From Pseudomonadota bacterium (GTDB lineage: Bacteria > Desulfobacterota > Desulfarculia > Desulfarculales > Desulfarculaceae), in contig JAHJPG010000034.1 of assembly GCA_018819925.1 (NCBI GenBank), positions 1-64,000 on the forward strand: a stretch of DNA of 64,000 nt. Reading direction: 5' to 3'. Below are positions 1 through 64,000 of the stretch, one piece after another. The notes below the pieces were generated by a model, which was not told the DNA's origin, did no database searches, and was given only the letters and a program-made list of their open reading frames with translations. How positions within the stretch are numbered: the first letter of the stretch is position 1; every line of letters begins with the position of its first letter. Position numbers and translations under genes: made by a program.

Positions 1-48
1 AAACAATATTTTTTAGGCCTGCCCAGCCAATATGTTCATTTTTGATCT

Positions 49-57
49 TGGTATGAT
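49..57 (+). promoter_or_regulatory. Possible extended -10 promoter of the GntR gene
   Basis: A TG-N-TATGAT extended -10 element lies at 49-57, about 45 bases before the GntR start at 103. No convincing -35 hexamer is visible at the right spacing, which extended -10 promoters tolerate. This is a motif match only. Confidence 0.35.
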
Positions 58-102
58 GGGGTCGCGGCGTGTTGGTAAAACGCAAAACCGCATGGAAAGC
101 AC

Positions 103-783
103 ATGAAGAATTCACAAACATTGGTGGAGATAGCCTGCAAGCAGATCAAACTGATGCTTTTGAATGACGAATTGGTTGCTGGCCAAAAGCTGCGCTACCA
201 AGACATAGCCAAAAAATTGGATATGAGCCAGACGCCGGTGAACCTGGCCCTGGTTCGCTTGGAAAACGAGGGGCTGGTCCGTTGGGAGGCCAACAAAGGC
301 TACTCCATCCCCGAGTTGAATATGGAGGAAGCCCGGGAGCTCTACGAGCTAAGGGTGCTCCTGGAAGAATTTCTGGCCGGCAAGGCCGCCGAGCGCATAA
401 CCGACAGCGATCTGGCCGAACTGCGCAAATTGTTGGATGTGCACCGGTCAGTGCGGGGCGAGGTGTATTGCCGGGAACGCTTGTGGTGCGATGCCCGCAT
501 TCATTTGGCCATTGCCCAATACAGCGGCCACAGCAACGGCGCCGCCTACCTTCACCAGCTTTTTGACAGAATTTATCTGCGCTACCGCCCCGAACGCTTG
601 TCCATTGAGCGCTTGACCGAGGCTGAACAACAACACGAGAAGCTGTTTAAGGCGTTGGCCGCCCACGATGTGCAAGGCGCCAGGGAGAGTATGCGACACC
701 ACATAACGGTGGGCCAGGACCGCATGCTCTTAGGCATCCAGGACAAGGTGGAAGAACGGAGAAAGGTCAAACTTTGGGGTTAA
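103..783 (+). CDS. GntR-family regulator, FCD (FadR) subgroup
   Basis: A 226-aa DNA-binding repressor or activator. An N-terminal winged helix-turn-helix covers about residues 8-72. The alpha-helical FCD effector domain follows at about 78-210, with the family's metal/ligand residues visible as D130, H134, H178 and H199/H200. FCD regulators usually sense an organic acid or acyl compound. It sits 82 bases upstream of, and on the same strand as, the TAXI TRAP binding protein, so the likely target is that transporter operon and itself. The ATG is preceded by a weak GGAAAG ribosome site. Family assignment is firm; the ligand cannot be read from sequence. Confidence 0.9.
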   Translation: MKNSQTLVEIACKQIKLMLLNDELVAGQKLRYQDIAKKLDMSQTPVNLALVRLENEGLVRWEANKGYSIPELNMEEARELYELRVLLEEFLAGKAAERITDSDLAELRKLLDVHRSVRGEVYCRERLWCDARIHLAIAQYSGHSNGAAYLHQLFDRIYLRYRPERLSIERLTEAEQQHEKLFKALAAHDVQGARESMRHHITVGQDRMLLGIQDKVEERRKVKLWG

Positions 784-865
784 GTGTTTGGCTTTTCTTC
801 GCGACAAAAACACGCTAGGCATCAGAGTGTTTGATTAGATCGAGCCTTTACCTTAGGAGGGAAAA

Positions 866-1834
866 ATGCCCAAGAAGATTTGGTTAGTCGCAATGGCGGT
901 TGCTTTGAGCCTGTGCCTGCTGGCTTCGCCGGCCATGGCCGAGAAAGAATTCCTGCGTATGTTCTCGGGTCCCGAGGGTGGGTCATGGTATCCCCTGGGA
1001 TCGGCCATGATGGGCATCGTTGAGAAAAACCTGAAAATCTCGTCCTCCAACGGCCCCGGCGGCGGAGTGGGCAACTGCAAGGCGGTAAACGGCGCTCGCG
1101 CCGACCTGGGCTGGACCTACACCCACACTGCCTATAACGCCTACAATGGCCGCGGCAAGTTCAACAAAAAGAACACCAACCTGCGCCACCTGATGTCTCT
1201 TTACCCCGGCGTGTTCCAGATCGCGGTGGACAAGAGCAGCAAGATATTCAGCGTCGCCGATCTGGCCAATAAGCGCATCGTGCCCGGCAAGGTGGGCTTC
1301 TCCGGCACGGTTATCGCCGAGTTGGTGCTCAAGGCCTACGGCATCACCCTCGACAGCATCAAGAAAAACGGCGGCTCGGTCAGCTTCGTGGGTTATGCCG
1401 ATTCCGCCGCCCTTTTGAAGGATGGTCACAGCGACGTCTACATGGCTGTAACTTCCTGCCCCCAGTCCACCATAATCGACCTGAACTTCCGTCCCGGCAT
1501 CCGCTTCCTGGGCATCGACGGCAAGCACATGGCCAAAATTCTGGAGCTGGAGCCCGGCTTGATGGCCTCCGAAATTCCGGTGGGCGCCTACAAGGGCCTC
1601 AAGGCCCCGGTTCCGGCGGTGGGCACCGTGACCTGCATCGTGGCCAACAAGGACCTGCCCGACGATATAGCCTACAAAATCGTCAAGACCCTGTATGCCA
1701 ATTGGCCCGAACTGGCCAAGGTCAAAAAGGCTGCCATCGAGGCATCCAAGCCCGAAAAGGCTCTAATGGGCGCACGCATTCCCGTGCATCCCGGCGCCAT
1801 GCGCTATTACAAGGAAATGCACATAGCTCAGTAA
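866..1834 (+). CDS. TAXI-family TRAP transporter substrate-binding protein
   Basis: A 322-aa periplasmic binding protein of a tripartite ATP-independent (TRAP) importer, TAXI class. A clear signal peptide occupies residues 1-25, with a basic start, a hydrophobic core and AMA before the cut. The mature part has the early motif with EGGSWYPLG typical of TAXI proteins, followed by a SNGPGGG-type segment. The ATG is set by a strong AGGAGG six bases upstream. The fused permease follows 86 bases later, beyond a strong hairpin. TAXI systems import organic acids and some amino acids; the substrate here is unknown. Confidence 0.93.
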   Translation: MPKKIWLVAMAVALSLCLLASPAMAEKEFLRMFSGPEGGSWYPLGSAMMGIVEKNLKISSSNGPGGGVGNCKAVNGARADLGWTYTHTAYNAYNGRGKFNKKNTNLRHLMSLYPGVFQIAVDKSSKIFSVADLANKRIVPGKVGFSGTVIAELVLKAYGITLDSIKKNGGSVSFVGYADSAALLKDGHSDVYMAVTSCPQSTIIDLNFRPGIRFLGIDGKHMAKILELEPGLMASEIPVGAYKGLKAPVPAVGTVTCIVANKDLPDDIAYKIVKTLYANWPELAKVKKAAIEASKPEKALMGARIPVHPGAMRYYKEMHIAQ

Positions 1835-1849
1835 GGCTAAAGAGGACCG

Positions 1850-1876
1850 GAGCCCGGCCGCCTGGCGGCCGGGCTC
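1850..1876 (+). terminator. Strong GC hairpin between TAXI binding protein and permease
   Basis: A 13-base perfect inverted repeat (GAGCCCGGCCGCC and its complement) with almost no spacer lies just after the binding-protein stop. It is followed only by TTTA, not a real T-run. It is more likely a 3' mRNA-stabilising or attenuating structure than a full terminator. The same layout recurs after the DctP gene at 6588-6615. Confidence 0.6.
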
Positions 1877-1920
1877 TTTACCCCACCAAACCAAGGGCCT
1901 AAGAACAGCGAGCGCGAGCC

Positions 1921-3885
1921 GTGTCAATAGAAGAAAAAAAAATACAATACGAAGAGGGTAAGAAGCAAAGCATCTTGGAATGGCTGCTGGCCCAGAAGAA
2001 GGGCATTTTCGCGCATCCTCTGGAGCTATTCATCTGCTTGCTATCCCTTGGGTTGAGCGTCTATCACCTCTACGTGGCCTACGCCGGCTCCCTGGAGGCT
2101 CACGCCTTCCGCTCCACCCACCTTGCCTTTGTCATGGTGCTGTGCTTTTTACTCAGGCCCTTGGGGCGTTCAGCGTGGAATGCGCCGAAGAACGCCTGGT
2201 TCGGGGTGGATCTGCTGTGCATCGCCCTGACCCTTGCCGTGCAATTCTACACTCTGTGGGATTTGGACGCCTTCATCTTCCGCCGGGGTGACTTGAGCGA
2301 CATGGATATCGTCGCCGGCACCACCCTGCTGATCCTCTTGCTGGAAGTCACCCGCCGGGTGGTGGGCTGGGCCATGGTCATCATCGCCGGCTTTTTCCTG
2401 GTCCAGACCGCGTTCTCCAACCATTTTTTCTGGATTTTCTACGGCCCGCCCAGCAGCTGGTTCACCATGATCGACTACTTGTTCATGCGCGAAAACGGTA
2501 TCTACGGCATTCCCTTGATGGTCATGGCCACCTACATTTTCCTGTTTATCCTCTTCGGGGCTATCCTGGTGCGCTCCGGGGCTGGGCGTTTTTTCATAAA
2601 CGTGGCCATGGCCCTCACCGGCAGCAGGGTGGGCGGTCCGGCCAAGGCCTCGGTGGTCAGCTCCTGCCTGATGGCCTCGGTGTCGGGTTCGGCGGTGGCC
2701 AACGTGGTAACCACGGGCAGCTTCACCATACCCTTGATGAAGCGCATCGGTTACCAGCCCTACTTCGCCGGGGCAGTCGAGGCCTGCGCCTCCAGCGGTG
2801 GTCAGATCATGCCGCCGGTCATGGGGGCCGCGGCCTTCGTCATCGCCGAGTTTTTGAACGTACCCTATCTTTACGTGGCCCTGGCCGGCCTGTTCCCGGC
2901 CCTCATCTATTTCTTCTCCATATTCGTCATGGTCCACTTCGAGGCCCGCAAAAAGAACCTGGCCACGGTTCCCCGGGATGAGCTGCCCGACCTGAAGACC
3001 GAACTCAAGCGCGGCGGGCATCTGTTCCTCTCCATCCTAGTCATCGTGGTTTTGATGGTAATGGGCTACACGCCCATGTTCGCCGCTTTCTGGGCCATCA
3101 TCTCCATCTTGGTGCTCAGTTCCCTGCGCAAGGAAACCAGGATGACCCCGGTGCAGATTTTCTCGGCCTTGGAGGAAGGGGCGCGCCAAGCGGTGAGCGT
3201 CTCGGTGGCCTGCGCCACCGCCGGCATCATCATCGGCTGCGTCTTCGTTTCGGGCCTGGGGCTCAAGTTCACCACGGTCATCGTTTCATTGGCCGGCGGA
3301 GAGTTGTGGATCGCCCTGATCCTGACCATGTTCGCTTCCTTGATCCTGGGCATGGGCCTGACCACCACAGCGGTTTACATAACCCTGGCCGCCCTGGTGA
3401 TTCCGGCCCTGACCCAAATGGGCGTGGCTCCCATCGCGGCCCATTTGTTCGCCTTCTACTTCGGCTTGGTATCGGCCATCACGCCCCCCGTGGCCTTGGC
3501 CTCCTTTGCCGCGGCGGGCATAGCCGGCTCCAACCCAATGCAAACGGGGTTCCATTCCTTCCGCCTGGGCATAGCAAAATACATTCTCCCCTTTGTGTTC
3601 GTATTCAACCCGGCCATCGTCTTCGTGGGCGACTGGTATCACATCGTGTCGGCCGTGGCGGGCGGCTTCGCGGGAGTATATGCCTTGACCGTTACCACCG
3701 AGGGATGGATGCTCAAACGAGTGGGCTGGGTCATGCGCATCGCCATGGGCGCGGTGGCCCTAATGATGTTCCACCCGGACCTGCTCACCGACCTGATAGG
3801 CTGGATATTGTTCACCGGGATCCTGTTTTGGCATTGGCGGCAGACTAAGCGGGAAAACATGGAAGCAATGGAGGTGGCGGCATGA
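1921..3885 (+). CDS. TRAP transporter fused permease (TAXI type, DctQ-DctM fusion)
   Basis: A 654-aa inner-membrane protein combining the small (DctQ-like, about residues 30-170) and large (DctM-like, about 180-600) TRAP permease subunits in one chain, as is usual for TAXI systems. Many hydrophobic segments are visible. The DctM part carries motifs such as SGSAVANVVTTGSFTIPLM and an ASSGGQIMPPVMG segment, which belong to the substrate/Na+ binding core. The GTG start at 1921 has no clear ribosome site. It forms an operon with the upstream binding protein and overlaps the next small gene by four bases (ATGA). Confidence 0.92.
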   Translation: MSIEEKKIQYEEGKKQSILEWLLAQKKGIFAHPLELFICLLSLGLSVYHLYVAYAGSLEAHAFRSTHLAFVMVLCFLLRPLGRSAWNAPKNAWFGVDLLCIALTLAVQFYTLWDLDAFIFRRGDLSDMDIVAGTTLLILLLEVTRRVVGWAMVIIAGFFLVQTAFSNHFFWIFYGPPSSWFTMIDYLFMRENGIYGIPLMVMATYIFLFILFGAILVRSGAGRFFINVAMALTGSRVGGPAKASVVSSCLMASVSGSAVANVVTTGSFTIPLMKRIGYQPYFAGAVEACASSGGQIMPPVMGAAAFVIAEFLNVPYLYVALAGLFPALIYFFSIFVMVHFEARKKNLATVPRDELPDLKTELKRGGHLFLSILVIVVLMVMGYTPMFAAFWAIISILVLSSLRKETRMTPVQIFSALEEGARQAVSVSVACATAGIIIGCVFVSGLGLKFTTVIVSLAGGELWIALILTMFASLILGMGLTTTAVYITLAALVIPALTQMGVAPIAAHLFAFYFGLVSAITPPVALASFAAAGIAGSNPMQTGFHSFRLGIAKYILPFVFVFNPAIVFVGDWYHIVSAVAGGFAGVYALTVTTEGWMLKRVGWVMRIAMGAVALMMFHPDLLTDLIGWILFTGILFWHWRQTKRENMEAMEVAA

Positions 3886-4052
3886 AAAGGTTATTGGCTT
3901 GGCTGCCCATCGTGATTACCGCCTTTTTGATGTGGTATGCCCGCAGCACCAACGTGGGCGTGACCAACTACAACCTTTTCCTGCTCGGCCTCTTGGCTTG
4001 GTGCCTTATCGTTATTGCTTTCTATCGGCTCACACGCCGTCGAGACTCATAA
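3882..4052 (+). CDS. Small two-helix membrane protein overlapping the TRAP permease
   Basis: A 56-aa reading frame starts at an ATG that overlaps the permease stop (ATGA at 3882-3885), the classic sign of translational coupling. It starts MKRLLAWLPIVITAFLMWYA, has a polar stretch RSTNVGVTNYN, then a second hydrophobic helix, and ends with the basic tail RLTRRRDS. This predicts a two-pass inner-membrane peptide. I do not recognise a named family. Its position suggests an accessory subunit of the TAXI TRAP transporter. Evidence is overlap, composition and topology only. Confidence 0.65.
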   Translation: MKRLLAWLPIVITAFLMWYARSTNVGVTNYNLFLLGLLAWCLIVIAFYRLTRRRDS

Positions 4053-4106
4053 AAGCGGCCCCGCGCCAGCAGGAATTGGACCCACGGCGGATAAAAGGAT
4101 GCAGCG

Positions 4107-4634
4107 ATGGCTATTGGTTCATTGATAACCCCCTTTGGGGGGCATGCTCCCCAGATCGACCCCACCGCTTTCGTTGACCCTTCCGCCCGGATCATCGGCC
4201 GGGTGAGCTTGGCTCGGGGAGCCATGGTCTGGCCGGGGGCCGTGCTCCGGGCCGATGACGACCGCATAGAGGTGGGCCAGGGCAGCGCGGTATTGGACCT
4301 GTGCCTGCTGGAAGCGCCCCAGGGACGGCCGGTGATAGTTGAGCCCGGATCGCTGGTCAGTCACCAGGTCTGTCTGCACGGGGCGAGAGTGAAAAGCGGG
4401 GCCCTGGTGGGGATCGGGGCCATAGTGCTCGACGGCGCGGTCATTGGCGCCGGGGCCCTGGTGGGAGCCGGGGCGGTGGTGCCTCCCAGGATGCAGGTGC
4501 CCGAGGGAGTGCTGGTGCTGGGACAGCCAGCCAAGGTGGTGCGCGAGTTGAAGCCTGCCGAAATGGAAGAGGTGGCCAAGCAGTTGGCCGACCTGGCCGC
4601 CAAGGCCAGGGTTTATCTTTCTCAGATGGCTTGA
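4107..4634 (+). CDS. Gamma-carbonic anhydrase-like hexapeptide-repeat protein
   Basis: A 175-aa left-handed beta-helix protein built of hexapeptide repeats, related to YrdA/CaiE/PaaY. Two of the three zinc histidines of the family are visible in the SHQVCLHG segment (His-x4-His). The position where the first zinc histidine normally sits reads VLDLCLLEAP and has no histidine. Carbonic anhydrase activity is therefore doubtful; it may be an acyl-CoA-binding or acyltransferase-like relative. An AAGGA ribosome site precedes the ATG. It follows the TAXI TRAP genes on the same strand. Confidence 0.82.
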   Translation: MAIGSLITPFGGHAPQIDPTAFVDPSARIIGRVSLARGAMVWPGAVLRADDDRIEVGQGSAVLDLCLLEAPQGRPVIVEPGSLVSHQVCLHGARVKSGALVGIGAIVLDGAVIGAGALVGAGAVVPPRMQVPEGVLVLGQPAKVVRELKPAEMEEVAKQLADLAAKARVYLSQMA

Positions 4635-4637
4635 ATA

Positions 4638-4671
4638 GGGTGGGGCGGTTGCCTTGGGCGCAGCCCCACCC
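4638..4671 (+). other. GC-rich inverted repeat after the gamma-CA gene
   Basis: A 9-base perfect inverted repeat (GGGTGGGGC ... GCCCCACCC) with a 16-base loop starts three bases after the stop. There is no T-run, so it is a possible weak 3' structure rather than a clear terminator. Confidence 0.35.
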
Positions 4672-4743
4672 CAGTAGCGACATCGGCGTCAGATCACCAA
4701 CGGTCCGGCCGGTCCGGCCGTAAGTCTTAATCAAGGAGATGCC

Positions 4744-5121
4744 ATGCCCTATACGCTGGATCACGTTCACCTGCGCTGCCAAGACCTTGAGGGGGCGGTG
4801 GATTATTACCAGAAGATGTTCGACGGTGAGGTGGTGGGGCGCTTTGAGGCCAGGGGTATGGCTTTGGTCCGCATGAAAGTCGGTGACGTCTTCTTGGCCC
4901 TTTCTCCCAAACGCGACGACGAGCCGGAGCCCCAGAGCGGCCTGCACTGGGGAACCTACGAATTGGGCTTCCTGGTGGATGACGTTCAAAAGACCTACGA
5001 GGACCTCAAGGCCAGGGGGGCCGATTTTGTCCTCCCCCCCACAGTGGTGCGCCCCGGGGTGCAGGCGGCCTTCCTTATGGCCCCGGACGGAGTGAAGATC
5101 GAACTTTTGCACCGGGACTAG
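4744..5121 (+). CDS. VOC (glyoxalase/bleomycin-resistance fold) protein
   Basis: A 125-aa protein of the vicinal oxygen chelate superfamily, as in methylmalonyl-CoA epimerase and glyoxalase I. The N-terminal DHVHLRCQD metal-ligand motif (H8), the central ELGFLVDDV strand and the C-terminal IELL glutamate are visible, so a one-module metal site is likely. AAGGAG precedes the ATG. Being close to acyl-CoA genes, an epimerase or isomerase role on an acyl intermediate is possible, but the substrate cannot be assigned. Confidence 0.8.
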   Translation: MPYTLDHVHLRCQDLEGAVDYYQKMFDGEVVGRFEARGMALVRMKVGDVFLALSPKRDDEPEPQSGLHWGTYELGFLVDDVQKTYEDLKARGADFVLPPTVVRPGVQAAFLMAPDGVKIELLHRD

Positions 5122-5290
5122 CTAGGTGCATTGAACCGGATGGGATTTCCCCGGCCCAAGCCGGTTACCGGAAAGCAGCGCCCGGCGGCAATGGAGGCCG
5201 TTGCCACGCCAGATGCCCGGTTTGGCATAATCTTTATAATAACGCGTAATGCCCATTAATGATTAACTAATTAGGCGCTATACCGCAGTG

Positions 5291-5304
5291 AGTGAGCGCT
5301 CGCT
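5291..5304. promoter_or_regulatory. TetR-type operator, copy 1 (imperfect)
   Basis: AGTGAGCGCTCGCT differs from the perfect palindrome at 5407-5420 at one base. It ends nine bases upstream of the TTGACA box, where a bound repressor could block polymerase. Its style (AGTGAG half sites) resembles operators of TetR-family fatty-acid/acyl-CoA regulators. Confidence 0.55.
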
Positions 5305-5313
5305 ATTTTTTGC

Positions 5314-5343
5314 TTGACAGAGCTACCCCCCCTTTTGTAACAA
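5314..5343 (+). promoter_or_regulatory. Likely sigma-70 promoter of the catabolic operon
   Basis: A consensus TTGACA at 5314-5319 is followed after 18 bases by TAACAA at 5338-5343, a fair -10. It lies between the two palindromes, so repression of this promoter is a natural reading. The leader to the dctP start would be about 205 bases. Confidence 0.5.
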
Positions 5344-5406
5344 TAAAACACTCCAAGCAAGCTACATCTAGTTTCAAAGTTGCTGTTCCGGCTCGTGAGC
5401 AAGTTG

Positions 5407-5420
5407 AGTGAGCGCTCACT
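5407..5420. promoter_or_regulatory. TetR-type operator, copy 2 (perfect palindrome)
   Basis: AGTGAGCGCTCACT is a perfect 14-base palindrome, extended by TT/AA pairs on the outside. It lies 116 bases after copy 1 and about 65 bases downstream of the candidate -10, so it is a plausible roadblock or second operator. The probable binder is the TetR protein encoded at 10108-10785 within the same operon. Confidence 0.6.
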
Positions 5421-5556
5421 AAACACAACGTCCCGCCATCACCCAAGGCAAGCATCTGGAGTGCGGGTAGGCAGCCAACGGCCCCTTGTGGGGCCTCTTC
5501 GGCAATAACCGACGTCTCGGAAGGTTTACCCACAACGCCTTAATTGGGAGGGAAAA

Positions 5557-6579
5557 ATGGCAAAACGAATCCTGGTGCTTATGCTGGCCTTGGCTTTGGG
5601 GTTGGGAGTGTTCGGCTCCGCCGCGGCCAAAGACAAACCCATTGTTTGGAAAATGCAGGCGTCTTATCCCGTTGGCACGGCGGTGATGATGCACGGTGTC
5701 GAATGGGCCAAGGCCATCGAGAAGATCACCAACGGACGGCTGAAAATCGAAATCCTCCCTCCCGGGGCCATGTGCGGCGTCAAGGACATCGTCAACTACC
5801 TCCAAAAGGGTATGTTCGACTGCGCTATCACCTACGGCGGCTTCTATACTGGCCTGATCCCCGAGACCGATTTGGAGATCGGTTTGCCCCAGGGGCACCG
5901 TTCCTGGGATGAGGTGTGGGACGCAATGTACAACCGCGGCTTGGGCAACGTGATCCAGGAGGCCTACAAAGAGCACAACATCATGTGGTTCCCTTGCGCC
6001 GCTGATTGCTACTATCACTTCAACAGCAATTTCCCCATCAAGAGCCTTGAGGACCTCAAGGGCAAGAAAATCCGCGCCTTGGGCGTGTATGGCAAGTATG
6101 TGCAGAAGCTGGGCGCATCGCCGGTGGTAGTGCCCGGAGCCGAAATGTACATGGCGATGAAACTGGGCACCATCGACGGAGCCATCTATGGAGCCTCGGG
6201 TCTCAAGGACGTCAAGCTCATGGAGGTTGTCAAATACTACACGCTGCCCACCGCCGCGCAGATCGCCCTGTCTCTTCTCATAAACCGCGAATCCATTAAA
6301 AAGCTGCCCCCCGATCTGCGCACCATCGTAGAGACGGCCACCCCCTTCATCCTCAACGACACCAGCAACCGCTACATCACCATGTGCAAGGCTTCCTTGG
6401 CCGAGGCGGTGAACAAGGGCTTTACAAAGATCAACTACCTCCCCGAGGATGAGATGACCAAGATGCGTACCTTGGTCCAGCCCATTTGGGACGAGTTGGC
6501 CGCCAAGAGCCCGCGCATGAAAAAGGGCGTGGACATTCTGAAGAAGCAAATGAAGGACCTGGGCCGCCCCATGGATTAA
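5557..6579 (+). CDS. dctP: TRAP transporter substrate-binding protein, DctP family
   Basis: A 340-aa periplasmic binding protein. The signal peptide is residues 1-24 (GSAAA before the cut). The DctP fold follows, with the family-typical LEDLKGKKIRALG and a later ALGASPVVVPGAEMYMAMKLGTIDGA segment region, where the conserved arginine and the selection helix for a carboxylate lie. GGGAGG sets the ATG. It is first in the run that continues to 24260. A strong hairpin separates it from the permease genes, which fits higher expression of the binding protein. The substrate is probably an organic acid destined for the downstream enzymes. Confidence 0.93.
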   Translation: MAKRILVLMLALALGLGVFGSAAAKDKPIVWKMQASYPVGTAVMMHGVEWAKAIEKITNGRLKIEILPPGAMCGVKDIVNYLQKGMFDCAITYGGFYTGLIPETDLEIGLPQGHRSWDEVWDAMYNRGLGNVIQEAYKEHNIMWFPCAADCYYHFNSNFPIKSLEDLKGKKIRALGVYGKYVQKLGASPVVVPGAEMYMAMKLGTIDGAIYGASGLKDVKLMEVVKYYTLPTAAQIALSLLINRESIKKLPPDLRTIVETATPFILNDTSNRYITMCKASLAEAVNKGFTKINYLPEDEMTKMRTLVQPIWDELAAKSPRMKKGVDILKKQMKDLGRPMD

Positions 6580-6587
6580 CAGTCGGC

Positions 6588-6615
6588 GGAGGGCCGCCTC
6601 AGCCGGCGGCCCTCC
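6588..6615 (+). terminator. Hairpin between dctP and dctQ
   Basis: An 11-base perfect stem (GGAGGGCCGCC/GGCGGCCCTCC) with a six-base loop and no T-run. It probably protects the dctP message or partly attenuates readthrough, mirroring the hairpin after the TAXI binding protein. Confidence 0.6.
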
Positions 6616-6640
6616 ACCATCCCAATCGCGGTGATTAGGC

Positions 6641-7144
6641 ATGAAAATATTTATTCGATGCGCGGACGCCATCAACCGGGTGGCTGGTTATATCGCCGCC
6701 CTGCTGCTGGTGCCTCTTACCCTCATAGCCGCCTACGAGGTCTTCATGCGCTATATCGTGGAAAAGCCCACCATATGGTCCTGGGATCTGAATATCCAGA
6801 TTTTCGCCGGAATAATAATGTTGGGCGGCGGAGACACCCTGCGCCGCCACGGGCACGTGGTCATGGATGTGGTGGTGCAAAATCTCTCCAAGCGCAAACG
6901 GGCGGGGCTGGATTTGTTGACCTCGCTGTTCTTTTTCTTCGGCGTTATCACGCTGCTTTGGGGCGGCTGGGATCAGGGATGGGCTTCCTGGAAGGCCAGG
7001 GAGGCAATGCCTACCGTATGGGCGCCGCCTTTTTACACGATGAAAATGCTTATTCCAGTGGGGGCCTTTTTGTTGCTCTTGCAAGGGATGGCCGAGGTTT
7101 TGCGCAATCTGATGGTCCTGCGGGGCTCCGAGGAGGGAAGCTGA
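6641..7144 (+). CDS. dctQ: TRAP transporter small permease, DctQ family
   Basis: A 167-aa membrane protein with four hydrophobic segments (about residues 14-36, 47-65, 87-107 and 130-150). It carries the DctQ signature around YEVFMRY and the WSWDLNI segment. The small subunit supports the DctM transporter domain. No good ribosome site is seen at the ATG. Gene order dctP-dctQ-dctM and four-base spacing to dctM make the role secure. Confidence 0.92.
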   Translation: MKIFIRCADAINRVAGYIAALLLVPLTLIAAYEVFMRYIVEKPTIWSWDLNIQIFAGIIMLGGGDTLRRHGHVVMDVVVQNLSKRKRAGLDLLTSLFFFFGVITLLWGGWDQGWASWKAREAMPTVWAPPFYTMKMLIPVGAFLLLLQGMAEVLRNLMVLRGSEEGS

Positions 7145-7148
7145 GGCC

Positions 7149-8459
7149 ATGGAACCCTGGATGGTGGCATCAATAATCGGAGTAGGCCTCATCGCCCTGC
7201 TGATGACGGGCATGCCCGTGGCCTTCGCCCTAATGGGACTATCGGCCCTTTTCCTGCTTGTTTTCGTGGGACCCACCGCCTTGTTCATGGTGGTGGCAGC
7301 GGCTTTCAAGCAGGTGGGCTCTGAAGTTTTCATAGCCATACCCTTGTTTGTGCTAATGGCGGCGGTGCTGCAATCCTCGGGCATCTCCGAGGCCTTGTAC
7401 CACACCATGCACATGTGGATGGGCTCCCTGCGGGGCGGGCTCACCGTGGGCACCCTGGTCATTTGCGCCATAATCGACGCCCTCTCGGGTATCGGGGCCA
7501 CCGCCACCACCACCATGGGGGTTATCGCCCTGCCCGAGATGCTCAAGCGGGGCTATCACAAGCACATGGCGGTGGGAGCCATAACCGTGGGAGGCGCGCT
7601 TGGCCCCTTGATTCCCCCCAGCGTGCTGATGATCATAGTGGGCGGCTATGCCCAGCTTTCGGTGGGCAAGCTTTTCGTGGGCGGTATTTTGCCCGGCCTG
7701 CTGGTGACCGCCGCTTGGAGCGCCTATGTCATTGGCCGCTGTAGCATTCGGCGGGACTACGGCCCCCCCATGCCCAAGGCGGAGCAAGGCACCCTGGGGC
7801 AGAAGATACTGGCCCTGCGCCACGTGATTTTGCCCTTGGGACTGGCGGCATTCATCATGGCCGGCATATACACCGGGGCCTTCACCCCCACCGAGGCCGC
7901 CGGCTTCGGAGCCCTGGGCGCCATAATAATCAGCATCATCCACCGCAAGTTCAGCCTGGTCAATATGAAGGAGGCCCTGCAACTGGCCATGCGGGTGAGT
8001 TGCATGATTCTATGGCTGGTCATCGGGGGAGGCTGTTACTCAGCCCTGGTCACGGTCACCGGCACCAGTCATCTGGTCATGGAGGTGCTCTCCGGGCTGC
8101 CCTTCGGCACCAGCGGCATACTTTTGGTCATGCTGGTTATCGTTCTGTTCATGGGCATGTTCATTGATCCGGTGGCCATATCCATGATCTGCATCCCGGT
8201 GTTTCTGCCCATCACCCAAAGCATGGGGGTCGATCCCCTCTGGTTCGCCTTGATGTTCGTAATGGCCGTGGTCATCGGATACATTACCCCGCCCTTTGGG
8301 CTGAACCTCTTCTATATGAAGGGGGTGACTCCCGAAGACATCACCATCATGGACATCTACCGCTCCGCGACTCCTTATACGGTCATCATGGTCGGGTGCC
8401 TGCTGCTCTGCTTCCTTTTCCCCCAGATCATGGTCTGGCTTCCCAGCTTCATGAAATAA
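7149..8459 (+). CDS. dctM: TRAP transporter large permease, DctM family
   Basis: A 436-aa inner-membrane protein with about twelve hydrophobic segments. It holds DctM motifs such as the GxGATATTTMG region and GGALGPLIPPSVLMIIVGGYA, followed late in the chain by TPPFGLNLFYMKG. It is the Na+-coupled translocating subunit of the TRAP importer. Its stop lies 16 bases before the preferred start of the first dehydrogenase, with a GGGAGG overlapping the gap, so transport and catabolic genes are cotranscribed. Confidence 0.94.
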   Translation: MEPWMVASIIGVGLIALLMTGMPVAFALMGLSALFLLVFVGPTALFMVVAAAFKQVGSEVFIAIPLFVLMAAVLQSSGISEALYHTMHMWMGSLRGGLTVGTLVICAIIDALSGIGATATTTMGVIALPEMLKRGYHKHMAVGAITVGGALGPLIPPSVLMIIVGGYAQLSVGKLFVGGILPGLLVTAAWSAYVIGRCSIRRDYGPPMPKAEQGTLGQKILALRHVILPLGLAAFIMAGIYTGAFTPTEAAGFGALGAIIISIIHRKFSLVNMKEALQLAMRVSCMILWLVIGGGCYSALVTVTGTSHLVMEVLSGLPFGTSGILLVMLVIVLFMGMFIDPVAISMICIPVFLPITQSMGVDPLWFALMFVMAVVIGYITPPFGLNLFYMKGVTPEDITIMDIYRSATPYTVIMVGCLLLCFLFPQIMVWLPSFMK

Positions 8460-8475
8460 GGGAGGAATGATCGGC

Positions 8476-9276
8476 ATGACTGAACCTGAATGGCAAGTGA
8501 AAACCGCCCTGGTCACTGGGGGCGGAGCCGGCATAGGCCGTGAAATCTGCCTGGCCCTGGCCGCCCAGGGAGTGGCGGTCCTGGCTTGCGACCTGGACGG
8601 CGAGGCGGCCCGGGCCACCGTGGAGAGCATTGGGGAATCCGGGGGCTCGGCCTTGGCCGCCCAGGGTGACGTGAGCCGTCCCACAGATGTGGAGGCCATG
8701 TTCGCCATGGCCCGGCGGGAGTTGGGCCCCCTGGACCTTGCCGTAAACAACGCCGGGCTCTCCCATCCCGCCGTGTCCATCTTGGATTTGGAGTTGGAGC
8801 ACCTGGAGCGTATCTACCAGGTGGATTTCAAGGGGGTATATCTGTGCTGCCGGGAGGCGGGCCGCGAAATGACCGCCCGGGGCCGTGGGGTCGTCATCAA
8901 CATATCCTCCATCGCCGGCTTGGTTCCCTTGCCGCTGATGGCCTACGGGCCCATGAAGGCGGCGGTGAACATGCTCACCCGCGTTTTGGCCCGGGAATGG
9001 GGCCCCCGCGGTGTGCGGGTCAACGCGGTGGCGCCGGGTTATGTAATGACCCCTCTTATTCAAGGTATGATCGAGTCAGGGCTGCGCGATCCCGGCCTTA
9101 TCCTGGAAAGAACTCCCATGAACACCATGCTCAGTCCCCAGGAGGTGGCCCAGGCGGTCTTGTTCCTGTGCTCTCCCGCGGCCCGGCACATCAGCGGGGT
9201 GATTCTGCCGGTGGACGCGGGATGGACCAGCGACGGCGGGTGGAGCGCATATCCCGGCATGGGGGCGAATCGATGA
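8476..9276 (+). CDS. Short-chain dehydrogenase/reductase (SDR 1)
   Basis: A 266-aa NAD(P)-dependent oxidoreductase. The Rossmann motif TGGGAGIG is near residue 13, the NNAG motif is present, and the catalytic Ser (ISSIAG) and YGPMK (Tyr-x3-Lys) are in place. An ATG at 8467 is in frame but only two bases from the GGGAGG site; the ATG at 8476 has better spacing and is preferred. It overlaps the next SDR by four bases (ATGA). Probably oxidises a hydroxyl of the imported substrate or a 3-hydroxyacyl-CoA. Confidence 0.88.
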   Translation: MTEPEWQVKTALVTGGGAGIGREICLALAAQGVAVLACDLDGEAARATVESIGESGGSALAAQGDVSRPTDVEAMFAMARRELGPLDLAVNNAGLSHPAVSILDLELEHLERIYQVDFKGVYLCCREAGREMTARGRGVVINISSIAGLVPLPLMAYGPMKAAVNMLTRVLAREWGPRGVRVNAVAPGYVMTPLIQGMIESGLRDPGLILERTPMNTMLSPQEVAQAVLFLCSPAARHISGVILPVDAGWTSDGGWSAYPGMGANR

Positions 9277-10028
9277 GTGCGCCTGTCAGCGGAGCGATAG
9301 ACCTTTCCGGACGCAGGGCCCTGGTCAGCGGCGCCGCCCGGGGAATCGGCCGGGCCGCGGCACTTGCCCTGGCCCGGGAAGGGGCCGACGTGGCCTGCCT
9401 GGACATTCTGGATTGCGCGGAAACCGCCGGTTTGATCCAGGAGATGGGGCGGCAAGCCTTGGCCATCGAGACAGATGTACGCTCGCCGGAGGAGGTGTCG
9501 GCCGGGGTGGGGCAGGTGCTTGACGCCTGGGGAGGGGTGGACATCCTGGTGTCTTCCCACGGCATCCTGGGAAGCTCACGCACGCCGCTGCCTGAGTTGG
9601 ACCTGGAGGAGTGGGACCGGGTGCAAGAGGTCAACCTGCGGGGCGCCTTTCTTTTGCTCAAGGCGGTATGGCCGGCGATGCAGGCCCAGGGCGGCGGCAA
9701 GGTGGTGTTTTTGGGCTCCATTGCCGGGCGCATCGGCGGGGTGCTGGCCGGACCCCACTATTGCGGTTCAAAGGGCGGAGTGCATGCCTTGGCCAAGTGG
9801 GCGGCCAAAAACGGTGCGGCCCACGGCATCCTGGTCAACACCATAGCGCCCGGCCCCATCGCCACGCCCATGATCGCCGGCGAGCCCTACCGGCCGGACA
9901 TGTCGCCCCTGGGGCGTTTGGGGGAGCCAGAGGACATTGCCGAAGCGGTGGTGTTTTTAGCCTCCCAGGCGTCCAACTACATCACCGGCATCGTCTTGGA
10001 CGTAAATGGCGGCATTCTGATGGCCTGA
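9273..10028 (+). CDS. Short-chain dehydrogenase/reductase (SDR 2)
   Basis: A 251-aa SDR. The cofactor motif SGAARGIG lies near residue 20, and the catalytic serine segment FLGSIAG precedes the YCGSK active-site motif. D at the end of beta-2 (CLDILD) suggests NAD preference. The start overlaps the SDR 1 stop as ATGA, so translation is coupled. Having two different SDRs side by side suggests oxidation of two hydroxyls or of two stereoisomers. Confidence 0.88.
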   Translation: MSAPVSGAIDLSGRRALVSGAARGIGRAAALALAREGADVACLDILDCAETAGLIQEMGRQALAIETDVRSPEEVSAGVGQVLDAWGGVDILVSSHGILGSSRTPLPELDLEEWDRVQEVNLRGAFLLLKAVWPAMQAQGGGKVVFLGSIAGRIGGVLAGPHYCGSKGGVHALAKWAAKNGAAHGILVNTIAPGPIATPMIAGEPYRPDMSPLGRLGEPEDIAEAVVFLASQASNYITGIVLDVNGGILMA

Positions 10029-10107
10029 GCGGTTGCAGAGACATTTTTCAACGGTGGCAACACCCGGAAACTTTTTGCCGCCCCGGGATTTTGAAAAGGA
10101 AAACGCG

Positions 10108-10785
10108 ATGAGCAGCTCAAAACCAGCCAAAAAGGTCAAGACCAGAATTAAAGATCACGAACTCATCGATCAACGCCGCCGCCAGATCGCCGAAGGGGCC
10201 ATGAAGGTGTTCGTGGCCAAGGGCTACCACATGGCCACGGTGCGGGAGATAGCCGAGGCGGCCGGCATGACCATGGGCTCCATGTACAACTACGTCCGCT
10301 CAAAGGAAGACATCATCTTCTTTGTATACGAGCACATCACCCACAATCTGCGCGAGGAGATGAAGCGGGCCATCGAGGGCATCACCGATCCCAAGGAACG
10401 CCTGAGGGCGGCGCTAAGGCACAACCTGGAGGCGGTTGAAAAGCATTCCGATGCGATCATGTTTATGTATCAGTCCTCCGGCTGCCTGGACCGGGACAGT
10501 ATGCACGTGGTGTTGGGCCGGGAGACGGAATACATAAAAATGTTCGAGGAGCTTCTGCGCCAGAGCCTGGGAGAGCAGGATTACGATGAGTTCCGCTTGC
10601 GTCTGGCGGCGGACATTTTGGCCTACTTGCCGGTGATAATCACCCTGCGCCGTTGGAGCCTGAATCGCCGCTTCAAATCCACGGAAGAGGTCATGGAGGG
10701 CATCATGCAGTTCACCATGCATGGCCTGGATTTCTTTTCCCTCCTTGCGCAGCCGTCAGGCGTGGCCATTCCGGAGAAAGAATAA
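10108..10785 (+). CDS. TetR-family transcriptional regulator
   Basis: A 225-aa regulator. The TetR DNA-binding domain spans about residues 22-70, with the recognition helix in MTMGSMYNYVRSKED. The helical ligand domain follows and fits the acyl-CoA-sensing type in size. A TTG-started extension to 10033 is possible, but AAGGA seven bases before the ATG at 10108 makes that start better. It lies inside the operon it probably controls; the palindromes at 5291 and 5407 are the natural operators. Loss of DNA binding on an acyl-CoA is the likely mode, by family analogy. Confidence 0.9.
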   Translation: MSSSKPAKKVKTRIKDHELIDQRRRQIAEGAMKVFVAKGYHMATVREIAEAAGMTMGSMYNYVRSKEDIIFFVYEHITHNLREEMKRAIEGITDPKERLRAALRHNLEAVEKHSDAIMFMYQSSGCLDRDSMHVVLGRETEYIKMFEELLRQSLGEQDYDEFRLRLAADILAYLPVIITLRRWSLNRRFKSTEEVMEGIMQFTMHGLDFFSLLAQPSGVAIPEKE

Positions 10786-10787
10786 CA

Positions 10788-11774
10788 ATGAGCGCCCGAG
10801 GGCAAAAGGTCCAACAGGCCCGGCCAAACAAAAATCAATTGCTGGCCATGTATGAAACCATGCTGCTCATCCGGCGGGTGGAAGAAACCCTCATGGAAGT
10901 TTTTTCCGCCGGCGAGATTCCGGGCTTCTTGCATGTCTGCCTGGGCCAGGAAGCGGTCCCGGCCGCGGTGGCGGCCCATCTCAGCCAAGACGACTACATC
11001 GGCACCACCCACCGGGGACACGGCCACGCCTTGGCCAAGGGGGTGGATCTAAACCTTTTCATGGCCGAGATATATGGCCGGGCCAATGGCTACTGCCTGG
11101 GGCGCAGCGGCTCCATGCATTTGGCCGACGCCGGCCACGGCGTGCTGGGAGCCAACGGCATCGTGGGGGGAGGCATCCCCATCACCACCGGGGCGGCCTT
11201 TGCCTGCGCCTATAAGCACCCGGGCCGGGTGGCGGTTTGTTTTTTCGGCGAGGGCGCCAGCAGCCAGGGGGCCTTTTACGAATCGCTGAACATGGCCGCC
11301 TTGTGGAAACTGCCGGTGGTCTATGTTTGCGAAAACAACGGTTGGGCCGAATTCACCCCCCAGAGCGTACACATGACCGTGGCCGACGTGGCCCAGCGGG
11401 CCCGGGCGGCGGGGGTGGAGGCCGAAGTGGTTTCCAACGATGTCCTGGCCATCCACCAAGTCGCCGGCCGGGCCATCGCCCGCGCCAGGAGCGGGGAGGG
11501 GCCCTTCCTGCTGGAGGTGAAGTGCAACCGCTGGCACGGCCACTTCGTGGGCGACGCCCAGAAATACCGCGGCAAGGAGGCGGTGGCCCAGGCCATGAGC
11601 GATGACTGCCTGGCTCGTTTTGAACAAGAGCTCATTGGCGCCAAGGTGCTGACCGCTAAAAAGGCCAAGGAGTTGGACCAGGAAAAAAGGGAAGCGGTGG
11701 CCCAGGCGGTGGAGTTTGCCCGCAGCAGCCCCATGCCCCAGCCCGGCGACCTGGCCGAAGGGCTTTACTTGTAG
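10788..11774 (+). CDS. Thiamine-diphosphate dehydrogenase E1 alpha subunit (AcoA-like)
   Basis: A 328-aa alpha chain of a 2-oxoacid/acetoin dehydrogenase E1. The TPP motif runs from GEG (154-156) to NN (183-184), and RHGH-type histidines occur in GTTHRGHGHALAKG. Length and the LGANGIVGGGIPI segment match the acetoin/pyruvate E1 alpha group rather than the longer branched-chain type. The start is the ATG at 10788 with GGAG upstream, three bases after the TetR stop. With the beta chain at 11835 it forms the decarboxylating or acyloin-cleaving component. Confidence 0.9.
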   Translation: MSARGQKVQQARPNKNQLLAMYETMLLIRRVEETLMEVFSAGEIPGFLHVCLGQEAVPAAVAAHLSQDDYIGTTHRGHGHALAKGVDLNLFMAEIYGRANGYCLGRSGSMHLADAGHGVLGANGIVGGGIPITTGAAFACAYKHPGRVAVCFFGEGASSQGAFYESLNMAALWKLPVVYVCENNGWAEFTPQSVHMTVADVAQRARAAGVEAEVVSNDVLAIHQVAGRAIARARSGEGPFLLEVKCNRWHGHFVGDAQKYRGKEAVAQAMSDDCLARFEQELIGAKVLTAKKAKELDQEKREAVAQAVEFARSSPMPQPGDLAEGLYL

Positions 11775-11834
11775 AAGTTTTTTGGGCCCCAAGGTTGAGT
11801 GATTGCTAGCTCAATACAGGGCCGGAGAAGATAG

Positions 11835-12812
11835 ATGGCTGAGATTAGATACATATTGGCTGTCGGCCAGGCCATGGGCGAGGAGATGGAGAGGGACCCC
11901 GACGTGCTGCTCCTGGGCGAGGACGTAGGCGCGCCCGGCGGGTCCTTTGGGGCCAGCCGTGGCTTGCTGGAGCGGTTCGGGTCCCGGCGGGTGGTGGACA
12001 CCCCCATCTGCGAGGCCAGCTTTCTCAGCTTGGCCGCCGGGGCCGCCGCCTGCGGGCTGAGGCCCATCGTGGAAATCATGTTCATGGACTTCATCACCGT
12101 GTGCATGGACGGGATGGTCAACCAGTTGGCCAAGATGCGCTACATGTTCGGCAACCAGTACAAGCTGCCGGTGGTGGTGCGCACCCCGGCCGGGGGCGGG
12201 CTCAACGCCGGGCCCCAGCACTCCCAGTGCCTGGAGGCCTGGTTCGCCCACGTGCCCGGGCTCAAGGTGGTGATGCCCGCCACCCCCGCCGACGCCAAGG
12301 GCCTTTTGAAATCGGCGATACGCGATGACAACCCGGTGCTGGTGGTGGAGCACAAGGCCTTGCACGCCATGAAGGGCGAGGTGCCCGAGGGCGAGCATCT
12401 GGTGCCCATCGGCGAGGCCCGGGTATGCCGGCAGGGCGGCGATGTGACCGTGGTAACCGCCGGGCGCATGGTCCACGAGGCCCTGGCCGCGGCCGCGGAA
12501 TTGGAGGCCGAGGGCATCGGCCTGGAGGTCATCGACCTGCGCTCCATACAGCCTTGGGACAAACAAACGGTTTTCGACTCCGTGGCCAAAACCCACCGCC
12601 TGGTGGTGGCGCACGAGGCGGTAAAGGCCTTCGGCTTCGGGGCCGAGGTGGCCGCGGCGGTGGGCGAAGAGCTGATGGATGAGTTGGACGCGCCCATAGG
12701 CCGGGTGGGGGCTCCCTTCATGCCGGTCCCCTTCAGCCTGGAACAGGCCTACCTGCCCGGCGCGGTCCAGATCGCCCAGGCGGCCCGCCAAGCGGCCCAA
12801 GGAGGATTCTAA
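11835..12812 (+). CDS. Thiamine-diphosphate dehydrogenase E1 beta subunit (AcoB-like)
   Basis: A 325-aa transketolase-like beta chain. The GEDVGAPGGSFGASRGLLE segment near residue 28 and VDTPICEASF are diagnostic of E1 beta. A C-terminal transketolase domain carries VIDLRSIQPWD. It pairs with the alpha chain to form an alpha2beta2 E1. The AcoB group and the branched-chain/pyruvate beta chains are close, so the substrate is unsure: an acyloin such as acetoin, or a 2-oxoacid. Confidence 0.91.
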   Translation: MAEIRYILAVGQAMGEEMERDPDVLLLGEDVGAPGGSFGASRGLLERFGSRRVVDTPICEASFLSLAAGAAACGLRPIVEIMFMDFITVCMDGMVNQLAKMRYMFGNQYKLPVVVRTPAGGGLNAGPQHSQCLEAWFAHVPGLKVVMPATPADAKGLLKSAIRDDNPVLVVEHKALHAMKGEVPEGEHLVPIGEARVCRQGGDVTVVTAGRMVHEALAAAAELEAEGIGLEVIDLRSIQPWDKQTVFDSVAKTHRLVVAHEAVKAFGFGAEVAAAVGEELMDELDAPIGRVGAPFMPVPFSLEQAYLPGAVQIAQAARQAAQGGF

Positions 12813-12814
12813 CC

Positions 12815-13882
12815 ATGGCGGCCGAAATGCAAGCGGCGCTTTGGCGCGGGGCCGGCGACCTGAAGGTCGAGCGTGTGCCGATGCCCTCACCGGGTCCCGG
12901 CGAGGTGCGCCTCAAGGTGAAGGTTTGCGGTATCTGCGGCTCGGACCTGCACGAGTTTCGCGAGGGCCCTTTCCTAATTCCCTCCCGGCCGCACCCCCTC
13001 ACCGGGCGCTCCGGCGGGCCGCTGATCCCCGGCCACGAGTTCACCGCCGAAGTGGACACGCTGGGCCCGGGAGTCGTTGGGTGGCAGCCGGGCGACCGGG
13101 TCACGGTCAATTGCCTGCTTTACTGCGGCCAGTGCGTCCATTGCCGCCAGGGGCATTACAACATGTGCCTGAAGCTGGGCACCGTGGCCTTTGCCAGCGA
13201 CGGAGCCTTCGCCCAATACCTGGTGGTGCCGGCCTACACCTTGCATGGTCTGCCCGTGGAGGTCAGCGACGACATGGGGGCCCTGGTGGAGCCCTTGGCC
13301 GTGGCGGTGAGGGTTGTCAAACGCAGCCGCCTGCGTCTTGGTCAAAGCGCCGTGGTCGTCGGGGCTGGGCCCATCGGCCTGCTGGTGCTGCAGGTGGCCC
13401 TGGCCGCCGGCGCTTCTCGGGTGTTGGTGGTGGAGCCAATGGCCGCCCGGCGCGAGGTGGCTTCCCGGTTGGGCGCATCGGCGGTCATCGATCCCACCGC
13501 CGAGGACGCGGGCAAGGCCGTGGCGGCCCTGACCGATAACCAACGGGCCGATGTGGCCTTTGATTGCGTGGGCAGCCAGGCCTCCTTTGACACCGCGCTC
13601 AAGTGCACCGGAAGGCGGGCGGTGATCTGCGTGGCCGGCTTGGCCCTGAAGCCCATCAGCGTGCCCTTTCTGCGCCTGTGGGGCCATGAAAAGGAAATAA
13701 CCTTTTCCACCGGCTACGAGGACGAGTTTCCGGCGGCCATTGCCCTTTTGGCCGATGGCCGGGTGAAGGTCCAGGAGTTGATCAGCGACCGCATCGCCCT
13801 GGGCGAGATCGTGGAAAAGGGCTATCGGCCCTTGATGGAAGAACCGGACCGGCACCTGAAGGTGCTGGTCTATCCGGAGTAA
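12815..13882 (+). CDS. Zinc-dependent alcohol dehydrogenase, 2,3-butanediol/threonine dehydrogenase-like
   Basis: A 355-aa medium-chain dehydrogenase. Catalytic zinc ligands are visible as C41 in CGICGSDLHEF and H73-E74 in GHEF. A structural zinc site is formed by C104, C107, C110 and C118. The Rossmann motif GAGPIGLLVLQ follows. The early block with HPLTG before GHEF strongly resembles (R,R)-2,3-butanediol dehydrogenase. It sits between AcoB-like and SDR genes with two- and three-base gaps. A diol-to-acyloin oxidation feeding the E1 complex is an attractive inference. Confidence 0.88.
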   Translation: MAAEMQAALWRGAGDLKVERVPMPSPGPGEVRLKVKVCGICGSDLHEFREGPFLIPSRPHPLTGRSGGPLIPGHEFTAEVDTLGPGVVGWQPGDRVTVNCLLYCGQCVHCRQGHYNMCLKLGTVAFASDGAFAQYLVVPAYTLHGLPVEVSDDMGALVEPLAVAVRVVKRSRLRLGQSAVVVGAGPIGLLVLQVALAAGASRVLVVEPMAARREVASRLGASAVIDPTAEDAGKAVAALTDNQRADVAFDCVGSQASFDTALKCTGRRAVICVAGLALKPISVPFLRLWGHEKEITFSTGYEDEFPAAIALLADGRVKVQELISDRIALGEIVEKGYRPLMEEPDRHLKVLVYPE

Positions 13883-13885
13883 GCC

Positions 13886-14659
13886 ATGCAGCTACCTTAC
13901 TTTGACCTAAGCGGCAAGTTGGCCCTGGTCAGCGGGGGGGCCACGGGCATAGGCCTGGGCATTTCCGAGGGACTGGCCGAGGCCGGGGCTAGGGTCATCG
14001 TCTGCTCGCGGCGCCTGGAGGTGTGCCAGCAGGCGGCTGGACAACTGGCCGCCAAGACCGGCGCCCAGGTTCAGGCCCGCTCCTGCGACGTGACCGACGA
14101 GGGCCAGGTGGACTCCTTGGTGGCCGAGGTGTTGGCCATGAGCGGAGGCATTGACATCCTGGTCAATTGCGCCGGGGTCGGAGGCAGCGAGAAGCCCATA
14201 CTGGAAATGAGCTCCCTTGAGTGGGACAGCGTGATCGACATCAACCTCAAGGGGGCCTACATCCTGAGCCGGGCCGTGGCCGGGCCCATGATGGAAGCGG
14301 GCCGTGGCGGGCGCATCATCAACGTGGCCTCGGTGGGGGCCATCATCGCTTATCCCAACATGAGCGCCTACTGCGCCAGCAAGGGCGGCTTGGTGCAACT
14401 GACCAAAGTGATGGCCCTGGAATGGGTGCGTCATGCAATCAATGTCAACGCCATCCTGCCGGGGTATTTCGAGACCCCCATGAACACCGAATTTTTCGCC
14501 AGCGAGGCCGGGCGGGCCGCCATCAAGAGGCAAATACCCATGCGGCGCCTGGCTCAGATCGAGGAGATCAAGGGGCTGGCCATCCTCTTGGCTTCTCCGG
14601 CCAGCAGCTTCATGACCGGCTCGGCCGTGGTCATCGACGGCGGAAATACCGCCTGGTGA
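13886..14659 (+). CDS. Short-chain dehydrogenase/reductase (SDR 3)
   Basis: A 257-aa SDR with cofactor motif GGATGIG (about residues 17-23), NCAG, the serine in NVASVG and the YCASK active site. An R-R pair after beta-2 (CSRRLE) suggests NADP, unlike SDR 2. It is the third SDR in the operon and may be the partner of the zinc alcohol dehydrogenase or a 3-hydroxyacyl-CoA dehydrogenase for the enoyl-CoA hydratase product, which would otherwise be missing. Confidence 0.87.
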   Translation: MQLPYFDLSGKLALVSGGATGIGLGISEGLAEAGARVIVCSRRLEVCQQAAGQLAAKTGAQVQARSCDVTDEGQVDSLVAEVLAMSGGIDILVNCAGVGGSEKPILEMSSLEWDSVIDINLKGAYILSRAVAGPMMEAGRGGRIINVASVGAIIAYPNMSAYCASKGGLVQLTKVMALEWVRHAINVNAILPGYFETPMNTEFFASEAGRAAIKRQIPMRRLAQIEEIKGLAILLASPASSFMTGSAVVIDGGNTAW

Positions 14660-14669
14660 GGAGGTCTTC

Positions 14670-15452
14670 ATGAGCGTGGGCCAAAACGTATTGGTACGGG
14701 CCGAGGGGGCCGTGACCCATTTGGTGCTCAACCGTCCAGCGATGATGAACGCTTTTGACGGCGGGTTGATACGCGAATTCCTGGAGGCTTTGAGCGCCGT
14801 GGAGGCCGACCGGAATTGCCGGCTGGTCCTGGTGCGGGGAGAGGGCCGGGTGTTTCAGGCGGGGGCGGACATAGCCGAATTGAACCGCATGACCCCCCTG
14901 GAGTTGCTGGACTGGAACGAGGGCATCGTGCGCATCGGCGCCGGCCTTGAGCGTCTGCCCCCGCCCAGCATCGCGGTGATGCACGGCGCGGCCCTGGGAG
15001 GCGGCCTGGAACTGGCCATGGCCTGCACCCTCAGGGTGGCCGAAGAAGGCTGCAAGATCGGCCTGCCCGAGGTGAAGCTGGGCCTGATCCCCGGCGCTGG
15101 CGGCACCCAGCGCCTGCCCCGCCTCATAGGCAAAACCAGGGCCGCCTGGCTTATTTTGAGCGGGGAGACCATCAGCGCGGAGCAGGCCCTGGACCTGGGC
15201 TTGGTAAACCGGGTGGCCCCTCCGGGAAAGGGCCTGGAGGTGGCCCTGGAGATGTCACAAAGAATCTTGAGCAATGCGCCGGTGGCGGTGCGCATGGCCA
15301 AGGACGCCATGGAAATAGGCCTGGGGCTGCCCCTTAACGAGGCCAATCAGTACGCCCAGAAAAACTGCGCCCTTTGTTTCAGCACCGAAGACCTGAAAGA
15401 AGGCACCCAAGCCTTTTTGGATAAGCGGGCCGCTTGTTTCAAAGGACGCTAA
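14670..15452 (+). CDS. Enoyl-CoA hydratase/isomerase
   Basis: A 260-aa crotonase-fold protein. Both catalytic glutamates of true hydratases are present: E114 in GGGLELAMAC and E134 in GLPEVKLGLIPG. The oxyanion-hole segment QAGADIAEL is intact. It should hydrate a 2-enoyl-CoA made by the acyl-CoA dehydrogenases downstream. GAGGAGG lies upstream of the ATG. Confidence 0.92.
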   Translation: MSVGQNVLVRAEGAVTHLVLNRPAMMNAFDGGLIREFLEALSAVEADRNCRLVLVRGEGRVFQAGADIAELNRMTPLELLDWNEGIVRIGAGLERLPPPSIAVMHGAALGGGLELAMACTLRVAEEGCKIGLPEVKLGLIPGAGGTQRLPRLIGKTRAAWLILSGETISAEQALDLGLVNRVAPPGKGLEVALEMSQRILSNAPVAVRMAKDAMEIGLGLPLNEANQYAQKNCALCFSTEDLKEGTQAFLDKRAACFKGR

Positions 15453-15471
15453 ACGCGCGGGGAGTCGGTTA

Positions 15472-16683
15472 ATGCCGTTGGAGATATTGATGCCCAAACT
15501 CGGTCTGACCATGACCGAGGGGCTCTTGATGCAGTGGCAAAAGAAGGAGGGCGATCCGGTCAAGGCCGGAGACGTCCTGTTTGTGCTGGAAACCGAGAAG
15601 GTCACCTATGAGGTAGAGGCCCCCGAGGATGGAGTTCTGGGGCGCATCCTGGTCCCCGAGGGCACCAACGTGCCGGTGGGGGGCCTGGTGGGCTATCTGC
15701 TGCGGCCGGGCGAAACCATGGAAAACCTGCCCAGCGCCAGCGAGCCGCCTCCAGTAGAAACAGCCGTTGCTTCCCAGGAGGCTATTGCAGAAAGCGAGGC
15801 GGCTGCCCCGGCTGCCCAGGTTGCCCCTGGCGAACGGGTGCGGGCCACGCCGCTGGCCAAAAAGCTGGCCCGGGAGATGGGGGTGGACCTGGGCTCGGTG
15901 CGGGGTAGCGGCGTTTCCGGCCGGGTGGTGGCCGAGGACGTCAGGGCCGCCGCTACGGCTGCACCAACGGCGGCGGCCCTCTCAATAGAGGCCGAGCCCC
16001 GGCTGGTGCCCCTGAGCGGCATGCGCCGGGCCGTGGCCAACAACATGATGCACGCCAAGGTTGAAACCGCGCAGACCTATATGAGCCTGCACGCCGATGC
16101 CGGGGCGATCATGGCATTTCGCAAGAGCTTGCTGCCGGTGATCGAGGCTTCCCACGGGGCGCGCCTTACCATCACCGACCTGATGATGAAGGTGACCGGC
16201 GCGGCGGTCGCCGCCCACCCGGTCATCAACACCCGGTGGACCGGCGAGGGCGTTTTGTATCTGCCCGAGGTTCACATGGGCATGGCCATGGCCCTGGACG
16301 ACGGGCTCATTGTGCCGGTGATCCGGGATATCAACCGCAAGGGCCTGGGCCAAATCGCCCGGGAGCGCACCGAGTTGATCGCCCGGTGCCGCGCCAAGCG
16401 CTTCATGCCCGACGATATCAGCGGCAGCACCTTCACCCTTTCGGCCATGGGCATGTTCGGCATCGAGTCCTTCACCGCCAACCTGAATCGCCCCGAGTCC
16501 GCCATCCTGGCGGTGGGAGCCATCATCGAAAAAGCAGTGGTGGTGGACGGGGAGTTGGTCATCCGCCCCATGGTCAACCTGACCCTAACCTACGACCACC
16601 GCATCATCGACGGGGCCGAGGCGGGCAAATTCATGCAAACCCTCAAGTCGCTGGCGGAAGAACCCGCCAGGCTTTTGGCCTAG
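15472..16683 (+). CDS. Dihydrolipoamide acyltransferase E2 of the 2-oxoacid/acyloin dehydrogenase complex
   Basis: A 403-aa E2 with a single lipoyl domain (residues 1-76, lipoyl lysine K43 in TEKVTYEVEA). An Ala/Pro-rich linker follows, then the peripheral subunit-binding domain (about 122-158, ATPLAKKLARE) and the catalytic domain ending in YDHRIIDGA (H376, D380). It forms the core that carries the acyl group from E1 to CoA. The lipoyl lysine needs lipoate, which fits the lipA gene at the end of the same run. Confidence 0.92.
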   Translation: MPLEILMPKLGLTMTEGLLMQWQKKEGDPVKAGDVLFVLETEKVTYEVEAPEDGVLGRILVPEGTNVPVGGLVGYLLRPGETMENLPSASEPPPVETAVASQEAIAESEAAAPAAQVAPGERVRATPLAKKLAREMGVDLGSVRGSGVSGRVVAEDVRAAATAAPTAAALSIEAEPRLVPLSGMRRAVANNMMHAKVETAQTYMSLHADAGAIMAFRKSLLPVIEASHGARLTITDLMMKVTGAAVAAHPVINTRWTGEGVLYLPEVHMGMAMALDDGLIVPVIRDINRKGLGQIARERTELIARCRAKRFMPDDISGSTFTLSAMGMFGIESFTANLNRPESAILAVGAIIEKAVVVDGELVIRPMVNLTLTYDHRIIDGAEAGKFMQTLKSLAEEPARLLA

Positions 16684-16693
16684 GGAGCCGGCT

Positions 16694-18076
16694 ATGAGCT
16701 CCGCAAAAAAAGTGATCGTCATCGGGGGGGGCATCGCGGGCTACCCCGCCGCCATCAAGGCCGCCCGCCTGGGCGCGCAGGTCACTCTGCTTGAAAAAGC
16801 CGACATGGGCGGCACCTGCCTCAACTGGGGGTGCATACCCACCAAAAGCCTGCTGCACGCGGCCGAAGTGGCCCACACCGTGGAGAACGCGGCGGCTTTC
16901 GGCATCCGGGCGGGCAAGCCCCAGGTTGATTTCCCCGTGGTCATGAAGCGCAAGGACCAGGTCGTGGCCCAGTTGCGCAAGGGGGTGGAGTCCCTGGTGG
17001 CCGCCAAAAAAATCGAGCTGATCCGCGAGGAGGCCCGTCTGCTGGGCCCCGGCGCGGTGTTGGCTGCCGCCAGCGGCCGGGAGTTGACAGCGGACGCGGT
17101 GATCCTGGCCACGGGCTCGGCTCCGGCCATGCCTCCCATCCCCGGGTTGGAAAAGGCCGGCGCTTGGGACAGCAACGATTTTCTGGCCATGAAAACCCTG
17201 CCGGCCAGCGCGGTGATTATCGGTGGCGGCGTGATCGGGGTGGAGTTCGCCCAGATTCTGGCGGGCTTGGGCGCCAAGGTCACCGTCTTGGAAATGATGG
17301 ACCAGGTGGCTCCGGGCCTGGACCGGGAGATCGCGGGGCTTCTGGCCAATGCCTTGAACGGCCAAGGGATAGAGGTCATCACCGGGGCCACGGTCAGCAA
17401 AGCGGCCAAACAGGGCCGGCAAAAGCGGCTGCACTACCAGGCCGGGGGCGAACAGGCCCAGGTAAAGGCCGACTGCTTGATCGTGGCCGCCGGGCGCAAG
17501 CCCGTGACGCCGGGTGTCGACCCGGACAAGCTGGGCCTTGCCATGGAAAACGGGGCCATCAAGGTGGACGCGAGAATGGCCACCAGCCTGCCCGGGGTGT
17601 GGGCTGCGGGCGATGTGGTGGGGGGAGCCATGTTGGCCCACGTGGCCCTGGCCGAGGGCGAGTGCGCCGCGGTCAATGCCCTGGGCGGCCAGCGGCGCAT
17701 GGATTACCGGGCGGTGCCTTCATGCATATACAGCCGGCCCGAGGTGGCTTCGGTGGGGCTCGGCGAGGAAGCGGCCCGTGAAAAAGGCGATATCAAGGTC
17801 GGACGCTTCAGCTTTGCCGGCTGCGGCAAGGCCGTGGTTTCCCAAAACACAGAGGGATTGGTCAAGGTGATCACCGGAGCCCAACACGGCGAGATTTTGG
17901 GGGTGCATATCATCGGCCCCCGGGCCACCGATCTCATAGCCGAGGGGGTGCTGGCCATGGGCCTGGAGTGCACCGCCGAGGAATTGGCCCACGCCATGCA
18001 TCCCCATCCAACCTATAGCGAGGCGCTAATGGAGGCGGCCCTGAGCCTTGCCGGCGGCGCCGTGCATATGCCCTAG
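16694..18076 (+). CDS. lpdA: Dihydrolipoyl dehydrogenase E3
   Basis: A 460-aa FAD-dependent disulfide oxidoreductase. FAD-binding GGGIAGY is at 11-17, and the redox disulfide C42/C47 lies in GGTCLNWGCIPTK. The NAD-binding GGGVIGVEFA motif and the C-terminal His-Glu pair of the partner active site in HPHPTYSE (about 438/443) are present. It reoxidises the E2 lipoyl group. With the E1 and E2 genes the complex is complete within one operon, so it does not need the housekeeping E3. Confidence 0.93.
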   Translation: MSSAKKVIVIGGGIAGYPAAIKAARLGAQVTLLEKADMGGTCLNWGCIPTKSLLHAAEVAHTVENAAAFGIRAGKPQVDFPVVMKRKDQVVAQLRKGVESLVAAKKIELIREEARLLGPGAVLAAASGRELTADAVILATGSAPAMPPIPGLEKAGAWDSNDFLAMKTLPASAVIIGGGVIGVEFAQILAGLGAKVTVLEMMDQVAPGLDREIAGLLANALNGQGIEVITGATVSKAAKQGRQKRLHYQAGGEQAQVKADCLIVAAGRKPVTPGVDPDKLGLAMENGAIKVDARMATSLPGVWAAGDVVGGAMLAHVALAEGECAAVNALGGQRRMDYRAVPSCIYSRPEVASVGLGEEAAREKGDIKVGRFSFAGCGKAVVSQNTEGLVKVITGAQHGEILGVHIIGPRATDLIAEGVLAMGLECTAEELAHAMHPHPTYSEALMEAALSLAGGAVHMP

Positions 18077-18105
18077 GGCTGGCGACGGCCTGGGAGGAAT
18101 AAAAG

Positions 18106-19284
18106 ATGAACTTCGGCTACACCGATGAAGAAGAAAGATTTCGCCAAGAGCTGGCGGTGTTTTTGGATAAACACCTCACCGAGGAGATAGCCAGACAAAA
18201 CTGGGAGGACAAGGGAGTGGGCCCCGAGGCCCGCGAGTTTAGCCGCAAGCTGGCCGCTTATGGCTTTTTGGGCATGGGGTGGCCCGAGGAATACGGGGGG
18301 AAGGGCCTGCCTCCCGCCTATGACTTCATCCTGCTGGACGAGTTGGGCAAGCGCTGGGGCGCCCATGTCCCCCTGGATGTGGGCTACACCATGGTGGGCC
18401 ACACCATCCTTCGCCGGGGCAGCGAGGCCATGAAAAAGGAGTTTCTGCCCAAGATCGTGGGCGGTGAAATTGAGTTTTGCCTTGGCTACACCGAGCCCAA
18501 CGCGGGCTCGGATCTTGCCGCCATGATGATGCGGGCCGAGGACAAGGGCGACCACTTCCTGATCAGCGGCCAGAAAACTTTCAACACCGAGTGCCACTAT
18601 GCGGATTACCACTGGCTGGCGGCGCGCACCGACTTCAGCCCACAAGGCACTGGCTACAAGGGGGTGAGCCTTTTCATCGTGGACATGGATGCTCCGGGCG
18701 TCACCGTGCGGCCCCTGTGGACCATGTCCGGCGAGCGCACCAACGAGGTCTATTACGACGAGGTCAAGGTGCCGCGTGAGAGGCTGGTGGGAGAAAAGAA
18801 CAAGGGCTTTTACTACATGATGGAAGCCCTTGGCTCCGAGCGCAATCAGGTGTTCGTGCCCTCGCGGCTGCGTCCGGTTTTGAATATGCTGCTGGCTTAT
18901 GCCCAAGAAACCCGGTACCAGGACCGCCCCCTGAGCAAGGACCCGGTGGTTCGCCGGCAATTGGCCAGGGCGGCGGTGGAGTTGGAAGTGGCCGAGGTGG
19001 TGGCCGATCATTCCCGCTGGCTGGAGGCCCTGGAATTGCCCATGACCCATCAACCGGAGATGACCAAGGTCATGGTTTCGGAGCTGGAGCAGCGCTTGGT
19101 CAACGCCGGCATGCGGATCCTGGGGCCCTACGGCCAGTTGGAGGAGGGCTCGCCCTGGGCCCCGCTGGGAGGCCGCATCGAGTGGTACTACCTGCATTCC
19201 TTCATGACCACCATAGGGGCCGGCACCAGTGAGATAGGCCGTAACGTCATCGCCCAGCGGGGCCTGGGCCTGCCCCGGGGCTAG
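18106..19284 (+). CDS. Acyl-CoA dehydrogenase (ACAD 1)
   Basis: A 392-aa flavoprotein with N-terminal helical, middle beta and C-terminal helical ACAD domains. The flavin-contact motif GYTEPNAGSDLA is clear, as is the C-terminal IGAGTSEIGRN. The position often filled by the catalytic glutamate before GTSEI is alanine, so the base may lie elsewhere or in the partner chain. A GGGAGGAAT ribosome site is present. Twelve bases separate it from ACAD 2. Adjacent unequal ACADs resemble heteromeric FadE pairs of steroid-type degradation. Confidence 0.9.
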   Translation: MNFGYTDEEERFRQELAVFLDKHLTEEIARQNWEDKGVGPEAREFSRKLAAYGFLGMGWPEEYGGKGLPPAYDFILLDELGKRWGAHVPLDVGYTMVGHTILRRGSEAMKKEFLPKIVGGEIEFCLGYTEPNAGSDLAAMMMRAEDKGDHFLISGQKTFNTECHYADYHWLAARTDFSPQGTGYKGVSLFIVDMDAPGVTVRPLWTMSGERTNEVYYDEVKVPRERLVGEKNKGFYYMMEALGSERNQVFVPSRLRPVLNMLLAYAQETRYQDRPLSKDPVVRRQLARAAVELEVAEVVADHSRWLEALELPMTHQPEMTKVMVSELEQRLVNAGMRILGPYGQLEEGSPWAPLGGRIEWYYLHSFMTTIGAGTSEIGRNVIAQRGLGLPRG

Positions 19285-19296
19285 GAGGGACCTGTC

Positions 19297-20430
19297 ATGG
19301 ATTTTCGTCTGACCCCCGAGCAGCAGATGCTGAAGGATTCGGCCCGGGACTTTCTGGCGGACCACTGCTCCAGCGACTTTGTGCGGCAAATGGAGCAGGA
19401 CCGGCGCGGCTTCACTTCGGAGCTTTGGGCGGGCATGGCCGAGTTGGGCTGGATGGGGCTGTTGATCCCCGAGGAGTACGGCGGCATCGGCTGGGGACTC
19501 ACCGAACTGGTGGTCATGGCCGAAGAGATGGGCCGCGCCTGCCTGCCCGGCCCCTTTTTGCCAACCACCTTGGGTGCCCTGGCTTTGGCCCAGGCGGGCA
19601 ACGAGGCCCAGAAGCAGGAGATATTGCCAGCGGTTGTCTCCGGCGAGGCCGTCTTGACCCTTGCCTATCTGGAGGCGGGATGCGCCGTATATGATCCCCT
19701 GTTTCAGGCCGCCACGGCGCGCAAGCAGGACGGGGCTTGGCTTCTGGAAGGTGGCAAGCTGTTCGTGCCCGACGCCGAGGCGTCCCACTGGATTCTGCTA
19801 TGCGCCCGCACCAGCGGATCCCTGCGGGACCAAGAGGGCATCAGCCTGTTCCTGGCGCCTCGCGCCGCCCGGGGGCTGGAGCTTAGGCCCCTTAAGACCA
19901 TAGCCGGCGACAAGCAATTTGAGGTGTCGTTGAAGGAGGTGGCCTTGCCGCCAGACGCCCTTGTGGGCGAGGCCGGCCAGGGGTGGCCGTTGCTTGAGCA
20001 GTTGCTCATGACCGGGGCTCTGGCCAAGTGCGGCGAGATGGTGGGCGGCGCGGCAAAGGTCTTGGAGATCACGGCCGACTACGCCAAGGAGCGGGTGCAG
20101 TTCGGCTCGCCTATCGGCAGATTCCAAGCGGTGCAACATCACTGCGCCAATATGCTCATGGACCTGGAGTCCAGCCGCTTCATCACCCGTAAGGCCGCCT
20201 GGTCCATGGGCCAGGAGCGGCCCAACCCCATGCTGGTGGCCGCGGCCAAGGCTTGGGTGAGCGAGGCCTACCGCCGCGTGGTGAGCCTGGGGCACCAGAT
20301 CGGCGCGGCGACCGCTTACATCGTGGAGCACGACATGACTTTGTTCAGCCGCCGGGCCAAGGCAGCCGAGCTGGCCTTTGGCGACGCGGCATACCACTAC
20401 GGACAGGTGGCCCAGCGCCTGGGCCTGTAG
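19297..20430 (+). CDS. Acyl-CoA dehydrogenase (ACAD 2, divergent partner)
   Basis: A 377-aa ACAD-family protein with recognisable N-terminal (LTPEQQMLKDSARDFL) and C-terminal domains. The usual flavin-contact motif is degraded (LAYLEAGCAVYDP) and the C-terminal GTSEI adenine-binding motif is absent; the chain ends AYHYGQVAQRLGL. This fits the non-canonical subunit of an alpha2beta2 dehydrogenase with ACAD 1. Alone it may be inactive. The substrate is unknown; such pairs often handle branched or ring-bearing acyl-CoAs. Confidence 0.87.
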   Translation: MDFRLTPEQQMLKDSARDFLADHCSSDFVRQMEQDRRGFTSELWAGMAELGWMGLLIPEEYGGIGWGLTELVVMAEEMGRACLPGPFLPTTLGALALAQAGNEAQKQEILPAVVSGEAVLTLAYLEAGCAVYDPLFQAATARKQDGAWLLEGGKLFVPDAEASHWILLCARTSGSLRDQEGISLFLAPRAARGLELRPLKTIAGDKQFEVSLKEVALPPDALVGEAGQGWPLLEQLLMTGALAKCGEMVGGAAKVLEITADYAKERVQFGSPIGRFQAVQHHCANMLMDLESSRFITRKAAWSMGQERPNPMLVAAAKAWVSEAYRRVVSLGHQIGAATAYIVEHDMTLFSRRAKAAELAFGDAAYHYGQVAQRLGL

Positions 20431-20448
20431 GAAAGGGAGGGAGTCGAG

Positions 20449-20964
20449 TTGGACCTGAAAGCACTGGATGCCTATGGCAGCCAAGAGGACTTTGCGCGCG
20501 CCCTGTCGGAGAAGGTCTACGATAACGAGGTGAGATGCCACGGCTGCGCCCAAGTGGTGGTGCAGAGTTTCATGGACCAAATGGGGGTGGAGGACCCTCT
20601 GTTGTCCAAGGCGGCCAGCCCCTTTTTCGCCGGCCTGGCCTTGACCGGACAAACCTGCGGGGCGCTCATCGGTCCCTTGATGATGCTGGGCATGGTCTTT
20701 GGGCGCGAGGACATCGACCAGGGCCTGCCCGGGCTCCTGGAGAACGTCAGGCCCATGCGCAAGCTAGTCAAAATTTTTTCCCAGAAAAACCAGGACCAAA
20801 TAAGTTGCCGCGGGATAACCGGGGTGGACATGGCCAACCCAGAGCAATCCCAAGAATATTTTAAGGCCGGCGGCCTGGAGCGCTGCGCGCGGCTAATGGC
20901 CGACACCGCCGCCGAGGCGGCGGGCCTGATATGGGAGCACCGGCAAAAACAAAAGGCCGAGTAA
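20449..20964 (+). CDS. C_GCAxxG_C_C family putative redox protein
   Basis: A 171-aa protein with the spaced cysteines of the C_GCAxxG_C_C family: C30 and C33 in CHGCAQ, C70 in TGQTCGALIG, and C120 in SCRGITG. It probably binds a metal or Fe-S centre or acts by cysteine redox chemistry; the biochemical role of the family is not settled. The start is TTG at 20449 with GGGAGG eight bases upstream. Its place between the ACAD pair and the CoA ligase suggests a part in electron transfer or control of this pathway. Confidence 0.8.
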   Translation: MDLKALDAYGSQEDFARALSEKVYDNEVRCHGCAQVVVQSFMDQMGVEDPLLSKAASPFFAGLALTGQTCGALIGPLMMLGMVFGREDIDQGLPGLLENVRPMRKLVKIFSQKNQDQISCRGITGVDMANPEQSQEYFKAGGLERCARLMADTAAEAAGLIWEHRQKQKAE

Positions 20965-20989
20965 ACAATGGGCGGTGGGGAGTAGAAGG

Positions 20990-22600
20990 ATGGACGTTCT
21001 CAATACCGACAATGCGACCCTGATTGGACGCAAGCGAAACCTGCGCAAGCTTCTGGAAAGCAAGGTGCGCCAGCATGGGGACAAGCCTTTCATCATCTTC
21101 GTCGATGCCACGGGCAATGAGGAGGTGCTCACCTATCGGCAGTTCGATGAAAAGGTGAACCGCCTGGCCAACTGGCTGCTGAACCGGGGCATAAGCAAAG
21201 GCGATTGCGTACTGACCCATCTGCCCAATTCCAGCGGCTTCTTGATCGCCTCCCACGCCTGCACCAAGATCGGGGCCGTTTTCATCCCCTCCATCATCTT
21301 CGACGTTGCCGAGGACCTCGAGTACAAGATCAACTTCAGCCAGGCCAAGCTGATCATCACTGATGCCGCCTATTATCCCGAGTTCGGCAAAATCATGGAA
21401 CGATGCCCCTCGGTTAAGGACATCCTTATCTATCGCGGCGCTGAAACCCTGTCCGGCGTGCATGACTGGAACCAGGCCCTGGCCGGCAGCTCTCCGGATC
21501 TGGCCCCGGTGGACATAGATTCCATGGACACCGCCCAGATGATGTTCACCTCCGGCACCACCGCCAGGCCCAAGGGAGTGGTGCATACCCACGCCAACAT
21601 GCTGTGGATAGGGGAGGTGCTTTCGCGCAGCTTCGCGGTGCGTCCCCAAGACCGCTACCTGCTGGTGCTGCCCCTGTTTCACGTGAACGCCCAGTGCATA
21701 ACCTGGTATCCCTGCCTGACCACCGGGGCCAGCGTGGTGGTGTGCGAGCGCTTCTCCGCTTCGGCCTTCACAGCCTTGGCCATGAAATACCAGACCACCC
21801 TGTGCTCATTGGTGGCCGCCACCTTGCGCATGATTCTGGCCCAGCAGGAAAGCCCCTTGGACGGCGAGCTCAAGATGTGGCGCTGCCCCTATGCCATCGG
21901 CATCACCGACGAGGAGTGGGACAATTTCGAGCGTCGTTTCAACACCACCTTGGTGGATCTCTATGGGCTGACCGAGACCCTGGCCCCCTGCACGGTGATG
22001 CCCATTTGGGGCGAACATCGCAGGGGATCGGTGGGTTTTCCCAACTTCGGCATGGAAGTGAAAATCGTGGACGATGAGCGCCGGGATGTCACAATCGGCC
22101 AGGTTGGGGAAATCGCCATCAAGGGCGAACCAGGCATCAGCTTGTTCAAAGAATATTACAATAACCCCGAGGCCACGGCCAAGGATCTGGTGGACGGCTG
22201 GTTCTTCAGCGGGGACTACGGCCGGGTGGACGAGGACGGCTACGTATATTTTATAGACCGCAAGAAGGACGTCATCCAACGGGGCGGGGAGAACATCTCC
22301 GCCGCCGAGGTGGAACGGGTGCTGGCCGAGCATCCCGCAGTGGCCGAATGCACCGTGTTGGCGGTGCCGGACCCGGTTCGCGACGAGGCGGTGTTGGCCG
22401 TGATTCGCTGCCATCCGGGAATAGATGTGGGCGAGGAACAATTCCGCGAATTTTGCCGGCCGCGCATGGCCAAATTCAAGGTGCCCTCTTTTGTCATGGT
22501 GGTTAACGATGAGTTCCCCAAGACTTCCATCGGCAAGATTAAAAAGAACGAGATGAAAGCTGAAATCCTGAAAGCCTGGGCGGTGCGCCCTGGCAAGTAA
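20990..22600 (+). CDS. AMP-forming acyl-CoA ligase, CaiC-like
   Basis: A 536-aa ANL-superfamily ligase. The P-loop FTSGTTARPKG is near residue 180, YGLTET is in the core, and the hinge-side DRKKDVIQRGGENIS and C-terminal lysine region SIGKIKK are present. It resembles the crotonobetaine/carnitine CoA ligase branch. It should activate a carboxylate, possibly the TRAP substrate, to its CoA thioester. The ATG at 20990 has GGGGAG upstream; an in-frame GTG at 20975 is less likely. Confidence 0.9.
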   Translation: MDVLNTDNATLIGRKRNLRKLLESKVRQHGDKPFIIFVDATGNEEVLTYRQFDEKVNRLANWLLNRGISKGDCVLTHLPNSSGFLIASHACTKIGAVFIPSIIFDVAEDLEYKINFSQAKLIITDAAYYPEFGKIMERCPSVKDILIYRGAETLSGVHDWNQALAGSSPDLAPVDIDSMDTAQMMFTSGTTARPKGVVHTHANMLWIGEVLSRSFAVRPQDRYLLVLPLFHVNAQCITWYPCLTTGASVVVCERFSASAFTALAMKYQTTLCSLVAATLRMILAQQESPLDGELKMWRCPYAIGITDEEWDNFERRFNTTLVDLYGLTETLAPCTVMPIWGEHRRGSVGFPNFGMEVKIVDDERRDVTIGQVGEIAIKGEPGISLFKEYYNNPEATAKDLVDGWFFSGDYGRVDEDGYVYFIDRKKDVIQRGGENISAAEVERVLAEHPAVAECTVLAVPDPVRDEAVLAVIRCHPGIDVGEEQFREFCRPRMAKFKVPSFVMVVNDEFPKTSIGKIKKNEMKAEILKAWAVRPGK

Positions 22601-22641
22601 CACTTGCCCCGCGCACTGAAACCGGGAGGGAAGCGTCAAAG

Positions 22642-23382
22642 ATGCTGATCGTTCATCCATTGTTGAAACGCCCCCTGCGGGCCGGCGGCCCCCGAGAGTT
22701 GGGTGAGCCCACCCAGGAATTGGTGGTGCGGGCCATTGAGGAGGGCAGGCTGGACGAGGCCAAGGAACTGGCCCGCTACATGATTCCCGAGGGCAAGAGC
22801 CTGCACGACCTTTTCTGCGACTGGATCTGGGACATCTACAGCAAGGTAGGGGCACAGCAGGGCGACGAGGCGGTATACCGCCTGAGCCGGGCCACCCAGG
22901 AGAACTGGATGATGCGGCGCACCTGGAAGGCCTTTTCCAAGTTGCCGGTTCTGGAGCAGGTGCAGCTTACCTGCGAGATAATGCGGGCTCACCGCTGCGG
23001 GCCCCGCCAGGACGGCGAGGTGGGGGTGGAAGAAAACGGCGAGCGCTACACCATAATCATGGACCCCTGCGGCAGCGGGGGGCGCATGCGCCGGGGAGAT
23101 CCGGTGGACGGCACCCCCTCGCGCCTGGGCCCGCCCTACAGCTTCGGGGTGACCCGGGAGGCCCACTGGTGGTGCTGGGGTCAAAAGGGGGTTCCCTATT
23201 ATTGCCTGCATTGCGCGGTGAACGAAATCCTGCCCATGGAATGGGGCGGCTTCCCCCTATGGGTCACCGCCTATGATCCCGACCACCAGGCTCCCTGTGC
23301 CTGGCATTTTTACAAGAAGCCATCCCTGATTCCCGAGATCTATTTCACCCGCCTGGGCAAGACCAAGCCGGCCGGTCTGTAG
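22642..23382 (+). CDS. Unrecognised cysteine- and tryptophan-rich protein in the catabolic operon
   Basis: A 246-aa soluble protein without signal peptide or membrane segment. I do not recognise the family with certainty. Eight cysteines (59, 111, 119, 143, 178, 188, 191, 219) are present. The centre has MDPCGSGGRMRRGD, and a later block has WWCWGQKG and YYCLHCAVNE, which looks like a metal or Fe-S binding or thiol site. GAGGGAAG precedes the ATG. It is 41 bases after the CoA ligase and nine bases before lipA, so it belongs to this pathway. A role as an enzyme or a cofactor-carrying protein cannot be separated. Confidence 0.75.
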   Translation: MLIVHPLLKRPLRAGGPRELGEPTQELVVRAIEEGRLDEAKELARYMIPEGKSLHDLFCDWIWDIYSKVGAQQGDEAVYRLSRATQENWMMRRTWKAFSKLPVLEQVQLTCEIMRAHRCGPRQDGEVGVEENGERYTIIMDPCGSGGRMRRGDPVDGTPSRLGPPYSFGVTREAHWWCWGQKGVPYYCLHCAVNEILPMEWGGFPLWVTAYDPDHQAPCAWHFYKKPSLIPEIYFTRLGKTKPAGL

Positions 23383-23390
23383 CGGCTGCC

Positions 23391-24260
23391 GTGGGCCATA
23401 ACCCTCCCCCCGTTGCCAAACCGCCCTGGCTGAGGCGGCGGCTGCCCCTGGGTGGAGCCGTGAACATGGTGGAGCAGGGCCTGAGAGCCCGAGCTTTGCA
23501 CACCATATGCGAAGAGGGCTGCTGCCCCAATCGAGGAGAGTGCTTCTCGAGAGGGGTGGCCACCATGCTGATAATGGGCAGAATCTGCACCCGGGACTGC
23601 CGCTTCTGCGCGGTGGCCACAGGCCGTCCGGAGCCTCTGGACCCCGCCGAGCCGGACCGGGTGGCCGGACAGGTGGAGGCGTTGGGCCTCAAGTTCGTGG
23701 TGCTCACCTCGGTCACTCGCGACGATCTGCCCGATGGCGGGGCGGGTCATTTCGCGGCCACGGTCCGGGCTCTGGCGGGCAAATGCCCCGGGGTTGGGGT
23801 GGAGATTCTGGTGCCGGACTTCAAGGGCTCCCCCCGCGCCTTGGAGACCGTCTTGGCCGCCGGCCCCCAGGTGCTGGCCCACAATGTGGAAACCGTGCCT
23901 CGTTTGTACCCGGCGGTGCGGCCCCAGGCCAAGTACCGCCGCTCCCTGGAGCTTCTGGAGAGGGCGGCCAGCCACGGCGGCGGGGCGGTGAAGTCCGGCA
24001 TAATGCTGGGACTGGGAGAGGAGGCCCAAGAGGTCGAGGCCGTGCTGGCCGACCTGCTCCGGGCCGGCTGCGCCATAATCACCCTGGGGCAGTATTTGGC
24101 CCCATCCGCGCGGCATCATCCAGTGGTGGAGTACGTCACCCCGCGACGTTTCAAGGAGTTGGAGGGTGTCGCCTTGGCCATGGGTTTCAAGGCGGTGGCT
24201 TCGGGCCCCTTTGTGCGCAGTTCCTACCTGGCCGAAAAATACTATGCCTTGAGCCGCTAG
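23391..24260 (+). CDS. lipA: Lipoyl synthase
   Basis: A 289-aa radical SAM enzyme that inserts two sulfurs into octanoyl-E2. The auxiliary Fe-S cluster motif C-x4-C-x5-C is in CEEGCCPNRGEC and the radical SAM C-x3-C-x2-C in CTRDCRFC. The conserved VLTSVTRDDLPDGGA and C-terminal GPFVRSSYLAE with the cluster-ligating serine are also present. A GTG start at 23391 keeps the conserved KPPWLR segment. It closes the operon and presumably lipoylates the E2 at 15472. No lipB or lplA is seen in the window, so octanoyl supply must come from elsewhere. Confidence 0.94.
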   Translation: MGHNPPPVAKPPWLRRRLPLGGAVNMVEQGLRARALHTICEEGCCPNRGECFSRGVATMLIMGRICTRDCRFCAVATGRPEPLDPAEPDRVAGQVEALGLKFVVLTSVTRDDLPDGGAGHFAATVRALAGKCPGVGVEILVPDFKGSPRALETVLAAGPQVLAHNVETVPRLYPAVRPQAKYRRSLELLERAASHGGGAVKSGIMLGLGEEAQEVEAVLADLLRAGCAIITLGQYLAPSARHHPVVEYVTPRRFKELEGVALAMGFKAVASGPFVRSSYLAEKYYALSR

Positions 24261-24672
24261 AACGGCTTTAGCGTCACCCTTGAACGGTTGCTAACGGTTC
24301 GCGGGGCGGAGTTTCAATCTCTCGCTGATTCATGTCCCTTGCCCCCACCACGGTGTCTTGAAGATCGGTCCCATCCGGAATTCAGTTCCGCGATAACGGT
24401 GATAGATCACCAAGTTAAAAAATGACCGAAATAGGGTGGGGGCGGGGCATTCGCGTCCGGTGTGCCAGCCCGGCCACGGGCAAACCGATTAAGCCTGCCC
24501 TATGGACATTGGGTGCGATCATCTCTATCCTGAGCATCTGATACCGGTTAACGGGCCTCGGTGGCCAGGGTGAACCGGCGGGAATTTCCTTGCTAAATCA
24601 CCCCGGAGCACTTTTCTCTTGAACCATCCTGCGTCGAGCCGAGATATTGGCTTCTAGAAGAGTCATAGAATA
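24261..24672 (+). other. Intergenic region between lipA and asparagine synthase
   Basis: This is 412 bases without a credible gene. A 6-base inverted repeat, GGTGAT-AG-ATCACC at 24398-24411, could be a protein-binding site. I see no T-tailed terminator and no clear promoter. Confidence 0.4.
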
Positions 24673-26616
24673 ATGTGTGGCATCGCGGGCATCTATGGGC
24701 GAGGCGCTAGTTCGGGCCCTTCGGACTTCCAGGCCACCCTGGATCTGATGACCGACTCTCTCCAGCACCGGGGACCAGATTCCCGGGGCACTTGGGCGGA
24801 CTGGGAGGCCGGTGTGGGACTGGGGCACCGGCGGCTGGCCATACGCGACCTTTCCCCCACCGGCCGGCAGCCCATGGTCTCCTCCTGCGGCCGCTACGTG
24901 ATCGTCTACAATGGCGAGGTCTACTCCCACCTGGAGATGACGCGCGAGTTGGCGGGGCACGGCCGGGTTCCCCGGGGAACCTCGGACTCCGAGGTGGTCT
25001 TGGAAGGCTGCGCCCAATGGGGTGTGCAGGCCACCCTGGGCCGGATGATCGGCATGTTCGCCTTCGCCCTGTTCGACCGGCAAGAGCGGATCATTTACTT
25101 GGTGCGGGACCGCCTGGGCATCAAGCCCCTCTACTGGGGGTTGGTGGGCGGCCGGCTCATCTTCGGCTCCGAGCTAAAGGCCCTGCGCCAGGCGAGGGAC
25201 TGGCAGCCCCGCCTGGACCGCCACGCCCTGGCCTCTTTCATGCGCCACAACTACATCCCCGCCCCCCACACAATCTACCAGGACGTGCACAAGCTGGAGC
25301 CCGGCTGCCTGCTCGCCATGGGCCCGGACATGACCCCCCGCCTGAGCCGTTATTGGGATTGCCGGAGCATGGCCGCCGGCGGGGCGGCCGCTGGGGGCGA
25401 GGGCGGGGAGGGCGAGTTGTTGGCCCAGTTGGACGGACTCTTGTCCGACGCGGTAAGGCGGCGCATGGTTTCGGACGTACCCCTGGGGGCGCTGCTGTCC
25501 GGGGGCATCGACTCCTCCCTGGTCACCTGCCTCATGGCCGAGCAATGCGGCAGAGCCATCAGCACCTTCAGCATCGGCTTCCGGGAGAGCGCATACAACG
25601 AGGCGCCCTATGCCCGCAAGATCGCCGAGCGTCTAGGCACCGTCCACACCGAGCTATACGTGGAGCCCAGCCACGCCCTGGATTTGGTGTGGGGCTTGGC
25701 CCACTGTTACGACGAGCCCTTTGCCGATTCTTCGCAGATACCCACCATCATGGTGTGCGAGCTAACCAAGCAGCACGTCACCGTGGTGCAATCCGGCGAC
25801 GGGGGCGATGAGCTGTTCGCCGGCTACCCCCGCTACGCCACGGTTCTGACCGCCTGCGGCCGGGCCCGCAAGGTTCCCCGCTTCGCCAGGAGGCTCTTCG
25901 CCCGGGGGGTGGGTTGTCTGGCGCCGAGCACCTGGGACGCCCTGGCCGCCCTGGTTCCCGGCAACCGCCTGCCGGAGAACTTCGGCATCAAACTGCACAA
26001 GCTGGCCATCGGGTTGTCCGATCGGGAATTGATGGGCCTTTACCGGCAGATTCTGAGCCACTGGCACGAGCCGGACCAAACCGTGCTGGGGGCCCACGAA
26101 CACAAGGGCGTCCTGTGGGACGAGGCGCTATACCACGAGATCCCCCACCTTTTGGACTGCATGCAGTTTTTGGACACGGTAACCTATCTGCCCGACGATA
26201 TTCTGACCAAGGTGGACCGGGCCAGCATGCGGGTGGCCCTGGAGGTTCGGGTGCCCCTTTTGGACCACCGGGTGGTGGAGATGGCCTGGGGTCTGCCCAG
26301 GGACATGAAGATGCGGGGCAATGAAACCAAGTGGGCCCTGCGCCAGCTTCTCTACCGCCGGCTGCCCAGGGAGATGGTGGAGCGGCCCAAGATGGGCTTT
26401 GGAGTGCCCATTGACCAATGGTTGCGGGGCCCCCTGCGCGCCTGGGCCCAGGAACTGCTGGACCCCGGCAGGCTGCGGGCCCAGGGGCTGTTCAACCCAG
26501 AGCCCATCAACGAACGCTGGCAGGCGCACCAGGCGGGAGCCAATTGGGCCTATCCTCTGTGGAACGTGCTCATGGCCCAGGCCTGGCTGGAGGCCAACCC
26601 GGAGGTGATTTTATGA
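24673..26616 (+). CDS. asnB: Asparagine synthase (glutamine-hydrolysing), polysaccharide-locus type
   Basis: A 647-aa amidotransferase. The Cys2 nucleophile (MCGIAG) starts the glutaminase domain, which covers about residues 1-215. The synthetase PP-loop SGGIDSS is near 275-281. Homologues in O-antigen/capsule and exopolysaccharide clusters amidate a sugar or protein rather than make asparagine, and the neighbours here are glycan genes. The ATG is fixed by the required Cys2, though the ribosome site is weak. It is intact, unlike the two genes that follow. Confidence 0.9.
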   Translation: MCGIAGIYGRGASSGPSDFQATLDLMTDSLQHRGPDSRGTWADWEAGVGLGHRRLAIRDLSPTGRQPMVSSCGRYVIVYNGEVYSHLEMTRELAGHGRVPRGTSDSEVVLEGCAQWGVQATLGRMIGMFAFALFDRQERIIYLVRDRLGIKPLYWGLVGGRLIFGSELKALRQARDWQPRLDRHALASFMRHNYIPAPHTIYQDVHKLEPGCLLAMGPDMTPRLSRYWDCRSMAAGGAAAGGEGGEGELLAQLDGLLSDAVRRRMVSDVPLGALLSGGIDSSLVTCLMAEQCGRAISTFSIGFRESAYNEAPYARKIAERLGTVHTELYVEPSHALDLVWGLAHCYDEPFADSSQIPTIMVCELTKQHVTVVQSGDGGDELFAGYPRYATVLTACGRARKVPRFARRLFARGVGCLAPSTWDALAALVPGNRLPENFGIKLHKLAIGLSDRELMGLYRQILSHWHEPDQTVLGAHEHKGVLWDEALYHEIPHLLDCMQFLDTVTYLPDDILTKVDRASMRVALEVRVPLLDHRVVEMAWGLPRDMKMRGNETKWALRQLLYRRLPREMVERPKMGFGVPIDQWLRGPLRAWAQELLDPGRLRAQGLFNPEPINERWQAHQAGANWAYPLWNVLMAQAWLEANPEVIL

Positions 26617-26654
26617 GGCGGCGCCCCTGACCCCGGGGTGCGGCGGGCGGCAGT

Positions 26655-26663
26655 TGTTATAAT
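26655..26663 (+). promoter_or_regulatory. Extended -10 promoter upstream of the ABC exporter pseudogene
   Basis: TG-T-TATAAT at 26655-26663 is a perfect extended -10, about 58 bases before the pseudogene start. There is no good -35. It could still drive the downstream glycosyltransferase. Confidence 0.4.
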
Positions 26664-26720
26664 GGTGCGATGCGGGGGAGGCGGTAGTGGCTTCAACTAG
26701 TTAGGCGGAGATTGTCCATA

Positions 26721-27399
26721 ATGAAATTCAACCGCGCGGAACTGGTGGCCGAGATGGTGCGGCGGGAGTTCCGCGACCGGCGCGGGGGCCAGATGCTGGG
26801 CGTGGTGTGGGTTTTCGGGCATCCCCTTCTTCTTATGCTCATCTACACCTTACCTTCTTGTTCGTCTACGTATTTCCCACCCGGTATGGGGGAGGCGCGG
26901 GAGCGTCCCAGGACGACCCCGTCAACATCCTGGCGGGCATCGTTTGTTGGCTGGCCTTTCAGGATGTATTGTCGCGATCCAACTCCACTTTTATTTCGCA
27001 CGCCAACCTGGTTAAGCAAATCGTATTTCCCATCGAGGTGCTGTCGGTGAAAACGGCCCTGGCCAGCGCCATTCCCTATTCGGTGGGCCTGGCCTTCCTC
27101 TTGGCCTCGGTGTGGGGGCTCCTGTGGGATATACGAGAGTTAACTCAGGTATTCTGCACGGTTAACCTGTTTGCCCAGTCGATCCTGTTCAATCCCTACG
27201 CCACCCCCCAGTGGCTGAAGTATATCTTCCAGGCCAACCCCTTCAGCTATTTCGTGTGGTGCTGGCAGGACGCCCTGTTCTTCGGGAGCTTCCGCCATCC
27301 CAAGGCCTGGGTGGTCTGCCCCTTCTCAGCGGGGGCGTCCTTTGGCTGGGGTGGTTCGCGTTCAGCAAGACCAGGCGCTTTTTTGGAGACATACTCTGA
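26721..27399 (+). pseudogene. Broken ABC-2 type polysaccharide export permease (Wzm-like)
   Basis: The protein starts in one frame (MKFNRAELVAEMVRREFRDR, typical of Wzm-type permeases). It continues as FLFVYVFPTRYGGG in a second frame and ends as GGVLWLGWFAFSKTRRFFGDIL in a third. The first break coincides with a 5-base tandem duplication, ACCTT ACCTT, at 26847-26856. The second, near 27318, fits loss of one base. The stretch around WGLLWDIRELTQVF also looks shorter than in intact homologues. Two frameshifts in order make this a decayed gene. Confidence 0.8.
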
Positions 27400-27542
27400 T
27401 GGGCGCTTTAGCTATTCAGGCGAAAAACCTAAATCGCCGCGGGACGGGCAAGTCGAGGAAGGCATTTGGATCAGCCAAACAAAATTTGCCAGGAGGCCTC
27501 GCCGCCCCGGTCCGTGGCCGCCGTGAACCTTTTCACCGATAG
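27399..27542 (+). pseudogene. Remnant start of an ABC ATPase gene (Wzt-like)
   Basis: An ATG overlaps the permease stop (TGATG at 27397-27401). The first codons read MGALAIQAKNL, the usual opening of a polysaccharide-export ATPase gene. The similarity then fades and no ABC motifs follow before the stop at 27542. The rest of the ATPase appears deleted. This is judged from position and the first eleven residues, so confidence is moderate. Confidence 0.45.
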
Positions 27543-27693
27543 CCGCGACTGGCTGGGAGGATGGCCCATGGAGTTCGTCTATGACAACGACGCCGTGGAT
27601 TTTTGCCAAAAGCTTGGCTTCAAGCTGCAAAAAATAGCCACCGGCGAGGCCAATACGGAGTTTCTCTTCCTGCGGCAACAAAACGGGAGCTAG
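27520..27693 (+). pseudogene. C-terminal fragment of a SAM-dependent methyltransferase
   Basis: From about 27520 the frame reads VNLFTDSRDWLGGWPMEFV and ends ATGEANTEFLFLRQQ. The DWLGGWP...EF segment and NEFLF-type end are typical of the extreme C-terminus of sugar/lipid methyltransferases in glycan loci. The catalytic N-terminal part is missing. A deletion seems to have joined the ATPase start to this tail. Confidence 0.5.
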
Positions 27694-27699
27694 CCATAG

Positions 27700-28848
27700 A
27701 TGCCCAAGGTCCTATTCGTGATCGGCTCTCTGGAGGTCGGCGGCACCGAAAAACAGATGGTTCTTTTAATCAAAGGGCTCTTGAACTGCGGCTGGCAATG
27801 CGAGGTCTTCGCCTTGGATCTGGTGGGCCCCTTGGCTGGTGAGTTGGTCCGGCTAGGCGTTCCGTTGCACGACGGCGGATACCGCCGGCCATCTCACCCC
27901 GCGGATAACTTCATCAGGTTGCTCAAGGCGCAGCTTCGCCTGCTGCTGGTTGCCCTGCGCCTGAGGCCCCAAGTGGTGCATGCCTATCTGCCCCTGGCCA
28001 ATTTAATGGGGGCGGTGGCGGGCCGAATGACCGGAGCCGGCGCGGTAGTCACCAGTTACCGGGATTTGGGGACCTATCGCAAGCGTTACCCCGCCTGGAG
28101 ATTTTTCGAGCGTTTGAGCAACAGTCTCAGCCACGGCGTGACTGTCAATTCCAAAGCCGTCGGCAGGAACAACTCCGCTTATGATGGCCGAGTAAAAGCC
28201 AAACTGGCGCTCATATACAACGGACTTGATCTGCCGCCGGCACCCGCCCGCAACCTAGAGCGGGAAGAGATCAGGGGAAAAGTGGGTGTTGCCGAGGATG
28301 AGGCGGCCATCGTTTCGGTGGCCAATCTCGTCCCCTACAAGGGACACCAAGACCTGATCCGCTCCCTGCCCAGACTGCTGGCCATGCATCCCAAAATAAA
28401 GCTGCTTCTGGTGGGAGAAGATCGCGGCATAAAGGGAGACTTGGAAGAAACCGCGCGGGAACTCGGGGTGGCGCAGCACCTGGTCTTTCTCGGCCACAGG
28501 GATGACGTGCGGTGGCTGTTGCGGGGCATGGATATATTCGTGCTTTCCTCTCACGAGGAAGGCTTCAACAATGCTCTGTTGGAAGCCATGGCCGCTGGTT
28601 TGCCGGTGGTGGCCACTGATGTGGGGGGAAACCGCGAGGCTTTGGGCAATGGGCGCTGGGGAGTGTTGGTGCCACCCCATGCGCCTGAGCGTATCGCCGA
28701 AGCGGTTGAGGGCCTTCTGTCCGATGGGCAAAAAAGCCGTGCCATGGGGCGGGAGGCAAGCGCCTGGGTCCGGGAAGGGTTTGGTGTGGGGAAAATGGTG
28801 TCGCGGTATGTAGACCTTTATGAAAAATTGCGAACGAGGCATAGGTAA
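27700..28848 (+). CDS. Glycosyltransferase family 4
   Basis: A 382-aa GT-B glycosyltransferase. The N-terminal acceptor domain begins KVLFVIGSLEVGGTEKQ with the glycine-rich loop of GT4 enzymes. The nucleotide-sugar domain has NGLD, the NLVPYKGHQDLI segment and the E-x7-E motif in EGFNNALLEAMA. It transfers a sugar to a lipid-linked or surface glycan. It is intact although the exporter genes in front are broken, so it may be in early decay or used elsewhere. Confidence 0.9.
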   Translation: MPKVLFVIGSLEVGGTEKQMVLLIKGLLNCGWQCEVFALDLVGPLAGELVRLGVPLHDGGYRRPSHPADNFIRLLKAQLRLLLVALRLRPQVVHAYLPLANLMGAVAGRMTGAGAVVTSYRDLGTYRKRYPAWRFFERLSNSLSHGVTVNSKAVGRNNSAYDGRVKAKLALIYNGLDLPPAPARNLEREEIRGKVGVAEDEAAIVSVANLVPYKGHQDLIRSLPRLLAMHPKIKLLLVGEDRGIKGDLEETARELGVAQHLVFLGHRDDVRWLLRGMDIFVLSSHEEGFNNALLEAMAAGLPVVATDVGGNREALGNGRWGVLVPPHAPERIAEAVEGLLSDGQKSRAMGREASAWVREGFGVGKMVSRYVDLYEKLRTRHR

Positions 28849-29078
28849 AACGAGAAACAGTTAGGCAAGCCATGCCCTGTGATTTTAGAGCTATCTGCCG
28901 TGACTAATTTTAACGGCACAAAAACAAAAGATGGCCTCCATGGTTCCACGGTTGAGCCGCGCTCCATATGGTGGCCTACTCCGCTTAAAATTTAATCTAT
29001 TGCACATCGAAACGTTCTGGGCGTTATCTATCGCCACCGGAACCAGGCTTGCCCAGGCAAAGGCGAAATCGCAACCAT
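28849..29078. other. Gene-free stretch between convergent units
   Basis: These 230 bases lie between the glycosyltransferase (plus strand) and the symporter operon terminator (minus strand). They are AT-richer than the surroundings. I see no reading frame or motif I can support. Confidence 0.4.
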
Positions 29079-29113
29079 AAAAAAAACGGCAAGACCCAGC
29101 CGCAGGCCGGGTC
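29079..29113 (-). terminator. Rho-independent terminator of the symporter operon
   Basis: Read on the minus strand, a GACCCGGCC/GGCTGGGTC stem (one G-T pair) with a small loop is followed by TTGCCG and eight T residues. It ends transcription of the symporter and its small partner. Confidence 0.75.
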
Positions 29114-29130
29114 AAGCCGCTTTCAAGGAG

Positions 29131-29181
29131 GCGTTCCCGGGGCGAGCAGGGCGTTTAAGCACCGGCCCGCCCCGGGAACGC
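29131..29181. other. 14-base perfect inverted repeat after the symporter operon
   Basis: GCGTTCCCGGGGCG and its exact complement flank a 23-base loop, between the small-gene stop and the terminator. There is no T-run of its own. It is probably a 3' stability structure, or a first arm of a double terminator. Confidence 0.5.
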
Positions 29182-29194
29182 GAGGGATCAGAGG

Positions 29195-29332
29195 TTAGTC
29201 TTCCTTGCGGGCCTCGCGGGCCATTTTAGCAAAGTCCTTGCTCACCACGATGGCATTCCAAATCTCGTAGGCTATCAACACTACGGTGCTGGACACGATT
29301 GCTATCCATAGCAAAGCGGTTGTGGCGCCCAT
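29195..29332 (-). CDS. 45-aa single-helix protein, probable symporter small accessory subunit
   Basis: A short frame read from 29332 down: an ATG with AAGGAG upstream, eleven bases after the symporter stop. The product starts MGATTALLWIAIVSSTVVL, has one membrane helix (about residues 4-24), then a charged tail ending AKMAREARKED. Small one-helix partners are known next to several Na+ symporters, and this fits that pattern. The tight spacing and strong ribosome site make it a real gene; function is inferred. Confidence 0.72.
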   Translation of the reverse strand: MGATTALLWIAIVSSTVVLIAYEIWNAIVVSKDFAKMAREARKED

Positions 29333-29343
29333 GTCGGTACTCC

Positions 29344-30810
29344 TTAACCCTTGTACGACTTCAGAATACTGAAGTCGAAGTTGTCCTTGGCCGCGGCGCT
29401 ACCCACCAAGGTGATGATTGCCGCGGAGACAAAGGCCGCTATCATGGCCCAGCCCCACAAGCCCATGCCCAGGAACATGTAGGTGCCGACCCCGAAGCCG
29501 ACCAGGCCACCCACGAAGATGGGCCAAGCGCTGATCCACTTCCAGTACTGGGAGGCCACGAAGCCGAACACGAACGGCGCGGTGTACATGGGCATGAACA
29601 ACAGTACCATAAGGATGGACATCGGCGTCAGGGCCACCGCGATCACCCCCAAGGTGACAATCACCACCATGATGCGCACCAGTTTCTTCACCTGGTCGTC
29701 GGTGGCCGACTTGTTGATGTAGGCGCGATAGATGTCGCTGCCGATGATGTTGGCTATGGCCACCACCGCAGCACCCACCGAGCCCACCGTGGCCGCCATG
29801 ACCAGCCAGATGAACAGTACGCCGGTCCAAGTGGGCAAATACATGCCCACCAGGGAGGCGTAGGCCTGGGACCCGGGCACATCGGGCATCTTGCCGGACT
29901 TCATCAGCACCAGGGCGGCGAAGCCCAGGGTGGCCGAGATGAAGGGCATGAAGAACCACCAGTTGCCGGCGTGGCGGAAAGCCCGGCCCACGCTCTTGGG
30001 GTCGCGGATGGCAAAGGCGGTCTGCCAGTAGTCCTGCTGCATGGGCAGGGAGAACAGGGCCCAGGCCAACACGGGGATCAGGTAGTTGATCAAGGCGCTG
30101 GGTCGGAAGATCTCAAACAGCTCCGGGGCCATTTTGCCGCCTTGGAATAGTTGCTGGGCGGTTTCCATGATGGGGGTGGGGCCGCCAAGGGCCACCCAGG
30201 TGGCCACGCCCACGATGGCGCAGATGGGCATGGCGATAAGGGTGAATATCCAGGTGGAGATAAGGCTGCCCCACAGGCCGGCCACCACTGTGAAGATCAG
30301 CACCGCTACCCCCAAAAAGGCCACGCCCACCCAGTAGGGCACCTGCCCGCCGGTGAGACCCACCATGACGTGGCCGGCGGCCAATCCCTGGATCCAGGCC
30401 CCGCTAAAGCTTGTGGCGATGGCGAAGATGATTACAAGCAGGTGCAGAGAGGAGTTGAAGCGGTGGCGGAAATACTCCGTATAGGACAGGGCATAAGGGA
30501 AGACCTCACGCAGTTTGGATGCCCAGATGCCGAAGACCCACAGACCCACGGCATACATGGGGTAGATCCACACACCCGAGATTCCGTTGTTCACCGCGCC
30601 CTCTGCCGAGCCCATCACCGACGACCCCCAAATGTACATGGAGGTCACCGAGGCGGTGACCAGGGCCCAGTGGGCTCGTCGGCCCGCCACCAAGTAGTCC
30701 TCGGAAGTTTTTACCAACTTCCATTTCCGGCTGGCTACAGCCACCAGGACGGGCACGATAATAGCAATGAAAGCGGCTATTATCGCTACGGTTGGACTTA
30801 AACCTTTCAT
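29344..30810 (-). CDS. Sodium:solute symporter (SSS family)
   Basis: A 488-aa inner-membrane protein with about 13 hydrophobic segments. The early SEDYLVAGRR motif is typical of the SSS/PanF/PutP family, and the TSFSGAWIQGLAAG region belongs to the transport core. GAGGGAG lies eight bases before the ATG. It lies downstream of hyuB on the same strand but beyond a terminator, so it may be a separate unit of the same regulon. The substrate is likely the amide, hydantoin or amino acid used by the neighbouring enzymes. Confidence 0.9.
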   Translation of the reverse strand: MKGLSPTVAIIAAFIAIIVPVLVAVASRKWKLVKTSEDYLVAGRRAHWALVTASVTSMYIWGSSVMGSAEGAVNNGISGVWIYPMYAVGLWVFGIWASKLREVFPYALSYTEYFRHRFNSSLHLLVIIFAIATSFSGAWIQGLAAGHVMVGLTGGQVPYWVGVAFLGVAVLIFTVVAGLWGSLISTWIFTLIAMPICAIVGVATWVALGGPTPIMETAQQLFQGGKMAPELFEIFRPSALINYLIPVLAWALFSLPMQQDYWQTAFAIRDPKSVGRAFRHAGNWWFFMPFISATLGFAALVLMKSGKMPDVPGSQAYASLVGMYLPTWTGVLFIWLVMAATVGSVGAAVVAIANIIGSDIYRAYINKSATDDQVKKLVRIMVVIVTLGVIAVALTPMSILMVLLFMPMYTAPFVFGFVASQYWKWISAWPIFVGGLVGFGVGTYMFLGMGLWGWAMIAAFVSAAIITLVGSAAAKDNFDFSILKSYKG

Positions 30811-30933
30811 AGCTTCACTCCCTCTTGCCGGGGTTGGTGAAATCTCCCCTTGCTCTACAATTTGGCTACCCGTTTTCCATTAAGATAAAAGCCGTAAGCC
30901 CTCTCGCGCCTTGAGGGCCATGGCTATTGCCGT

Positions 30934-30987
30934 AAAAAAAACACAAACACCCCACGGCCAGCGATGGCCCCCTTGCCACCCAAGGGG
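30934..30987 (-). terminator. Double-hairpin terminator after hyuB
   Basis: On the minus strand a CCCCTTG/CAAGGGG hairpin (30969-30987) and a GGCCA/TGGCC hairpin precede a T-rich tail with eight T residues at 30941-30934. This separates the hyuA-hyuB operon from the symporter gene. A further GCCCTC/GAGGGC repeat follows near 30898-30918. Confidence 0.6.
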
Positions 30988-31046
30988 ACCATCCCGGCTT
31001 CTAGGTTCGGGGCGGGCGGATATTTCTAATCGATGCACCTACTCAT

Positions 31047-32999
31047 TTAGCTCCAGTGAGAGACGGTTCTTTTCTCCAACATTTGCCTGAACTGGGCTGT
31101 GGATTTTGGGAGCACCTGCTTGATGCCCCAGTCCAGGATCACCCCGTAGCGGCGAACCACGTCCATCTCGTCGATTTCGCCGTCCACCAGCATTTGCAAG
31201 ACCTTGCCCGGGTCTTCCTTCATCCAGGCCACCCGGTTCTGGCGAATGTGGGCCCGCTCTTTTTCCGTGGCGGCCATGTCGATCTCGTAGTCCAGGAGGA
31301 TGGGGTCGTTCTCCACCACCACCACGCCGTAGTCCTTTTTGGCGCGCTCGATGGAGACGTAGCCGTCGATTACATCTTCCAGCACCATCAGGGGATCGCG
31401 CTCCAGGGGGTCTCCCAGGCCGCCGCCGCCGGCCGAGGGCCGGGTGAAGGTGTCGCCGGCGTTCACCGGAACCCCGGAGAAGATCGCACCCAGGAAAGCC
31501 TCGTCATCCCGGCCCTTGTTTTTCCAGAGCCCCTGGGGGATGGAGGGCAGGCCGCCCCAGATACCAAAGGCGATGGAGCGGGCGCGGTCGCAGCAATAGG
31601 ACATCACCGAGCCCTCGCAGGACATGACCGTTCCGCCCTTGGTAAGGCCGCAGCCACCCCGGAACTTGCCAGGCCCGGCGGAGTCGGTGAGGATGCTGTG
31701 CTCGTCGGTGATCACGGGGGTGAGGCGCTCCTGGCCCTCGCAGGGCTGGATGCTGAGGCCTAGGCCGAAGACCGCCGCCGTGCAGTTGGAGCCGTCCTTG
31801 GTGGAGCGGCCGCCGTGACCGCCGGCCATCCAGTCGTACCACATGAAAAAGTTGCCAAAGCCTGGCCGCCGATCCCACCCGCCGATGAGCAGGTATTCCA
31901 GGTTGAAGGCGCAGCCCAGGGCCCTTTCGGGCATCAGCTCGGACCACAGCTCGATGACCGCGGCCTGGGCCTTTTCATAGACCCCGGAGCAGAAGCCGGT
32001 GACCGCCGTGGGCCAGGGCGCGTTGGCCACGCAGCCTTCGGGTACGGTGACGTCGAACACCCGGAAGAAACCGGCGTTTAGGGGGATGTCCGGGAAGAAG
32101 GCCTTGGAGCCGGCCACCAGGGCCGAGAGGGTGGCCGGATAGGCCGAGTTCAAGAAGCAACCCACGATGGGATGGGAGCCGGTCAGGTCGTAGTGCACCT
32201 GGTCGCCCTTGATGGTCATTTTCACCTTGATGGGAATCAAGCCTTCGCCCAGGTCCGGGTCCTGGTCGATGAAATCCACCGTCTCCCATTGGCCGTCGGG
32301 AATCTCGGCAATGCGGCTGCGGGCGATGCGTTCCACGTAGTTTTGGCATTCCCGGGCCGCCAAGAGCACCGTGTCCTTGCCGTATTTTGCGATGAGGCGC
32401 AGGAATTCGCGCTCACCCACGTTGCAGGCCTCGGCCTGGGCCCTGAGGTCGCCCAGGCGGTCCTCGCTGCCGCGCATGTTGGCCACCAGGCAGTTGGCCA
32501 CGTCGTCCAGGTAGCGCCCCCGGTCCCAGATTCGCAAGGGAGTGATGCGGGTGCCCTCGCCGTAGTGATCCTTGGCGGTGATGTCAAAGGAGCCGGGCAC
32601 CTTGCCGCCCACGTCGGCCCAGTGGCCGTTGGACAAGGTGAAGGCTACTATTTCTCCCTCGAAAAACACCGGCTTTACGATGCGCACGTCGCAGAAATGG
32701 GTACCCCCCTCATAGGGGTCGTTGAAGATGAAGATGTCGCCTTCGTGAATGTCATCGCCAAAGGCCCGCAGGATGGCCTTGGCGGTAAGGTGCAGGGTGC
32801 CCACGTGCACCGCGATGTCCTGGCTGCCCTGCATGATGGTGTCGCCGTTGGCGTCGCAGAGGGCGGAGGAGAAGTCGCGGCAGTAGATCACAAAGGAGTA
32901 GCAGGTGCGCAAGACCTGCTCGGACATCTGATCCACCAGGTTGCCGTAGGCGTTTTTCAGGACCTCGAAGGTCACGGGATCTAGGTTGGTCTTAGCCAT
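31047..32999 (-). CDS. hyuB: Hydantoinase B/oxoprolinase family protein
   Basis: A 650-aa HyuB-type subunit. The opening DPVTFEVLKNAYGNLVDQM, SSALCDANGDTIMQGSQDIAVHVG and FIFNDPYEGGTHFCDV are diagnostic of the family. With HyuA it forms an ATP-dependent enzyme that opens hydantoin, 5-oxoproline or lactam rings, or carboxylates ketones. It is slightly longer than typical HyuB. It starts 14 bases after the hyuA stop. Family membership is firm; the substrate is open. Confidence 0.92.
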   Translation of the reverse strand: MAKTNLDPVTFEVLKNAYGNLVDQMSEQVLRTCYSFVIYCRDFSSALCDANGDTIMQGSQDIAVHVGTLHLTAKAILRAFGDDIHEGDIFIFNDPYEGGTHFCDVRIVKPVFFEGEIVAFTLSNGHWADVGGKVPGSFDITAKDHYGEGTRITPLRIWDRGRYLDDVANCLVANMRGSEDRLGDLRAQAEACNVGEREFLRLIAKYGKDTVLLAARECQNYVERIARSRIAEIPDGQWETVDFIDQDPDLGEGLIPIKVKMTIKGDQVHYDLTGSHPIVGCFLNSAYPATLSALVAGSKAFFPDIPLNAGFFRVFDVTVPEGCVANAPWPTAVTGFCSGVYEKAQAAVIELWSELMPERALGCAFNLEYLLIGGWDRRPGFGNFFMWYDWMAGGHGGRSTKDGSNCTAAVFGLGLSIQPCEGQERLTPVITDEHSILTDSAGPGKFRGGCGLTKGGTVMSCEGSVMSYCCDRARSIAFGIWGGLPSIPQGLWKNKGRDDEAFLGAIFSGVPVNAGDTFTRPSAGGGGLGDPLERDPLMVLEDVIDGYVSIERAKKDYGVVVVENDPILLDYEIDMAATEKERAHIRQNRVAWMKEDPGKVLQMLVDGEIDEMDVVRRYGVILDWGIKQVLPKSTAQFRQMLEKRTVSHWS

Positions 33000-33013
33000 T
33001 TCGCCTCTGCTCC

Positions 33014-35050
33014 TTACCTGGATATATCCATGATGATGTTCAGGTAATCATCGATCCTGGCCTTGACTCCCACCGGGATGACGGTGGTGGTGTCCAACTG
33101 CTCCACGATGGCCGGGCCGCGCAGCTTGGCGCCCGGGGGCAGGTCGCGCCGCCGGTAGACCGGGGTGTCCACGAAACCGCCGGCCTTTTCGAAGAACACC
33201 GGGCGCACTTGGCGGGGCTCGGGCATGACGGCCTGGTCGCCGTTGTCGGCCTTGTTGAAGGAAGGCATGGGCACCTTGCCGATGGCCGTGACCCGCAAGC
33301 CGTAGATTTCCACCACCTGGTCAGGGTTGGACCATGAGAACTGACGCTCGTGCTCGGCGTGGAACACCTCTAGGGCCTTGTCCAGGGTGGTGATGGGCCT
33401 GGGCACGTTCACCGCGAGCTGGCGCCACTGGCCGATGTAGCGGATATCCATGACCCGCTTCAGCTCCACCCGTTCGCCGGTCATCCCTTCCTGCTTCAGC
33501 AGTGCGCGGGCCTCGGCCTCCAACTGCTCGAAGATATCCTCGATCTCCTCGATCTGGGCGCTGGCCGAGGTGGCCAGGTAGGTCTTTTGCAGGTCGTGGC
33601 GCACGTCCACCAGCAGACAGCCCAGGGCGGCATGCACCCCGGGATAGCGGGGGATTATCACCGTGGGGATCTCCAACTCCCGGGCCAGGTAGGCGGCGTG
33701 CAGGGGGCCGGCTCCGCCGAATCCCACCAGGGCGAAATCCCGTGGGTCGTAGCCGCGCTGCACCGATATGAGCCTGAGGGCGTCGCACATGTTGGCGTTG
33801 GCCACCTTAAGGATGGAATAGGCGGCGTCCACCAGGCTCATGCCGTAGTGTTTGGCGATCTTATCCACCGCCGCCTCGGCCGCCTCCTTGCTGATCTGCA
33901 TGCCGCCTTCCAGCAGGTTGGTGTTAAGACGGCCCAATACCAGGTTGGCGTCGGTGTTGGTGGGCTCCATCCCGCCGGCTTGGTAGCAGGCGGGGCCAGG
34001 TTCGGCCCCGGCGCTTTGCGGCCCGTTGCGCAGGCTGCCGCCCGGGTCCACCCAGGCGATGGAGCCGCCGCCGGCCCCGATGGTGATCACCTCGATGCTG
34101 GGGTACATGATTGGATAGCCGAACTCCACCTGCCACTCGTTGGCCATGCGCAACTCGCCGCCGTAGGTCAGGCTGATGTCGGCGCTGGTGCCGCCCATGT
34201 CCAACCCCATGGCGTTGGGATAACCGCACAGCTGGGCGGTCTGGTTCATGGCGATGGCTCCGGCGGCTATGCCCGAACTGGCGATGCGGGAGGCGTAGCT
34301 GGTGACCGTTTCGGCCTTCATCACTCCGCCGCCGGAGTGCAGCACCAAAATATCGCCCTTGTAGCCCAGGCCCTTGAGCTTGCTGACCAGGTCCTTTAGG
34401 TAGTCGCTGACCACCGGGCCCAACACGGCGTTGATTACGCAGGTGGAGAAGCGTTCGTGTTCAAAGATGTCGGGAAGTAACTCGTTGGAGGTGCAGACGT
34501 AGGCTTCGGGCATCACCTCCTGCACGATCTGCTTCACGCGTTGTTCATGTTCTCCGTTCATGTAGGAGTTCATGAAGCAAACCGCCACCGCCTTCATGCC
34601 GCGTTTTTTGAATATCTCGGCTACCTGCCGGGCCTCGGTTTCATCAAGGGGCTTGACCACGTTGCCGCCGTAGTCGATGCGCTCGGTGACCTCCAAACGG
34701 TGACGCCGAGGCACATGGGGTGGGGCCACGTCCTTGTAGTGATCCCAAAGGTCGGGCTTGGTTGAGCGCCTGATTTCTATGACGTCCCGGAAGCCCTTGG
34801 TGTTGATCATTCCCGTCAGGGGTAGATTGCGGGTGATAAGGGCGTTGGTGCCCACCGTGGTGCCATGGGAGAAAAGCTGCACGTCCTGCATGGATATGCC
34901 CGCCTTTTCCATGCCGGCAACGATGGCTTCCGAAGGGTTGTGCGGCGTGGAAGGAACCTTTTGGACGATTACCTCGCCGAACTCTTCCTCGAATATAAAA
35001 ACATCGGTAAAAGTACCCCCCGTATCTACTGCCACCCTGTATTTACCCAC
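33014..35050 (-). CDS. hyuA: Hydantoinase/oxoprolinase A subunit (ASKHA ATPase)
   Basis: A 678-aa subunit with the acetate/sugar kinase-Hsp70-type ATP site: AVDTGGTFTD at about residues 7-16 and the second phosphate motif GLDMGGTSADISL. A longer frame runs to 35119, but GGGAGG five bases before the GTG at 35050 sets the start just before the conserved DTGGTFTD. It phosphorylates the amide oxygen to assist ring opening by HyuB. Relatives include 5-oxoprolinase, N-methylhydantoinase, acetone and acetophenone carboxylases, and the OplA/OplB lactamase. Confidence 0.93.
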   Translation of the reverse strand: MGKYRVAVDTGGTFTDVFIFEEEFGEVIVQKVPSTPHNPSEAIVAGMEKAGISMQDVQLFSHGTTVGTNALITRNLPLTGMINTKGFRDVIEIRRSTKPDLWDHYKDVAPPHVPRRHRLEVTERIDYGGNVVKPLDETEARQVAEIFKKRGMKAVAVCFMNSYMNGEHEQRVKQIVQEVMPEAYVCTSNELLPDIFEHERFSTCVINAVLGPVVSDYLKDLVSKLKGLGYKGDILVLHSGGGVMKAETVTSYASRIASSGIAAGAIAMNQTAQLCGYPNAMGLDMGGTSADISLTYGGELRMANEWQVEFGYPIMYPSIEVITIGAGGGSIAWVDPGGSLRNGPQSAGAEPGPACYQAGGMEPTNTDANLVLGRLNTNLLEGGMQISKEAAEAAVDKIAKHYGMSLVDAAYSILKVANANMCDALRLISVQRGYDPRDFALVGFGGAGPLHAAYLARELEIPTVIIPRYPGVHAALGCLLVDVRHDLQKTYLATSASAQIEEIEDIFEQLEAEARALLKQEGMTGERVELKRVMDIRYIGQWRQLAVNVPRPITTLDKALEVFHAEHERQFSWSNPDQVVEIYGLRVTAIGKVPMPSFNKADNGDQAVMPEPRQVRPVFFEKAGGFVDTPVYRRRDLPPGAKLRGPAIVEQLDTTTVIPVGVKARIDDYLNIIMDISR

Positions 35051-35093
35051 GTTGACCTCCCAGTCTGGTTTTGCGCTGTGTTTCCACCGGCGG

Positions 35094-36395
35094 CTACTCA
35101 AGCCCGCCCAAGCATTCATCCAAAATGGAGAATCCCCGGTCCAGTTCCTCCCGGCTGATCACCAAGGGCATCAGGGTCCTGATCACGTTGCCGAACTTGC
35201 CGCACGACAAAATCAACAGCCCCTTGTCCAGGCACCGCGACACCAAGGCTTTGGCCTGCTCGGAGGCCGGCGCCTTGGTTTCGCGGTCGCTGACCAACTC
35301 CATGGCCATCATGGGGCCCAGGCCCCGCACCTGGCCGATGATCTCGTATCGGTCGGCCAACTCCTGGTAGCGCGCCGCCAGGTCGGCGCCCAAGGCTTCG
35401 GCTTTTTCCAACAGGCCGTTTTCCAATTCATCCAACACGGCCAAGGCCGCCCGGCAGGAAATCGGGTTGCCCCCGTAGGTGCCGCCCAGGCCTCCGGCAT
35501 GCACCGAGTCCAGAATCTCGGCCCGGCCGATGATCGCGCCCAGGGGCATGCCCGCGGCCAGGGACTTGGCCGAGCTGATGATGTCGGGCTCCACTCCAAA
35601 GTGCTCGCTGGCGAACATCTTGCCGGTGCGGCCCATGCCGGCCTGCACCTCGTCCATGATGAAAAGAATTCCGTACTTCTCGCAAATGGCCTTGACCTTG
35701 GGGAAGTACTCCGGCGGGGGCACGATGAACCCGCCTTCCCCCTGCACCGGCTCCGCGATCACCGCCGCAACCCGGTCGCCGGGCACGTTGTCCATGAAGA
35801 ACTCCTCCAGGTAGTCGGCGCAGTGAACGCCGCAGGAGGGGTAGTCAAGGCCGAAGGGACAGCGGTAACAGTAGGCGAAATGAGCCCGGTAAACCTCGGG
35901 GCAGAAGGGATCGAAGCCGTATTTGTAGGGCATGACCTTGCTGGTCAGGGTCATGGCCATGTAGGTGCGGCCATGGAAGGCATTGTCAAAGGTGATGATG
36001 CCGCTGCGCTTGGTGGCGTAGCGGGCCACCTTGATGCAGTTCTCCACCGCCTCGGCGCCGCTGTTGACGAAATAGCTTTTCTTGGGGAAGTCACCGGGGG
36101 CCAGTTGGTTCAGCCGGCGGGCCAACTCCACATAGGAGTCGTATTGCACCACGTGGAAACAGGAATGGGTGAACTTGTCGGCCTGATCCTTTATGGCCTC
36201 GACCACCCTGGGCGAACCGTGCCCGACGTTCATTACCCCGATGCCGCCGGTGAAGTCCAGGTATTCTTTGCCCTCCACGTCGGTAAGCACCGCGCCCCGG
36301 GCGGACTTGGCGAAGATGGGATGAACGTTGAATGGCCCCGGGGGCACGTTTTGTTCCCGCAAAGCCATAAGCTCTTTGTTGGTCAATTGGTTCAT
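35094..36395 (-). CDS. gabT: Class III aminotransferase, 4-aminobutyrate aminotransferase-like
   Basis: A 433-aa PLP enzyme of the omega-aminotransferase group. VNSGAEAVENCIKVAR binds PLP phosphate, MDEVQAG carries the cofactor aspartate and SSAKSLAAG the Schiff-base lysine. The insert CYRCPFGLDYPSCG is typical of GABA aminotransferases of this lineage. The ATG at 36395 has GGGAGG seven bases upstream; an ATG at 36410 lies before that site. It should move an omega-amino group to 2-oxoglutarate, giving a semialdehyde and glutamate. The neighbouring GDH would recycle the glutamate. Confidence 0.9.
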   Translation of the reverse strand: MNQLTNKELMALREQNVPPGPFNVHPIFAKSARGAVLTDVEGKEYLDFTGGIGVMNVGHGSPRVVEAIKDQADKFTHSCFHVVQYDSYVELARRLNQLAPGDFPKKSYFVNSGAEAVENCIKVARYATKRSGIITFDNAFHGRTYMAMTLTSKVMPYKYGFDPFCPEVYRAHFAYCYRCPFGLDYPSCGVHCADYLEEFFMDNVPGDRVAAVIAEPVQGEGGFIVPPPEYFPKVKAICEKYGILFIMDEVQAGMGRTGKMFASEHFGVEPDIISSAKSLAAGMPLGAIIGRAEILDSVHAGGLGGTYGGNPISCRAALAVLDELENGLLEKAEALGADLAARYQELADRYEIIGQVRGLGPMMAMELVSDRETKAPASEQAKALVSRCLDKGLLILSCGKFGNVIRTLMPLVISREELDRGFSILDECLGGLE

Positions 36396-36448
36396 CTGCG
36401 AACCTCCCATGACGACAGAATCCGGACTCTATCTTTGATTGATGTTTC

Positions 36449-37714
36449 CTAGGGGAAGATGCCCCTGACCCGCTTGGCCTCGGCCACCCTTCCGATGGCC
36501 AGCATGTAGGCTGCGGTGCGCATGTTGATCTTTTCCTTTCGGGCGATGTCGTGCACCTCCTTGAAGGAGCGCACTAGGATGTCCCTGAGCTTTTTGTTGA
36601 CGTCTTCCTCGGTCCAGAAGAGCTTCTGCAGGTTCTGCACCCACTCGAAATACGACACCGTGACCCCGCCCGCATTGGCCAGGATGTCCGGCACCACGAA
36701 GATGCCCCGGTCATATAGGATGTCATCGGCAAAGGGACTGGTGGGGCCGTTGGCCCCCTCCACGATGATCCTGGCCTGGATCCGCTGTGCATTGCCAAGG
36801 CCGATCTGCCCCTCCAAAGCGGCTGGGATCAGCACCTCGCAGGGCAACTCCAAAAGCTCCTGGTTGGATATGGCCTGGGCCTCGGGATAGCTCAAAAGGT
36901 CGTCCGTGGCCAGGAAGTGAGCCTGCACCTTGCGGGGGTCCAGGCCCTTGGGGTTGTACAGGCCGCCCTGCACGTTGCTCAAACCCACGATAACCGCCCC
37001 GGCGTCGTGCAGTATCTCCGCGGCGTGGTAGCCCACGTTGCCCAGGCCCTGCACCACCACCCGGCAGCCGGCCAGATCAAGGCCCGTGGCCGCCGCCGCC
37101 TCGGCCATCACGTACACGCATCCCTGGCTGGTGGCCTTGAGCCTTCCCAGGGAGCCCCCGATGGACAGGGGCTTGCCGGTGACCACGCTGTTGCAGGTGT
37201 GCCCCTTGAAAACGCTGTAGGTGTCCACCACCCAGGCCATTACCTGGGGGTCGGTGTTCACGTCCGGGGCGGGGATGTCCTGCTCCGGACCGATGATGGG
37301 CGATATCTCCCAGATGTAGCGCCGGGTGAGGCGCTCCTTTTCGGCCAGGCTCATGGCGCCGGGGTCACAGGTGACTCCGCCCTTGGCCCCGCCGAAGGGG
37401 ATGTCCACCACCGCGCACTTCCAGGTCATCCAACCGGCCAGGGCGCGCACCTCGTCCAGATCCACCTGGGGATGGTAGCGGATGCCGCCTTTGCCCGGCC
37501 CGCGCAGGGTGTTGTGCTGCACCCGGTAGCCTGAGAGGTGAACGATTGTTCCATTATCAAGGCGAAGGGGGAAACGGACCGAAAATTCGCGGCGGGGAGC
37601 TTTGATCTTCTCCAGAATCCAGGGTTCTACTTGCAGATGTTGGGCGGCGATATCGAATTGAAGATTGTGCATGTCCAGGGGTTTTTGTTCGTCGTATAGG
37701 CTCCGATCAATCAT
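36449..37714 (-). CDS. gdhA: Glutamate dehydrogenase (Glu/Leu/Phe/Val dehydrogenase family)
   Basis: A 421-aa enzyme with the substrate-binding block GKGGIRYHP and KCAVVDIPFGGAKGG, the NAD-binding GLGNVGYHAAEIL, and ANAGGVTVSYFEWVQN near the end. Size and motifs fit the catabolic NAD-dependent Gdh group. The start is the ATG at 37714 with GAGGAA upstream, not the ATG at 37750. It is the first gene of the gdh-gabT-hyuA-hyuB unit. Releasing ammonia from glutamate would regenerate 2-oxoglutarate for the aminotransferase. Confidence 0.93.
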   Translation of the reverse strand: MIDRSLYDEQKPLDMHNLQFDIAAQHLQVEPWILEKIKAPRREFSVRFPLRLDNGTIVHLSGYRVQHNTLRGPGKGGIRYHPQVDLDEVRALAGWMTWKCAVVDIPFGGAKGGVTCDPGAMSLAEKERLTRRYIWEISPIIGPEQDIPAPDVNTDPQVMAWVVDTYSVFKGHTCNSVVTGKPLSIGGSLGRLKATSQGCVYVMAEAAAATGLDLAGCRVVVQGLGNVGYHAAEILHDAGAVIVGLSNVQGGLYNPKGLDPRKVQAHFLATDDLLSYPEAQAISNQELLELPCEVLIPAALEGQIGLGNAQRIQARIIVEGANGPTSPFADDILYDRGIFVVPDILANAGGVTVSYFEWVQNLQKLFWTEEDVNKKLRDILVRSFKEVHDIARKEKINMRTAAYMLAIGRVAEAKRVRGIFP

Positions 37715-38256
37715 GCGCGCTTCCTCTCTGTACCCAGGAAACCTCAGCATCCATCAAACAACTGACCCTTCGACGACTGATGGTCTGACCGCGGCTGGCG
37801 CTTTTTTGAGCCACACCATCAACTCTAACCGGGCTACTCTCCACTCAACTCCATAATCAGGATCATCTACGGGCAACAAGGCAGCCTGGCTGACAAATCC
37901 ACAAGTTCGCAAATCAGGGGCCTTGCCCCCGCCTGTGAAGTCAATGAAAGTGGCTCGCTGCAAACCCAAGTTGATACCGGCTTTGCTTCGCCGGCATGAC
38001 AAGCTATTGGCAATTATCTAGCGAAATCCTTGCCAACTAAGTTTTCAGGAGGGGAAATTGAGAGACAAGCGATTGTAATTAAATACTATTAAATTATTCG
38101 ACCAGGGCGAAAAAGCCCTAACCTGAGAGGCTATTTAAAATACAAAAATGAATAACACGAGCGGGAAAATGGCGGCAGATCTGTTAATAGCAATTAAATA
38201 CTGTAGGTTATGTGGCTATTCATTATTGTATAAGTGATTCAATTATGAATAGAGAT
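37715..38256 (-). other. Intergenic region between sigma-54 activator and gdh
   Basis: These 542 bases carry no credible gene. The half nearest the activator gene (38040-38256) is AT-rich. A candidate sigma-54 promoter for gdh lies at 37872-37887 on the minus strand. An AGGGC/GCCCT repeat near 38104 could weakly terminate the activator message. Confidence 0.45.
37872..37887 (-). promoter_or_regulatory. Candidate sigma-54 (-24/-12) promoter for the gdh-gabT-hyuAB operon
   Basis: Read on the minus strand: AGGCTGCCTTGTTGCC, with GG and GC ten bases apart and TTGC at -12, close to the consensus TGGCAC-N5-TTGC. The next gene upstream encodes a sigma-54 activator, which supports the reading. The leader would be about 150 bases. 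Short motif, so uncertain. Confidence 0.35.
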
Positions 38257-39633
38257 TTATGGCTGCTTTTTGCGGGCCACAGTGGCTTGGCTTACCCCCA
38301 AAACCTCCGCCGCCCGTGCCTGGGTGCCGTATTTGGCCAGAGCCAAGGTGATCATGGCCTGTTCGAATTCCCTTACTGCGTTCTTAAGATTATTACCCCT
38401 GGCCAGTTGGGCGCCCGCGTCCATCTGGCTAACGCGCCGGATCATCTTGGACGGCAAATCAACAAGCTCGATTACGTGCCCCCGGCTCATTACCACCAGG
38501 CGCTCCAGAAGATTTTCCAGCTCCCGTACGTTTCCCGGCCAATCGTATTGCATCAGGCTTTCCAGCACCGGAGCGCTGATCTCCTTGGCATTGCCGTGTT
38601 TCTTGTTGAATCTTTTCAGGAAGTGACCCGCCAGCAAGGGGATGTCTTCCGCTCGCTCTTTCAAGGAGGGAACATGAATGGGAACCACGTTTATCCGGTA
38701 GTAAAGGTCTTCCCTGAAACGGCCCGCCGCCACCTCCACCTCCAGGTCCAAGTTTGTGGCCGTCACTACCCTGGCGCTCACCCGTATGGATCCACTCCCC
38801 CCCACCCGAATCATCTCTCCTTTTTCCAGAAAACGAAGAAGCTTATGTTGCACTTCCATGGGAATCAGGGCGATCTCGTCTAAAAAAATAGTGCCCTGGT
38901 CGGCGAGTTCCAGCAGGCCGATTTTGCCGCCGGCTTTGGCTCCGGTGAAAGCGCCCCCCTCATAGCCGAAAAGCTCCGACTCGAAAAGAGTTGCTGGTAT
39001 GGCCCCGCAGTCGATGCGGGTGAAGGGCTTGCCGTGGCGGCCGGAAAGCCGGTGGATGGCGTTGGCCAACAGGCCCTTGCCAGTACCCGACTCGCCGGTG
39101 AGGAGCACAGTGGTCTTGAAGGGCGCCACATGGCTTGCCGCGGCCAGCATGCCGCGCACCAGGGGCGAGTTTCCCACCACCTCGTAGGTGGCGGATTTTT
39201 CAAGGTCGCGCTTTAACAACTCGCTTTCATAACGCTGGGCTCGAGCCTCCTTTTCCAGCAACTGGTGGCGCAGGTTGTCCAACTCGGTGATATCGCGGTC
39301 GTTGGTGACCACCAGGACCACATTGCCCGATCCGTCGAAAATCGGGCTGCCGGTGACCAGGAGCTTTTTACCGGTGGTGCGAACCTCCTGCATCATGGTT
39401 ACCTGGCGCTTGTGCCTCAGCACTTCCGAGGTAACGGTCTTGTCTTTTATGACGCCGTGGGTTACGAGACTGTCCACGAATTGCCCGATGTAGTCAGAGA
39501 CCTTGATGCCGTTCATGCGCTCGGCGGCGGGATTACAGCGCAAAATTCTCCCCTGGCCGTCGCATATCCAGATGCCGTCAAAGGAAGAGTTGAAGATGGC
39601 CTCGAACTGTTCCTGGATCAGGTCCTCGTACAC
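38257..39633 (-). CDS. Sigma-54-dependent transcriptional activator with PAS sensor
   Basis: A 458-aa enhancer-binding protein. A PAS domain (about residues 8-120) senses a ligand, followed by a short coiled linker. The AAA+ domain has Walker A GESGTGKG (180-187), GAFTGA (227-232, contacts sigma-54), Walker B in GTIFLDE (about 247-253) and the R-finger region RFREDLYYRINV. A Fis-type helix-turn-helix closes the chain (RAAEVLGVSQATVARK). The GTG start has GGAGG seven bases upstream. The likely target is the gdh-gabT-hyuAB unit just downstream and perhaps the symporter. Confidence 0.93.
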   Translation of the reverse strand: MYEDLIQEQFEAIFNSSFDGIWICDGQGRILRCNPAAERMNGIKVSDYIGQFVDSLVTHGVIKDKTVTSEVLRHKRQVTMMQEVRTTGKKLLVTGSPIFDGSGNVVLVVTNDRDITELDNLRHQLLEKEARAQRYESELLKRDLEKSATYEVVGNSPLVRGMLAAASHVAPFKTTVLLTGESGTGKGLLANAIHRLSGRHGKPFTRIDCGAIPATLFESELFGYEGGAFTGAKAGGKIGLLELADQGTIFLDEIALIPMEVQHKLLRFLEKGEMIRVGGSGSIRVSARVVTATNLDLEVEVAAGRFREDLYYRINVVPIHVPSLKERAEDIPLLAGHFLKRFNKKHGNAKEISAPVLESLMQYDWPGNVRELENLLERLVVMSRGHVIELVDLPSKMIRRVSQMDAGAQLARGNNLKNAVREFEQAMITLALAKYGTQARAAEVLGVSQATVARKKQP

Positions 39634-39681
39634 TGTTTAGCCTCCGATGAAATACCGTGAACAGGTTCATTCCATCTAGGG

Positions 39682-39700
39682 TTGGAACAAGTTGTTCCAA
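39682..39700. promoter_or_regulatory. 19-base perfect palindrome upstream of the sigma-54 activator
   Basis: TTGGAACAAGTTGTTCCAA has two exact 9-base arms around a central G. It sits 49 bases upstream of the activator's GTG start and just after the exonuclease stop. It is a strong candidate for an activator-binding site or another operator. The AT-rich arms and absence of a T-run argue against a terminator. Confidence 0.55.
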
Positions 39701-39704
39701 GGCG

Positions 39705-40430
39705 TCAAATTATGCCCGCCGACCATACCAGCCGCCCCAGGGAGCATTTGGCCCCACCAAAATCGTTTTCCAGGCATTTTAAGAAAATTTCAGCGGTCAT
39801 CACCGCGTCGCCGATGGCGGTGTGGCGGTCGCCCACCCTGATACCCATCTCCCGGGCAAGCTTGCCCAAACCCATGCCGGCGGGGATGCCCATGGGAGCG
39901 AAGGGCAACATGGGGGGCCGCACCTTGTGGTGCCGGCACATCAACTCGGTGTCCAGCACCAGGTTTTGCAAGTTAAAGCCATGGGCCTTGCGCATGGCCA
40001 GGTTGAGAAAGTGCAGGTCGAACTTGGCGTGATGGGCGATGAGAATGTCGCCTCCGAGATAGGCCAGGAAATCGGAAAAAACCTCCTCGAAGCACCTCGC
40101 GTCGGCCACCATTTCCGGAGCTATACCGTGGATTTGCTGGGATTCGCTGGATATCCGGCAACCGGGATTTACCAGTTCGTAGAAAAAATCTTCGGCCAGG
40201 GTTCCGCCTTGCTCCAAGCGAACCGCGCCCACGCTGAGAACCCGGTCCCGGGCCAGACTAAGGCCGGTGGTCTCCAGATCAACCACCACGTAGCGGCAGG
40301 ACAAAGCTTTGTAGGCGCCCCTAAGGCCGTCAAGGGCGTGAATGTTACGCTCCGCCAGCGAATCAATACCTTGGTTCCTGAGGCGTCTTTGCAGCAGGCG
40401 GTTACGCAAGCGGGCCACGGCTAGTTGCAC
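39705..40430 (-). CDS. DnaQ-like 3'-5' exonuclease
   Basis: A 241-aa DEDDh exonuclease. ExoI motif DLETTG (D51, E53), ExoII aspartate in AHHAKFDLHFL, and the late H...D pair in HTAIGDAVMTAEIF are all visible. Such stand-alone proteins often follow DUF294 nucleotidyltransferase genes, as here. The GTG start lies four bases from the previous stop, so translation is coupled. Role in DNA repair or nucleotide signalling is unknown. Confidence 0.85.
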   Translation of the reverse strand: MQLAVARLRNRLLQRRLRNQGIDSLAERNIHALDGLRGAYKALSCRYVVVDLETTGLSLARDRVLSVGAVRLEQGGTLAEDFFYELVNPGCRISSESQQIHGIAPEMVADARCFEEVFSDFLAYLGGDILIAHHAKFDLHFLNLAMRKAHGFNLQNLVLDTELMCRHHKVRPPMLPFAPMGIPAGMGLGKLAREMGIRVGDRHTAIGDAVMTAEIFLKCLENDFGGAKCSLGRLVWSAGII

Positions 40431-40433
40431 GCC

Positions 40434-41549
40434 TTACACCTCCAGTACGAACTGGGTCTGATAGCGAAACTTCATGGTGTCTTGCAAACGGTTGATAAGC
40501 GCGAAGCTCTCCTTGAGCATCATGCGCCGGAAGTTGCTGAGTTCATCGGGGTTCAGGTAGTTGTCCGGCACGCGCCCCTCGGCCCGGGCGTCCAGGTGCA
40601 GGGCGATCTTGACCAGGGTCAAAAAGCTGTAGGCTTCGCGCAGATCGTTGATGAAGCGGCTGCCCAGCACCTGACGCACCGGCTCCGCCTCCAGGCGTTC
40701 AAGGGTGTTGGTCGCCCTGATGTTAAAATCCAGGGCCATGATCCGAGCCGCGTCAACCACCGGCGTCAGGCCTCGCATCTTGATGTTGATCTTGCCCTTG
40801 TGCTCGCCGCTTTTCTCCACCACCAACTGGCGAAACATGCTCAGGGGAGGCACATTCTCCAGGGAATTCTTGGCCATGAAACGCAGAAAATGTGGCGTCT
40901 CCTTGATGGCCTGGTCAATCTCCTCCCTCAGTTCGGCCAAAAAATTCCGTTCCTGGTAGATCGGCCTGAAATCGAAAAAAATGCTGATCATGCGCAGGGT
41001 GTGGGGATTGGGGTCGCGCACCCAGCCCATGAAAAGGCTGCGCCAGGCACTTTCGGATTGGCAATAGGCGGGATTGGAAGCCATGATGTCGCCCGGGCAA
41101 GGCGGGAACCCGCAGCGCACCAGACCATCCACCATCTGCTTAGATAAATTCAAAAACCACTTTTGGGTTTCCTGTTCCCGGGATGCGGGTACGTCCTGGT
41201 AGGCCAGGGCGTTGTCCTGGTCGGTCCTGAGGGCCTGCTCCAGGCGGCCTTCGCTGCCCAGGGATATCCAGGTGAAGGGTGACGGGGGCCGGCCCCCGCC
41301 CTGCTCCAATATCCGGTCAAGGATGATTTTGAGAAGCTTGAGGGTTATGCGGTCGTTGAAGTCGGTAACCAGGCGGGTCATGCGTTTGGCGGAGCGTCCC
41401 TCGGCCAAACGCTTTTCCAGAATCCGGTCCGCCTGGGGCCGGATGGCCACAAGGTCCTCGATAGTGGCCGCGCCGTCAATGGCTTCGATGAGTACATCGG
41501 GCGATACCACCTCGTCGGTGCTGAGCCAGTCGCCGCCAACAATATCCAT
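40434..41549 (-). CDS. DUF294 nucleotidyltransferase (GlnD-like) protein
   Basis: A 371-aa protein with a nucleotidyltransferase active site (LGSEGR, then D-x-D in TDQDNAL) and the DUF294 C-terminal domain that usually follows it. The N-terminal CBS or cyclic-nucleotide domains found in many relatives are absent. The frame is open back to an ATG at 41657 without a ribosome site; the ATG at 41549 has GGGGTG upstream and begins MDIVGGDWLSTDEVV, so it is preferred. It probably modifies a protein or nucleotide; partner unknown. Confidence 0.8.
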   Translation of the reverse strand: MDIVGGDWLSTDEVVSPDVLIEAIDGAATIEDLVAIRPQADRILEKRLAEGRSAKRMTRLVTDFNDRITLKLLKIILDRILEQGGGRPPSPFTWISLGSEGRLEQALRTDQDNALAYQDVPASREQETQKWFLNLSKQMVDGLVRCGFPPCPGDIMASNPAYCQSESAWRSLFMGWVRDPNPHTLRMISIFFDFRPIYQERNFLAELREEIDQAIKETPHFLRFMAKNSLENVPPLSMFRQLVVEKSGEHKGKINIKMRGLTPVVDAARIMALDFNIRATNTLERLEAEPVRQVLGSRFINDLREAYSFLTLVKIALHLDARAEGRVPDNYLNPDELSNFRRMMLKESFALINRLQDTMKFRYQTQFVLEV

Positions 41550-41657
41550 TTTCACCCCGCGCAATTCCCGCCCGGCAACCGCGCCATAACGTCGCCGGCC
41601 CCGGGCGTCCATCAATATTTTTCTCGCTCTCGGGCGTTTGAAGTAATTGTATATCAT

Positions 41658-42015
41658 CGTTGCGGGTAGTTAGAAGCAGAACCGCCGGCCAGCGCCCAGC
41701 CGCGAGCTAAAATCAAATCTTGTAGCTGGGGGGTTTGAAAAAAGGCGGCTTGTCCTGGCGAGTTGAAGGAACTCGCCAACTTCCCGAGGGAAGCGGAGTA
41801 TACGCTCCAGGGGTAATGCTCAGGGTTTAGCGGCCGTCTTGGACCGGATTGGGTGGCCGGGATGGCCCGGAATACGCACCTGCCCCCAAAAGATGGTCTT
41901 GGACGTCTCCCGCTGGCGCTGGCGGCGGGACTGTCGGATTGTCTGTGTATGAGCCATTCGTGGTTGAGGTTTGCTTTAACACATTCCCACGGCTTGTAGC
42001 CGGTGGTAAAAGTAG
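41658..42015. other. Gene-free stretch before the MBL pseudogene
   Basis: About 360 bases separate the DUF294 frame from the recognisable part of the MBL-fold remnant. It may contain unrecognisable debris of the same gene. I see no signal I can support. Confidence 0.35.
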
Positions 42016-42259
42016 GATGGCAAATTGCTTCATGGCCGAGGACCACATCCTGGGGGACATCACCCCCAACATCCAGTGCCGGAAGGACGACTACGACCCC
42101 ATGGTCAACCACCTGAACAGACCTGGGAGGATTTCCCGGTGGCGCAAAAGTGGTTCGCCACCGGCGAGGGCCATGGCCCATTTGCGCTATCTGGAGAACA
42201 AGCAGGACATCGTTCGGGGCCAGCAGGACGGGGTCAGGGTCTACGGGCTGCGGGGGTAG
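42016..42259 (+). pseudogene. Remnant of an MBL-fold metallo-hydrolase gene
   Basis: One frame reads FMAEDHILGDITPNIQ and DPMVNHLN, like the HILGDITPNI segment near the end of MBL-fold hydrolases. A second frame then gives TWEDFPVAQKWFATGE. The first frame resumes with AMAHLRYLENKQDIV and ends VRVYGL, as in the C-terminal winged-helix part of the same family. The catalytic HxHxDH part and the stretch between these pieces are missing. It is the shattered 3' end of a gene. Confidence 0.6.
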
Positions 42260-42345
42260 GGGGGGGCTTTAGGTAAAACAAACCAAGTGGAGGAGGTTGG
42301 TAATAAAAAAATAATATGCCGGTGCTTGTCCAAATGTTTACTTGG

Positions 42346-43155
42346 CTAGGCTAGCAAATAAGCACTCGCCAAGATTATGGCTATCGCGATAAGGACAGTA
42401 AAACAACCAGGGGATTTTGGGGCAGGCGTAGTAACCTCATAGCTATCCCAAGGCTCGTCAATCTCCTGGGAATCATTTTTATCACGACGTACAAAGCACA
42501 GTTCTTCTTTTAGTGCCGATTCGGCCTCTTTGTAGGCAATGGTACGCTTACTGCCACCTGTATATACCCAGCCGGCTTTTGTGGTAAACTCCCCGAACCA
42601 AATAATATCCCTGCCCTCATACCGACGAATTGATTTAATAACCGATTGGTTCGCGGCAAGTTTCTCGCTAATTTTTCGTATGATTTCGTCATCAGGCCCC
42701 TTTATGGGGGCGTCATCCGCACCTTTGACCAAACCTCGATATACTCTGTAGGTAAACCATGATGCCAGATCGTTTTCTCTTCCCGGGCTGGACAGGGCCC
42801 ACTTTATTTGATCGAATAAAACTTTTTTGCCGATGTAGTTGGTTGTTTCTAAACCATAAAGCTTTGCGAATGATCTATGTCGCGCTGTGGAGGGTTTGTC
42901 CTTGTCCACTTTAATCGATATCAAATTTGATACATCGTTTTTAGTGGCACTAGGCGGTACGACAATTTCTATATCTCTTGCGTAATCTAGTTGCCTTTCT
43001 GTAGGGGGATCCGGAGGCAACTCATTTATTTCTTCCACAATTGTCCCATCTTTTTCAGCGAGTCTTCCAGCTTCAGATGCGGAAGAAGAGTGATATATTC
43101 TCCTACGTTTGCACCCCGCATCCTTTCCTTTGCCTATAACTTCATAGCCGGTCAT
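42346..43155 (-). CDS. Orphan protein with C-terminal membrane anchor
   Basis: A 269-aa protein that I do not recognise by name. Residues 1-45 form a small alpha/beta unit (YEVIGKGKDAGCKRRRIYHSS region), and residues 50-145 a conserved-looking helical part with PTERQLDYARDI and NYIGKKVLFDQI. The end is a single hydrophobic helix (about 250-268), giving a tail-anchored topology. Its DNA is visibly richer in A and T than every neighbour, which suggests horizontal acquisition. It stands alone on the minus strand between a pseudogene and enolase. Confidence 0.7.
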   Translation of the reverse strand: MTGYEVIGKGKDAGCKRRRIYHSSSASEAGRLAEKDGTIVEEINELPPDPPTERQLDYARDIEIVVPPSATKNDVSNLISIKVDKDKPSTARHRSFAKLYGLETTNYIGKKVLFDQIKWALSSPGRENDLASWFTYRVYRGLVKGADDAPIKGPDDEIIRKISEKLAANQSVIKSIRRYEGRDIIWFGEFTTKAGWVYTGGSKRTIAYKEAESALKEELCFVRRDKNDSQEIDEPWDSYEVTTPAPKSPGCFTVLIAIAIILASAYLLA

Positions 43156-43276
43156 GCTTCCCCCACAGTAATTTATGTAAATTAAGAACCTGTTGGTTCA
43201 TAGGTGTCATCGCAGCTATGCTTGACTTTTATATCACACCCAACTCTGGGTATTAACCTGATAAACCACGCTTTTC

Positions 43277-43305
43277 TTGACACCCGCCGCCGCCGGGGCT
43301 AACGT
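43277..43305 (+). promoter_or_regulatory. Likely enolase promoter
   Basis: TTGACA at 43277-43282, a 17-base spacer, then TAACGT as a weak -10. It lies 44 bases before the enolase ATG. The -35 and spacing are ideal; the -10 is poor. Confidence 0.45.
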
Positions 43306-43345
43306 AGGGAATGTTTAGGAAACCTATCCCGAGAGGAGGGGATAA

Positions 43346-44617
<1,272 letters not shown>

Positions 44618-44628
44618 GACCGACCCTC

Positions 44629-44659
44629 GCGGCTGGGGGCGCGTAGCGCCCCCAGCCGC
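44629..44659 (+). terminator. 14-base perfect hairpin after enolase
   Basis: GCGGCTGGGGGCGC, loop GTA, and the exact complement. It starts 12 bases after the enolase stop and lacks a T-run, so it may act through Rho or by protecting the message 3' end. Confidence 0.55.
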
Positions 44660-44725
44660 TCACCTCTGCCCGGGAGGAGCGCCATCGCCGCCGACGCCTT
44701 TACCCCGGACTCCCCAACGGCGCGG

Positions 44726-46066
44726 TTGCCTTTTTACGCCCGCCTATACAGCCGCCGCGTGCAGCCCGCCCTGGAGCGGGCCAAGGGCAAGGCCACCCCG
44801 GTCTTCGAGCAGTTCCTGGCCGAGAGCCAGACCTGGGAGCCCGAGCGCCTGGAAGCCTGGCGGTGGGGCGAGTTGGAGCAGCTTCTCACCTGGGCGGTGG
44901 TGCAGGTTCCCTTTTACCGCCGCTGGTTCCAGGAGGGAGGCATCACTCCCCAAGAGATCGCCGCCGCCAGGGACCTGGGCCCCCTGCCCATTATCAGCAA
45001 GCAGATGATCCAGGCCGCGCCGGAAGACTTCCGGGCCGCAGCCCCGCCCGAGGGCAGCTACGCCAAGAGCACCGGGGGCACCCTGGGCCAGCCCTTGCAT
45101 TTCCTGGTGAACCCCTTGTCGGACCAGTGGCGCATGGCCGTGAGCCGGCGGGGCTATGCCTGGGCCGGCTGCGTGCCCGGCCGCAAGCAGGTGCACCTTT
45201 GGAGCGGCGACCTTGTCCCCCTGCCTTGGAAGGCCGGCCTAAAGCGGGGCCTGCACCGCCTGGCCCAGCGCCAACGCTTCGTGGACTACTACCGTATGCT
45301 GGGCCCGGAAGAGGTGCGGGCGGCCATGGAGGTCATAGACCGCTTCGGCCCGGACTGCCTGGTGGCCTACCCCTCCGGGGCCGAGGCCCTGGCCGGCCAG
45401 GCCCTGGACATGGGCTGGCGGCCCCGCAAGCCGCTTCTCAGCGTGCTCACCGGGGCCGAGCGCCTGCTGCCCCAGCAGCGGCAGCTCATAGAGCGAGCCC
45501 TGGGCTGTCCTTGCTTCGAGACCTACGGCAGCCGCGAGTTCATGCTCATGGCCAGCGAGTGCCCGGCTCACCAGGGCCTGCACGTCTCGGCGGAGAACGT
45601 GATCCTGGAGGTGGACGCCCCGCCCGGCGAGGTGGGCGAGCTCCTGGTCACCGACCTGCACAACTACGCCCAGCCCTTTATCCGCTACCAAGGAGGCGAC
45701 CTGGCCTCCTGGCTTCAGGGGCCCTGCGCCTGCGGCCGCACCTTGCCCCGGCTGACCGGGGTGGAGGGCAGGGTCATGGACGCCATCCGCACCCCGGCGG
45801 GCGGCCGGCTCACCGGCCTGTTCTTTCCCCATTTGCTAAAGGACTACCCGGCCATCGCCCAGTATCAGATCGTGCAGCCGGCCCTGGATAGGGTGGTGCT
45901 GCGCCTGGTGCTGAAGGAAGCGTTGACCGCCCACCAAGAGCAGGTTATTTTAGCGGCTGTGCGGAAGGCCCTACCGGGCGTGGATGCCCTGATAGAGCCC
46001 GTGGGTGAGATCGAGACCACCCCCAGCGGCAAGGTGCGCATCACCATCGGCCTGGGGGAAAGTTGA
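44726..46066 (+). CDS. Phenylacetate-CoA ligase/CapK-like adenylate-forming protein
   Basis: A 446-aa PaaK/CapK-superfamily protein. It has the P-loop-like AKSTGGTLGQPL segment, the ETYGSREFMLMA core motif, and DLHNYAQPFIRYQGGD with the hinge region typical of PaaK. It may activate an aryl or acyl acid; the acid is unknown. The first standard start in frame is TTG at 44726, which has no ribosome site. An ideal GGGAGG lies six bases before an in-frame ATC at 44684, so the true start may be non-standard or altered. It lies in front of an outer-membrane barrel gene. Confidence 0.82.
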   Translation: MPFYARLYSRRVQPALERAKGKATPVFEQFLAESQTWEPERLEAWRWGELEQLLTWAVVQVPFYRRWFQEGGITPQEIAAARDLGPLPIISKQMIQAAPEDFRAAAPPEGSYAKSTGGTLGQPLHFLVNPLSDQWRMAVSRRGYAWAGCVPGRKQVHLWSGDLVPLPWKAGLKRGLHRLAQRQRFVDYYRMLGPEEVRAAMEVIDRFGPDCLVAYPSGAEALAGQALDMGWRPRKPLLSVLTGAERLLPQQRQLIERALGCPCFETYGSREFMLMASECPAHQGLHVSAENVILEVDAPPGEVGELLVTDLHNYAQPFIRYQGGDLASWLQGPCACGRTLPRLTGVEGRVMDAIRTPAGGRLTGLFFPHLLKDYPAIAQYQIVQPALDRVVLRLVLKEALTAHQEQVILAAVRKALPGVDALIEPVGEIETTPSGKVRITIGLGES

Positions 46067-46085
46067 AAACGAGGCCGAATTACCT

Positions 46086-47402
46086 ATGAAAAAATTCTCT
46101 TGCTTGTGCTTGAGCATTTTGGCGGCGCTGTTGGTGCTGGGCATGGTTGCTCCCGCGTGGGCCATCAATCCCACCCCGCCCTGGGTGATCTACAACGAGG
46201 GCGAGCAAAAGGCCGAGCCCCGCTGGCTGGCCCTGCCATACGCCTTTTACAGCGACAGCTTCGACCTGGCCGGTGGCGTGGCCGGAGGCGGCCAGGGCTA
46301 TTTTCAGGAGCAGATGATCTTTTTCGCCGCCGGCCTGGGCAGCACCAACGCCACCTTCGCCGGCTACTTCTACCTGGTGGACATGCAGCTTCCCTTGGTC
46401 CCCCGCCTGTTCCTCACCCTGGACTTCTCCACCGGCTATTACACCAAGCAGCGGGCCTATGCCCAGGGCAACCCCCAATACCGCAACCAGCGGGCCGGCT
46501 CCAATGATTCGGACGAGAACAACTATTTGGAAGGCAAGGGCTGGGATACCTGGGTGGACGTTGTGGGCAAATTCGTGCTGCCCATCGGGGCGGGGCGCGA
46601 CAAGCCCATCCAGCGCTACTGGCTCAAGGAGGGCCTGCTGGCGCGGGGGGCCAGCGGGGGCGAGGTGTGGAACCCCTTGGCGACCGGCGTCTCCCAACTG
46701 CGCCTGCACTTTTTCCAGAGGGGCCAGTCCATTGACGGCGACTCTGGCGACTACTCCTTCCGCACCAACGGCCTGGAACTGGGGCTGATCTACGACAACC
46801 GCGACTACCCCGGCAACCCCAGCGGGGGCAGCTACCAGAGCTTCACTATCAGCCACGACTTCGGCTGGTTCGACAGCACCGGCTCCTGGAACAACCTGGA
46901 GTTGGACCTGCGCAAGTATTTCTCCCTGGGCCAGGACGGCTGGTTCAAGCAGCGGGTATTGGCCTTTGACCTTTGGAGCGCCTACAGCGAGTCTTGGAAC
47001 GTGGAGCAGATCAACGACGAAGTGGTCATCCATGACCGCACCCCGCCTTTCTTCGGTCCCACCCTGGGCGGCTTCTACCGCATGCGCGGCTACCCCTACA
47101 ACCGTTTCGCGGACAAGGCGGCCATCTACTACGGCGGCGAGTTGCGCCTCACCGCCCGGGCCAACCCCCTGGGCGAGATAAGCTGGCTTAAGTTCGCGGA
47201 TATCGACTGGATGCAGTTCGTGCTTTTCGGTGAATTGGGCCGGGTGGCCAACGACTACAAGCTTGATGAGTTCGTGCAGGACCTCAAGTGGGACGTGGGC
47301 GTCGGCTTCAGGATCATGGCCCAGAAAGCGGTGCTCAGACTGGACCTGGCCACCTGCGACGAAGGCTTCGCGGCATGGGCCATGGTGGGCCATCCCTTTT
47401 AG
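46086..47402 (+). CDS. Outer-membrane beta-barrel protein, Omp85/D15 surface-antigen type without POTRA
   Basis: A 438-aa exported protein. The signal peptide ends at APAWA (about residue 27). The mature part alternates aromatic and polar residues as in a beta-barrel, with ELGLIYDNRDYPGNPSGG resembling the D15/BamA barrel's first strands and FYRMRGYPYNRF resembling the conserved (V/I)RG(F/Y) barrel-lock motif. There is no room for POTRA domains. It may be an outer-membrane channel or a lipase-like barrel partner. It is followed by a lipoprotein gene, possibly its partner. Confidence 0.75.
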   Translation: MKKFSCLCLSILAALLVLGMVAPAWAINPTPPWVIYNEGEQKAEPRWLALPYAFYSDSFDLAGGVAGGGQGYFQEQMIFFAAGLGSTNATFAGYFYLVDMQLPLVPRLFLTLDFSTGYYTKQRAYAQGNPQYRNQRAGSNDSDENNYLEGKGWDTWVDVVGKFVLPIGAGRDKPIQRYWLKEGLLARGASGGEVWNPLATGVSQLRLHFFQRGQSIDGDSGDYSFRTNGLELGLIYDNRDYPGNPSGGSYQSFTISHDFGWFDSTGSWNNLELDLRKYFSLGQDGWFKQRVLAFDLWSAYSESWNVEQINDEVVIHDRTPPFFGPTLGGFYRMRGYPYNRFADKAAIYYGGELRLTARANPLGEISWLKFADIDWMQFVLFGELGRVANDYKLDEFVQDLKWDVGVGFRIMAQKAVLRLDLATCDEGFAAWAMVGHPF

Positions 47403-47491
47403 GGGCCGCCAACCGGCCCGTAAAGCTTGACAAAACACCGGGTCTGGCGATAGCCTCTGGCCAGATATAACCCCCTGCGCGGGAGGGACAA

Positions 47492-48946
47492 GTGAGAGCT
47501 ATCGCGGCTATTGGCGCCTGCATCCTGTTGGTGGCGAGTCTGGCCCTGGGGGCCGGCTGCACCACCGTATCCACCGCCGACGCACCCACCCCCGCTCCGG
47601 GCCCGGTGGTCAAGGCCGGCCTTCGGGCGGTGATGCCACCGGTGATCGACAAACGCTCCTGGCCCACCGAGGACCCCGGGGTGGCCGATCCCAACATACA
47701 CATCTTCGCTCCGGGCATAACCGGCCAGTTGCGCCAGGGGCTCCTGGCCAGCGGGCTTTTCGCGGCCCTGCCCGCCCCGGATCAGCCGGCGGCGGCGGGC
47801 ATCAACGACCAGCTCACGGTGACCATCGGCGAGTTCACTCTCAGCGTGTTGGGCAACAATCCCTGGTCCGCGGGGGCCTACATCCTCGACGGCCTGATCC
47901 TGCCGGTGTTTGGCGTGGTGGCCGTGGCCACCAAGGGCGAGGTTGACACCGGGGCCTATCTGTTGCCAAGCACCAGGGTGGGCGCCACCCTGGGCGCCGA
48001 GGTGGCCTGGGGGGAAAAGGGCGCCAAGAAGCCGATTATTAGCCGGGGCTACCGGGTGACGGTCGAGTTGGGCGCGGTCAGCCAGCGCGAGATCATGGCC
48101 AACATGGGGGGAATCAGCTCCGAAGACGGAGTGAAGATAGGCAAAGCCCAGGGCATGAAGGCCCTGCGGGAGCTTTCCCTGGCCATCAGCCGGGACCCCA
48201 ACTGGCTCTACCTTAATTCTTACGTGCGTCTGGCCCGGGCCCGCCAGGTAATCGAGGCCTCGACGGACCCCGAAGCCCGCCTGCGGGCGGCCCAGGGTCT
48301 GGTGGGGCTGCTGGCCCCCTTGCCCTACACCCCGGCCGAGGCCAAGGTTTTGCGCGACGGCCTGGTGACCGCGGATTTGCGGGCCGACCAAGTCAACGCC
48401 CTGCGGGCCGGCTACCTGGGCCTGGCCAACGCCAAGGCCCTTCCCGCCGGCCAAAAGCTGACCCAGGAGCAGGCCCAAAAGCTGTTTGACGATCCCGCCG
48501 TGGAGCGGGCCCAAGCCCAGGGCGAAGTGGTGAACCAAACCTTGGGGTTGGTAATGAGCGCCCTGTCCCCGGTGGCCCCCAAGGCCGTGGCTCTGGCGGC
48601 TCCGGTGGAAACCAAGGTGGAGATTCCCACCCTGACCCGGCCCACCATGCCCGACCCGGAGGAGGGCTTCCCGGGCCAGAAGAAGGCCGCGCCGCCGGCC
48701 CCGGTGGCCAAGGCCCCGGCGGCTCCGGCCAAGCCGGTGGCTCTTTCGCCCCAGGCCCAGGGCATGCGGGATCAACTCATCGATCAGCTGGCCGCCGCCC
48801 TCAAGGGCTATCCCCGGCTGCAAGGAGTGTTCGTGCAACAGGCCGACATCGCGGTGGGCCCCCTGTGGCCCCTGGCCAAGCAGGTGCTCATCAAGGTTGG
48901 CTCGCCCCAGACCAAGAGCTACCTGGCCAAGCGGGAGGCTTCTTAG
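47492..48946 (+). CDS. Predicted lipoprotein of unknown function
   Basis: A 484-aa protein starting at GTG with GGGAGG upstream. A lipoprotein signal with lipobox LGAGC (Cys23) is clear, and no lysine or aspartate at +2 argues for retention in the inner membrane. The mature chain has a VMPPVIDKRSWP segment, an Ala-rich helical middle and an Ala/Pro/Lys-rich linker (about 395-420). I do not recognise the family. The stop TAG at 48944-48946 is formed by the first bases of the inverted-repeat element that follows. Confidence 0.75.
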   Translation: MRAIAAIGACILLVASLALGAGCTTVSTADAPTPAPGPVVKAGLRAVMPPVIDKRSWPTEDPGVADPNIHIFAPGITGQLRQGLLASGLFAALPAPDQPAAAGINDQLTVTIGEFTLSVLGNNPWSAGAYILDGLILPVFGVVAVATKGEVDTGAYLLPSTRVGATLGAEVAWGEKGAKKPIISRGYRVTVELGAVSQREIMANMGGISSEDGVKIGKAQGMKALRELSLAISRDPNWLYLNSYVRLARARQVIEASTDPEARLRAAQGLVGLLAPLPYTPAEAKVLRDGLVTADLRADQVNALRAGYLGLANAKALPAGQKLTQEQAQKLFDDPAVERAQAQGEVVNQTLGLVMSALSPVAPKAVALAAPVETKVEIPTLTRPTMPDPEEGFPGQKKAAPPAPVAKAPAAPAKPVALSPQAQGMRDQLIDQLAAALKGYPRLQGVFVQQADIAVGPLWPLAKQVLIKVGSPQTKSYLAKREAS

Positions 48947-49202
48947 CCCGGATATTTCACGAGGGCCGTGCGTCCGGACCGCGCCGGCCACCGGCATACC
49001 GTTTGCCGGCCGCGCCCGGGCCTCGACGTAACCCTGGCTACGCCCGCGGCCCTCACTTGCCGGACGCCTTGTCTGCCGGTGGCTGGCTGTGCCGGGTCCG
49101 GGTACAAACCGTGCCCGCTAAGGCTAACGCTTTTTTCATAAGGAACGCGTAAATACCAATTCGCTGCTCATTGCCGCCCAACCTTCATGAAATATCCGGG
49201 CT
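48945..49202. mobile_element. MITE-like inverted-repeat element, copy 1
   Basis: Terminal inverted repeats of 20 bases (48945-48964 and 49183-49202) share AGCCCGGATATTTCA exactly and match at 18 of 20 positions. The inside is itself partly palindromic: a left core GCCACCGGCATACCGT at 48987-49002 is mirrored around 49073-49104. No reading frame codes for a transposase. A related half copy lies at 54120-54221. It looks like a non-autonomous element of about 258 bases. Confidence 0.6.
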
Positions 49203-49228
49203 TGCAAGGGCGGCGGGGAAGCGCATTC

Positions 49229-49918
49229 GTGAAGGTCATCGCTCCGTATTATGAGATTTTGTTCCTGCCCGGCCGGGACCAGGTGCTGGCCCTGGTGGAA
49301 ACGGCGGGGCGCACCTGCTACAAGTCCGAGCATCTCATCAGCAGCGACTCGGCCCCGGAGTTCGTGAGGCGCATAGTGGCCTCGGGCCACCACAGCGTCA
49401 TCGAGCACGCCAACCTCACGGTGCGCTTTGTCTGCGACCGGGGGGTGACCCACGAGTTGGTGCGCCACCGCCTGGCCGCCTTCAGCCAGGAGTCCACCCG
49501 CTACGCCAACTACGCCCAAGAGCGCTTCGGCAACCAGATCACGGTGATAAAACCCATGTTCTGGCCCGAGGAGAGTGAACCCTACCGCCGCTGGCAGACG
49601 GCCATGGCCCAGGCCGAGGAGGCTTATCTGGAGCTGCTGGCCGGTGGGGCCAAGCCCCAGGAGGCCCGGGCCGTGCTGCCCAACAGCCTCAAGACCGAGA
49701 TCGTGATGACCGCCAACCTGCGCGAGTGGCGCCACGTGCTGGGCCTGCGCAGCTCCAAGGCGGCCCATCCCCAGATCCGCCAGATCATGCTGCCCCTGCT
49801 GGGCGACCTGGGCCAGCGGCTGCCGGAGTTTTTCGCGGACTTGGCCGAAAAGTACGCCGAGGACATCGCCGCCTTTGCCAAAGGCCCGGCGGCCCTGGGA
49901 GGGCCGGAGGCCGGCTAG
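49229..49918 (+). CDS. thyX: FAD-dependent thymidylate synthase
   Basis: A 229-aa flavin-dependent enzyme making dTMP from dUMP. The ThyX signature RHR-x7-S is at residues 79-89, and the C-terminal RSSKAAHPQIR region follows. An ATG at 49187 is in frame but its first codons come from the inverted-repeat element; the GTG at 49229 with GGGGA upstream matches the usual ThyX start. The promoter may lie in the element. A strong terminator follows. Confidence 0.95.
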   Translation: MKVIAPYYEILFLPGRDQVLALVETAGRTCYKSEHLISSDSAPEFVRRIVASGHHSVIEHANLTVRFVCDRGVTHELVRHRLAAFSQESTRYANYAQERFGNQITVIKPMFWPEESEPYRRWQTAMAQAEEAYLELLAGGAKPQEARAVLPNSLKTEIVMTANLREWRHVLGLRSSKAAHPQIRQIMLPLLGDLGQRLPEFFADLAEKYAEDIAAFAKGPAALGGPEAG

Positions 49919-49935
49919 CCGTTAGGCCGCTCCCC

Positions 49936-49973
49936 AAAAAAATAACCGGAGGCGCATGCCTCCGGTTTTGCTT
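49936..49973 (+). terminator. Rho-independent terminator after thyX (bidirectional)
   Basis: AACCGGAGGC-GCAT-GCCTCCGGTT followed by TTGCTTT, and preceded by CCCCAAAAAAATA so it can also serve the convergent minus-strand gene. A textbook terminator. Confidence 0.85.
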
Positions 49974-49988
49974 TAATAATAGTAGTGC

Positions 49989-50177
49989 CTAACGGCGGAT
50001 GAGGATGGCGCTACCCTGGTCGCGCACGTAGTGGCGGCTGCCGTCGGTCAGGGAGGAGAGGCCCACGAAGCCCATGGTCAGGGCGGTCAACAAAAGGCCC
50101 ACCCCCAGCCAGAGCACCACCCCCCGGGGCACCCGCCCGAATAGCACCGCCCGGGCGGCATTGCGGCAACGCTCCAT
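49989..50177 (-). CDS. Small single-pass membrane protein
   Basis: A 62-aa frame starting at the ATG at 50177 with GGAG upstream (an ATG at 50240 is also open). The product has a basic start, one strong hydrophobic helix (about residues 19-41) and a short polar tail SRHYVRDQGSAILIRR. I do not recognise it. It converges on thyX and shares its terminator. Confidence 0.5.
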   Translation of the reverse strand: MERCRNAARAVLFGRVPRGVVLWLGVGLLLTALTMGFVGLSSLTDGSRHYVRDQGSAILIRR

Positions 50178-50366
50178 ACCGTGACACTCCGCCTCTAGGG
50201 GGAGTTGACACTGGGCGCCTTCTTTGCCGTAATATCGCATACTTGTGCTGCTCGGCTTTTAGATAGGAAACCTTGGGGGGCACATACGTCGGCTTTTGAG
50301 TATATCCCAGGCTCTGGCCAAGTTCAACAAATTGCGGAGAATATCGAATAAAATCCAGGCGGGATT

Positions 50367-50891
50367 TCAACGCTGCCACAAGGTGCACATGGTCTGGCCG
50401 GCGTAGAGGGTCTTCAGGTGGGTCAATCCCTGGGGCTGAAAATAGGGCCCATAGACCAACAGACTGCCCCGCCATTGGGCCGGCAGCAACTTGACCAGCC
50501 AATCCAGCGGTTTGTCCGGGTAGATGAAGAGCAGGTCATAAGGGCTGAGGTCCTCCTGGCGGCAGTCCGAGCACAGGAAGTCGGCCCGCGTCAGGCCCAG
50601 CCGCTGGGCCATGGCCCGGCTGGCTTGAACCAGGCCGGGGTCGGCCTCGATGCCCGTGGCCGGCAAAAACAGCGACGCCAAAAACACCACCCGGCCGTCC
50701 CCGCTGCCCAGGTCGGCCAGGTGGCCATAGGGGTTCAGGTCCAACTGTTTCAGCAGATCGTACACCTCTTCGCTACGCGAACAGGCCCACATCCCCGCCG
50801 GGGTGACCTTGTAGGGCTCCTCCAGGCTGGCGTGATAATCGGCCAGGGCCGCCTGGATTTCGTTCAGGCCCTTGGGTGGGGCGGCGCTCAA
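50367..50891 (-). CDS. Class I SAM-dependent methyltransferase-like protein
   Basis: A 174-aa protein with the SAM-binding motif I ADLGSGDGRVVFLA (about residues 58-71), an acidic end of beta-2 in GIEAD, and a motif-IV-like FIYPDKPLDWL. It resembles small methyltransferases that act on lipids or lysine. The start is TTG overlapping the previous gene's stop (TTGA), so translation is probably coupled to the CoA-binding gene. The substrate is unknown. Confidence 0.8.
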   Translation of the reverse strand: MSAAPPKGLNEIQAALADYHASLEEPYKVTPAGMWACSRSEEVYDLLKQLDLNPYGHLADLGSGDGRVVFLASLFLPATGIEADPGLVQASRAMAQRLGLTRADFLCSDCRQEDLSPYDLLFIYPDKPLDWLVKLLPAQWRGSLLVYGPYFQPQGLTHLKTLYAGQTMCTLWQR

Positions 50892-51316
50892 GACATCAAC
50901 CGGTGGTGCTCTACTTTGATGCAGGCGTTCTGCACCACCAGCATGCCATTATTACGGGCCAAGTCGGCGGCTTCCTGGTTTTGGACGCCGATCTGCATCC
51001 ACAGTGCCTTGGCTTTGATTTTCACAGCGGCCTGGGCTATCTCGGGCACCGCATCGCTGTGGCGGAAAACGTCCACCACGTCCACCGGGCCGGGCACAGA
51101 GGCCAGATCGGGGTAGGCCTTTCGCCCCAACACCTCGGCGACCCCAGGGTTGACGGGAATGATCTCATAACCTTGCTCTTGCAGGTACTCGGCCACCCGG
51201 TGGCTGTCGCGGTAGGTTTTATCCGAAAGGCCCACCACGGCGATGCGCTTGGCTTGGCTCAACAGCTGTTTGACATCTTGATCGCTGGAATTTTCGGGCA
51301 TGGAACGTAGAGCCAT
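50888..51316 (-). CDS. CoA-binding (YccU-like) protein
   Basis: A 142-aa Rossmann-fold protein of the CoA_binding_2 family. The motif IAVVGLSDKTYRDSHRVAEYL binds the nucleotide end of CoA. VNPG and MQIGVQNQEAADLA match the family. GGAGG six bases upstream fixes the ATG at 51316 rather than 51328. It is related to the CoA-binding domain of succinyl-CoA synthetase. Role unknown. Confidence 0.9.
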   Translation of the reverse strand: MALRSMPENSSDQDVKQLLSQAKRIAVVGLSDKTYRDSHRVAEYLQEQGYEIIPVNPGVAEVLGRKAYPDLASVPGPVDVVDVFRHSDAVPEIAQAAVKIKAKALWMQIGVQNQEAADLARNNGMLVVQNACIKVEHHRLMS

Positions 51317-51339
51317 GTTCACCTCCAAATTAAATTTTT

Positions 51340-51957
51340 TTATTTTAGCATTTTATTGATTAACGGGCCAGAAGGGCGGCCCAGGCGGCTGGCGATGAGG
51401 CCCCAGCGCATGAACAGCAAGCGCAGCTCCCGGGGGGTGGCCTCGGCGGCCAAGGCGGGCAGCAGGGCTTCGGCCCCGGGCGGGGCTTGGCGCAGCAGGC
51501 CCAACAGGCGCAGGGCCTCAAGACCGGCCGCGGGCAAGGGGGGCAGGGGGCAGGCCGCGCAATCCAAGGCCACCTCGCCCGCCTGTTGCTGTTGAGCGCA
51601 GGCGGCGCAGTCCACCCCGGGATAGTCGGCCCGATACTCCAGGTGGCGAGCCAAAAGCTCCAGTTCCGCTTCCTCTTCCGGGGTAAGCCAGGGGGACTGC
51701 AAGGCCATGAGCAGTGGCTCCAGGGAGGCAACGGGCAGGGCGGCCAGATTGGCAGGATCGGGCGGCGGCGAATTTCCGGTGGCGTCGGCCACGCCATGCC
51801 AGTCCACCGGCCCCAGCCCCAGCAGCTCCAGGCACAGACGAGCCGGGCCGGAGGATGCTTCCCGCCGGTGAGCCCACTGCCAGGGCTCCAAGGCCCGCGG
51901 CCAAACCCGGGCCGGGCCAATCTGAACCTCTATTAATCCCGCTGGGCTCGTTTTCAT
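51340..51957 (-). CDS. Hypothetical protein with CxxC-type motifs
   Basis: A 205-aa soluble protein. Residues 110-140 contain a CAAC and a second CAAC separated by about 14 residues (DCAACAQQQQAGEV then DCAACPLPP), which suggests a zinc or Fe-S knuckle. The rest is Leu/Ala/Pro-rich helices. I do not recognise the family. It lies between recJ and the CoA-binding gene on the same strand. The coding call rests on an intact frame with no competitor. Confidence 0.55.
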   Translation of the reverse strand: MKTSPAGLIEVQIGPARVWPRALEPWQWAHRREASSGPARLCLELLGLGPVDWHGVADATGNSPPPDPANLAALPVASLEPLLMALQSPWLTPEEEAELELLARHLEYRADYPGVDCAACAQQQQAGEVALDCAACPLPPLPAAGLEALRLLGLLRQAPPGAEALLPALAAEATPRELRLLFMRWGLIASRLGRPSGPLINKMLK

Positions 51958-52006
51958 GGCCCCAAGGGTAGGCCCCGCCCCGGCCGCCGGCCAGGAAGGG
52001 AACTCA

Positions 52007-52092
52007 CAAAAAAAGCGCCATTGCTATGGTAATTGCTTTAGTGGAAGGGACGTTACAAAAAAGCGCCACTGCTAGAGTGAGTGCTTTAGTGG
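52007..52092 (-). terminator. Tandem terminator-like repeat after recJ
   Basis: Two copies of a 37-38-base unit (52007-52044 and 52056-52092), spaced 49 bases apart. Each on the minus strand reads CCACTAAAGC, a short hairpin, TGGCGC and six to seven T residues. The hairpin bases differ between copies while pairing is kept (CCAT/ATGG in copy 1, CCACT/AGTGG in copy 2). It lies directly after the recJ stop. Confidence 0.6.
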
Positions 52093-52097
52093 TGGGG

Positions 52098-53816
52098 CTA
52101 GGAACCGGGGCGCAAATCCTCTATCACTAGCTCGATGTGGCGGCCCCTGAAGCTGGAGATGCGGGGGATGAAGGCCGCCGACAGACTTGCTCCCGCCTCG
52201 ATCCAGGGCTCCTGGCAGTTGAAGGCAATGGCCGGCAGGCGGGCTCCGTCCTGCACAAGCTCCAGCTTCAAATGCTTTTCCCCCACGATCTTGGCCGAAG
52301 CCACCTGAAGGCTTTGGGCGCAGAGAATGGGCTCGGGGTTGGCCTGGCCGTAGGGGGCCAGGCGGCTAAGGGGCGCAAGCATCTCGGGCCCCAACTCGGC
52401 CAGGCTCACCTGGGCATCGATATCCAGAGCCGGGCCTTCCTGGTCCGGCAACAGTCGGCCCGCCTCCTGGGACAGGCCCCGGGCCAGCTCTGCCAGGTGA
52501 TCGCTGGGCATGGTGGCCCCGGCGGCCAAGGCATGGCCGCCGTAATGGGTCAAAAGATGGGCGTGGGCGGCCAGGGCCCGTTGGAGGTGGAAGCCGCCCC
52601 GTGAGCGGCCCGACCCCACCGCCGTGCCGTTTTGCACGGAAAAAACCATGGCCGGCCTTCCGGTGCGCTCCAAGAGCCGCCCAGCCACGATGCCCAGTAC
52701 GCCCTGGTGCCAGCCCTCGCCGCCCAGGACCAGGCAGGCCGCTTCTTGCAGGGCCGCGTCGCCCCCGATATGCTCAAGCGCTTGCTCGAATATGGCCGCC
52801 TCCACCTGGCGCCGCTCTCCGTTGAGCCGATCCAGGTCCTGGGCCTGGCGCGTGGCCTCGCCGCTATCAGGTGAAAGCAAAAGATTTAATGCGCGATCAG
52901 GGTGATCCAGCCGTCCGGCGGCGTTGATGCGCGGGGCCAGGTAGAAACCCAGGTCCATGGTGTCCATGGCGCCGCTACGCCCGGCCACCTTGGCCAAGGC
53001 GGCCAGGCCGGGACGCCGTCCCTCGCTAAGAACCTTGAGCCCCTCGGCCACCAGCACCCGGTTGGCTTCCACCAGGGGCACCACGTCGGCGCAGGTGCCC
53101 AGGGCCACCAGATCCAGGCTGTGGCGCAGGTTGGGCTCGGGCCGGTCCTCGAACCAGCCGGTCTCGCGCAGGGCGGCCCGCAGTCCCGCCGCCAGATAAA
53201 AGGCCACCCCCACCCCGGCCAGATGGGCGGACAGGCCACAGGCTTCCTGTTTGGGGTTCACCACCGCCGCGGCGGGGACCAGGGGGCCGGGGGGCAGGAG
53301 GTGATGGTCGGTGACCACCACCGGCAGGCCCAGGCGGGTGGCTTCCCTTACGCCTTCGTGATCGCTGATGCCGCAATCGGCGGTCACGATGACCTGGGCG
53401 CCGGCCCGTGCCAGGCGCTGGGCCCTGGGAGGCTTGAAGCCATAGCCGTCGTTGACCCGGTGGGGCAAATCCCACACCACCGGCGCACCGCAGGCCCGGA
53501 AAAATTCCACCAGCAGAGCGGTGGCGGTCACCCCGTCGGCGTCGTAGTCGCCGGCCACCCCTATGACCGCTCCGGAGCGCACCGCCGGGGTAAGCACCTC
53601 CAGGGCCTGGGGCAGACCCAGCATTTCCTCGGGTGGGAGGAGTTGCTCCAGGCCGGGGCACAGAAAGCGCCGGGCCGCGGCCGGATCGTGCAGGCCCCGG
53701 TGGCAAAGAATCTGGGCGGCCAAGGGCGGCAGGTCCAGGGCCTGGGCCAGCGCACGGGCCGCGCTGGGAGTGGGCTCTTTGAGCCGCCAAGTCGGTGGTG
53801 GGGGTACAGGTACCAT
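52098..53816 (-). CDS. recJ: Single-stranded-DNA-specific exonuclease RecJ
   Basis: A 572-aa 5'-3' exonuclease used in recombination and mismatch repair. DHH-family motifs are GDYDADG (89-95), TADCGISDHEG, VTDHH (about 168-172), and the DHHA1 motif GGHALAAGATM late in the chain. Length is normal. No ribosome site is clear; a 15-base inverted repeat, GTACCA-TTT-TGGTAC, covers the start codon and might affect initiation. Confidence 0.95.
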   Translation of the reverse strand: MVPVPPPPTWRLKEPTPSAARALAQALDLPPLAAQILCHRGLHDPAAARRFLCPGLEQLLPPEEMLGLPQALEVLTPAVRSGAVIGVAGDYDADGVTATALLVEFFRACGAPVVWDLPHRVNDGYGFKPPRAQRLARAGAQVIVTADCGISDHEGVREATRLGLPVVVTDHHLLPPGPLVPAAAVVNPKQEACGLSAHLAGVGVAFYLAAGLRAALRETGWFEDRPEPNLRHSLDLVALGTCADVVPLVEANRVLVAEGLKVLSEGRRPGLAALAKVAGRSGAMDTMDLGFYLAPRINAAGRLDHPDRALNLLLSPDSGEATRQAQDLDRLNGERRQVEAAIFEQALEHIGGDAALQEAACLVLGGEGWHQGVLGIVAGRLLERTGRPAMVFSVQNGTAVGSGRSRGGFHLQRALAAHAHLLTHYGGHALAAGATMPSDHLAELARGLSQEAGRLLPDQEGPALDIDAQVSLAELGPEMLAPLSRLAPYGQANPEPILCAQSLQVASAKIVGEKHLKLELVQDGARLPAIAFNCQEPWIEAGASLSAAFIPRISSFRGRHIELVIEDLRPGS

Positions 53817-53824
53817 TTTGGTAC
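53810..53824. promoter_or_regulatory. Inverted repeat over the recJ start codon
   Basis: GTACCATTTTGGTAC has 6-base arms and includes the recJ ATG (minus strand, 53816-53814). In RNA it could mask initiation; in DNA it could be an operator. Confidence 0.35.
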
Positions 53825-54218
53825 TATATATGGTGGTTGGTCAGGGGTCAAGTTACAACATGTTGTGTCATATAGGCGCTTGACTTGGTTGGCATTTTAG
53901 CCGGTTCGCCTTTGATTTGGCTGCGGAACGCCCCTATGCGAGCCTCGCGCGAAATACTGGTTTTTGGATCCGGCGTCATGCTGGGGCGGGAACTGCTGGC
54001 CGCTCCGGTTCCCCCTGGGATGCACCTTAGCCGGGCTTACCCGGGCACGGGCGGACATCCGGCGGCGAAAAAGGCGGGGGTCAGCATCAAGCGGGCTTAC
54101 CCGGGCACGGGCGGACATCACTTCGCTTGAGAGCTACGTCGAGGCCCGAGCGCAGCCGACAACACGGTATGCCGGTGGCTGGCGCAGCCGGACGCCCAAC
54201 CTTGATGAATTATGCGGG
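53817..54218. other. Repeat-bearing intergenic region between recJ and glycosyltransferase
   Basis: These 400 bases hold no supported gene. An 81-codon open frame at 53885-54130 is just a translation of the repeats. The region carries a 28-base direct repeat (54032-54059 and 54092-54119) and most of the second inverted-repeat element. Confidence 0.5.
54032..54119. repeat. 28-base direct repeat with 32-base spacer
   Basis: The 28 bases at 54032-54059 recur exactly at 54092-54119; the bases just outside differ, so the repeat length is exact. The spacer is 32 bases. Each repeat contains ACCCGGGCACGGG, a small CCCG/CGGG hairpin. The size matches type I CRISPR units, but there are only two copies and no cas genes in the window. 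Confidence 0.6.
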
Positions 54219-54221
54219 CTA
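54120..54221 (-). mobile_element. MITE-like element, partial copy 2
   Basis: Read on the minus strand from 54221 this begins TAGCCCGCATAATTCATC and aligns with copy 1 (48944 onwards) for about 90 bases. They share GCGTCCGG, the 16-base core GCCACCGGCATACCGT (here 54179-54164) and CGGGCCTCGACGTA. The right half of copy 1 is not recognisable here. As in copy 1, the leading TAG is the stop codon of the neighbouring gene. Confidence 0.6.
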
Positions 54222-55331
54222 GCGGCAGGGAGCCTGGTCCATGGCCGCCACCAACTGCCGGGCCAGGCTGGGCCAGGCCACGCTGTTGGCCACGTAGTCC
54301 CGGGTCCCAGCCGAGAGGCGGGCATAGAGCACGGGGTCGGTCATGATCTTGGCCACGGCCCGGGCCAGGGACATTGGGTCGGGCGGGCCGGACAAGAGGC
54401 CGGTCTTGCCGGGTATCACCTGTTCTTGCAGCCCGCCTACCCGGGTGGCCACCACCGGCAGGCCGTGGGCATAGGCCAGGGGCAGCACCCCGGATTGGCT
54501 GGCCGAGGTGTAGGGGGCCACCAGGAGGTCGCCTTTTTCGATTAGCCGGGAAACCTCCCCCGCCTCCAGCCAGCGGTTGATAACCTTGGCCCCCAACTGC
54601 CGCAGGGCTTCTTGGTTGGGCCCCAACCTGCCCTGGCCGGCCACTATCAGCTCCAGGTCCGGGAAGTCTTCCCGCAAAAGGCGCATCGCCTCCACCAGCA
54701 ACCCCAAGCCTTTGTAGGGCAGGATGCGGCCAAAAAACAACAGGCGGAAGGGCCGCCCTTGGGGCAGGGTGCGGGGCGCGGCCTTGGGCGCGCCGTAGAA
54801 AAAGGGGCCATGAGGTATCACCCGGATGTGGCCGGGCTCCAGGCCAAAGGCCTCCACCGCTTGGCGCCGCACGTGGTCGCTGAGGGTTACCACCGCGTCG
54901 GCCCGGCGGGCCTCGTTTTTCAGCAGCCTTGCGCGCAGAGGGTTGCGCTCGCCGGGGTGCAGCAGGGCGTCGTGCAGCACCAGAAGGTAGCGGGAGCCGC
55001 TTTCGCGCACCTTCCGCAGCATGAAGGTGTTCCACAGGTGGGTCATGGTGCAACAGACCCAGCCGAAGCGCTCGCGCCGCAGGTAGGCCGCGAAGGAGCC
55101 GCGCAGGCTGGGCAGCAACAGGCTGGCCCCCAGGGCGCTGAACGCCCCGGAATAGGTGTCCACCGGCCAGCAAGGCAGGCCAATATCCCGCGAGGACGGC
55201 CAAAGCTCCGACTGACGCGACAGGGACAGGTGCACCTCCATCCCGGGCAGCTTGGCCAGGGCCCGGGCCATTTCGTAAGTGTACATGGGGCCCCCGCCTC
55301 TGCGCCCCCAATGCCAAAGGAGTAATTTCAT
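54219..55331 (-). CDS. Glycosyltransferase family 4
   Basis: A 370-aa GT-B enzyme. The N-terminus begins LLLWHWGRRGGGPMYTYEMARAL, the acceptor-domain glycine loop. The donor domain has VIPHGPFF, FFGRILPYKGLGLLVEAM and the E-x7-E region around SQSGVLPLAYAHGLPVVAT, where the first Glu is replaced by a serine-rich form. It acts in surface glycan assembly. Its TAG stop is the first codon of the inverted-repeat element. Confidence 0.88.
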   Translation of the reverse strand: MKLLLWHWGRRGGGPMYTYEMARALAKLPGMEVHLSLSRQSELWPSSRDIGLPCWPVDTYSGAFSALGASLLLPSLRGSFAAYLRRERFGWVCCTMTHLWNTFMLRKVRESGSRYLLVLHDALLHPGERNPLRARLLKNEARRADAVVTLSDHVRRQAVEAFGLEPGHIRVIPHGPFFYGAPKAAPRTLPQGRPFRLLFFGRILPYKGLGLLVEAMRLLREDFPDLELIVAGQGRLGPNQEALRQLGAKVINRWLEAGEVSRLIEKGDLLVAPYTSASQSGVLPLAYAHGLPVVATRVGGLQEQVIPGKTGLLSGPPDPMSLARAVAKIMTDPVLYARLSAGTRDYVANSVAWPSLARQLVAAMDQAPCR

Positions 55332-55356
55332 CCATACGCTCCTTCAATAGGCATTA

Positions 55357-56238
55357 CTAAGGCAAGCGCCCCCAGCCGGGCGAAAAGATTCCTTGCCAGA
55401 TGCCGGAAACCGCGCTCCAGCGCCCCTGCGCCGCCCGCCGGGCCAGCCGGCCCCCGGCGCTCAGGGCCACCGCCAACCAGGGCAGGGGAGCGTGCTTGCG
55501 AAAAAAGCGCACCGAGCCGCCGGTGTAGAGGCGGTGCCAGGCCCGCTCATCGCCGGCCAGGCCGCTGCTGGGCCGGTGCTCCACCAGCGAGTCCTGGGCC
55601 ACGGCCAGCCGCCAGCCCTCCCGGCGCAGCCGCCAGCACAGATCGGCGTCCTCCCAGTAAAGAGGGAAGTCAGAGTCCAACAGGCCCACTTGCCTCAATG
55701 CTTGGCAACGCAGGAGCAGGCTGGCTCCGCAAAGGTAGTCCGGCGCTCCCTGGGGCGTGGGTTTGGTGTGGTGGCGGGATCGGCCGGTTATCAGATTAAC
55801 TTTGCCCCCGCCCCAGGCCTGCACCCGATCCTGTCCGGCCCAGCGCAACAAAGAACCCACCGCGCCCACCCTGGGATCGCTCTCCATTGCCCGAACCAGG
55901 GCGGCCAGGGCATGGGGATGGGCCGTGGCGTCGGGGTTGAGCAACCAGGCCGCCTGGGCGCCTTGTTCCAATGCCAGATTGAGCCCCAGGTTGGCTCCCT
56001 GGGCGAAGCCGCCGTTGATTGGCGAGGACAAGAGCCTCACCCAAGGGAAACGCCGTTGGATGACGCGGAGGGAGTCATCATGCGAGGCGTTGTCCACCAC
56101 CACGATCTCCCGCTCATGGTAGGTTTGGTTTTTCAGGGAGGTCAGGCAATCCAATATATGGGGCAGCCCGTTGTAATTGACCAGGATTATCCACACCTCC
56201 CCAACGGGTCTGCCGTGGCTTGCCTGCAAACTTGTCAT
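55357..56238 (-). CDS. Glycosyltransferase family 2 (rhamnosyltransferase-like)
   Basis: A 293-aa GT-A enzyme. WIILVNYNGLPHILDCLTSL starts the nucleotide-sugar domain. LLNPDA stands for the DxD metal site in the WbbL-like group, and LCGASLLLRC plus DSDFPLYWEDADLCWRLRREG complete the GT2 pattern. Two hydrophobic C-terminal stretches may attach it to the membrane. It transfers a sugar to an undecaprenyl-linked glycan, by family analogy. Confidence 0.88.
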   Translation of the reverse strand: MTSLQASHGRPVGEVWIILVNYNGLPHILDCLTSLKNQTYHEREIVVVDNASHDDSLRVIQRRFPWVRLLSSPINGGFAQGANLGLNLALEQGAQAAWLLNPDATAHPHALAALVRAMESDPRVGAVGSLLRWAGQDRVQAWGGGKVNLITGRSRHHTKPTPQGAPDYLCGASLLLRCQALRQVGLLDSDFPLYWEDADLCWRLRREGWRLAVAQDSLVEHRPSSGLAGDERAWHRLYTGGSVRFFRKHAPLPWLAVALSAGGRLARRAAQGRWSAVSGIWQGIFSPGWGRLP

Positions 56239-56412
56239 CTTTGCCCGCGAGGAGGAGGTGATTACCCGGCTTCCGGCGCTACGCTGGCTGGTTCGCTTGG
56301 GGTAAAGTTATTCATAGCCAACGGAGCTTAATGCCAATATCATATTTTAGCACATGGTTTTCAACCTCTAGCGCACATTAACGCCAAGCATCGCCTGGAG
56401 TTCCAAGACCCA

Positions 56413-58221
56413 ATGACCAGCCATGAACCACCGCCGCCGGCCGCGCCAAAAACAAGTATCGCCAGCCTGGGGGTATCCCGGAGAGTCGTCGCTTGGCTGC
56501 TCTCGCTCACCCTGCTCCTGGCCTTGTTCGAGGGCGTGGGTCTGGGCATGCTGCTGCCCGTGCTGGCCTATGTTCGCACCGGCGGACTGCCCGGAGGCGG
56601 TCCCTTGGCCCGGGCCATGCAAGAATCCCTGGGATGGCTGGGGGCTTGGGGCAAGGGCTGGGAGTTGGCCGGGCTGCTGCTGATAGCCCTGGCGGTGATC
56701 TGCCTGCGCTACGCCATCAACTACGTGCGCGACGTGCGCCTGGTCCACTTGCGCCTGTCCATCACCCGCCGCTTGCGGAGCAGGGTGGTTGATGCGCTGG
56801 TGCACGCCGACCTGGGCTATCTCTTGGCCCGCCGCAGCGGAGAGTTGCAGTCCAGCCTAACCCTGGAGGCCGAGCGTGCCGGCGAGGCGGCGGCGGCCCA
56901 GATCGGCATCGTCACCTCCCTGGCCTTGATCGTGGTTTACATTTTGGTGCTGCTTTTGCTCTCGCCTCTGCTCACCCTATGCACCGCCCCCATCCTGGCC
57001 TCGGTGGCCCTGGTGCTGCGCTGGCAGGGAAGACGCTCGGCTTCCTTGGCCACGGCGGTGAGCGAACAGAACCTGCGCTTGGGCGACCAGGCCTCGGAGG
57101 TGCTGGGCGGCATCCTGCGCATCAAGATGCGCAACCAGGAGGATCGGGCCGCTCAGATGCTCTCGGTCACGGTGGAGCGCATCTTCGCGGGCATGTTCAA
57201 CCTGGAGCGGCTGCGCCTGATGGTGGAGATCGCCATGCATCCGCTCATGGCCATGGCTGGGCTGCTGGTGATCCTCTTGGCGGTGGAGGCCGCCAAGATG
57301 GACCTGGCCGTGCTGGGGGTGTTTTTGTTCGTGCTGGTTCGCATGGCTCCCCAGGTGAACCAGCTCATCTCCCTGTGGTCCTTTCGCAACGCCTGCCGGG
57401 CCAGCCTGCGCCGGGTGAGCGAATTGGTGGATGAGGCCACCGCCCGGCGGGAGCCCGGCGGCGGCCAGCGCGAGGAGCCCGCCCCGCTAAAGGGCATCGA
57501 GCTGAGAGACGTCTGGTTCAGCTACCCCGGCTCCCCGGGAGGCGGCTACGCCTTGGAGCAGATCGACTGCGCCATCCCGGCCCGGTCGCTTACCGCGGTG
57601 GTGGGCCGCTCCGGGGCGGGCAAGACCACCCTGGTGAGCCTGTTGGCCGCCTACCACCTGCCCACCCAGGGGGAGATTCACTTTGACGGACACCCCCTGG
57701 AAAGCTATGGCTTGGCTGCCCTGCGCAAGGGCATGGCCTTCGTGGACCAGGAGCCCTTCTTTTTCAACGACACCATCCGCGAGAATCTGAACTTCGGGGT
57801 GGAGCCCCCCCTGGACGACGCCGCCCTGGAACAGGCCCTCAAGGACAGCGGGAGTTGGGAGTTTGTCAGCCGCTTGGACCAAGGCCTGGACACCGTGGTG
57901 GGGGAGCGGGGCTCGCGCCTTTCCCAAGGTCAGAAGCAGCGTCTGGCCATCGCCCACGCCTTGGTTATAAACGCCCGGGTGCTAATCTTGGACGAGCCCA
58001 CCAGCGCCCTGGACAAAACCTCGGAGCTGATTATCGCCCAGACCATCCGGGACTTGGCCTCGCGGCTCACGGTCATCGTCATCGCCCACCGCCTGGAAAC
58101 GGTGCGCCGGGCGGACCGCATACTGCTTCTGGAGCGGGGCCGCCTCACTGCCCAGGGAGATCATGATTCCCTGCTGGCCGGTTGCCCCCAGTATCGCGAG
58201 CTTTTCAGCGTTCCCCGGTAA
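56413..58221 (+). CDS. ABC transporter, fused permease and ATPase (MsbA/glycan flippase type)
   Basis: A 602-aa exporter. Six membrane helices occupy about residues 15-310. The ATPase has Walker A GRSGAGKTT (about 397-405), a signature LSQGQKQRL (Q for the usual G), Walker B VLILDEPTSALD and the H-loop AHR. It would flip a lipid-linked sugar or lipid. It is the only plus-strand gene among minus-strand glycosyltransferases, with a 174-base divergent spacer that should hold its promoter. Confidence 0.92.
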   Translation: MTSHEPPPPAAPKTSIASLGVSRRVVAWLLSLTLLLALFEGVGLGMLLPVLAYVRTGGLPGGGPLARAMQESLGWLGAWGKGWELAGLLLIALAVICLRYAINYVRDVRLVHLRLSITRRLRSRVVDALVHADLGYLLARRSGELQSSLTLEAERAGEAAAAQIGIVTSLALIVVYILVLLLLSPLLTLCTAPILASVALVLRWQGRRSASLATAVSEQNLRLGDQASEVLGGILRIKMRNQEDRAAQMLSVTVERIFAGMFNLERLRLMVEIAMHPLMAMAGLLVILLAVEAAKMDLAVLGVFLFVLVRMAPQVNQLISLWSFRNACRASLRRVSELVDEATARREPGGGQREEPAPLKGIELRDVWFSYPGSPGGGYALEQIDCAIPARSLTAVVGRSGAGKTTLVSLLAAYHLPTQGEIHFDGHPLESYGLAALRKGMAFVDQEPFFFNDTIRENLNFGVEPPLDDAALEQALKDSGSWEFVSRLDQGLDTVVGERGSRLSQGQKQRLAIAHALVINARVLILDEPTSALDKTSELIIAQTIRDLASRLTVIVIAHRLETVRRADRILLLERGRLTAQGDHDSLLAGCPQYRELFSVPR

Positions 58222-58233
58222 AACCGGATCCGA

Positions 58234-59154
58234 TCAGCCCCGCTTGGGCAGCAAGGCGGCCAGACGCCGTTGCACCGCCTTGAGCAGGTGCCTCAGGGCC
58301 AGGTGACGCCCCAGGAAGCGGCGCAGCCTTATTTCCCAGCGGGGAACCTGGCCGGCCGCCCGGGGAAAGGCCTCCAGCATGTTCAGCGGCGGGCGGGGCT
58401 CCAGGGAGTCCCAATGGATCAGGCCGCGCATAACCGCGTCCCAGGCCATGACCAGAGCCATGGCTTGGGAGAGGTCGCCATCGGTCTCGGGCTCGGAGCG
58501 CATGGCCATCTGCTGCTGGGCCCGGGCCAGATAGGCGGCGAAGTCAAAGGAGGCGGGGTCGCCGGGGTAGAGGTCGGTGAGGGCGTAGTCCAGCTGCCGG
58601 GAAATCAGTTCCCTGATGTCCCGGTAGTTGCGGTGGTGGATGTGGGGGCCCTGGCCGGGGGGCGCTTCCCACAGGCGGCCCGGCCCGGTGGTCACCACCG
58701 GAGGGGTGTGGTGGGCGTCGGGCCAAAGCACCGCTCCCCGCTTGAACAGGCGTATCTGGTAGTCGGGATGCCGCCCCCCGCCCAGCATCACCTGCTCGCC
58801 CAGGTAGTTGTAGCGGGGCAGGGCGAAGGCGTCAAAGCTTTGCCCCTGCTTGGCGATGAGGCCGCGCACCAGCTCCGGCGCGTCGTCGGAGAGATACTCG
58901 TCCGAGTCCAGCACCAGCACCCAGTCTCCCGAGGCCTTGGCCACGAAGCGGTTGCGCACCCCGTCGATGCGCGGAACAAGCTCCACCTGGTGAACCACCG
59001 CGCCGTGACGGCGGGCGATCTCCACGCTATGGTCGGAGCTTTCCATGTCCACCACCATCAACTCGTCCACCCAGGCCAGGCTGGCCAGGGCCGCCTCCAG
59101 GGTGGCCGCCGAGTCGCGGGTATGCACGATGCCGGTGATCTTGGCGCTAGGCAT
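58234..59154 (-). CDS. Glycosyltransferase family 2 (WaaE/KdtX-like)
   Basis: A 306-aa GT-A enzyme. ITGIVHTRDSAATLEAAL opens the fold, VDMESSDHSVEIA follows and VLVLDSDEYLSDD is the DxD metal site. The PDYQIRLFKRGAVLW and DYALTDLYPGDPAS regions match the core-oligosaccharide glucosyltransferase-like group. It converges on the ABC transporter with a 12-base gap and follows the next GT2 gene by three bases. Confidence 0.88.
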   Translation of the reverse strand: MPSAKITGIVHTRDSAATLEAALASLAWVDELMVVDMESSDHSVEIARRHGAVVHQVELVPRIDGVRNRFVAKASGDWVLVLDSDEYLSDDAPELVRGLIAKQGQSFDAFALPRYNYLGEQVMLGGGRHPDYQIRLFKRGAVLWPDAHHTPPVVTTGPGRLWEAPPGQGPHIHHRNYRDIRELISRQLDYALTDLYPGDPASFDFAAYLARAQQQMAMRSEPETDGDLSQAMALVMAWDAVMRGLIHWDSLEPRPPLNMLEAFPRAAGQVPRWEIRLRRFLGRHLALRHLLKAVQRRLAALLPKRG

Positions 59155-59157
59155 AAC

Positions 59158-59907
59158 TCATCCGTCCAGGGTGTAGCGTCCCTGCCAGCGGGACATGAAC
59201 AGTTTGCGGCTGGGGCGGTCCAATTGGCTGCGCCCCGGGGTCAGGGACTCGAAGTGCAGCGACTCGCTGCCCTGACAGCAGAAAACCCGCCAGCCACCCT
59301 GCCGGGCCCGCAGGCAAAAGTCTATGTCTTCCAGGCCGAAGGGGTAATCCTCGTCCAACCCGCCCAACTCCCGCCACAACTCGCCCCTGATGAGCATGCA
59401 GGCCCCGGTCACCGCCTGAAACTCCCGCTCCAGGCGGGGCATCAGGTGGCTGGGCTTGGTGCGCAGCAAATGGTAGGGCCCCTGCTCGCCTGGGCCGAAC
59501 ACCACGCCGGCGTGTTGCAGGCTGCCGTCGGGAAAGACCATCCTGGCCCCGCAAACGCCCGCCTGGGGGATGCGCCGCAGCAGGGCCAGCATCTCGGCGA
59601 TGGTTTCCGGTTGCAGCAACACGTCGTTGTTGAGCAGCATGTAATGCTCGGCGGGCCAGCGCAGGGCGGCCAGGTTGTTGGCCCGGGCAAAGGAATGGTG
59701 GGCGTCCAACCTGATCAGCTCGGCCCCGGCGGCGGCGATGCGCTGGGGGGGCAGGGGAGGGCGGCTGGCGTTGTCCACCACCGCCACCGTGCTTTGCTCC
59801 CGCGCTCCGGCCGCCTCCAGGGAACGGCCCAGGGCGGCCAGGCACTGCTCCAGCAGGGGCAGCATGCCCCGGGAGGGGATTATCACGGTGAGCAAGTTGG
59901 AGGTCAT
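59158..59907 (-). CDS. Glycosyltransferase family 2
   Basis: A 249-aa GT-A enzyme. LTVIIPSRGMLPLLEQCL starts the domain and MLLNNDVLLQPETIAEML carries the NDD-type metal site. ACMLIRGELWRELGGLDEDYPFGLEDIDFCLRARQGG is the classic GT2 catalytic block region. The ATG at 59907 overlaps the stop of the radical SAM gene (ATGA), so the frame's extension to 59982 is not used. It acts in the same glycan pathway as its neighbours. Confidence 0.9.
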   Translation of the reverse strand: MTSNLLTVIIPSRGMLPLLEQCLAALGRSLEAAGAREQSTVAVVDNASRPPLPPQRIAAAGAELIRLDAHHSFARANNLAALRWPAEHYMLLNNDVLLQPETIAEMLALLRRIPQAGVCGARMVFPDGSLQHAGVVFGPGEQGPYHLLRTKPSHLMPRLEREFQAVTGACMLIRGELWRELGGLDEDYPFGLEDIDFCLRARQGGWRVFCCQGSESLHFESLTPGRSQLDRPSRKLFMSRWQGRYTLDG

Positions 59908-61310
59908 GGGCCGGCCCTCTCGGCCCGGGCCAGACGCCAGGAGCGCAGGCGATAGGCGCAGTGGCGCAGGCGGGGCCGCCAAAATTTTTGGTAGCGGGCC
60001 ATCACCGGAGCCAACAGGCGCTCCAGTTCCTCATAGTCCACTCCGGCCATGATTACCCGTCCCGGCCGGCGGCTCCCCGCCTGGGCGTGGTCCGGGCTCA
60101 ACATAAGGCCTTTGTCCATGGCCCAATCATACAACCGCGAACCCGGGATGGGGCTCAGGAAGGAGGGGGAAAAATAGGCGGGGCGAATCTCCTGGATGGC
60201 CCGTAGCCCGGCCATATCGTCCTCGCGGCGCCATACGCCGTCTTCCCGGGGCACGCCCAGAATCAGGTTGGCGTAGATCTCCAGGCCCAGGTCTTGGCAG
60301 ACGGCCGCCGCCCGGCGGTTGATCTCGCTGGTGGTGCCCTTGCGCAGCCACTTGAGCAGAGGGTCGCTGAAGGATTCGAAACCGATGCTTATGACCTTGA
60401 GCCCGGCGTTGCGCATGTCACCGATGATCTGCGGGTGGCGGCAGATCATGTCCGCCCGGCAGGCGGCCCACCAGCCCACTCCCCGGCGGGGATAGCCCGC
60501 CTGGTGCATGGCCTGGCAAAACTCGCTCACCCACGCCGGGTCCATGAGGAACTGGTCGTCGTGGAAAATTACGCCCCGGAAGCGGTAGCGTTTCCACAAC
60601 TCCTCCAACTCGGCCATGACATGGCTCACCGAACGGCGGCGCAGGTAGGGGATGCGTTTTTGGGGGTCATTGGGCGCGGGCTGGGTGTAGAGGTTTTTTT
60701 CGCCGGGGCCGCAGCAAAAACGGCAATTCCATGGACAGCCCCGGCCGGTGAGCATATCCACGATGGGAGTGGGCAGGCTCCATATGGGGTAGAGCAGGCG
60801 GCGGCGGTAGCCGGGCAAAAGCTCCCGCAGGGCAAAGGGCAGGGCGTCTAGGTCCGGCGGCTGCCCCCAGCTTATGGCCGGGAACGAGTCCGGGTCGGCG
60901 ATGATCGCCGGCAGGCTCACCTCGCCCTCGCCTTGCAACACCCGCTGGGCCCCGGCCTCCAGGGCCTCTCGGGGCCGCATGGTGAAGTGGATGCCCCCGG
61001 CCAGGCGCAGGGCCTGGGGCGCGGCCTCCTTGGCCAACTCCAGGCAGCGGGCCGCCCCGGCGGCCTCCTGGGTGCGGGCGGTGACGCACACCACCTGGGG
61101 CGCGGCCCGGGCCATCTGCCGGCCCACCTGCTCCCAGCCGGACAAGAGGCGCAGGTCCATGAGGCTTACCTCATGGCCTTCTTGTTGGAGCACCGCCCCC
61201 AACTGGGCCAGGCCGTGGTGGGGCAGCAGGTCGTCCAGGTCCAGGGGATCGCGGCCCGATCCCCATCCCCGGGAGCCTTGCCGCGGATTTACCAACAGCA
61301 CCTTAGCCAT
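59904..61310 (-). CDS. B12-binding-domain radical SAM protein
   Basis: A 468-aa protein. Residues 1-140 resemble the cobalamin-binding fold (KVLLVNPRQG start, GHEVSLMDLRLL). The radical SAM motif C-x3-C-x2-C is in GCPWNCRFC near residue 192, followed by IFHDDQFLMDP and SIGFESFSD. This group includes methylases and lipid- or sugar-modifying enzymes. The ATG at 61310 is preferred to a GTG at 61319. The context points to modification of the surface glycan or its lipid; substrate unknown. Confidence 0.88.
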   Translation of the reverse strand: MAKVLLVNPRQGSRGWGSGRDPLDLDDLLPHHGLAQLGAVLQQEGHEVSLMDLRLLSGWEQVGRQMARAAPQVVCVTARTQEAAGAARCLELAKEAAPQALRLAGGIHFTMRPREALEAGAQRVLQGEGEVSLPAIIADPDSFPAISWGQPPDLDALPFALRELLPGYRRRLLYPIWSLPTPIVDMLTGRGCPWNCRFCCGPGEKNLYTQPAPNDPQKRIPYLRRRSVSHVMAELEELWKRYRFRGVIFHDDQFLMDPAWVSEFCQAMHQAGYPRRGVGWWAACRADMICRHPQIIGDMRNAGLKVISIGFESFSDPLLKWLRKGTTSEINRRAAAVCQDLGLEIYANLILGVPREDGVWRREDDMAGLRAIQEIRPAYFSPSFLSPIPGSRLYDWAMDKGLMLSPDHAQAGSRRPGRVIMAGVDYEELERLLAPVMARYQKFWRPRLRHCAYRLRSWRLARAERAGP

Positions 61311-61385
61311 GAGCGGCACCTGGCCTCATGGTGGGGGTGGGAGGGAACGCCCCCAACATCGCATTTGGTTGATGGCGGCCAAGCC

Positions 61386-62765
61386 TCAGATAGGCAGGTA
61401 TCGGAAGGCTTGCCATAAAACGTGCCTCAGTACGTAGTAATCCCAGGCCAGCATGATTACCAGCAGCAGGCAAGCAGCCCTGCCTTGCCAGCGCTTGGGG
61501 GCCAACTGCAACAGGCCGCCTGCCTGCAAGTAGGCTATGGCCCAGGCGGCGGGGAAGATAAGGCGCCCCTGCAATGCGTATACCCCGCTATTGTAGGTTA
61601 GAAAGGCGGCAAAGGCCAACAGCAGCCAGGCCGGAGCCAACGACTGCACCAAGCGCTCCCGCCAATCCGGGGCGGCCAAAACCACCCGCGCCCAGAATAA
61701 CAGACCCAGCGCTCCGCCGAACAACAAGAAGGCATCCAAGACGCGGTAGGCCGCCGGGTGCATGAGAAGGGCGAACTGGCCAAACACCGCGTAATAGCTC
61801 CAGCGGAATCCCTGAAATTCTTCCCGGAAGAAATCCCAGGGATGCATGGTGGTGGCGCGGGTGGCTACGTAGGGTTCCCACAGGGCCCGGTCCAGAAGCA
61901 GGGCGTCGCCGAACATCAAGTAGTTGCGCAGCAGCCAGGGCGACAGCAGGGCCAGGGTGGTGGCCACCAGCATTAGGGCCAGGCCCAGGCAGCGGCGCCA
62001 GGGGGCTCCGCCGAACCGGGCGCCCAGGAAGACTGCCACGGCGGCCACTCCGGCCAGGCCCGCCGCGTTCATCTTGGCATAGGCGGCCAGGGCGCACAGG
62101 GCTCCCAGCAAGGCGGCGGTGGCCAAGGTGGGCGGCCGGGCCTGCCGCAGGGTGCGGGCCAACACCCATAGGGCCAAGGCGGCCAGGGCGGTGGCGGCCA
62201 CGTCGTTGCTCACCGAGGCGCAAGTCTCCAGCCAGCGAGGGTTCAGGGCCCACAGGCTGGTGGCGGCCAGGGTCAAGGGCCGGTTTCTCCGGCTGAGTTT
62301 CCAGAACAGGGCTTGGCCCAAAAGCACCGCGAACAGCCCCCAGAGCAGGGAGGTCAAGCGCATGGCGTACATGGCGCGGGCGCCGGCCTCTTGCTGAGGG
62401 CCTTGCAGCGGCAGGTAGCGCCGGTGAATAGTTTGGCCCGGCGGTGCGGGGGCGCAACGGAACGCGGGGTCGATGGGCGGGAAGCGCAGGGGGCCTTCAT
62501 AGCCGGCGAGCCAAACCGCCGGAGCCAAGCTCAGGTAGTACAGCGGCGTCTGGAATTTTTCCTGATGGGCGGCGAGCCGGGCATGGTGGGCCAGGACGTG
62601 GTCGCGTTTAAGCTTGGCCGCCCAATACACCGCATTGCTGAAGTGGCGCAACTCGTCGGGGTTTTCATATGGAGGCGCCAAGAGGACCATGGCCCCGGCG
62701 GCCAGCAGAAACAGCGGCGGCACCAGGGCCCACCAGGCGCGGGCGGGGAGGCTCAATCCCTCCAC
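61386..62765 (-). CDS. Polytopic membrane protein, DUF2142/GT-C-like
   Basis: A 459-aa protein with about eleven hydrophobic segments. After the first helix it reads LAPPYENPDELRHFSNAVYW; the PDE-x2-H motif in the first outer loop is typical of DUF2142 and related GT-C-like proteins that use polyprenyl-phosphate sugars. It may add a sugar on the periplasmic side, or be a flippase-like factor. It overlaps the upstream glycosyltransferase by 13 bases. Confidence 0.72.
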   Translation of the reverse strand: MEGLSLPARAWWALVPPLFLLAAGAMVLLAPPYENPDELRHFSNAVYWAAKLKRDHVLAHHARLAAHQEKFQTPLYYLSLAPAVWLAGYEGPLRFPPIDPAFRCAPAPPGQTIHRRYLPLQGPQQEAGARAMYAMRLTSLLWGLFAVLLGQALFWKLSRRNRPLTLAATSLWALNPRWLETCASVSNDVAATALAALALWVLARTLRQARPPTLATAALLGALCALAAYAKMNAAGLAGVAAVAVFLGARFGGAPWRRCLGLALMLVATTLALLSPWLLRNYLMFGDALLLDRALWEPYVATRATTMHPWDFFREEFQGFRWSYYAVFGQFALLMHPAAYRVLDAFLLFGGALGLLFWARVVLAAPDWRERLVQSLAPAWLLLAFAAFLTYNSGVYALQGRLIFPAAWAIAYLQAGGLLQLAPKRWQGRAACLLLVIMLAWDYYVLRHVLWQAFRYLPI

Positions 62766-63634
62766 TCCCTGAGGGGGCCCTCCAATAAATGGGCCAGCCG
62801 CCGTTTCTGGGCGTAGGGGTGGTAGCTAAAGGCGGTGGCCCGGGCCCGCAGGCGCATAAGCTCGCGCTGCCCGGCCTGACTGGGATGCATCAGGCGGCCC
62901 AGCCGCTCCAGGAGATTTTCCGGTTCATCCACCAGGCAGTTGTACCCGTCGCGCAAATATTCCATGCCCCCCTTCACCGGCACCGAGGCCACCAGGCAGC
63001 CGGCGGCCATGGCCTCCAGGGAGGGCAGGCCGAAGTCCTCGCCCAGCGATGTGGCCAGGTAAACCCCGGTTTTTTGCAAAAAGCGGCATATTTGGGGCTC
63101 GTCCAGGCCGTCCAGGGGACGCCAATTTAGCATGGGCAGGGAGCGGGCCGTCTTGGTGGCTATGCCCAGCCCCCGGCGGGGCATGTAGGCGGCTTCATTG
63201 TCCAACTTGAGTTCGCCTTGGGCGAAGAACGCTGCGGAGATGCTGATGCCCACCCGCACGGTTTGCCGCCCATACTCTTCCCGGGCCAGGCGGTCCGCGC
63301 TTTCCCAGCAGGTCAGCAGGCTGATCCGGGGGTGGGCGAACACCTTTTCCATGTTGGTGACGCCCTGCACATGGCCGGCCAGCCGGGCCCCGGTGTCCGC
63401 CAAGAATTCCAGGTCCGGCGGCCAGGTAATGACCGCCCAATCCTGGGGTGTGATTTCCCTCAAGGCCCGCTCCTGGTCCATCACCGGCACCGAGCAGGCA
63501 AACCACTGGGGCGCCCGGCCCCCCGGGATGGCCACCACTCCCCGCACCCCCAAGCTGATGAGCATCTCCATGAACTGGAAGCCCACCTTGACCCCCCCGG
63601 CGATGCCCTCGGTGGGCAGGAAATAATAGATCAC
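62753..63634 (-). CDS. Glycosyltransferase family 1-like protein
   Basis: A 293-aa protein. VIYYFLPTEGIAGGVKVGFQFMEML opens like a GT4 acceptor domain and LATSLGEDFGLPSLEAMAAGCLVASVPVKGG is the donor-site E-x7-E block. The whole is shorter than most GT4 enzymes, like the WsaF-type group. The GTG at 63634 overlaps the previous stop (GTGA) and has GGGAG upstream; the frame's extension to 63655 is not used. Confidence 0.85.
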   Translation of the reverse strand: MIYYFLPTEGIAGGVKVGFQFMEMLISLGVRGVVAIPGGRAPQWFACSVPVMDQERALREITPQDWAVITWPPDLEFLADTGARLAGHVQGVTNMEKVFAHPRISLLTCWESADRLAREEYGRQTVRVGISISAAFFAQGELKLDNEAAYMPRRGLGIATKTARSLPMLNWRPLDGLDEPQICRFLQKTGVYLATSLGEDFGLPSLEAMAAGCLVASVPVKGGMEYLRDGYNCLVDEPENLLERLGRLMHPSQAGQRELMRLRARATAFSYHPYAQKRRLAHLLEGPLREWRD

Positions 63635-64000
63635 TTGAGCACTCCCTTGGCCCACACGCCGGGCAGGGTGAGGAGCCCCAGGCCCACCGCGAAAAAGTAG
63701 CCGTGATGCTTGGCCGCGTATTTAAGGCGGCCCCGGGCCAACAGCCAACGGCGGCGGGCGGTGCTCACCTTGGCTCCCTGGGCGGTGAGATGGGGCAGGG
63801 TGTAGGGCAACTCCACCACTTGGCCCTCGGCCTGGTGCAGGCGCAGACCCAGTTCCACGTCTTCCATGTACATGAAGTATTCGTTGGGCAGGCCGCCCAG
63901 GCTCAGGAACAACTCGCGCCTGATGAACAGGCAGGCCCCGTGGGCCCAGTGCCAGGAGCGGTCGTGATACCCGGGCCGCCGGCTGAGGCCGGCCAGCCAC
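63631..64000 (-). CDS. Glycosyltransferase family 2, C-terminal part (runs off the window)
   Basis: The last 122 residues of a GT2 enzyme. It reads SWHWAHGACLFIRRELF, then LGGLPNEYFMYMEDVELGLRL, the conserved ACLFIRRE and YFMYMEDVELGLRL blocks of rhamnosyltransferase-like GT2 proteins. An amphipathic C-terminal tail follows. The 5' part lies beyond base 64000. It overlaps the next gene as GTGA. Confidence 0.85.
   Translation of the reverse strand, partial: WLAGLSRRPGYHDRSWHWAHGACLFIRRELFLSLGGLPNEYFMYMEDVELGLRLHQAEGQVVELPYTLPHLTAQGAKVSTARRRWLLARGRLKYAAKHHGYFFAVGLGLLTLPGVWAKGVLK

Follow-up and report, generated by a model that had tools for sequence, protein, structure and literature searches.

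A palindromic MITE with IS1380-type ends in a remade stop codon upstream of thyX in Desulfarculaceae, and the excess of its relatives at stop codons

Results

The window analyzed here is a stretch of 64,000 nucleotides from a Desulfarculaceae genome, in which a gene with a lipoprotein-like N-terminus and no Pfam match (47492 to 48946, + strand) is followed by thyX (Thy1, PF02511; 49229 to 49918, +), with an ancestral GTG start. Between them lies a non-coding element of 256 bp (48946 to 49201, +), which was aligned with 22 other full-length copies. It is bounded by terminal inverted repeats of about 20 bp (left, 48946 to 48967, +; right, 49180 to 49201, −, the + strand end reading ATG AAA TAT CCG GGC), which enclose a conserved palindromic core (48968 to 49095, +; model R1, 115 bits) and a variable segment of the 3′ arm that carries a T6 run (49096 to 49178, +). 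The inverted arms, 48945 to 48972 and 49175 to 49202, are 28 nt long and 82% complementary. The outer 17 bases at both ends match GCCCGGATATTTCAYGA, a pattern for which shuffles of the window gave 0.25 matches at up to 3 mismatches.

The initial annotation had described a MITE-like palindromic element with 20-base terminal repeats and no coding capacity at 48944 to 49202. The inverted arms, the many copies and the empty sites described below bear out the element, which encloses no transposase; its exact bounds were revised to 48946 to 49201, with T48944 and A48945 belonging to the host.

A genome-wide scan with the end repeat, allowing up to 2 mismatches, gave 27+27 matches in the own genome versus 1+0 with a reversed control pattern. 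BLAST placed the element at no fewer than 45 sites there and gave at least 43 to 52 matches in each of seven congeners; these counts are lower bounds, as 40 candidates were scored per genome. Some 40 or more relatives are therefore present in the own genome and in each congener (Desulfarculaceae), so that the outcome named by the initial annotation as speaking against it, a lack of further copies, did not occur. The full-length copies of the own genome (n = 23, including that of the window) measure 254 to 259 bp, with a mode of 257 bp. A second, partial copy lies in the window at 54092 to 54219 (−), where G54219 supplies the last base of the TAG that ends a glycosyltransferase gene (55331 to 54219, −). 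A weak core match at 35235 to 35292 (−; 22.8 bits) is possibly a remnant or a chance similarity.

Strong matches to a covariance model of the core were found only in the genus of the window and in Desulfocarbo, with weak full-length matches in nine other genomes of the phylum. The pattern scan for the ends reached further, with many phyla among the matches listed. Relatives of 182 to 184 bp, which fold over their full length into a single hairpin with a similar motif at the apex, occur in Gammaproteobacteria, Gemmatimonadetes, Acidobacteriota, and Desulfobacterota. The 257-bp type has the length of these relatives plus about 75 nt in one arm, which is about the size of the variable segment. 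Copies matching only positions 1 to 153 were considered as the left end of a full insertion sequence and proved to be ordinary elements of about 257 bp with a diverged variable segment. Diverged core-like palindromes without terminal repeats, some of them in tandem, were also seen (L178, L163, L164, and L138 at 4319 to 4445); they occur in the family of the window and in other families of Desulfobacterota, and perhaps represent an older repeat with a common core.

All seven congeners lack an insertion at the lipoprotein-thyX junction and carry TAG or TAA at the equivalent place. From these empty junctions, the site before insertion most likely read ...GCTTCT TAG CAAGGG... The insertion is recent and confined to the lineage of the window, having entered the TA of a pre-existing stop codon. 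Comparison with the congeners assigns the left target TA (48944 to 48945, +) to the first two bases of the host stop codon; comparison with the empty sites and other copies places the right copy of the target at 49202 to 49203 (+), where it now reads TT. Together with the first base of the element, G, the left TA again forms TAG (48944 to 48946), which ends the upstream open reading frame of 484 codons. It had been proposed that the element supplies this stop codon. It contributes the G, whereas the TA is the host's own, so that the stop was remade rather than donated whole.

In intact copies, the outward end reads ATG AAA TAT SCG GGC TAR and closes at the flanking TA (113 of 225 ends with an outward ATG). 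Because the right TA has decayed in the window copy, the frame from the ATG at 49187 is open into thyX, giving an in-frame upstream extension (49187 to 49228, +). The initial annotation was thus right that the right end adds an in-frame ATG to thyX. Its use as a start is another matter: at the position corresponding to 49229, congener thyX genes have a GTG or TTG start, and the ATG at 49187 lacks an upstream Shine-Dalgarno sequence, which makes it probable that this codon is not used. A consensus scan of the window copy found no terminator or promoter, and no GC-rich stem followed by a T run was present as an intrinsic terminator, leaving the suggested terminator or promoter activity unsupported.

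Across copies, the target is YTAR with the consensus TTAG, and TA stands at both ends of most copies. Both a target duplication, of 2 or 4 bp, and the empty site are present. For 11 further copies of the own genome, the joined flanks are continuous in congeners (three), most with the TA in place. At two occupied loci (L012 and L018) the left flank is TTAG, and the corresponding empty sites (L401, L402, L404, L409, and L411) read CTAG; this left flank may have been brought from the donor by a piggyBac-like mechanism.

The dispersed copies, inverted repeats, empty sites in congeners, lack of coding capacity, and IS1380 ends identify the element as a non-autonomous MITE. Its ends recur in autonomous elements. 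In Kordiimonas, a pair of ends 1587 bp apart encloses a 448-residue IS1380 transposase (PF13701, 1e-157; NF033539, 4e-117), and ISPa33, ISMaq4, and others have in common ends in which YTAR abuts CCCGGATTTCTCATGA. Ends of this kind, flanked by CTAG, CTAA, or TTAG, are found on plasmids in ISPa33, ISMaq4, ISPosp7, and others. A transposase sharing the ends, as the initial annotation had envisaged, thus exists in IS1380 (Kordiimonas, ISPa33, and ISMaq4), and an intact copy in the own genome was not found. No transposase lay between paired ends among the genus loci examined, and the search of the genus and of Desulfarculaceae gave fragments only of IS1380 transposases. The own genome holds only C-terminal PF13701 fragments and is a draft of 145 contigs in which a copy may have been missed; two such C-terminal remnants (L061 and L062) have no recognizable ends. 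Mobilization in trans by an IS1380 transposase is strongly suggested by the match of the ends to those of autonomous IS1380, although no intact IS1380 transposase was found in the genus. We consider it highly probable that the element in this stop codon is of IS1380 type.

To classify the targets, the flanks of each copy were joined, and genes were called by a codon-usage script for which the window served as training set, so that the stop-codon statistics rest on simple gene calls and not on curated annotation. Among 119 targets, 72 (61%) were exactly stop codons, 32 were intergenic, and 15 lay within genes. The background, 559 further YTAR sites from the same sequences, comprised 52 stops, 211 intergenic sites, and 296 sites in genes, which gives an odds ratio of 14.9 for stops (p = 6e-32). 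The excess persisted against intergenic sites only (odds ratio 9.1, p = 8e-19) and when the background was restricted to sites near insertions (odds ratio 11.5). Matching by tetranucleotide gave 10.5 expected stops against the 72 observed. In the whole window, 19 of 112 non-genic YTAR sites are stops.

The copies are also biased in orientation. Genes read into the element through its right end in 55 cases and through its left end in 23 (p = 0.0004). The bias was seen with co-directional neighbors (31:8) and was absent with convergent ones (9:10). T runs of at least 5 occur on the + strand in 70 of 136 copies and on the − strand in 20. Given this strand skew, the bias may be due to selection against U runs in the transcripts of operons.

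The RNA fold of the window copy, a check that the initial annotation had proposed, was more stable than all 200 shuffles on either strand (z = −4.5 for + and −5.5 for −). A known RNA family was not recognized: Rfam, searched at a permissive threshold, gave no match for the window copy. Covariation across copies exceeded that in shuffles, which ignore relatedness, both in the terminal helix (183 versus 63 cells) and in the core (28 versus 2). In seven orthologous copies, the core changed less than the variable segment (59/905 substitutions, 6.5%, versus 77/542, 14.2%; p = 2.5e-6), and the ends had 28/322. Changes at paired sites in these copies broke the pair in 40 cases, were one-sided with pairing kept in 11, and were compensated in 3. 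Because these changes are mostly one-sided and pair-breaking, post-insertion selection for the hairpin seems weak. Covariation is strong across copies, yet orthologous copies lose pairs; palindromy is therefore probably kept mainly in lineages that are still moving, where the paired variants arise. A functional RNA, proposed from covariation, finds little support from compensatory change in the orthologous copies, although the core changes more slowly there than the variable segment.

Discussion

The family, its ends, the empty sites, the excess at stop codons, and the orientation bias are established by these data. The account that we favor for them would begin with a transposase of the IS1380 family moving the non-autonomous element in trans into the TA of an upstream stop codon, which is a YTAR target. 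As both ends begin with G, or with A in some copies, TA and the first base form a stop codon again, and the upstream protein stays as it was. Over its whole length the element is imperfectly palindromic, and its transcript could fold into one compact hairpin, which would draw the stop of the upstream gene close to the start of the downstream one and leave little unstructured RNA for Rho. Copies may survive in tight operons owing to the kept stop and these effects of the hairpin. The excess at stops would then arise mainly from a YTAR-preferring transposase together with the survival of the least harmful insertions. The inferred parts of this account are that IS1380 mobilizes the element, that tolerance causes the excess, and that the hairpin has the role described; the account as a whole we hold to be reasonably probable.

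Insertion may instead be steered actively to stop codons, with tolerance playing a minor part; for example, the target signal might extend further around stops, DNA might lie exposed at points of transcription or translation termination, or a host factor might guide the element. Tolerance should also favor plain intergenic sites, yet stops are about 9-fold over these, which suggests that a targeting step may be missing from the account. An excess likewise remains over tetranucleotide-matched sites when these are limited to non-genic ones (72 of 104 observed versus 19 expected), and it extends to other phyla, where, in a simpler test, the frame closed by TA and the G of the element exceeded the other two in length at 41 of 67 ends (p = 3e-6). 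However, only 1 of 12 autonomous, plasmid-borne IS1380 copies with resolved ends lies on a stop codon (after bphD), so that steering may not come from the transposase itself. Beyond YTAR the target profile is weak, and an orientation bias restricted to co-directional neighbors fits selection after insertion. We regard steering as possible but rather unlikely. A broader proposal, that full-length-hairpin MITEs across bacteria have a true mechanism of stop-codon insertion, perhaps coupled to the termination of transcription or translation, appears less likely again; if true, it would offer a safe harbor at thousands of genes in gene-dense genomes.

Selection by the host has also to be weighed against IS1380 mobilization with tolerance, namely, that the element was co-opted as a structured RNA at gene 3′ ends, stabilizing mRNA or tuning operons. 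This would agree with the orientation bias, with the covariation across copies and with a core whose rate of change in the seven orthologous copies is half that of the variable segment. That covariation was, however, judged against shuffles blind to relatedness, and mutation rates may differ between the GC-rich core and the AT-rich variable segment. Few changes after insertion are compensatory, and the window copy is absent from all congeners, so that co-option is improbable.

An origin as an IS630/mariner-type MITE like RUP, inserting at TA, would explain the TA at both ends and the TTAG consensus but is contradicted by matching autonomous ends that are those of IS1380 and by the absence of a DDE_3 transposase from eight genus genomes, and it is very improbable. 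Least credible is an origin as a REP/REPIN-type element, mobilized by a RAYT (Y1) transposase: such elements are palindromic, abundant, and extragenic, and four congeners have RAYT-like genes, but RAYT was not found in G005, G007, G001, or the own genome, where copies are equally common and, in the last, recently inserted, and terminal inverted repeats of 20 bp, with a TA at either end, are unlike REPs. RAYT-like (Y1_Tnp) genes do occur about 6 kb or less from thyX in three congeners (L148, L149, and L153).

Under mobilization by IS1380, many dependent miniature elements are added to that family. Where genes are densely packed, mobile DNA needs harmless sites, and ends that both remake a stop codon are a simple solution. 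The family also makes it testable whether insertion biases reflect targeting or survival; were targeting the cause, sequence could be placed in this way at the 3′ ends of genes with the protein untouched. A literature search, mainly outside subscription journals, returned no paper on IS1380-derived MITEs or on stop-codon insertion.

The IS1380 family includes ISEcp1, the mobilizer of CTX-M beta-lactamase genes. Its members ISPa33, ISMaq4, and ISPosp7 resemble the MITE in their YTAR flanks and terminal repeats, (G)CCCGGATTTCTCATGA compared with GCCCGGATATTTCATGA; the MITE differs in lacking a transposase, in being palindromic over its full length, and in its strong excess at stops. REPINs and BIMEs, which are moved by RAYT, are likewise palindromic, abundant, and extragenic, but their mover was not found in the own genome. 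In a large survey, IS1380 was over-represented between co-directional genes (PMC9208149). The accessible accounts of RUP of pneumococcus, Correia/NEMIS, and ERIC describe similarly short, non-coding elements with inverted repeats, TA ends, and about 100 copies. RUP is thought there to use the transposase of an insertion sequence (PMC2229807); its partner is of IS630 type, and the accessible literature on RUP-type MITEs gives no comparable stop-codon statistics. For piggyBac, a related superfamily to which IS1380 is the outgroup, the accessible portion of one account gives TTAA as the target, rarely TTAG or CTAA (PMC10813416), and mentions no stop-codon habit; unlike the MITE, piggyBac is autonomous and eukaryotic. 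In ISPsp10 (IS5 family, IS427 group), the duplicated target TA completes a stop codon upon insertion (PMC4133298). There the target gives the transposase its stop, whereas here target and element together remake the stop of a host gene. The kind of element is already known, and its excess at stop codons is unusually strong and is the part worth following.
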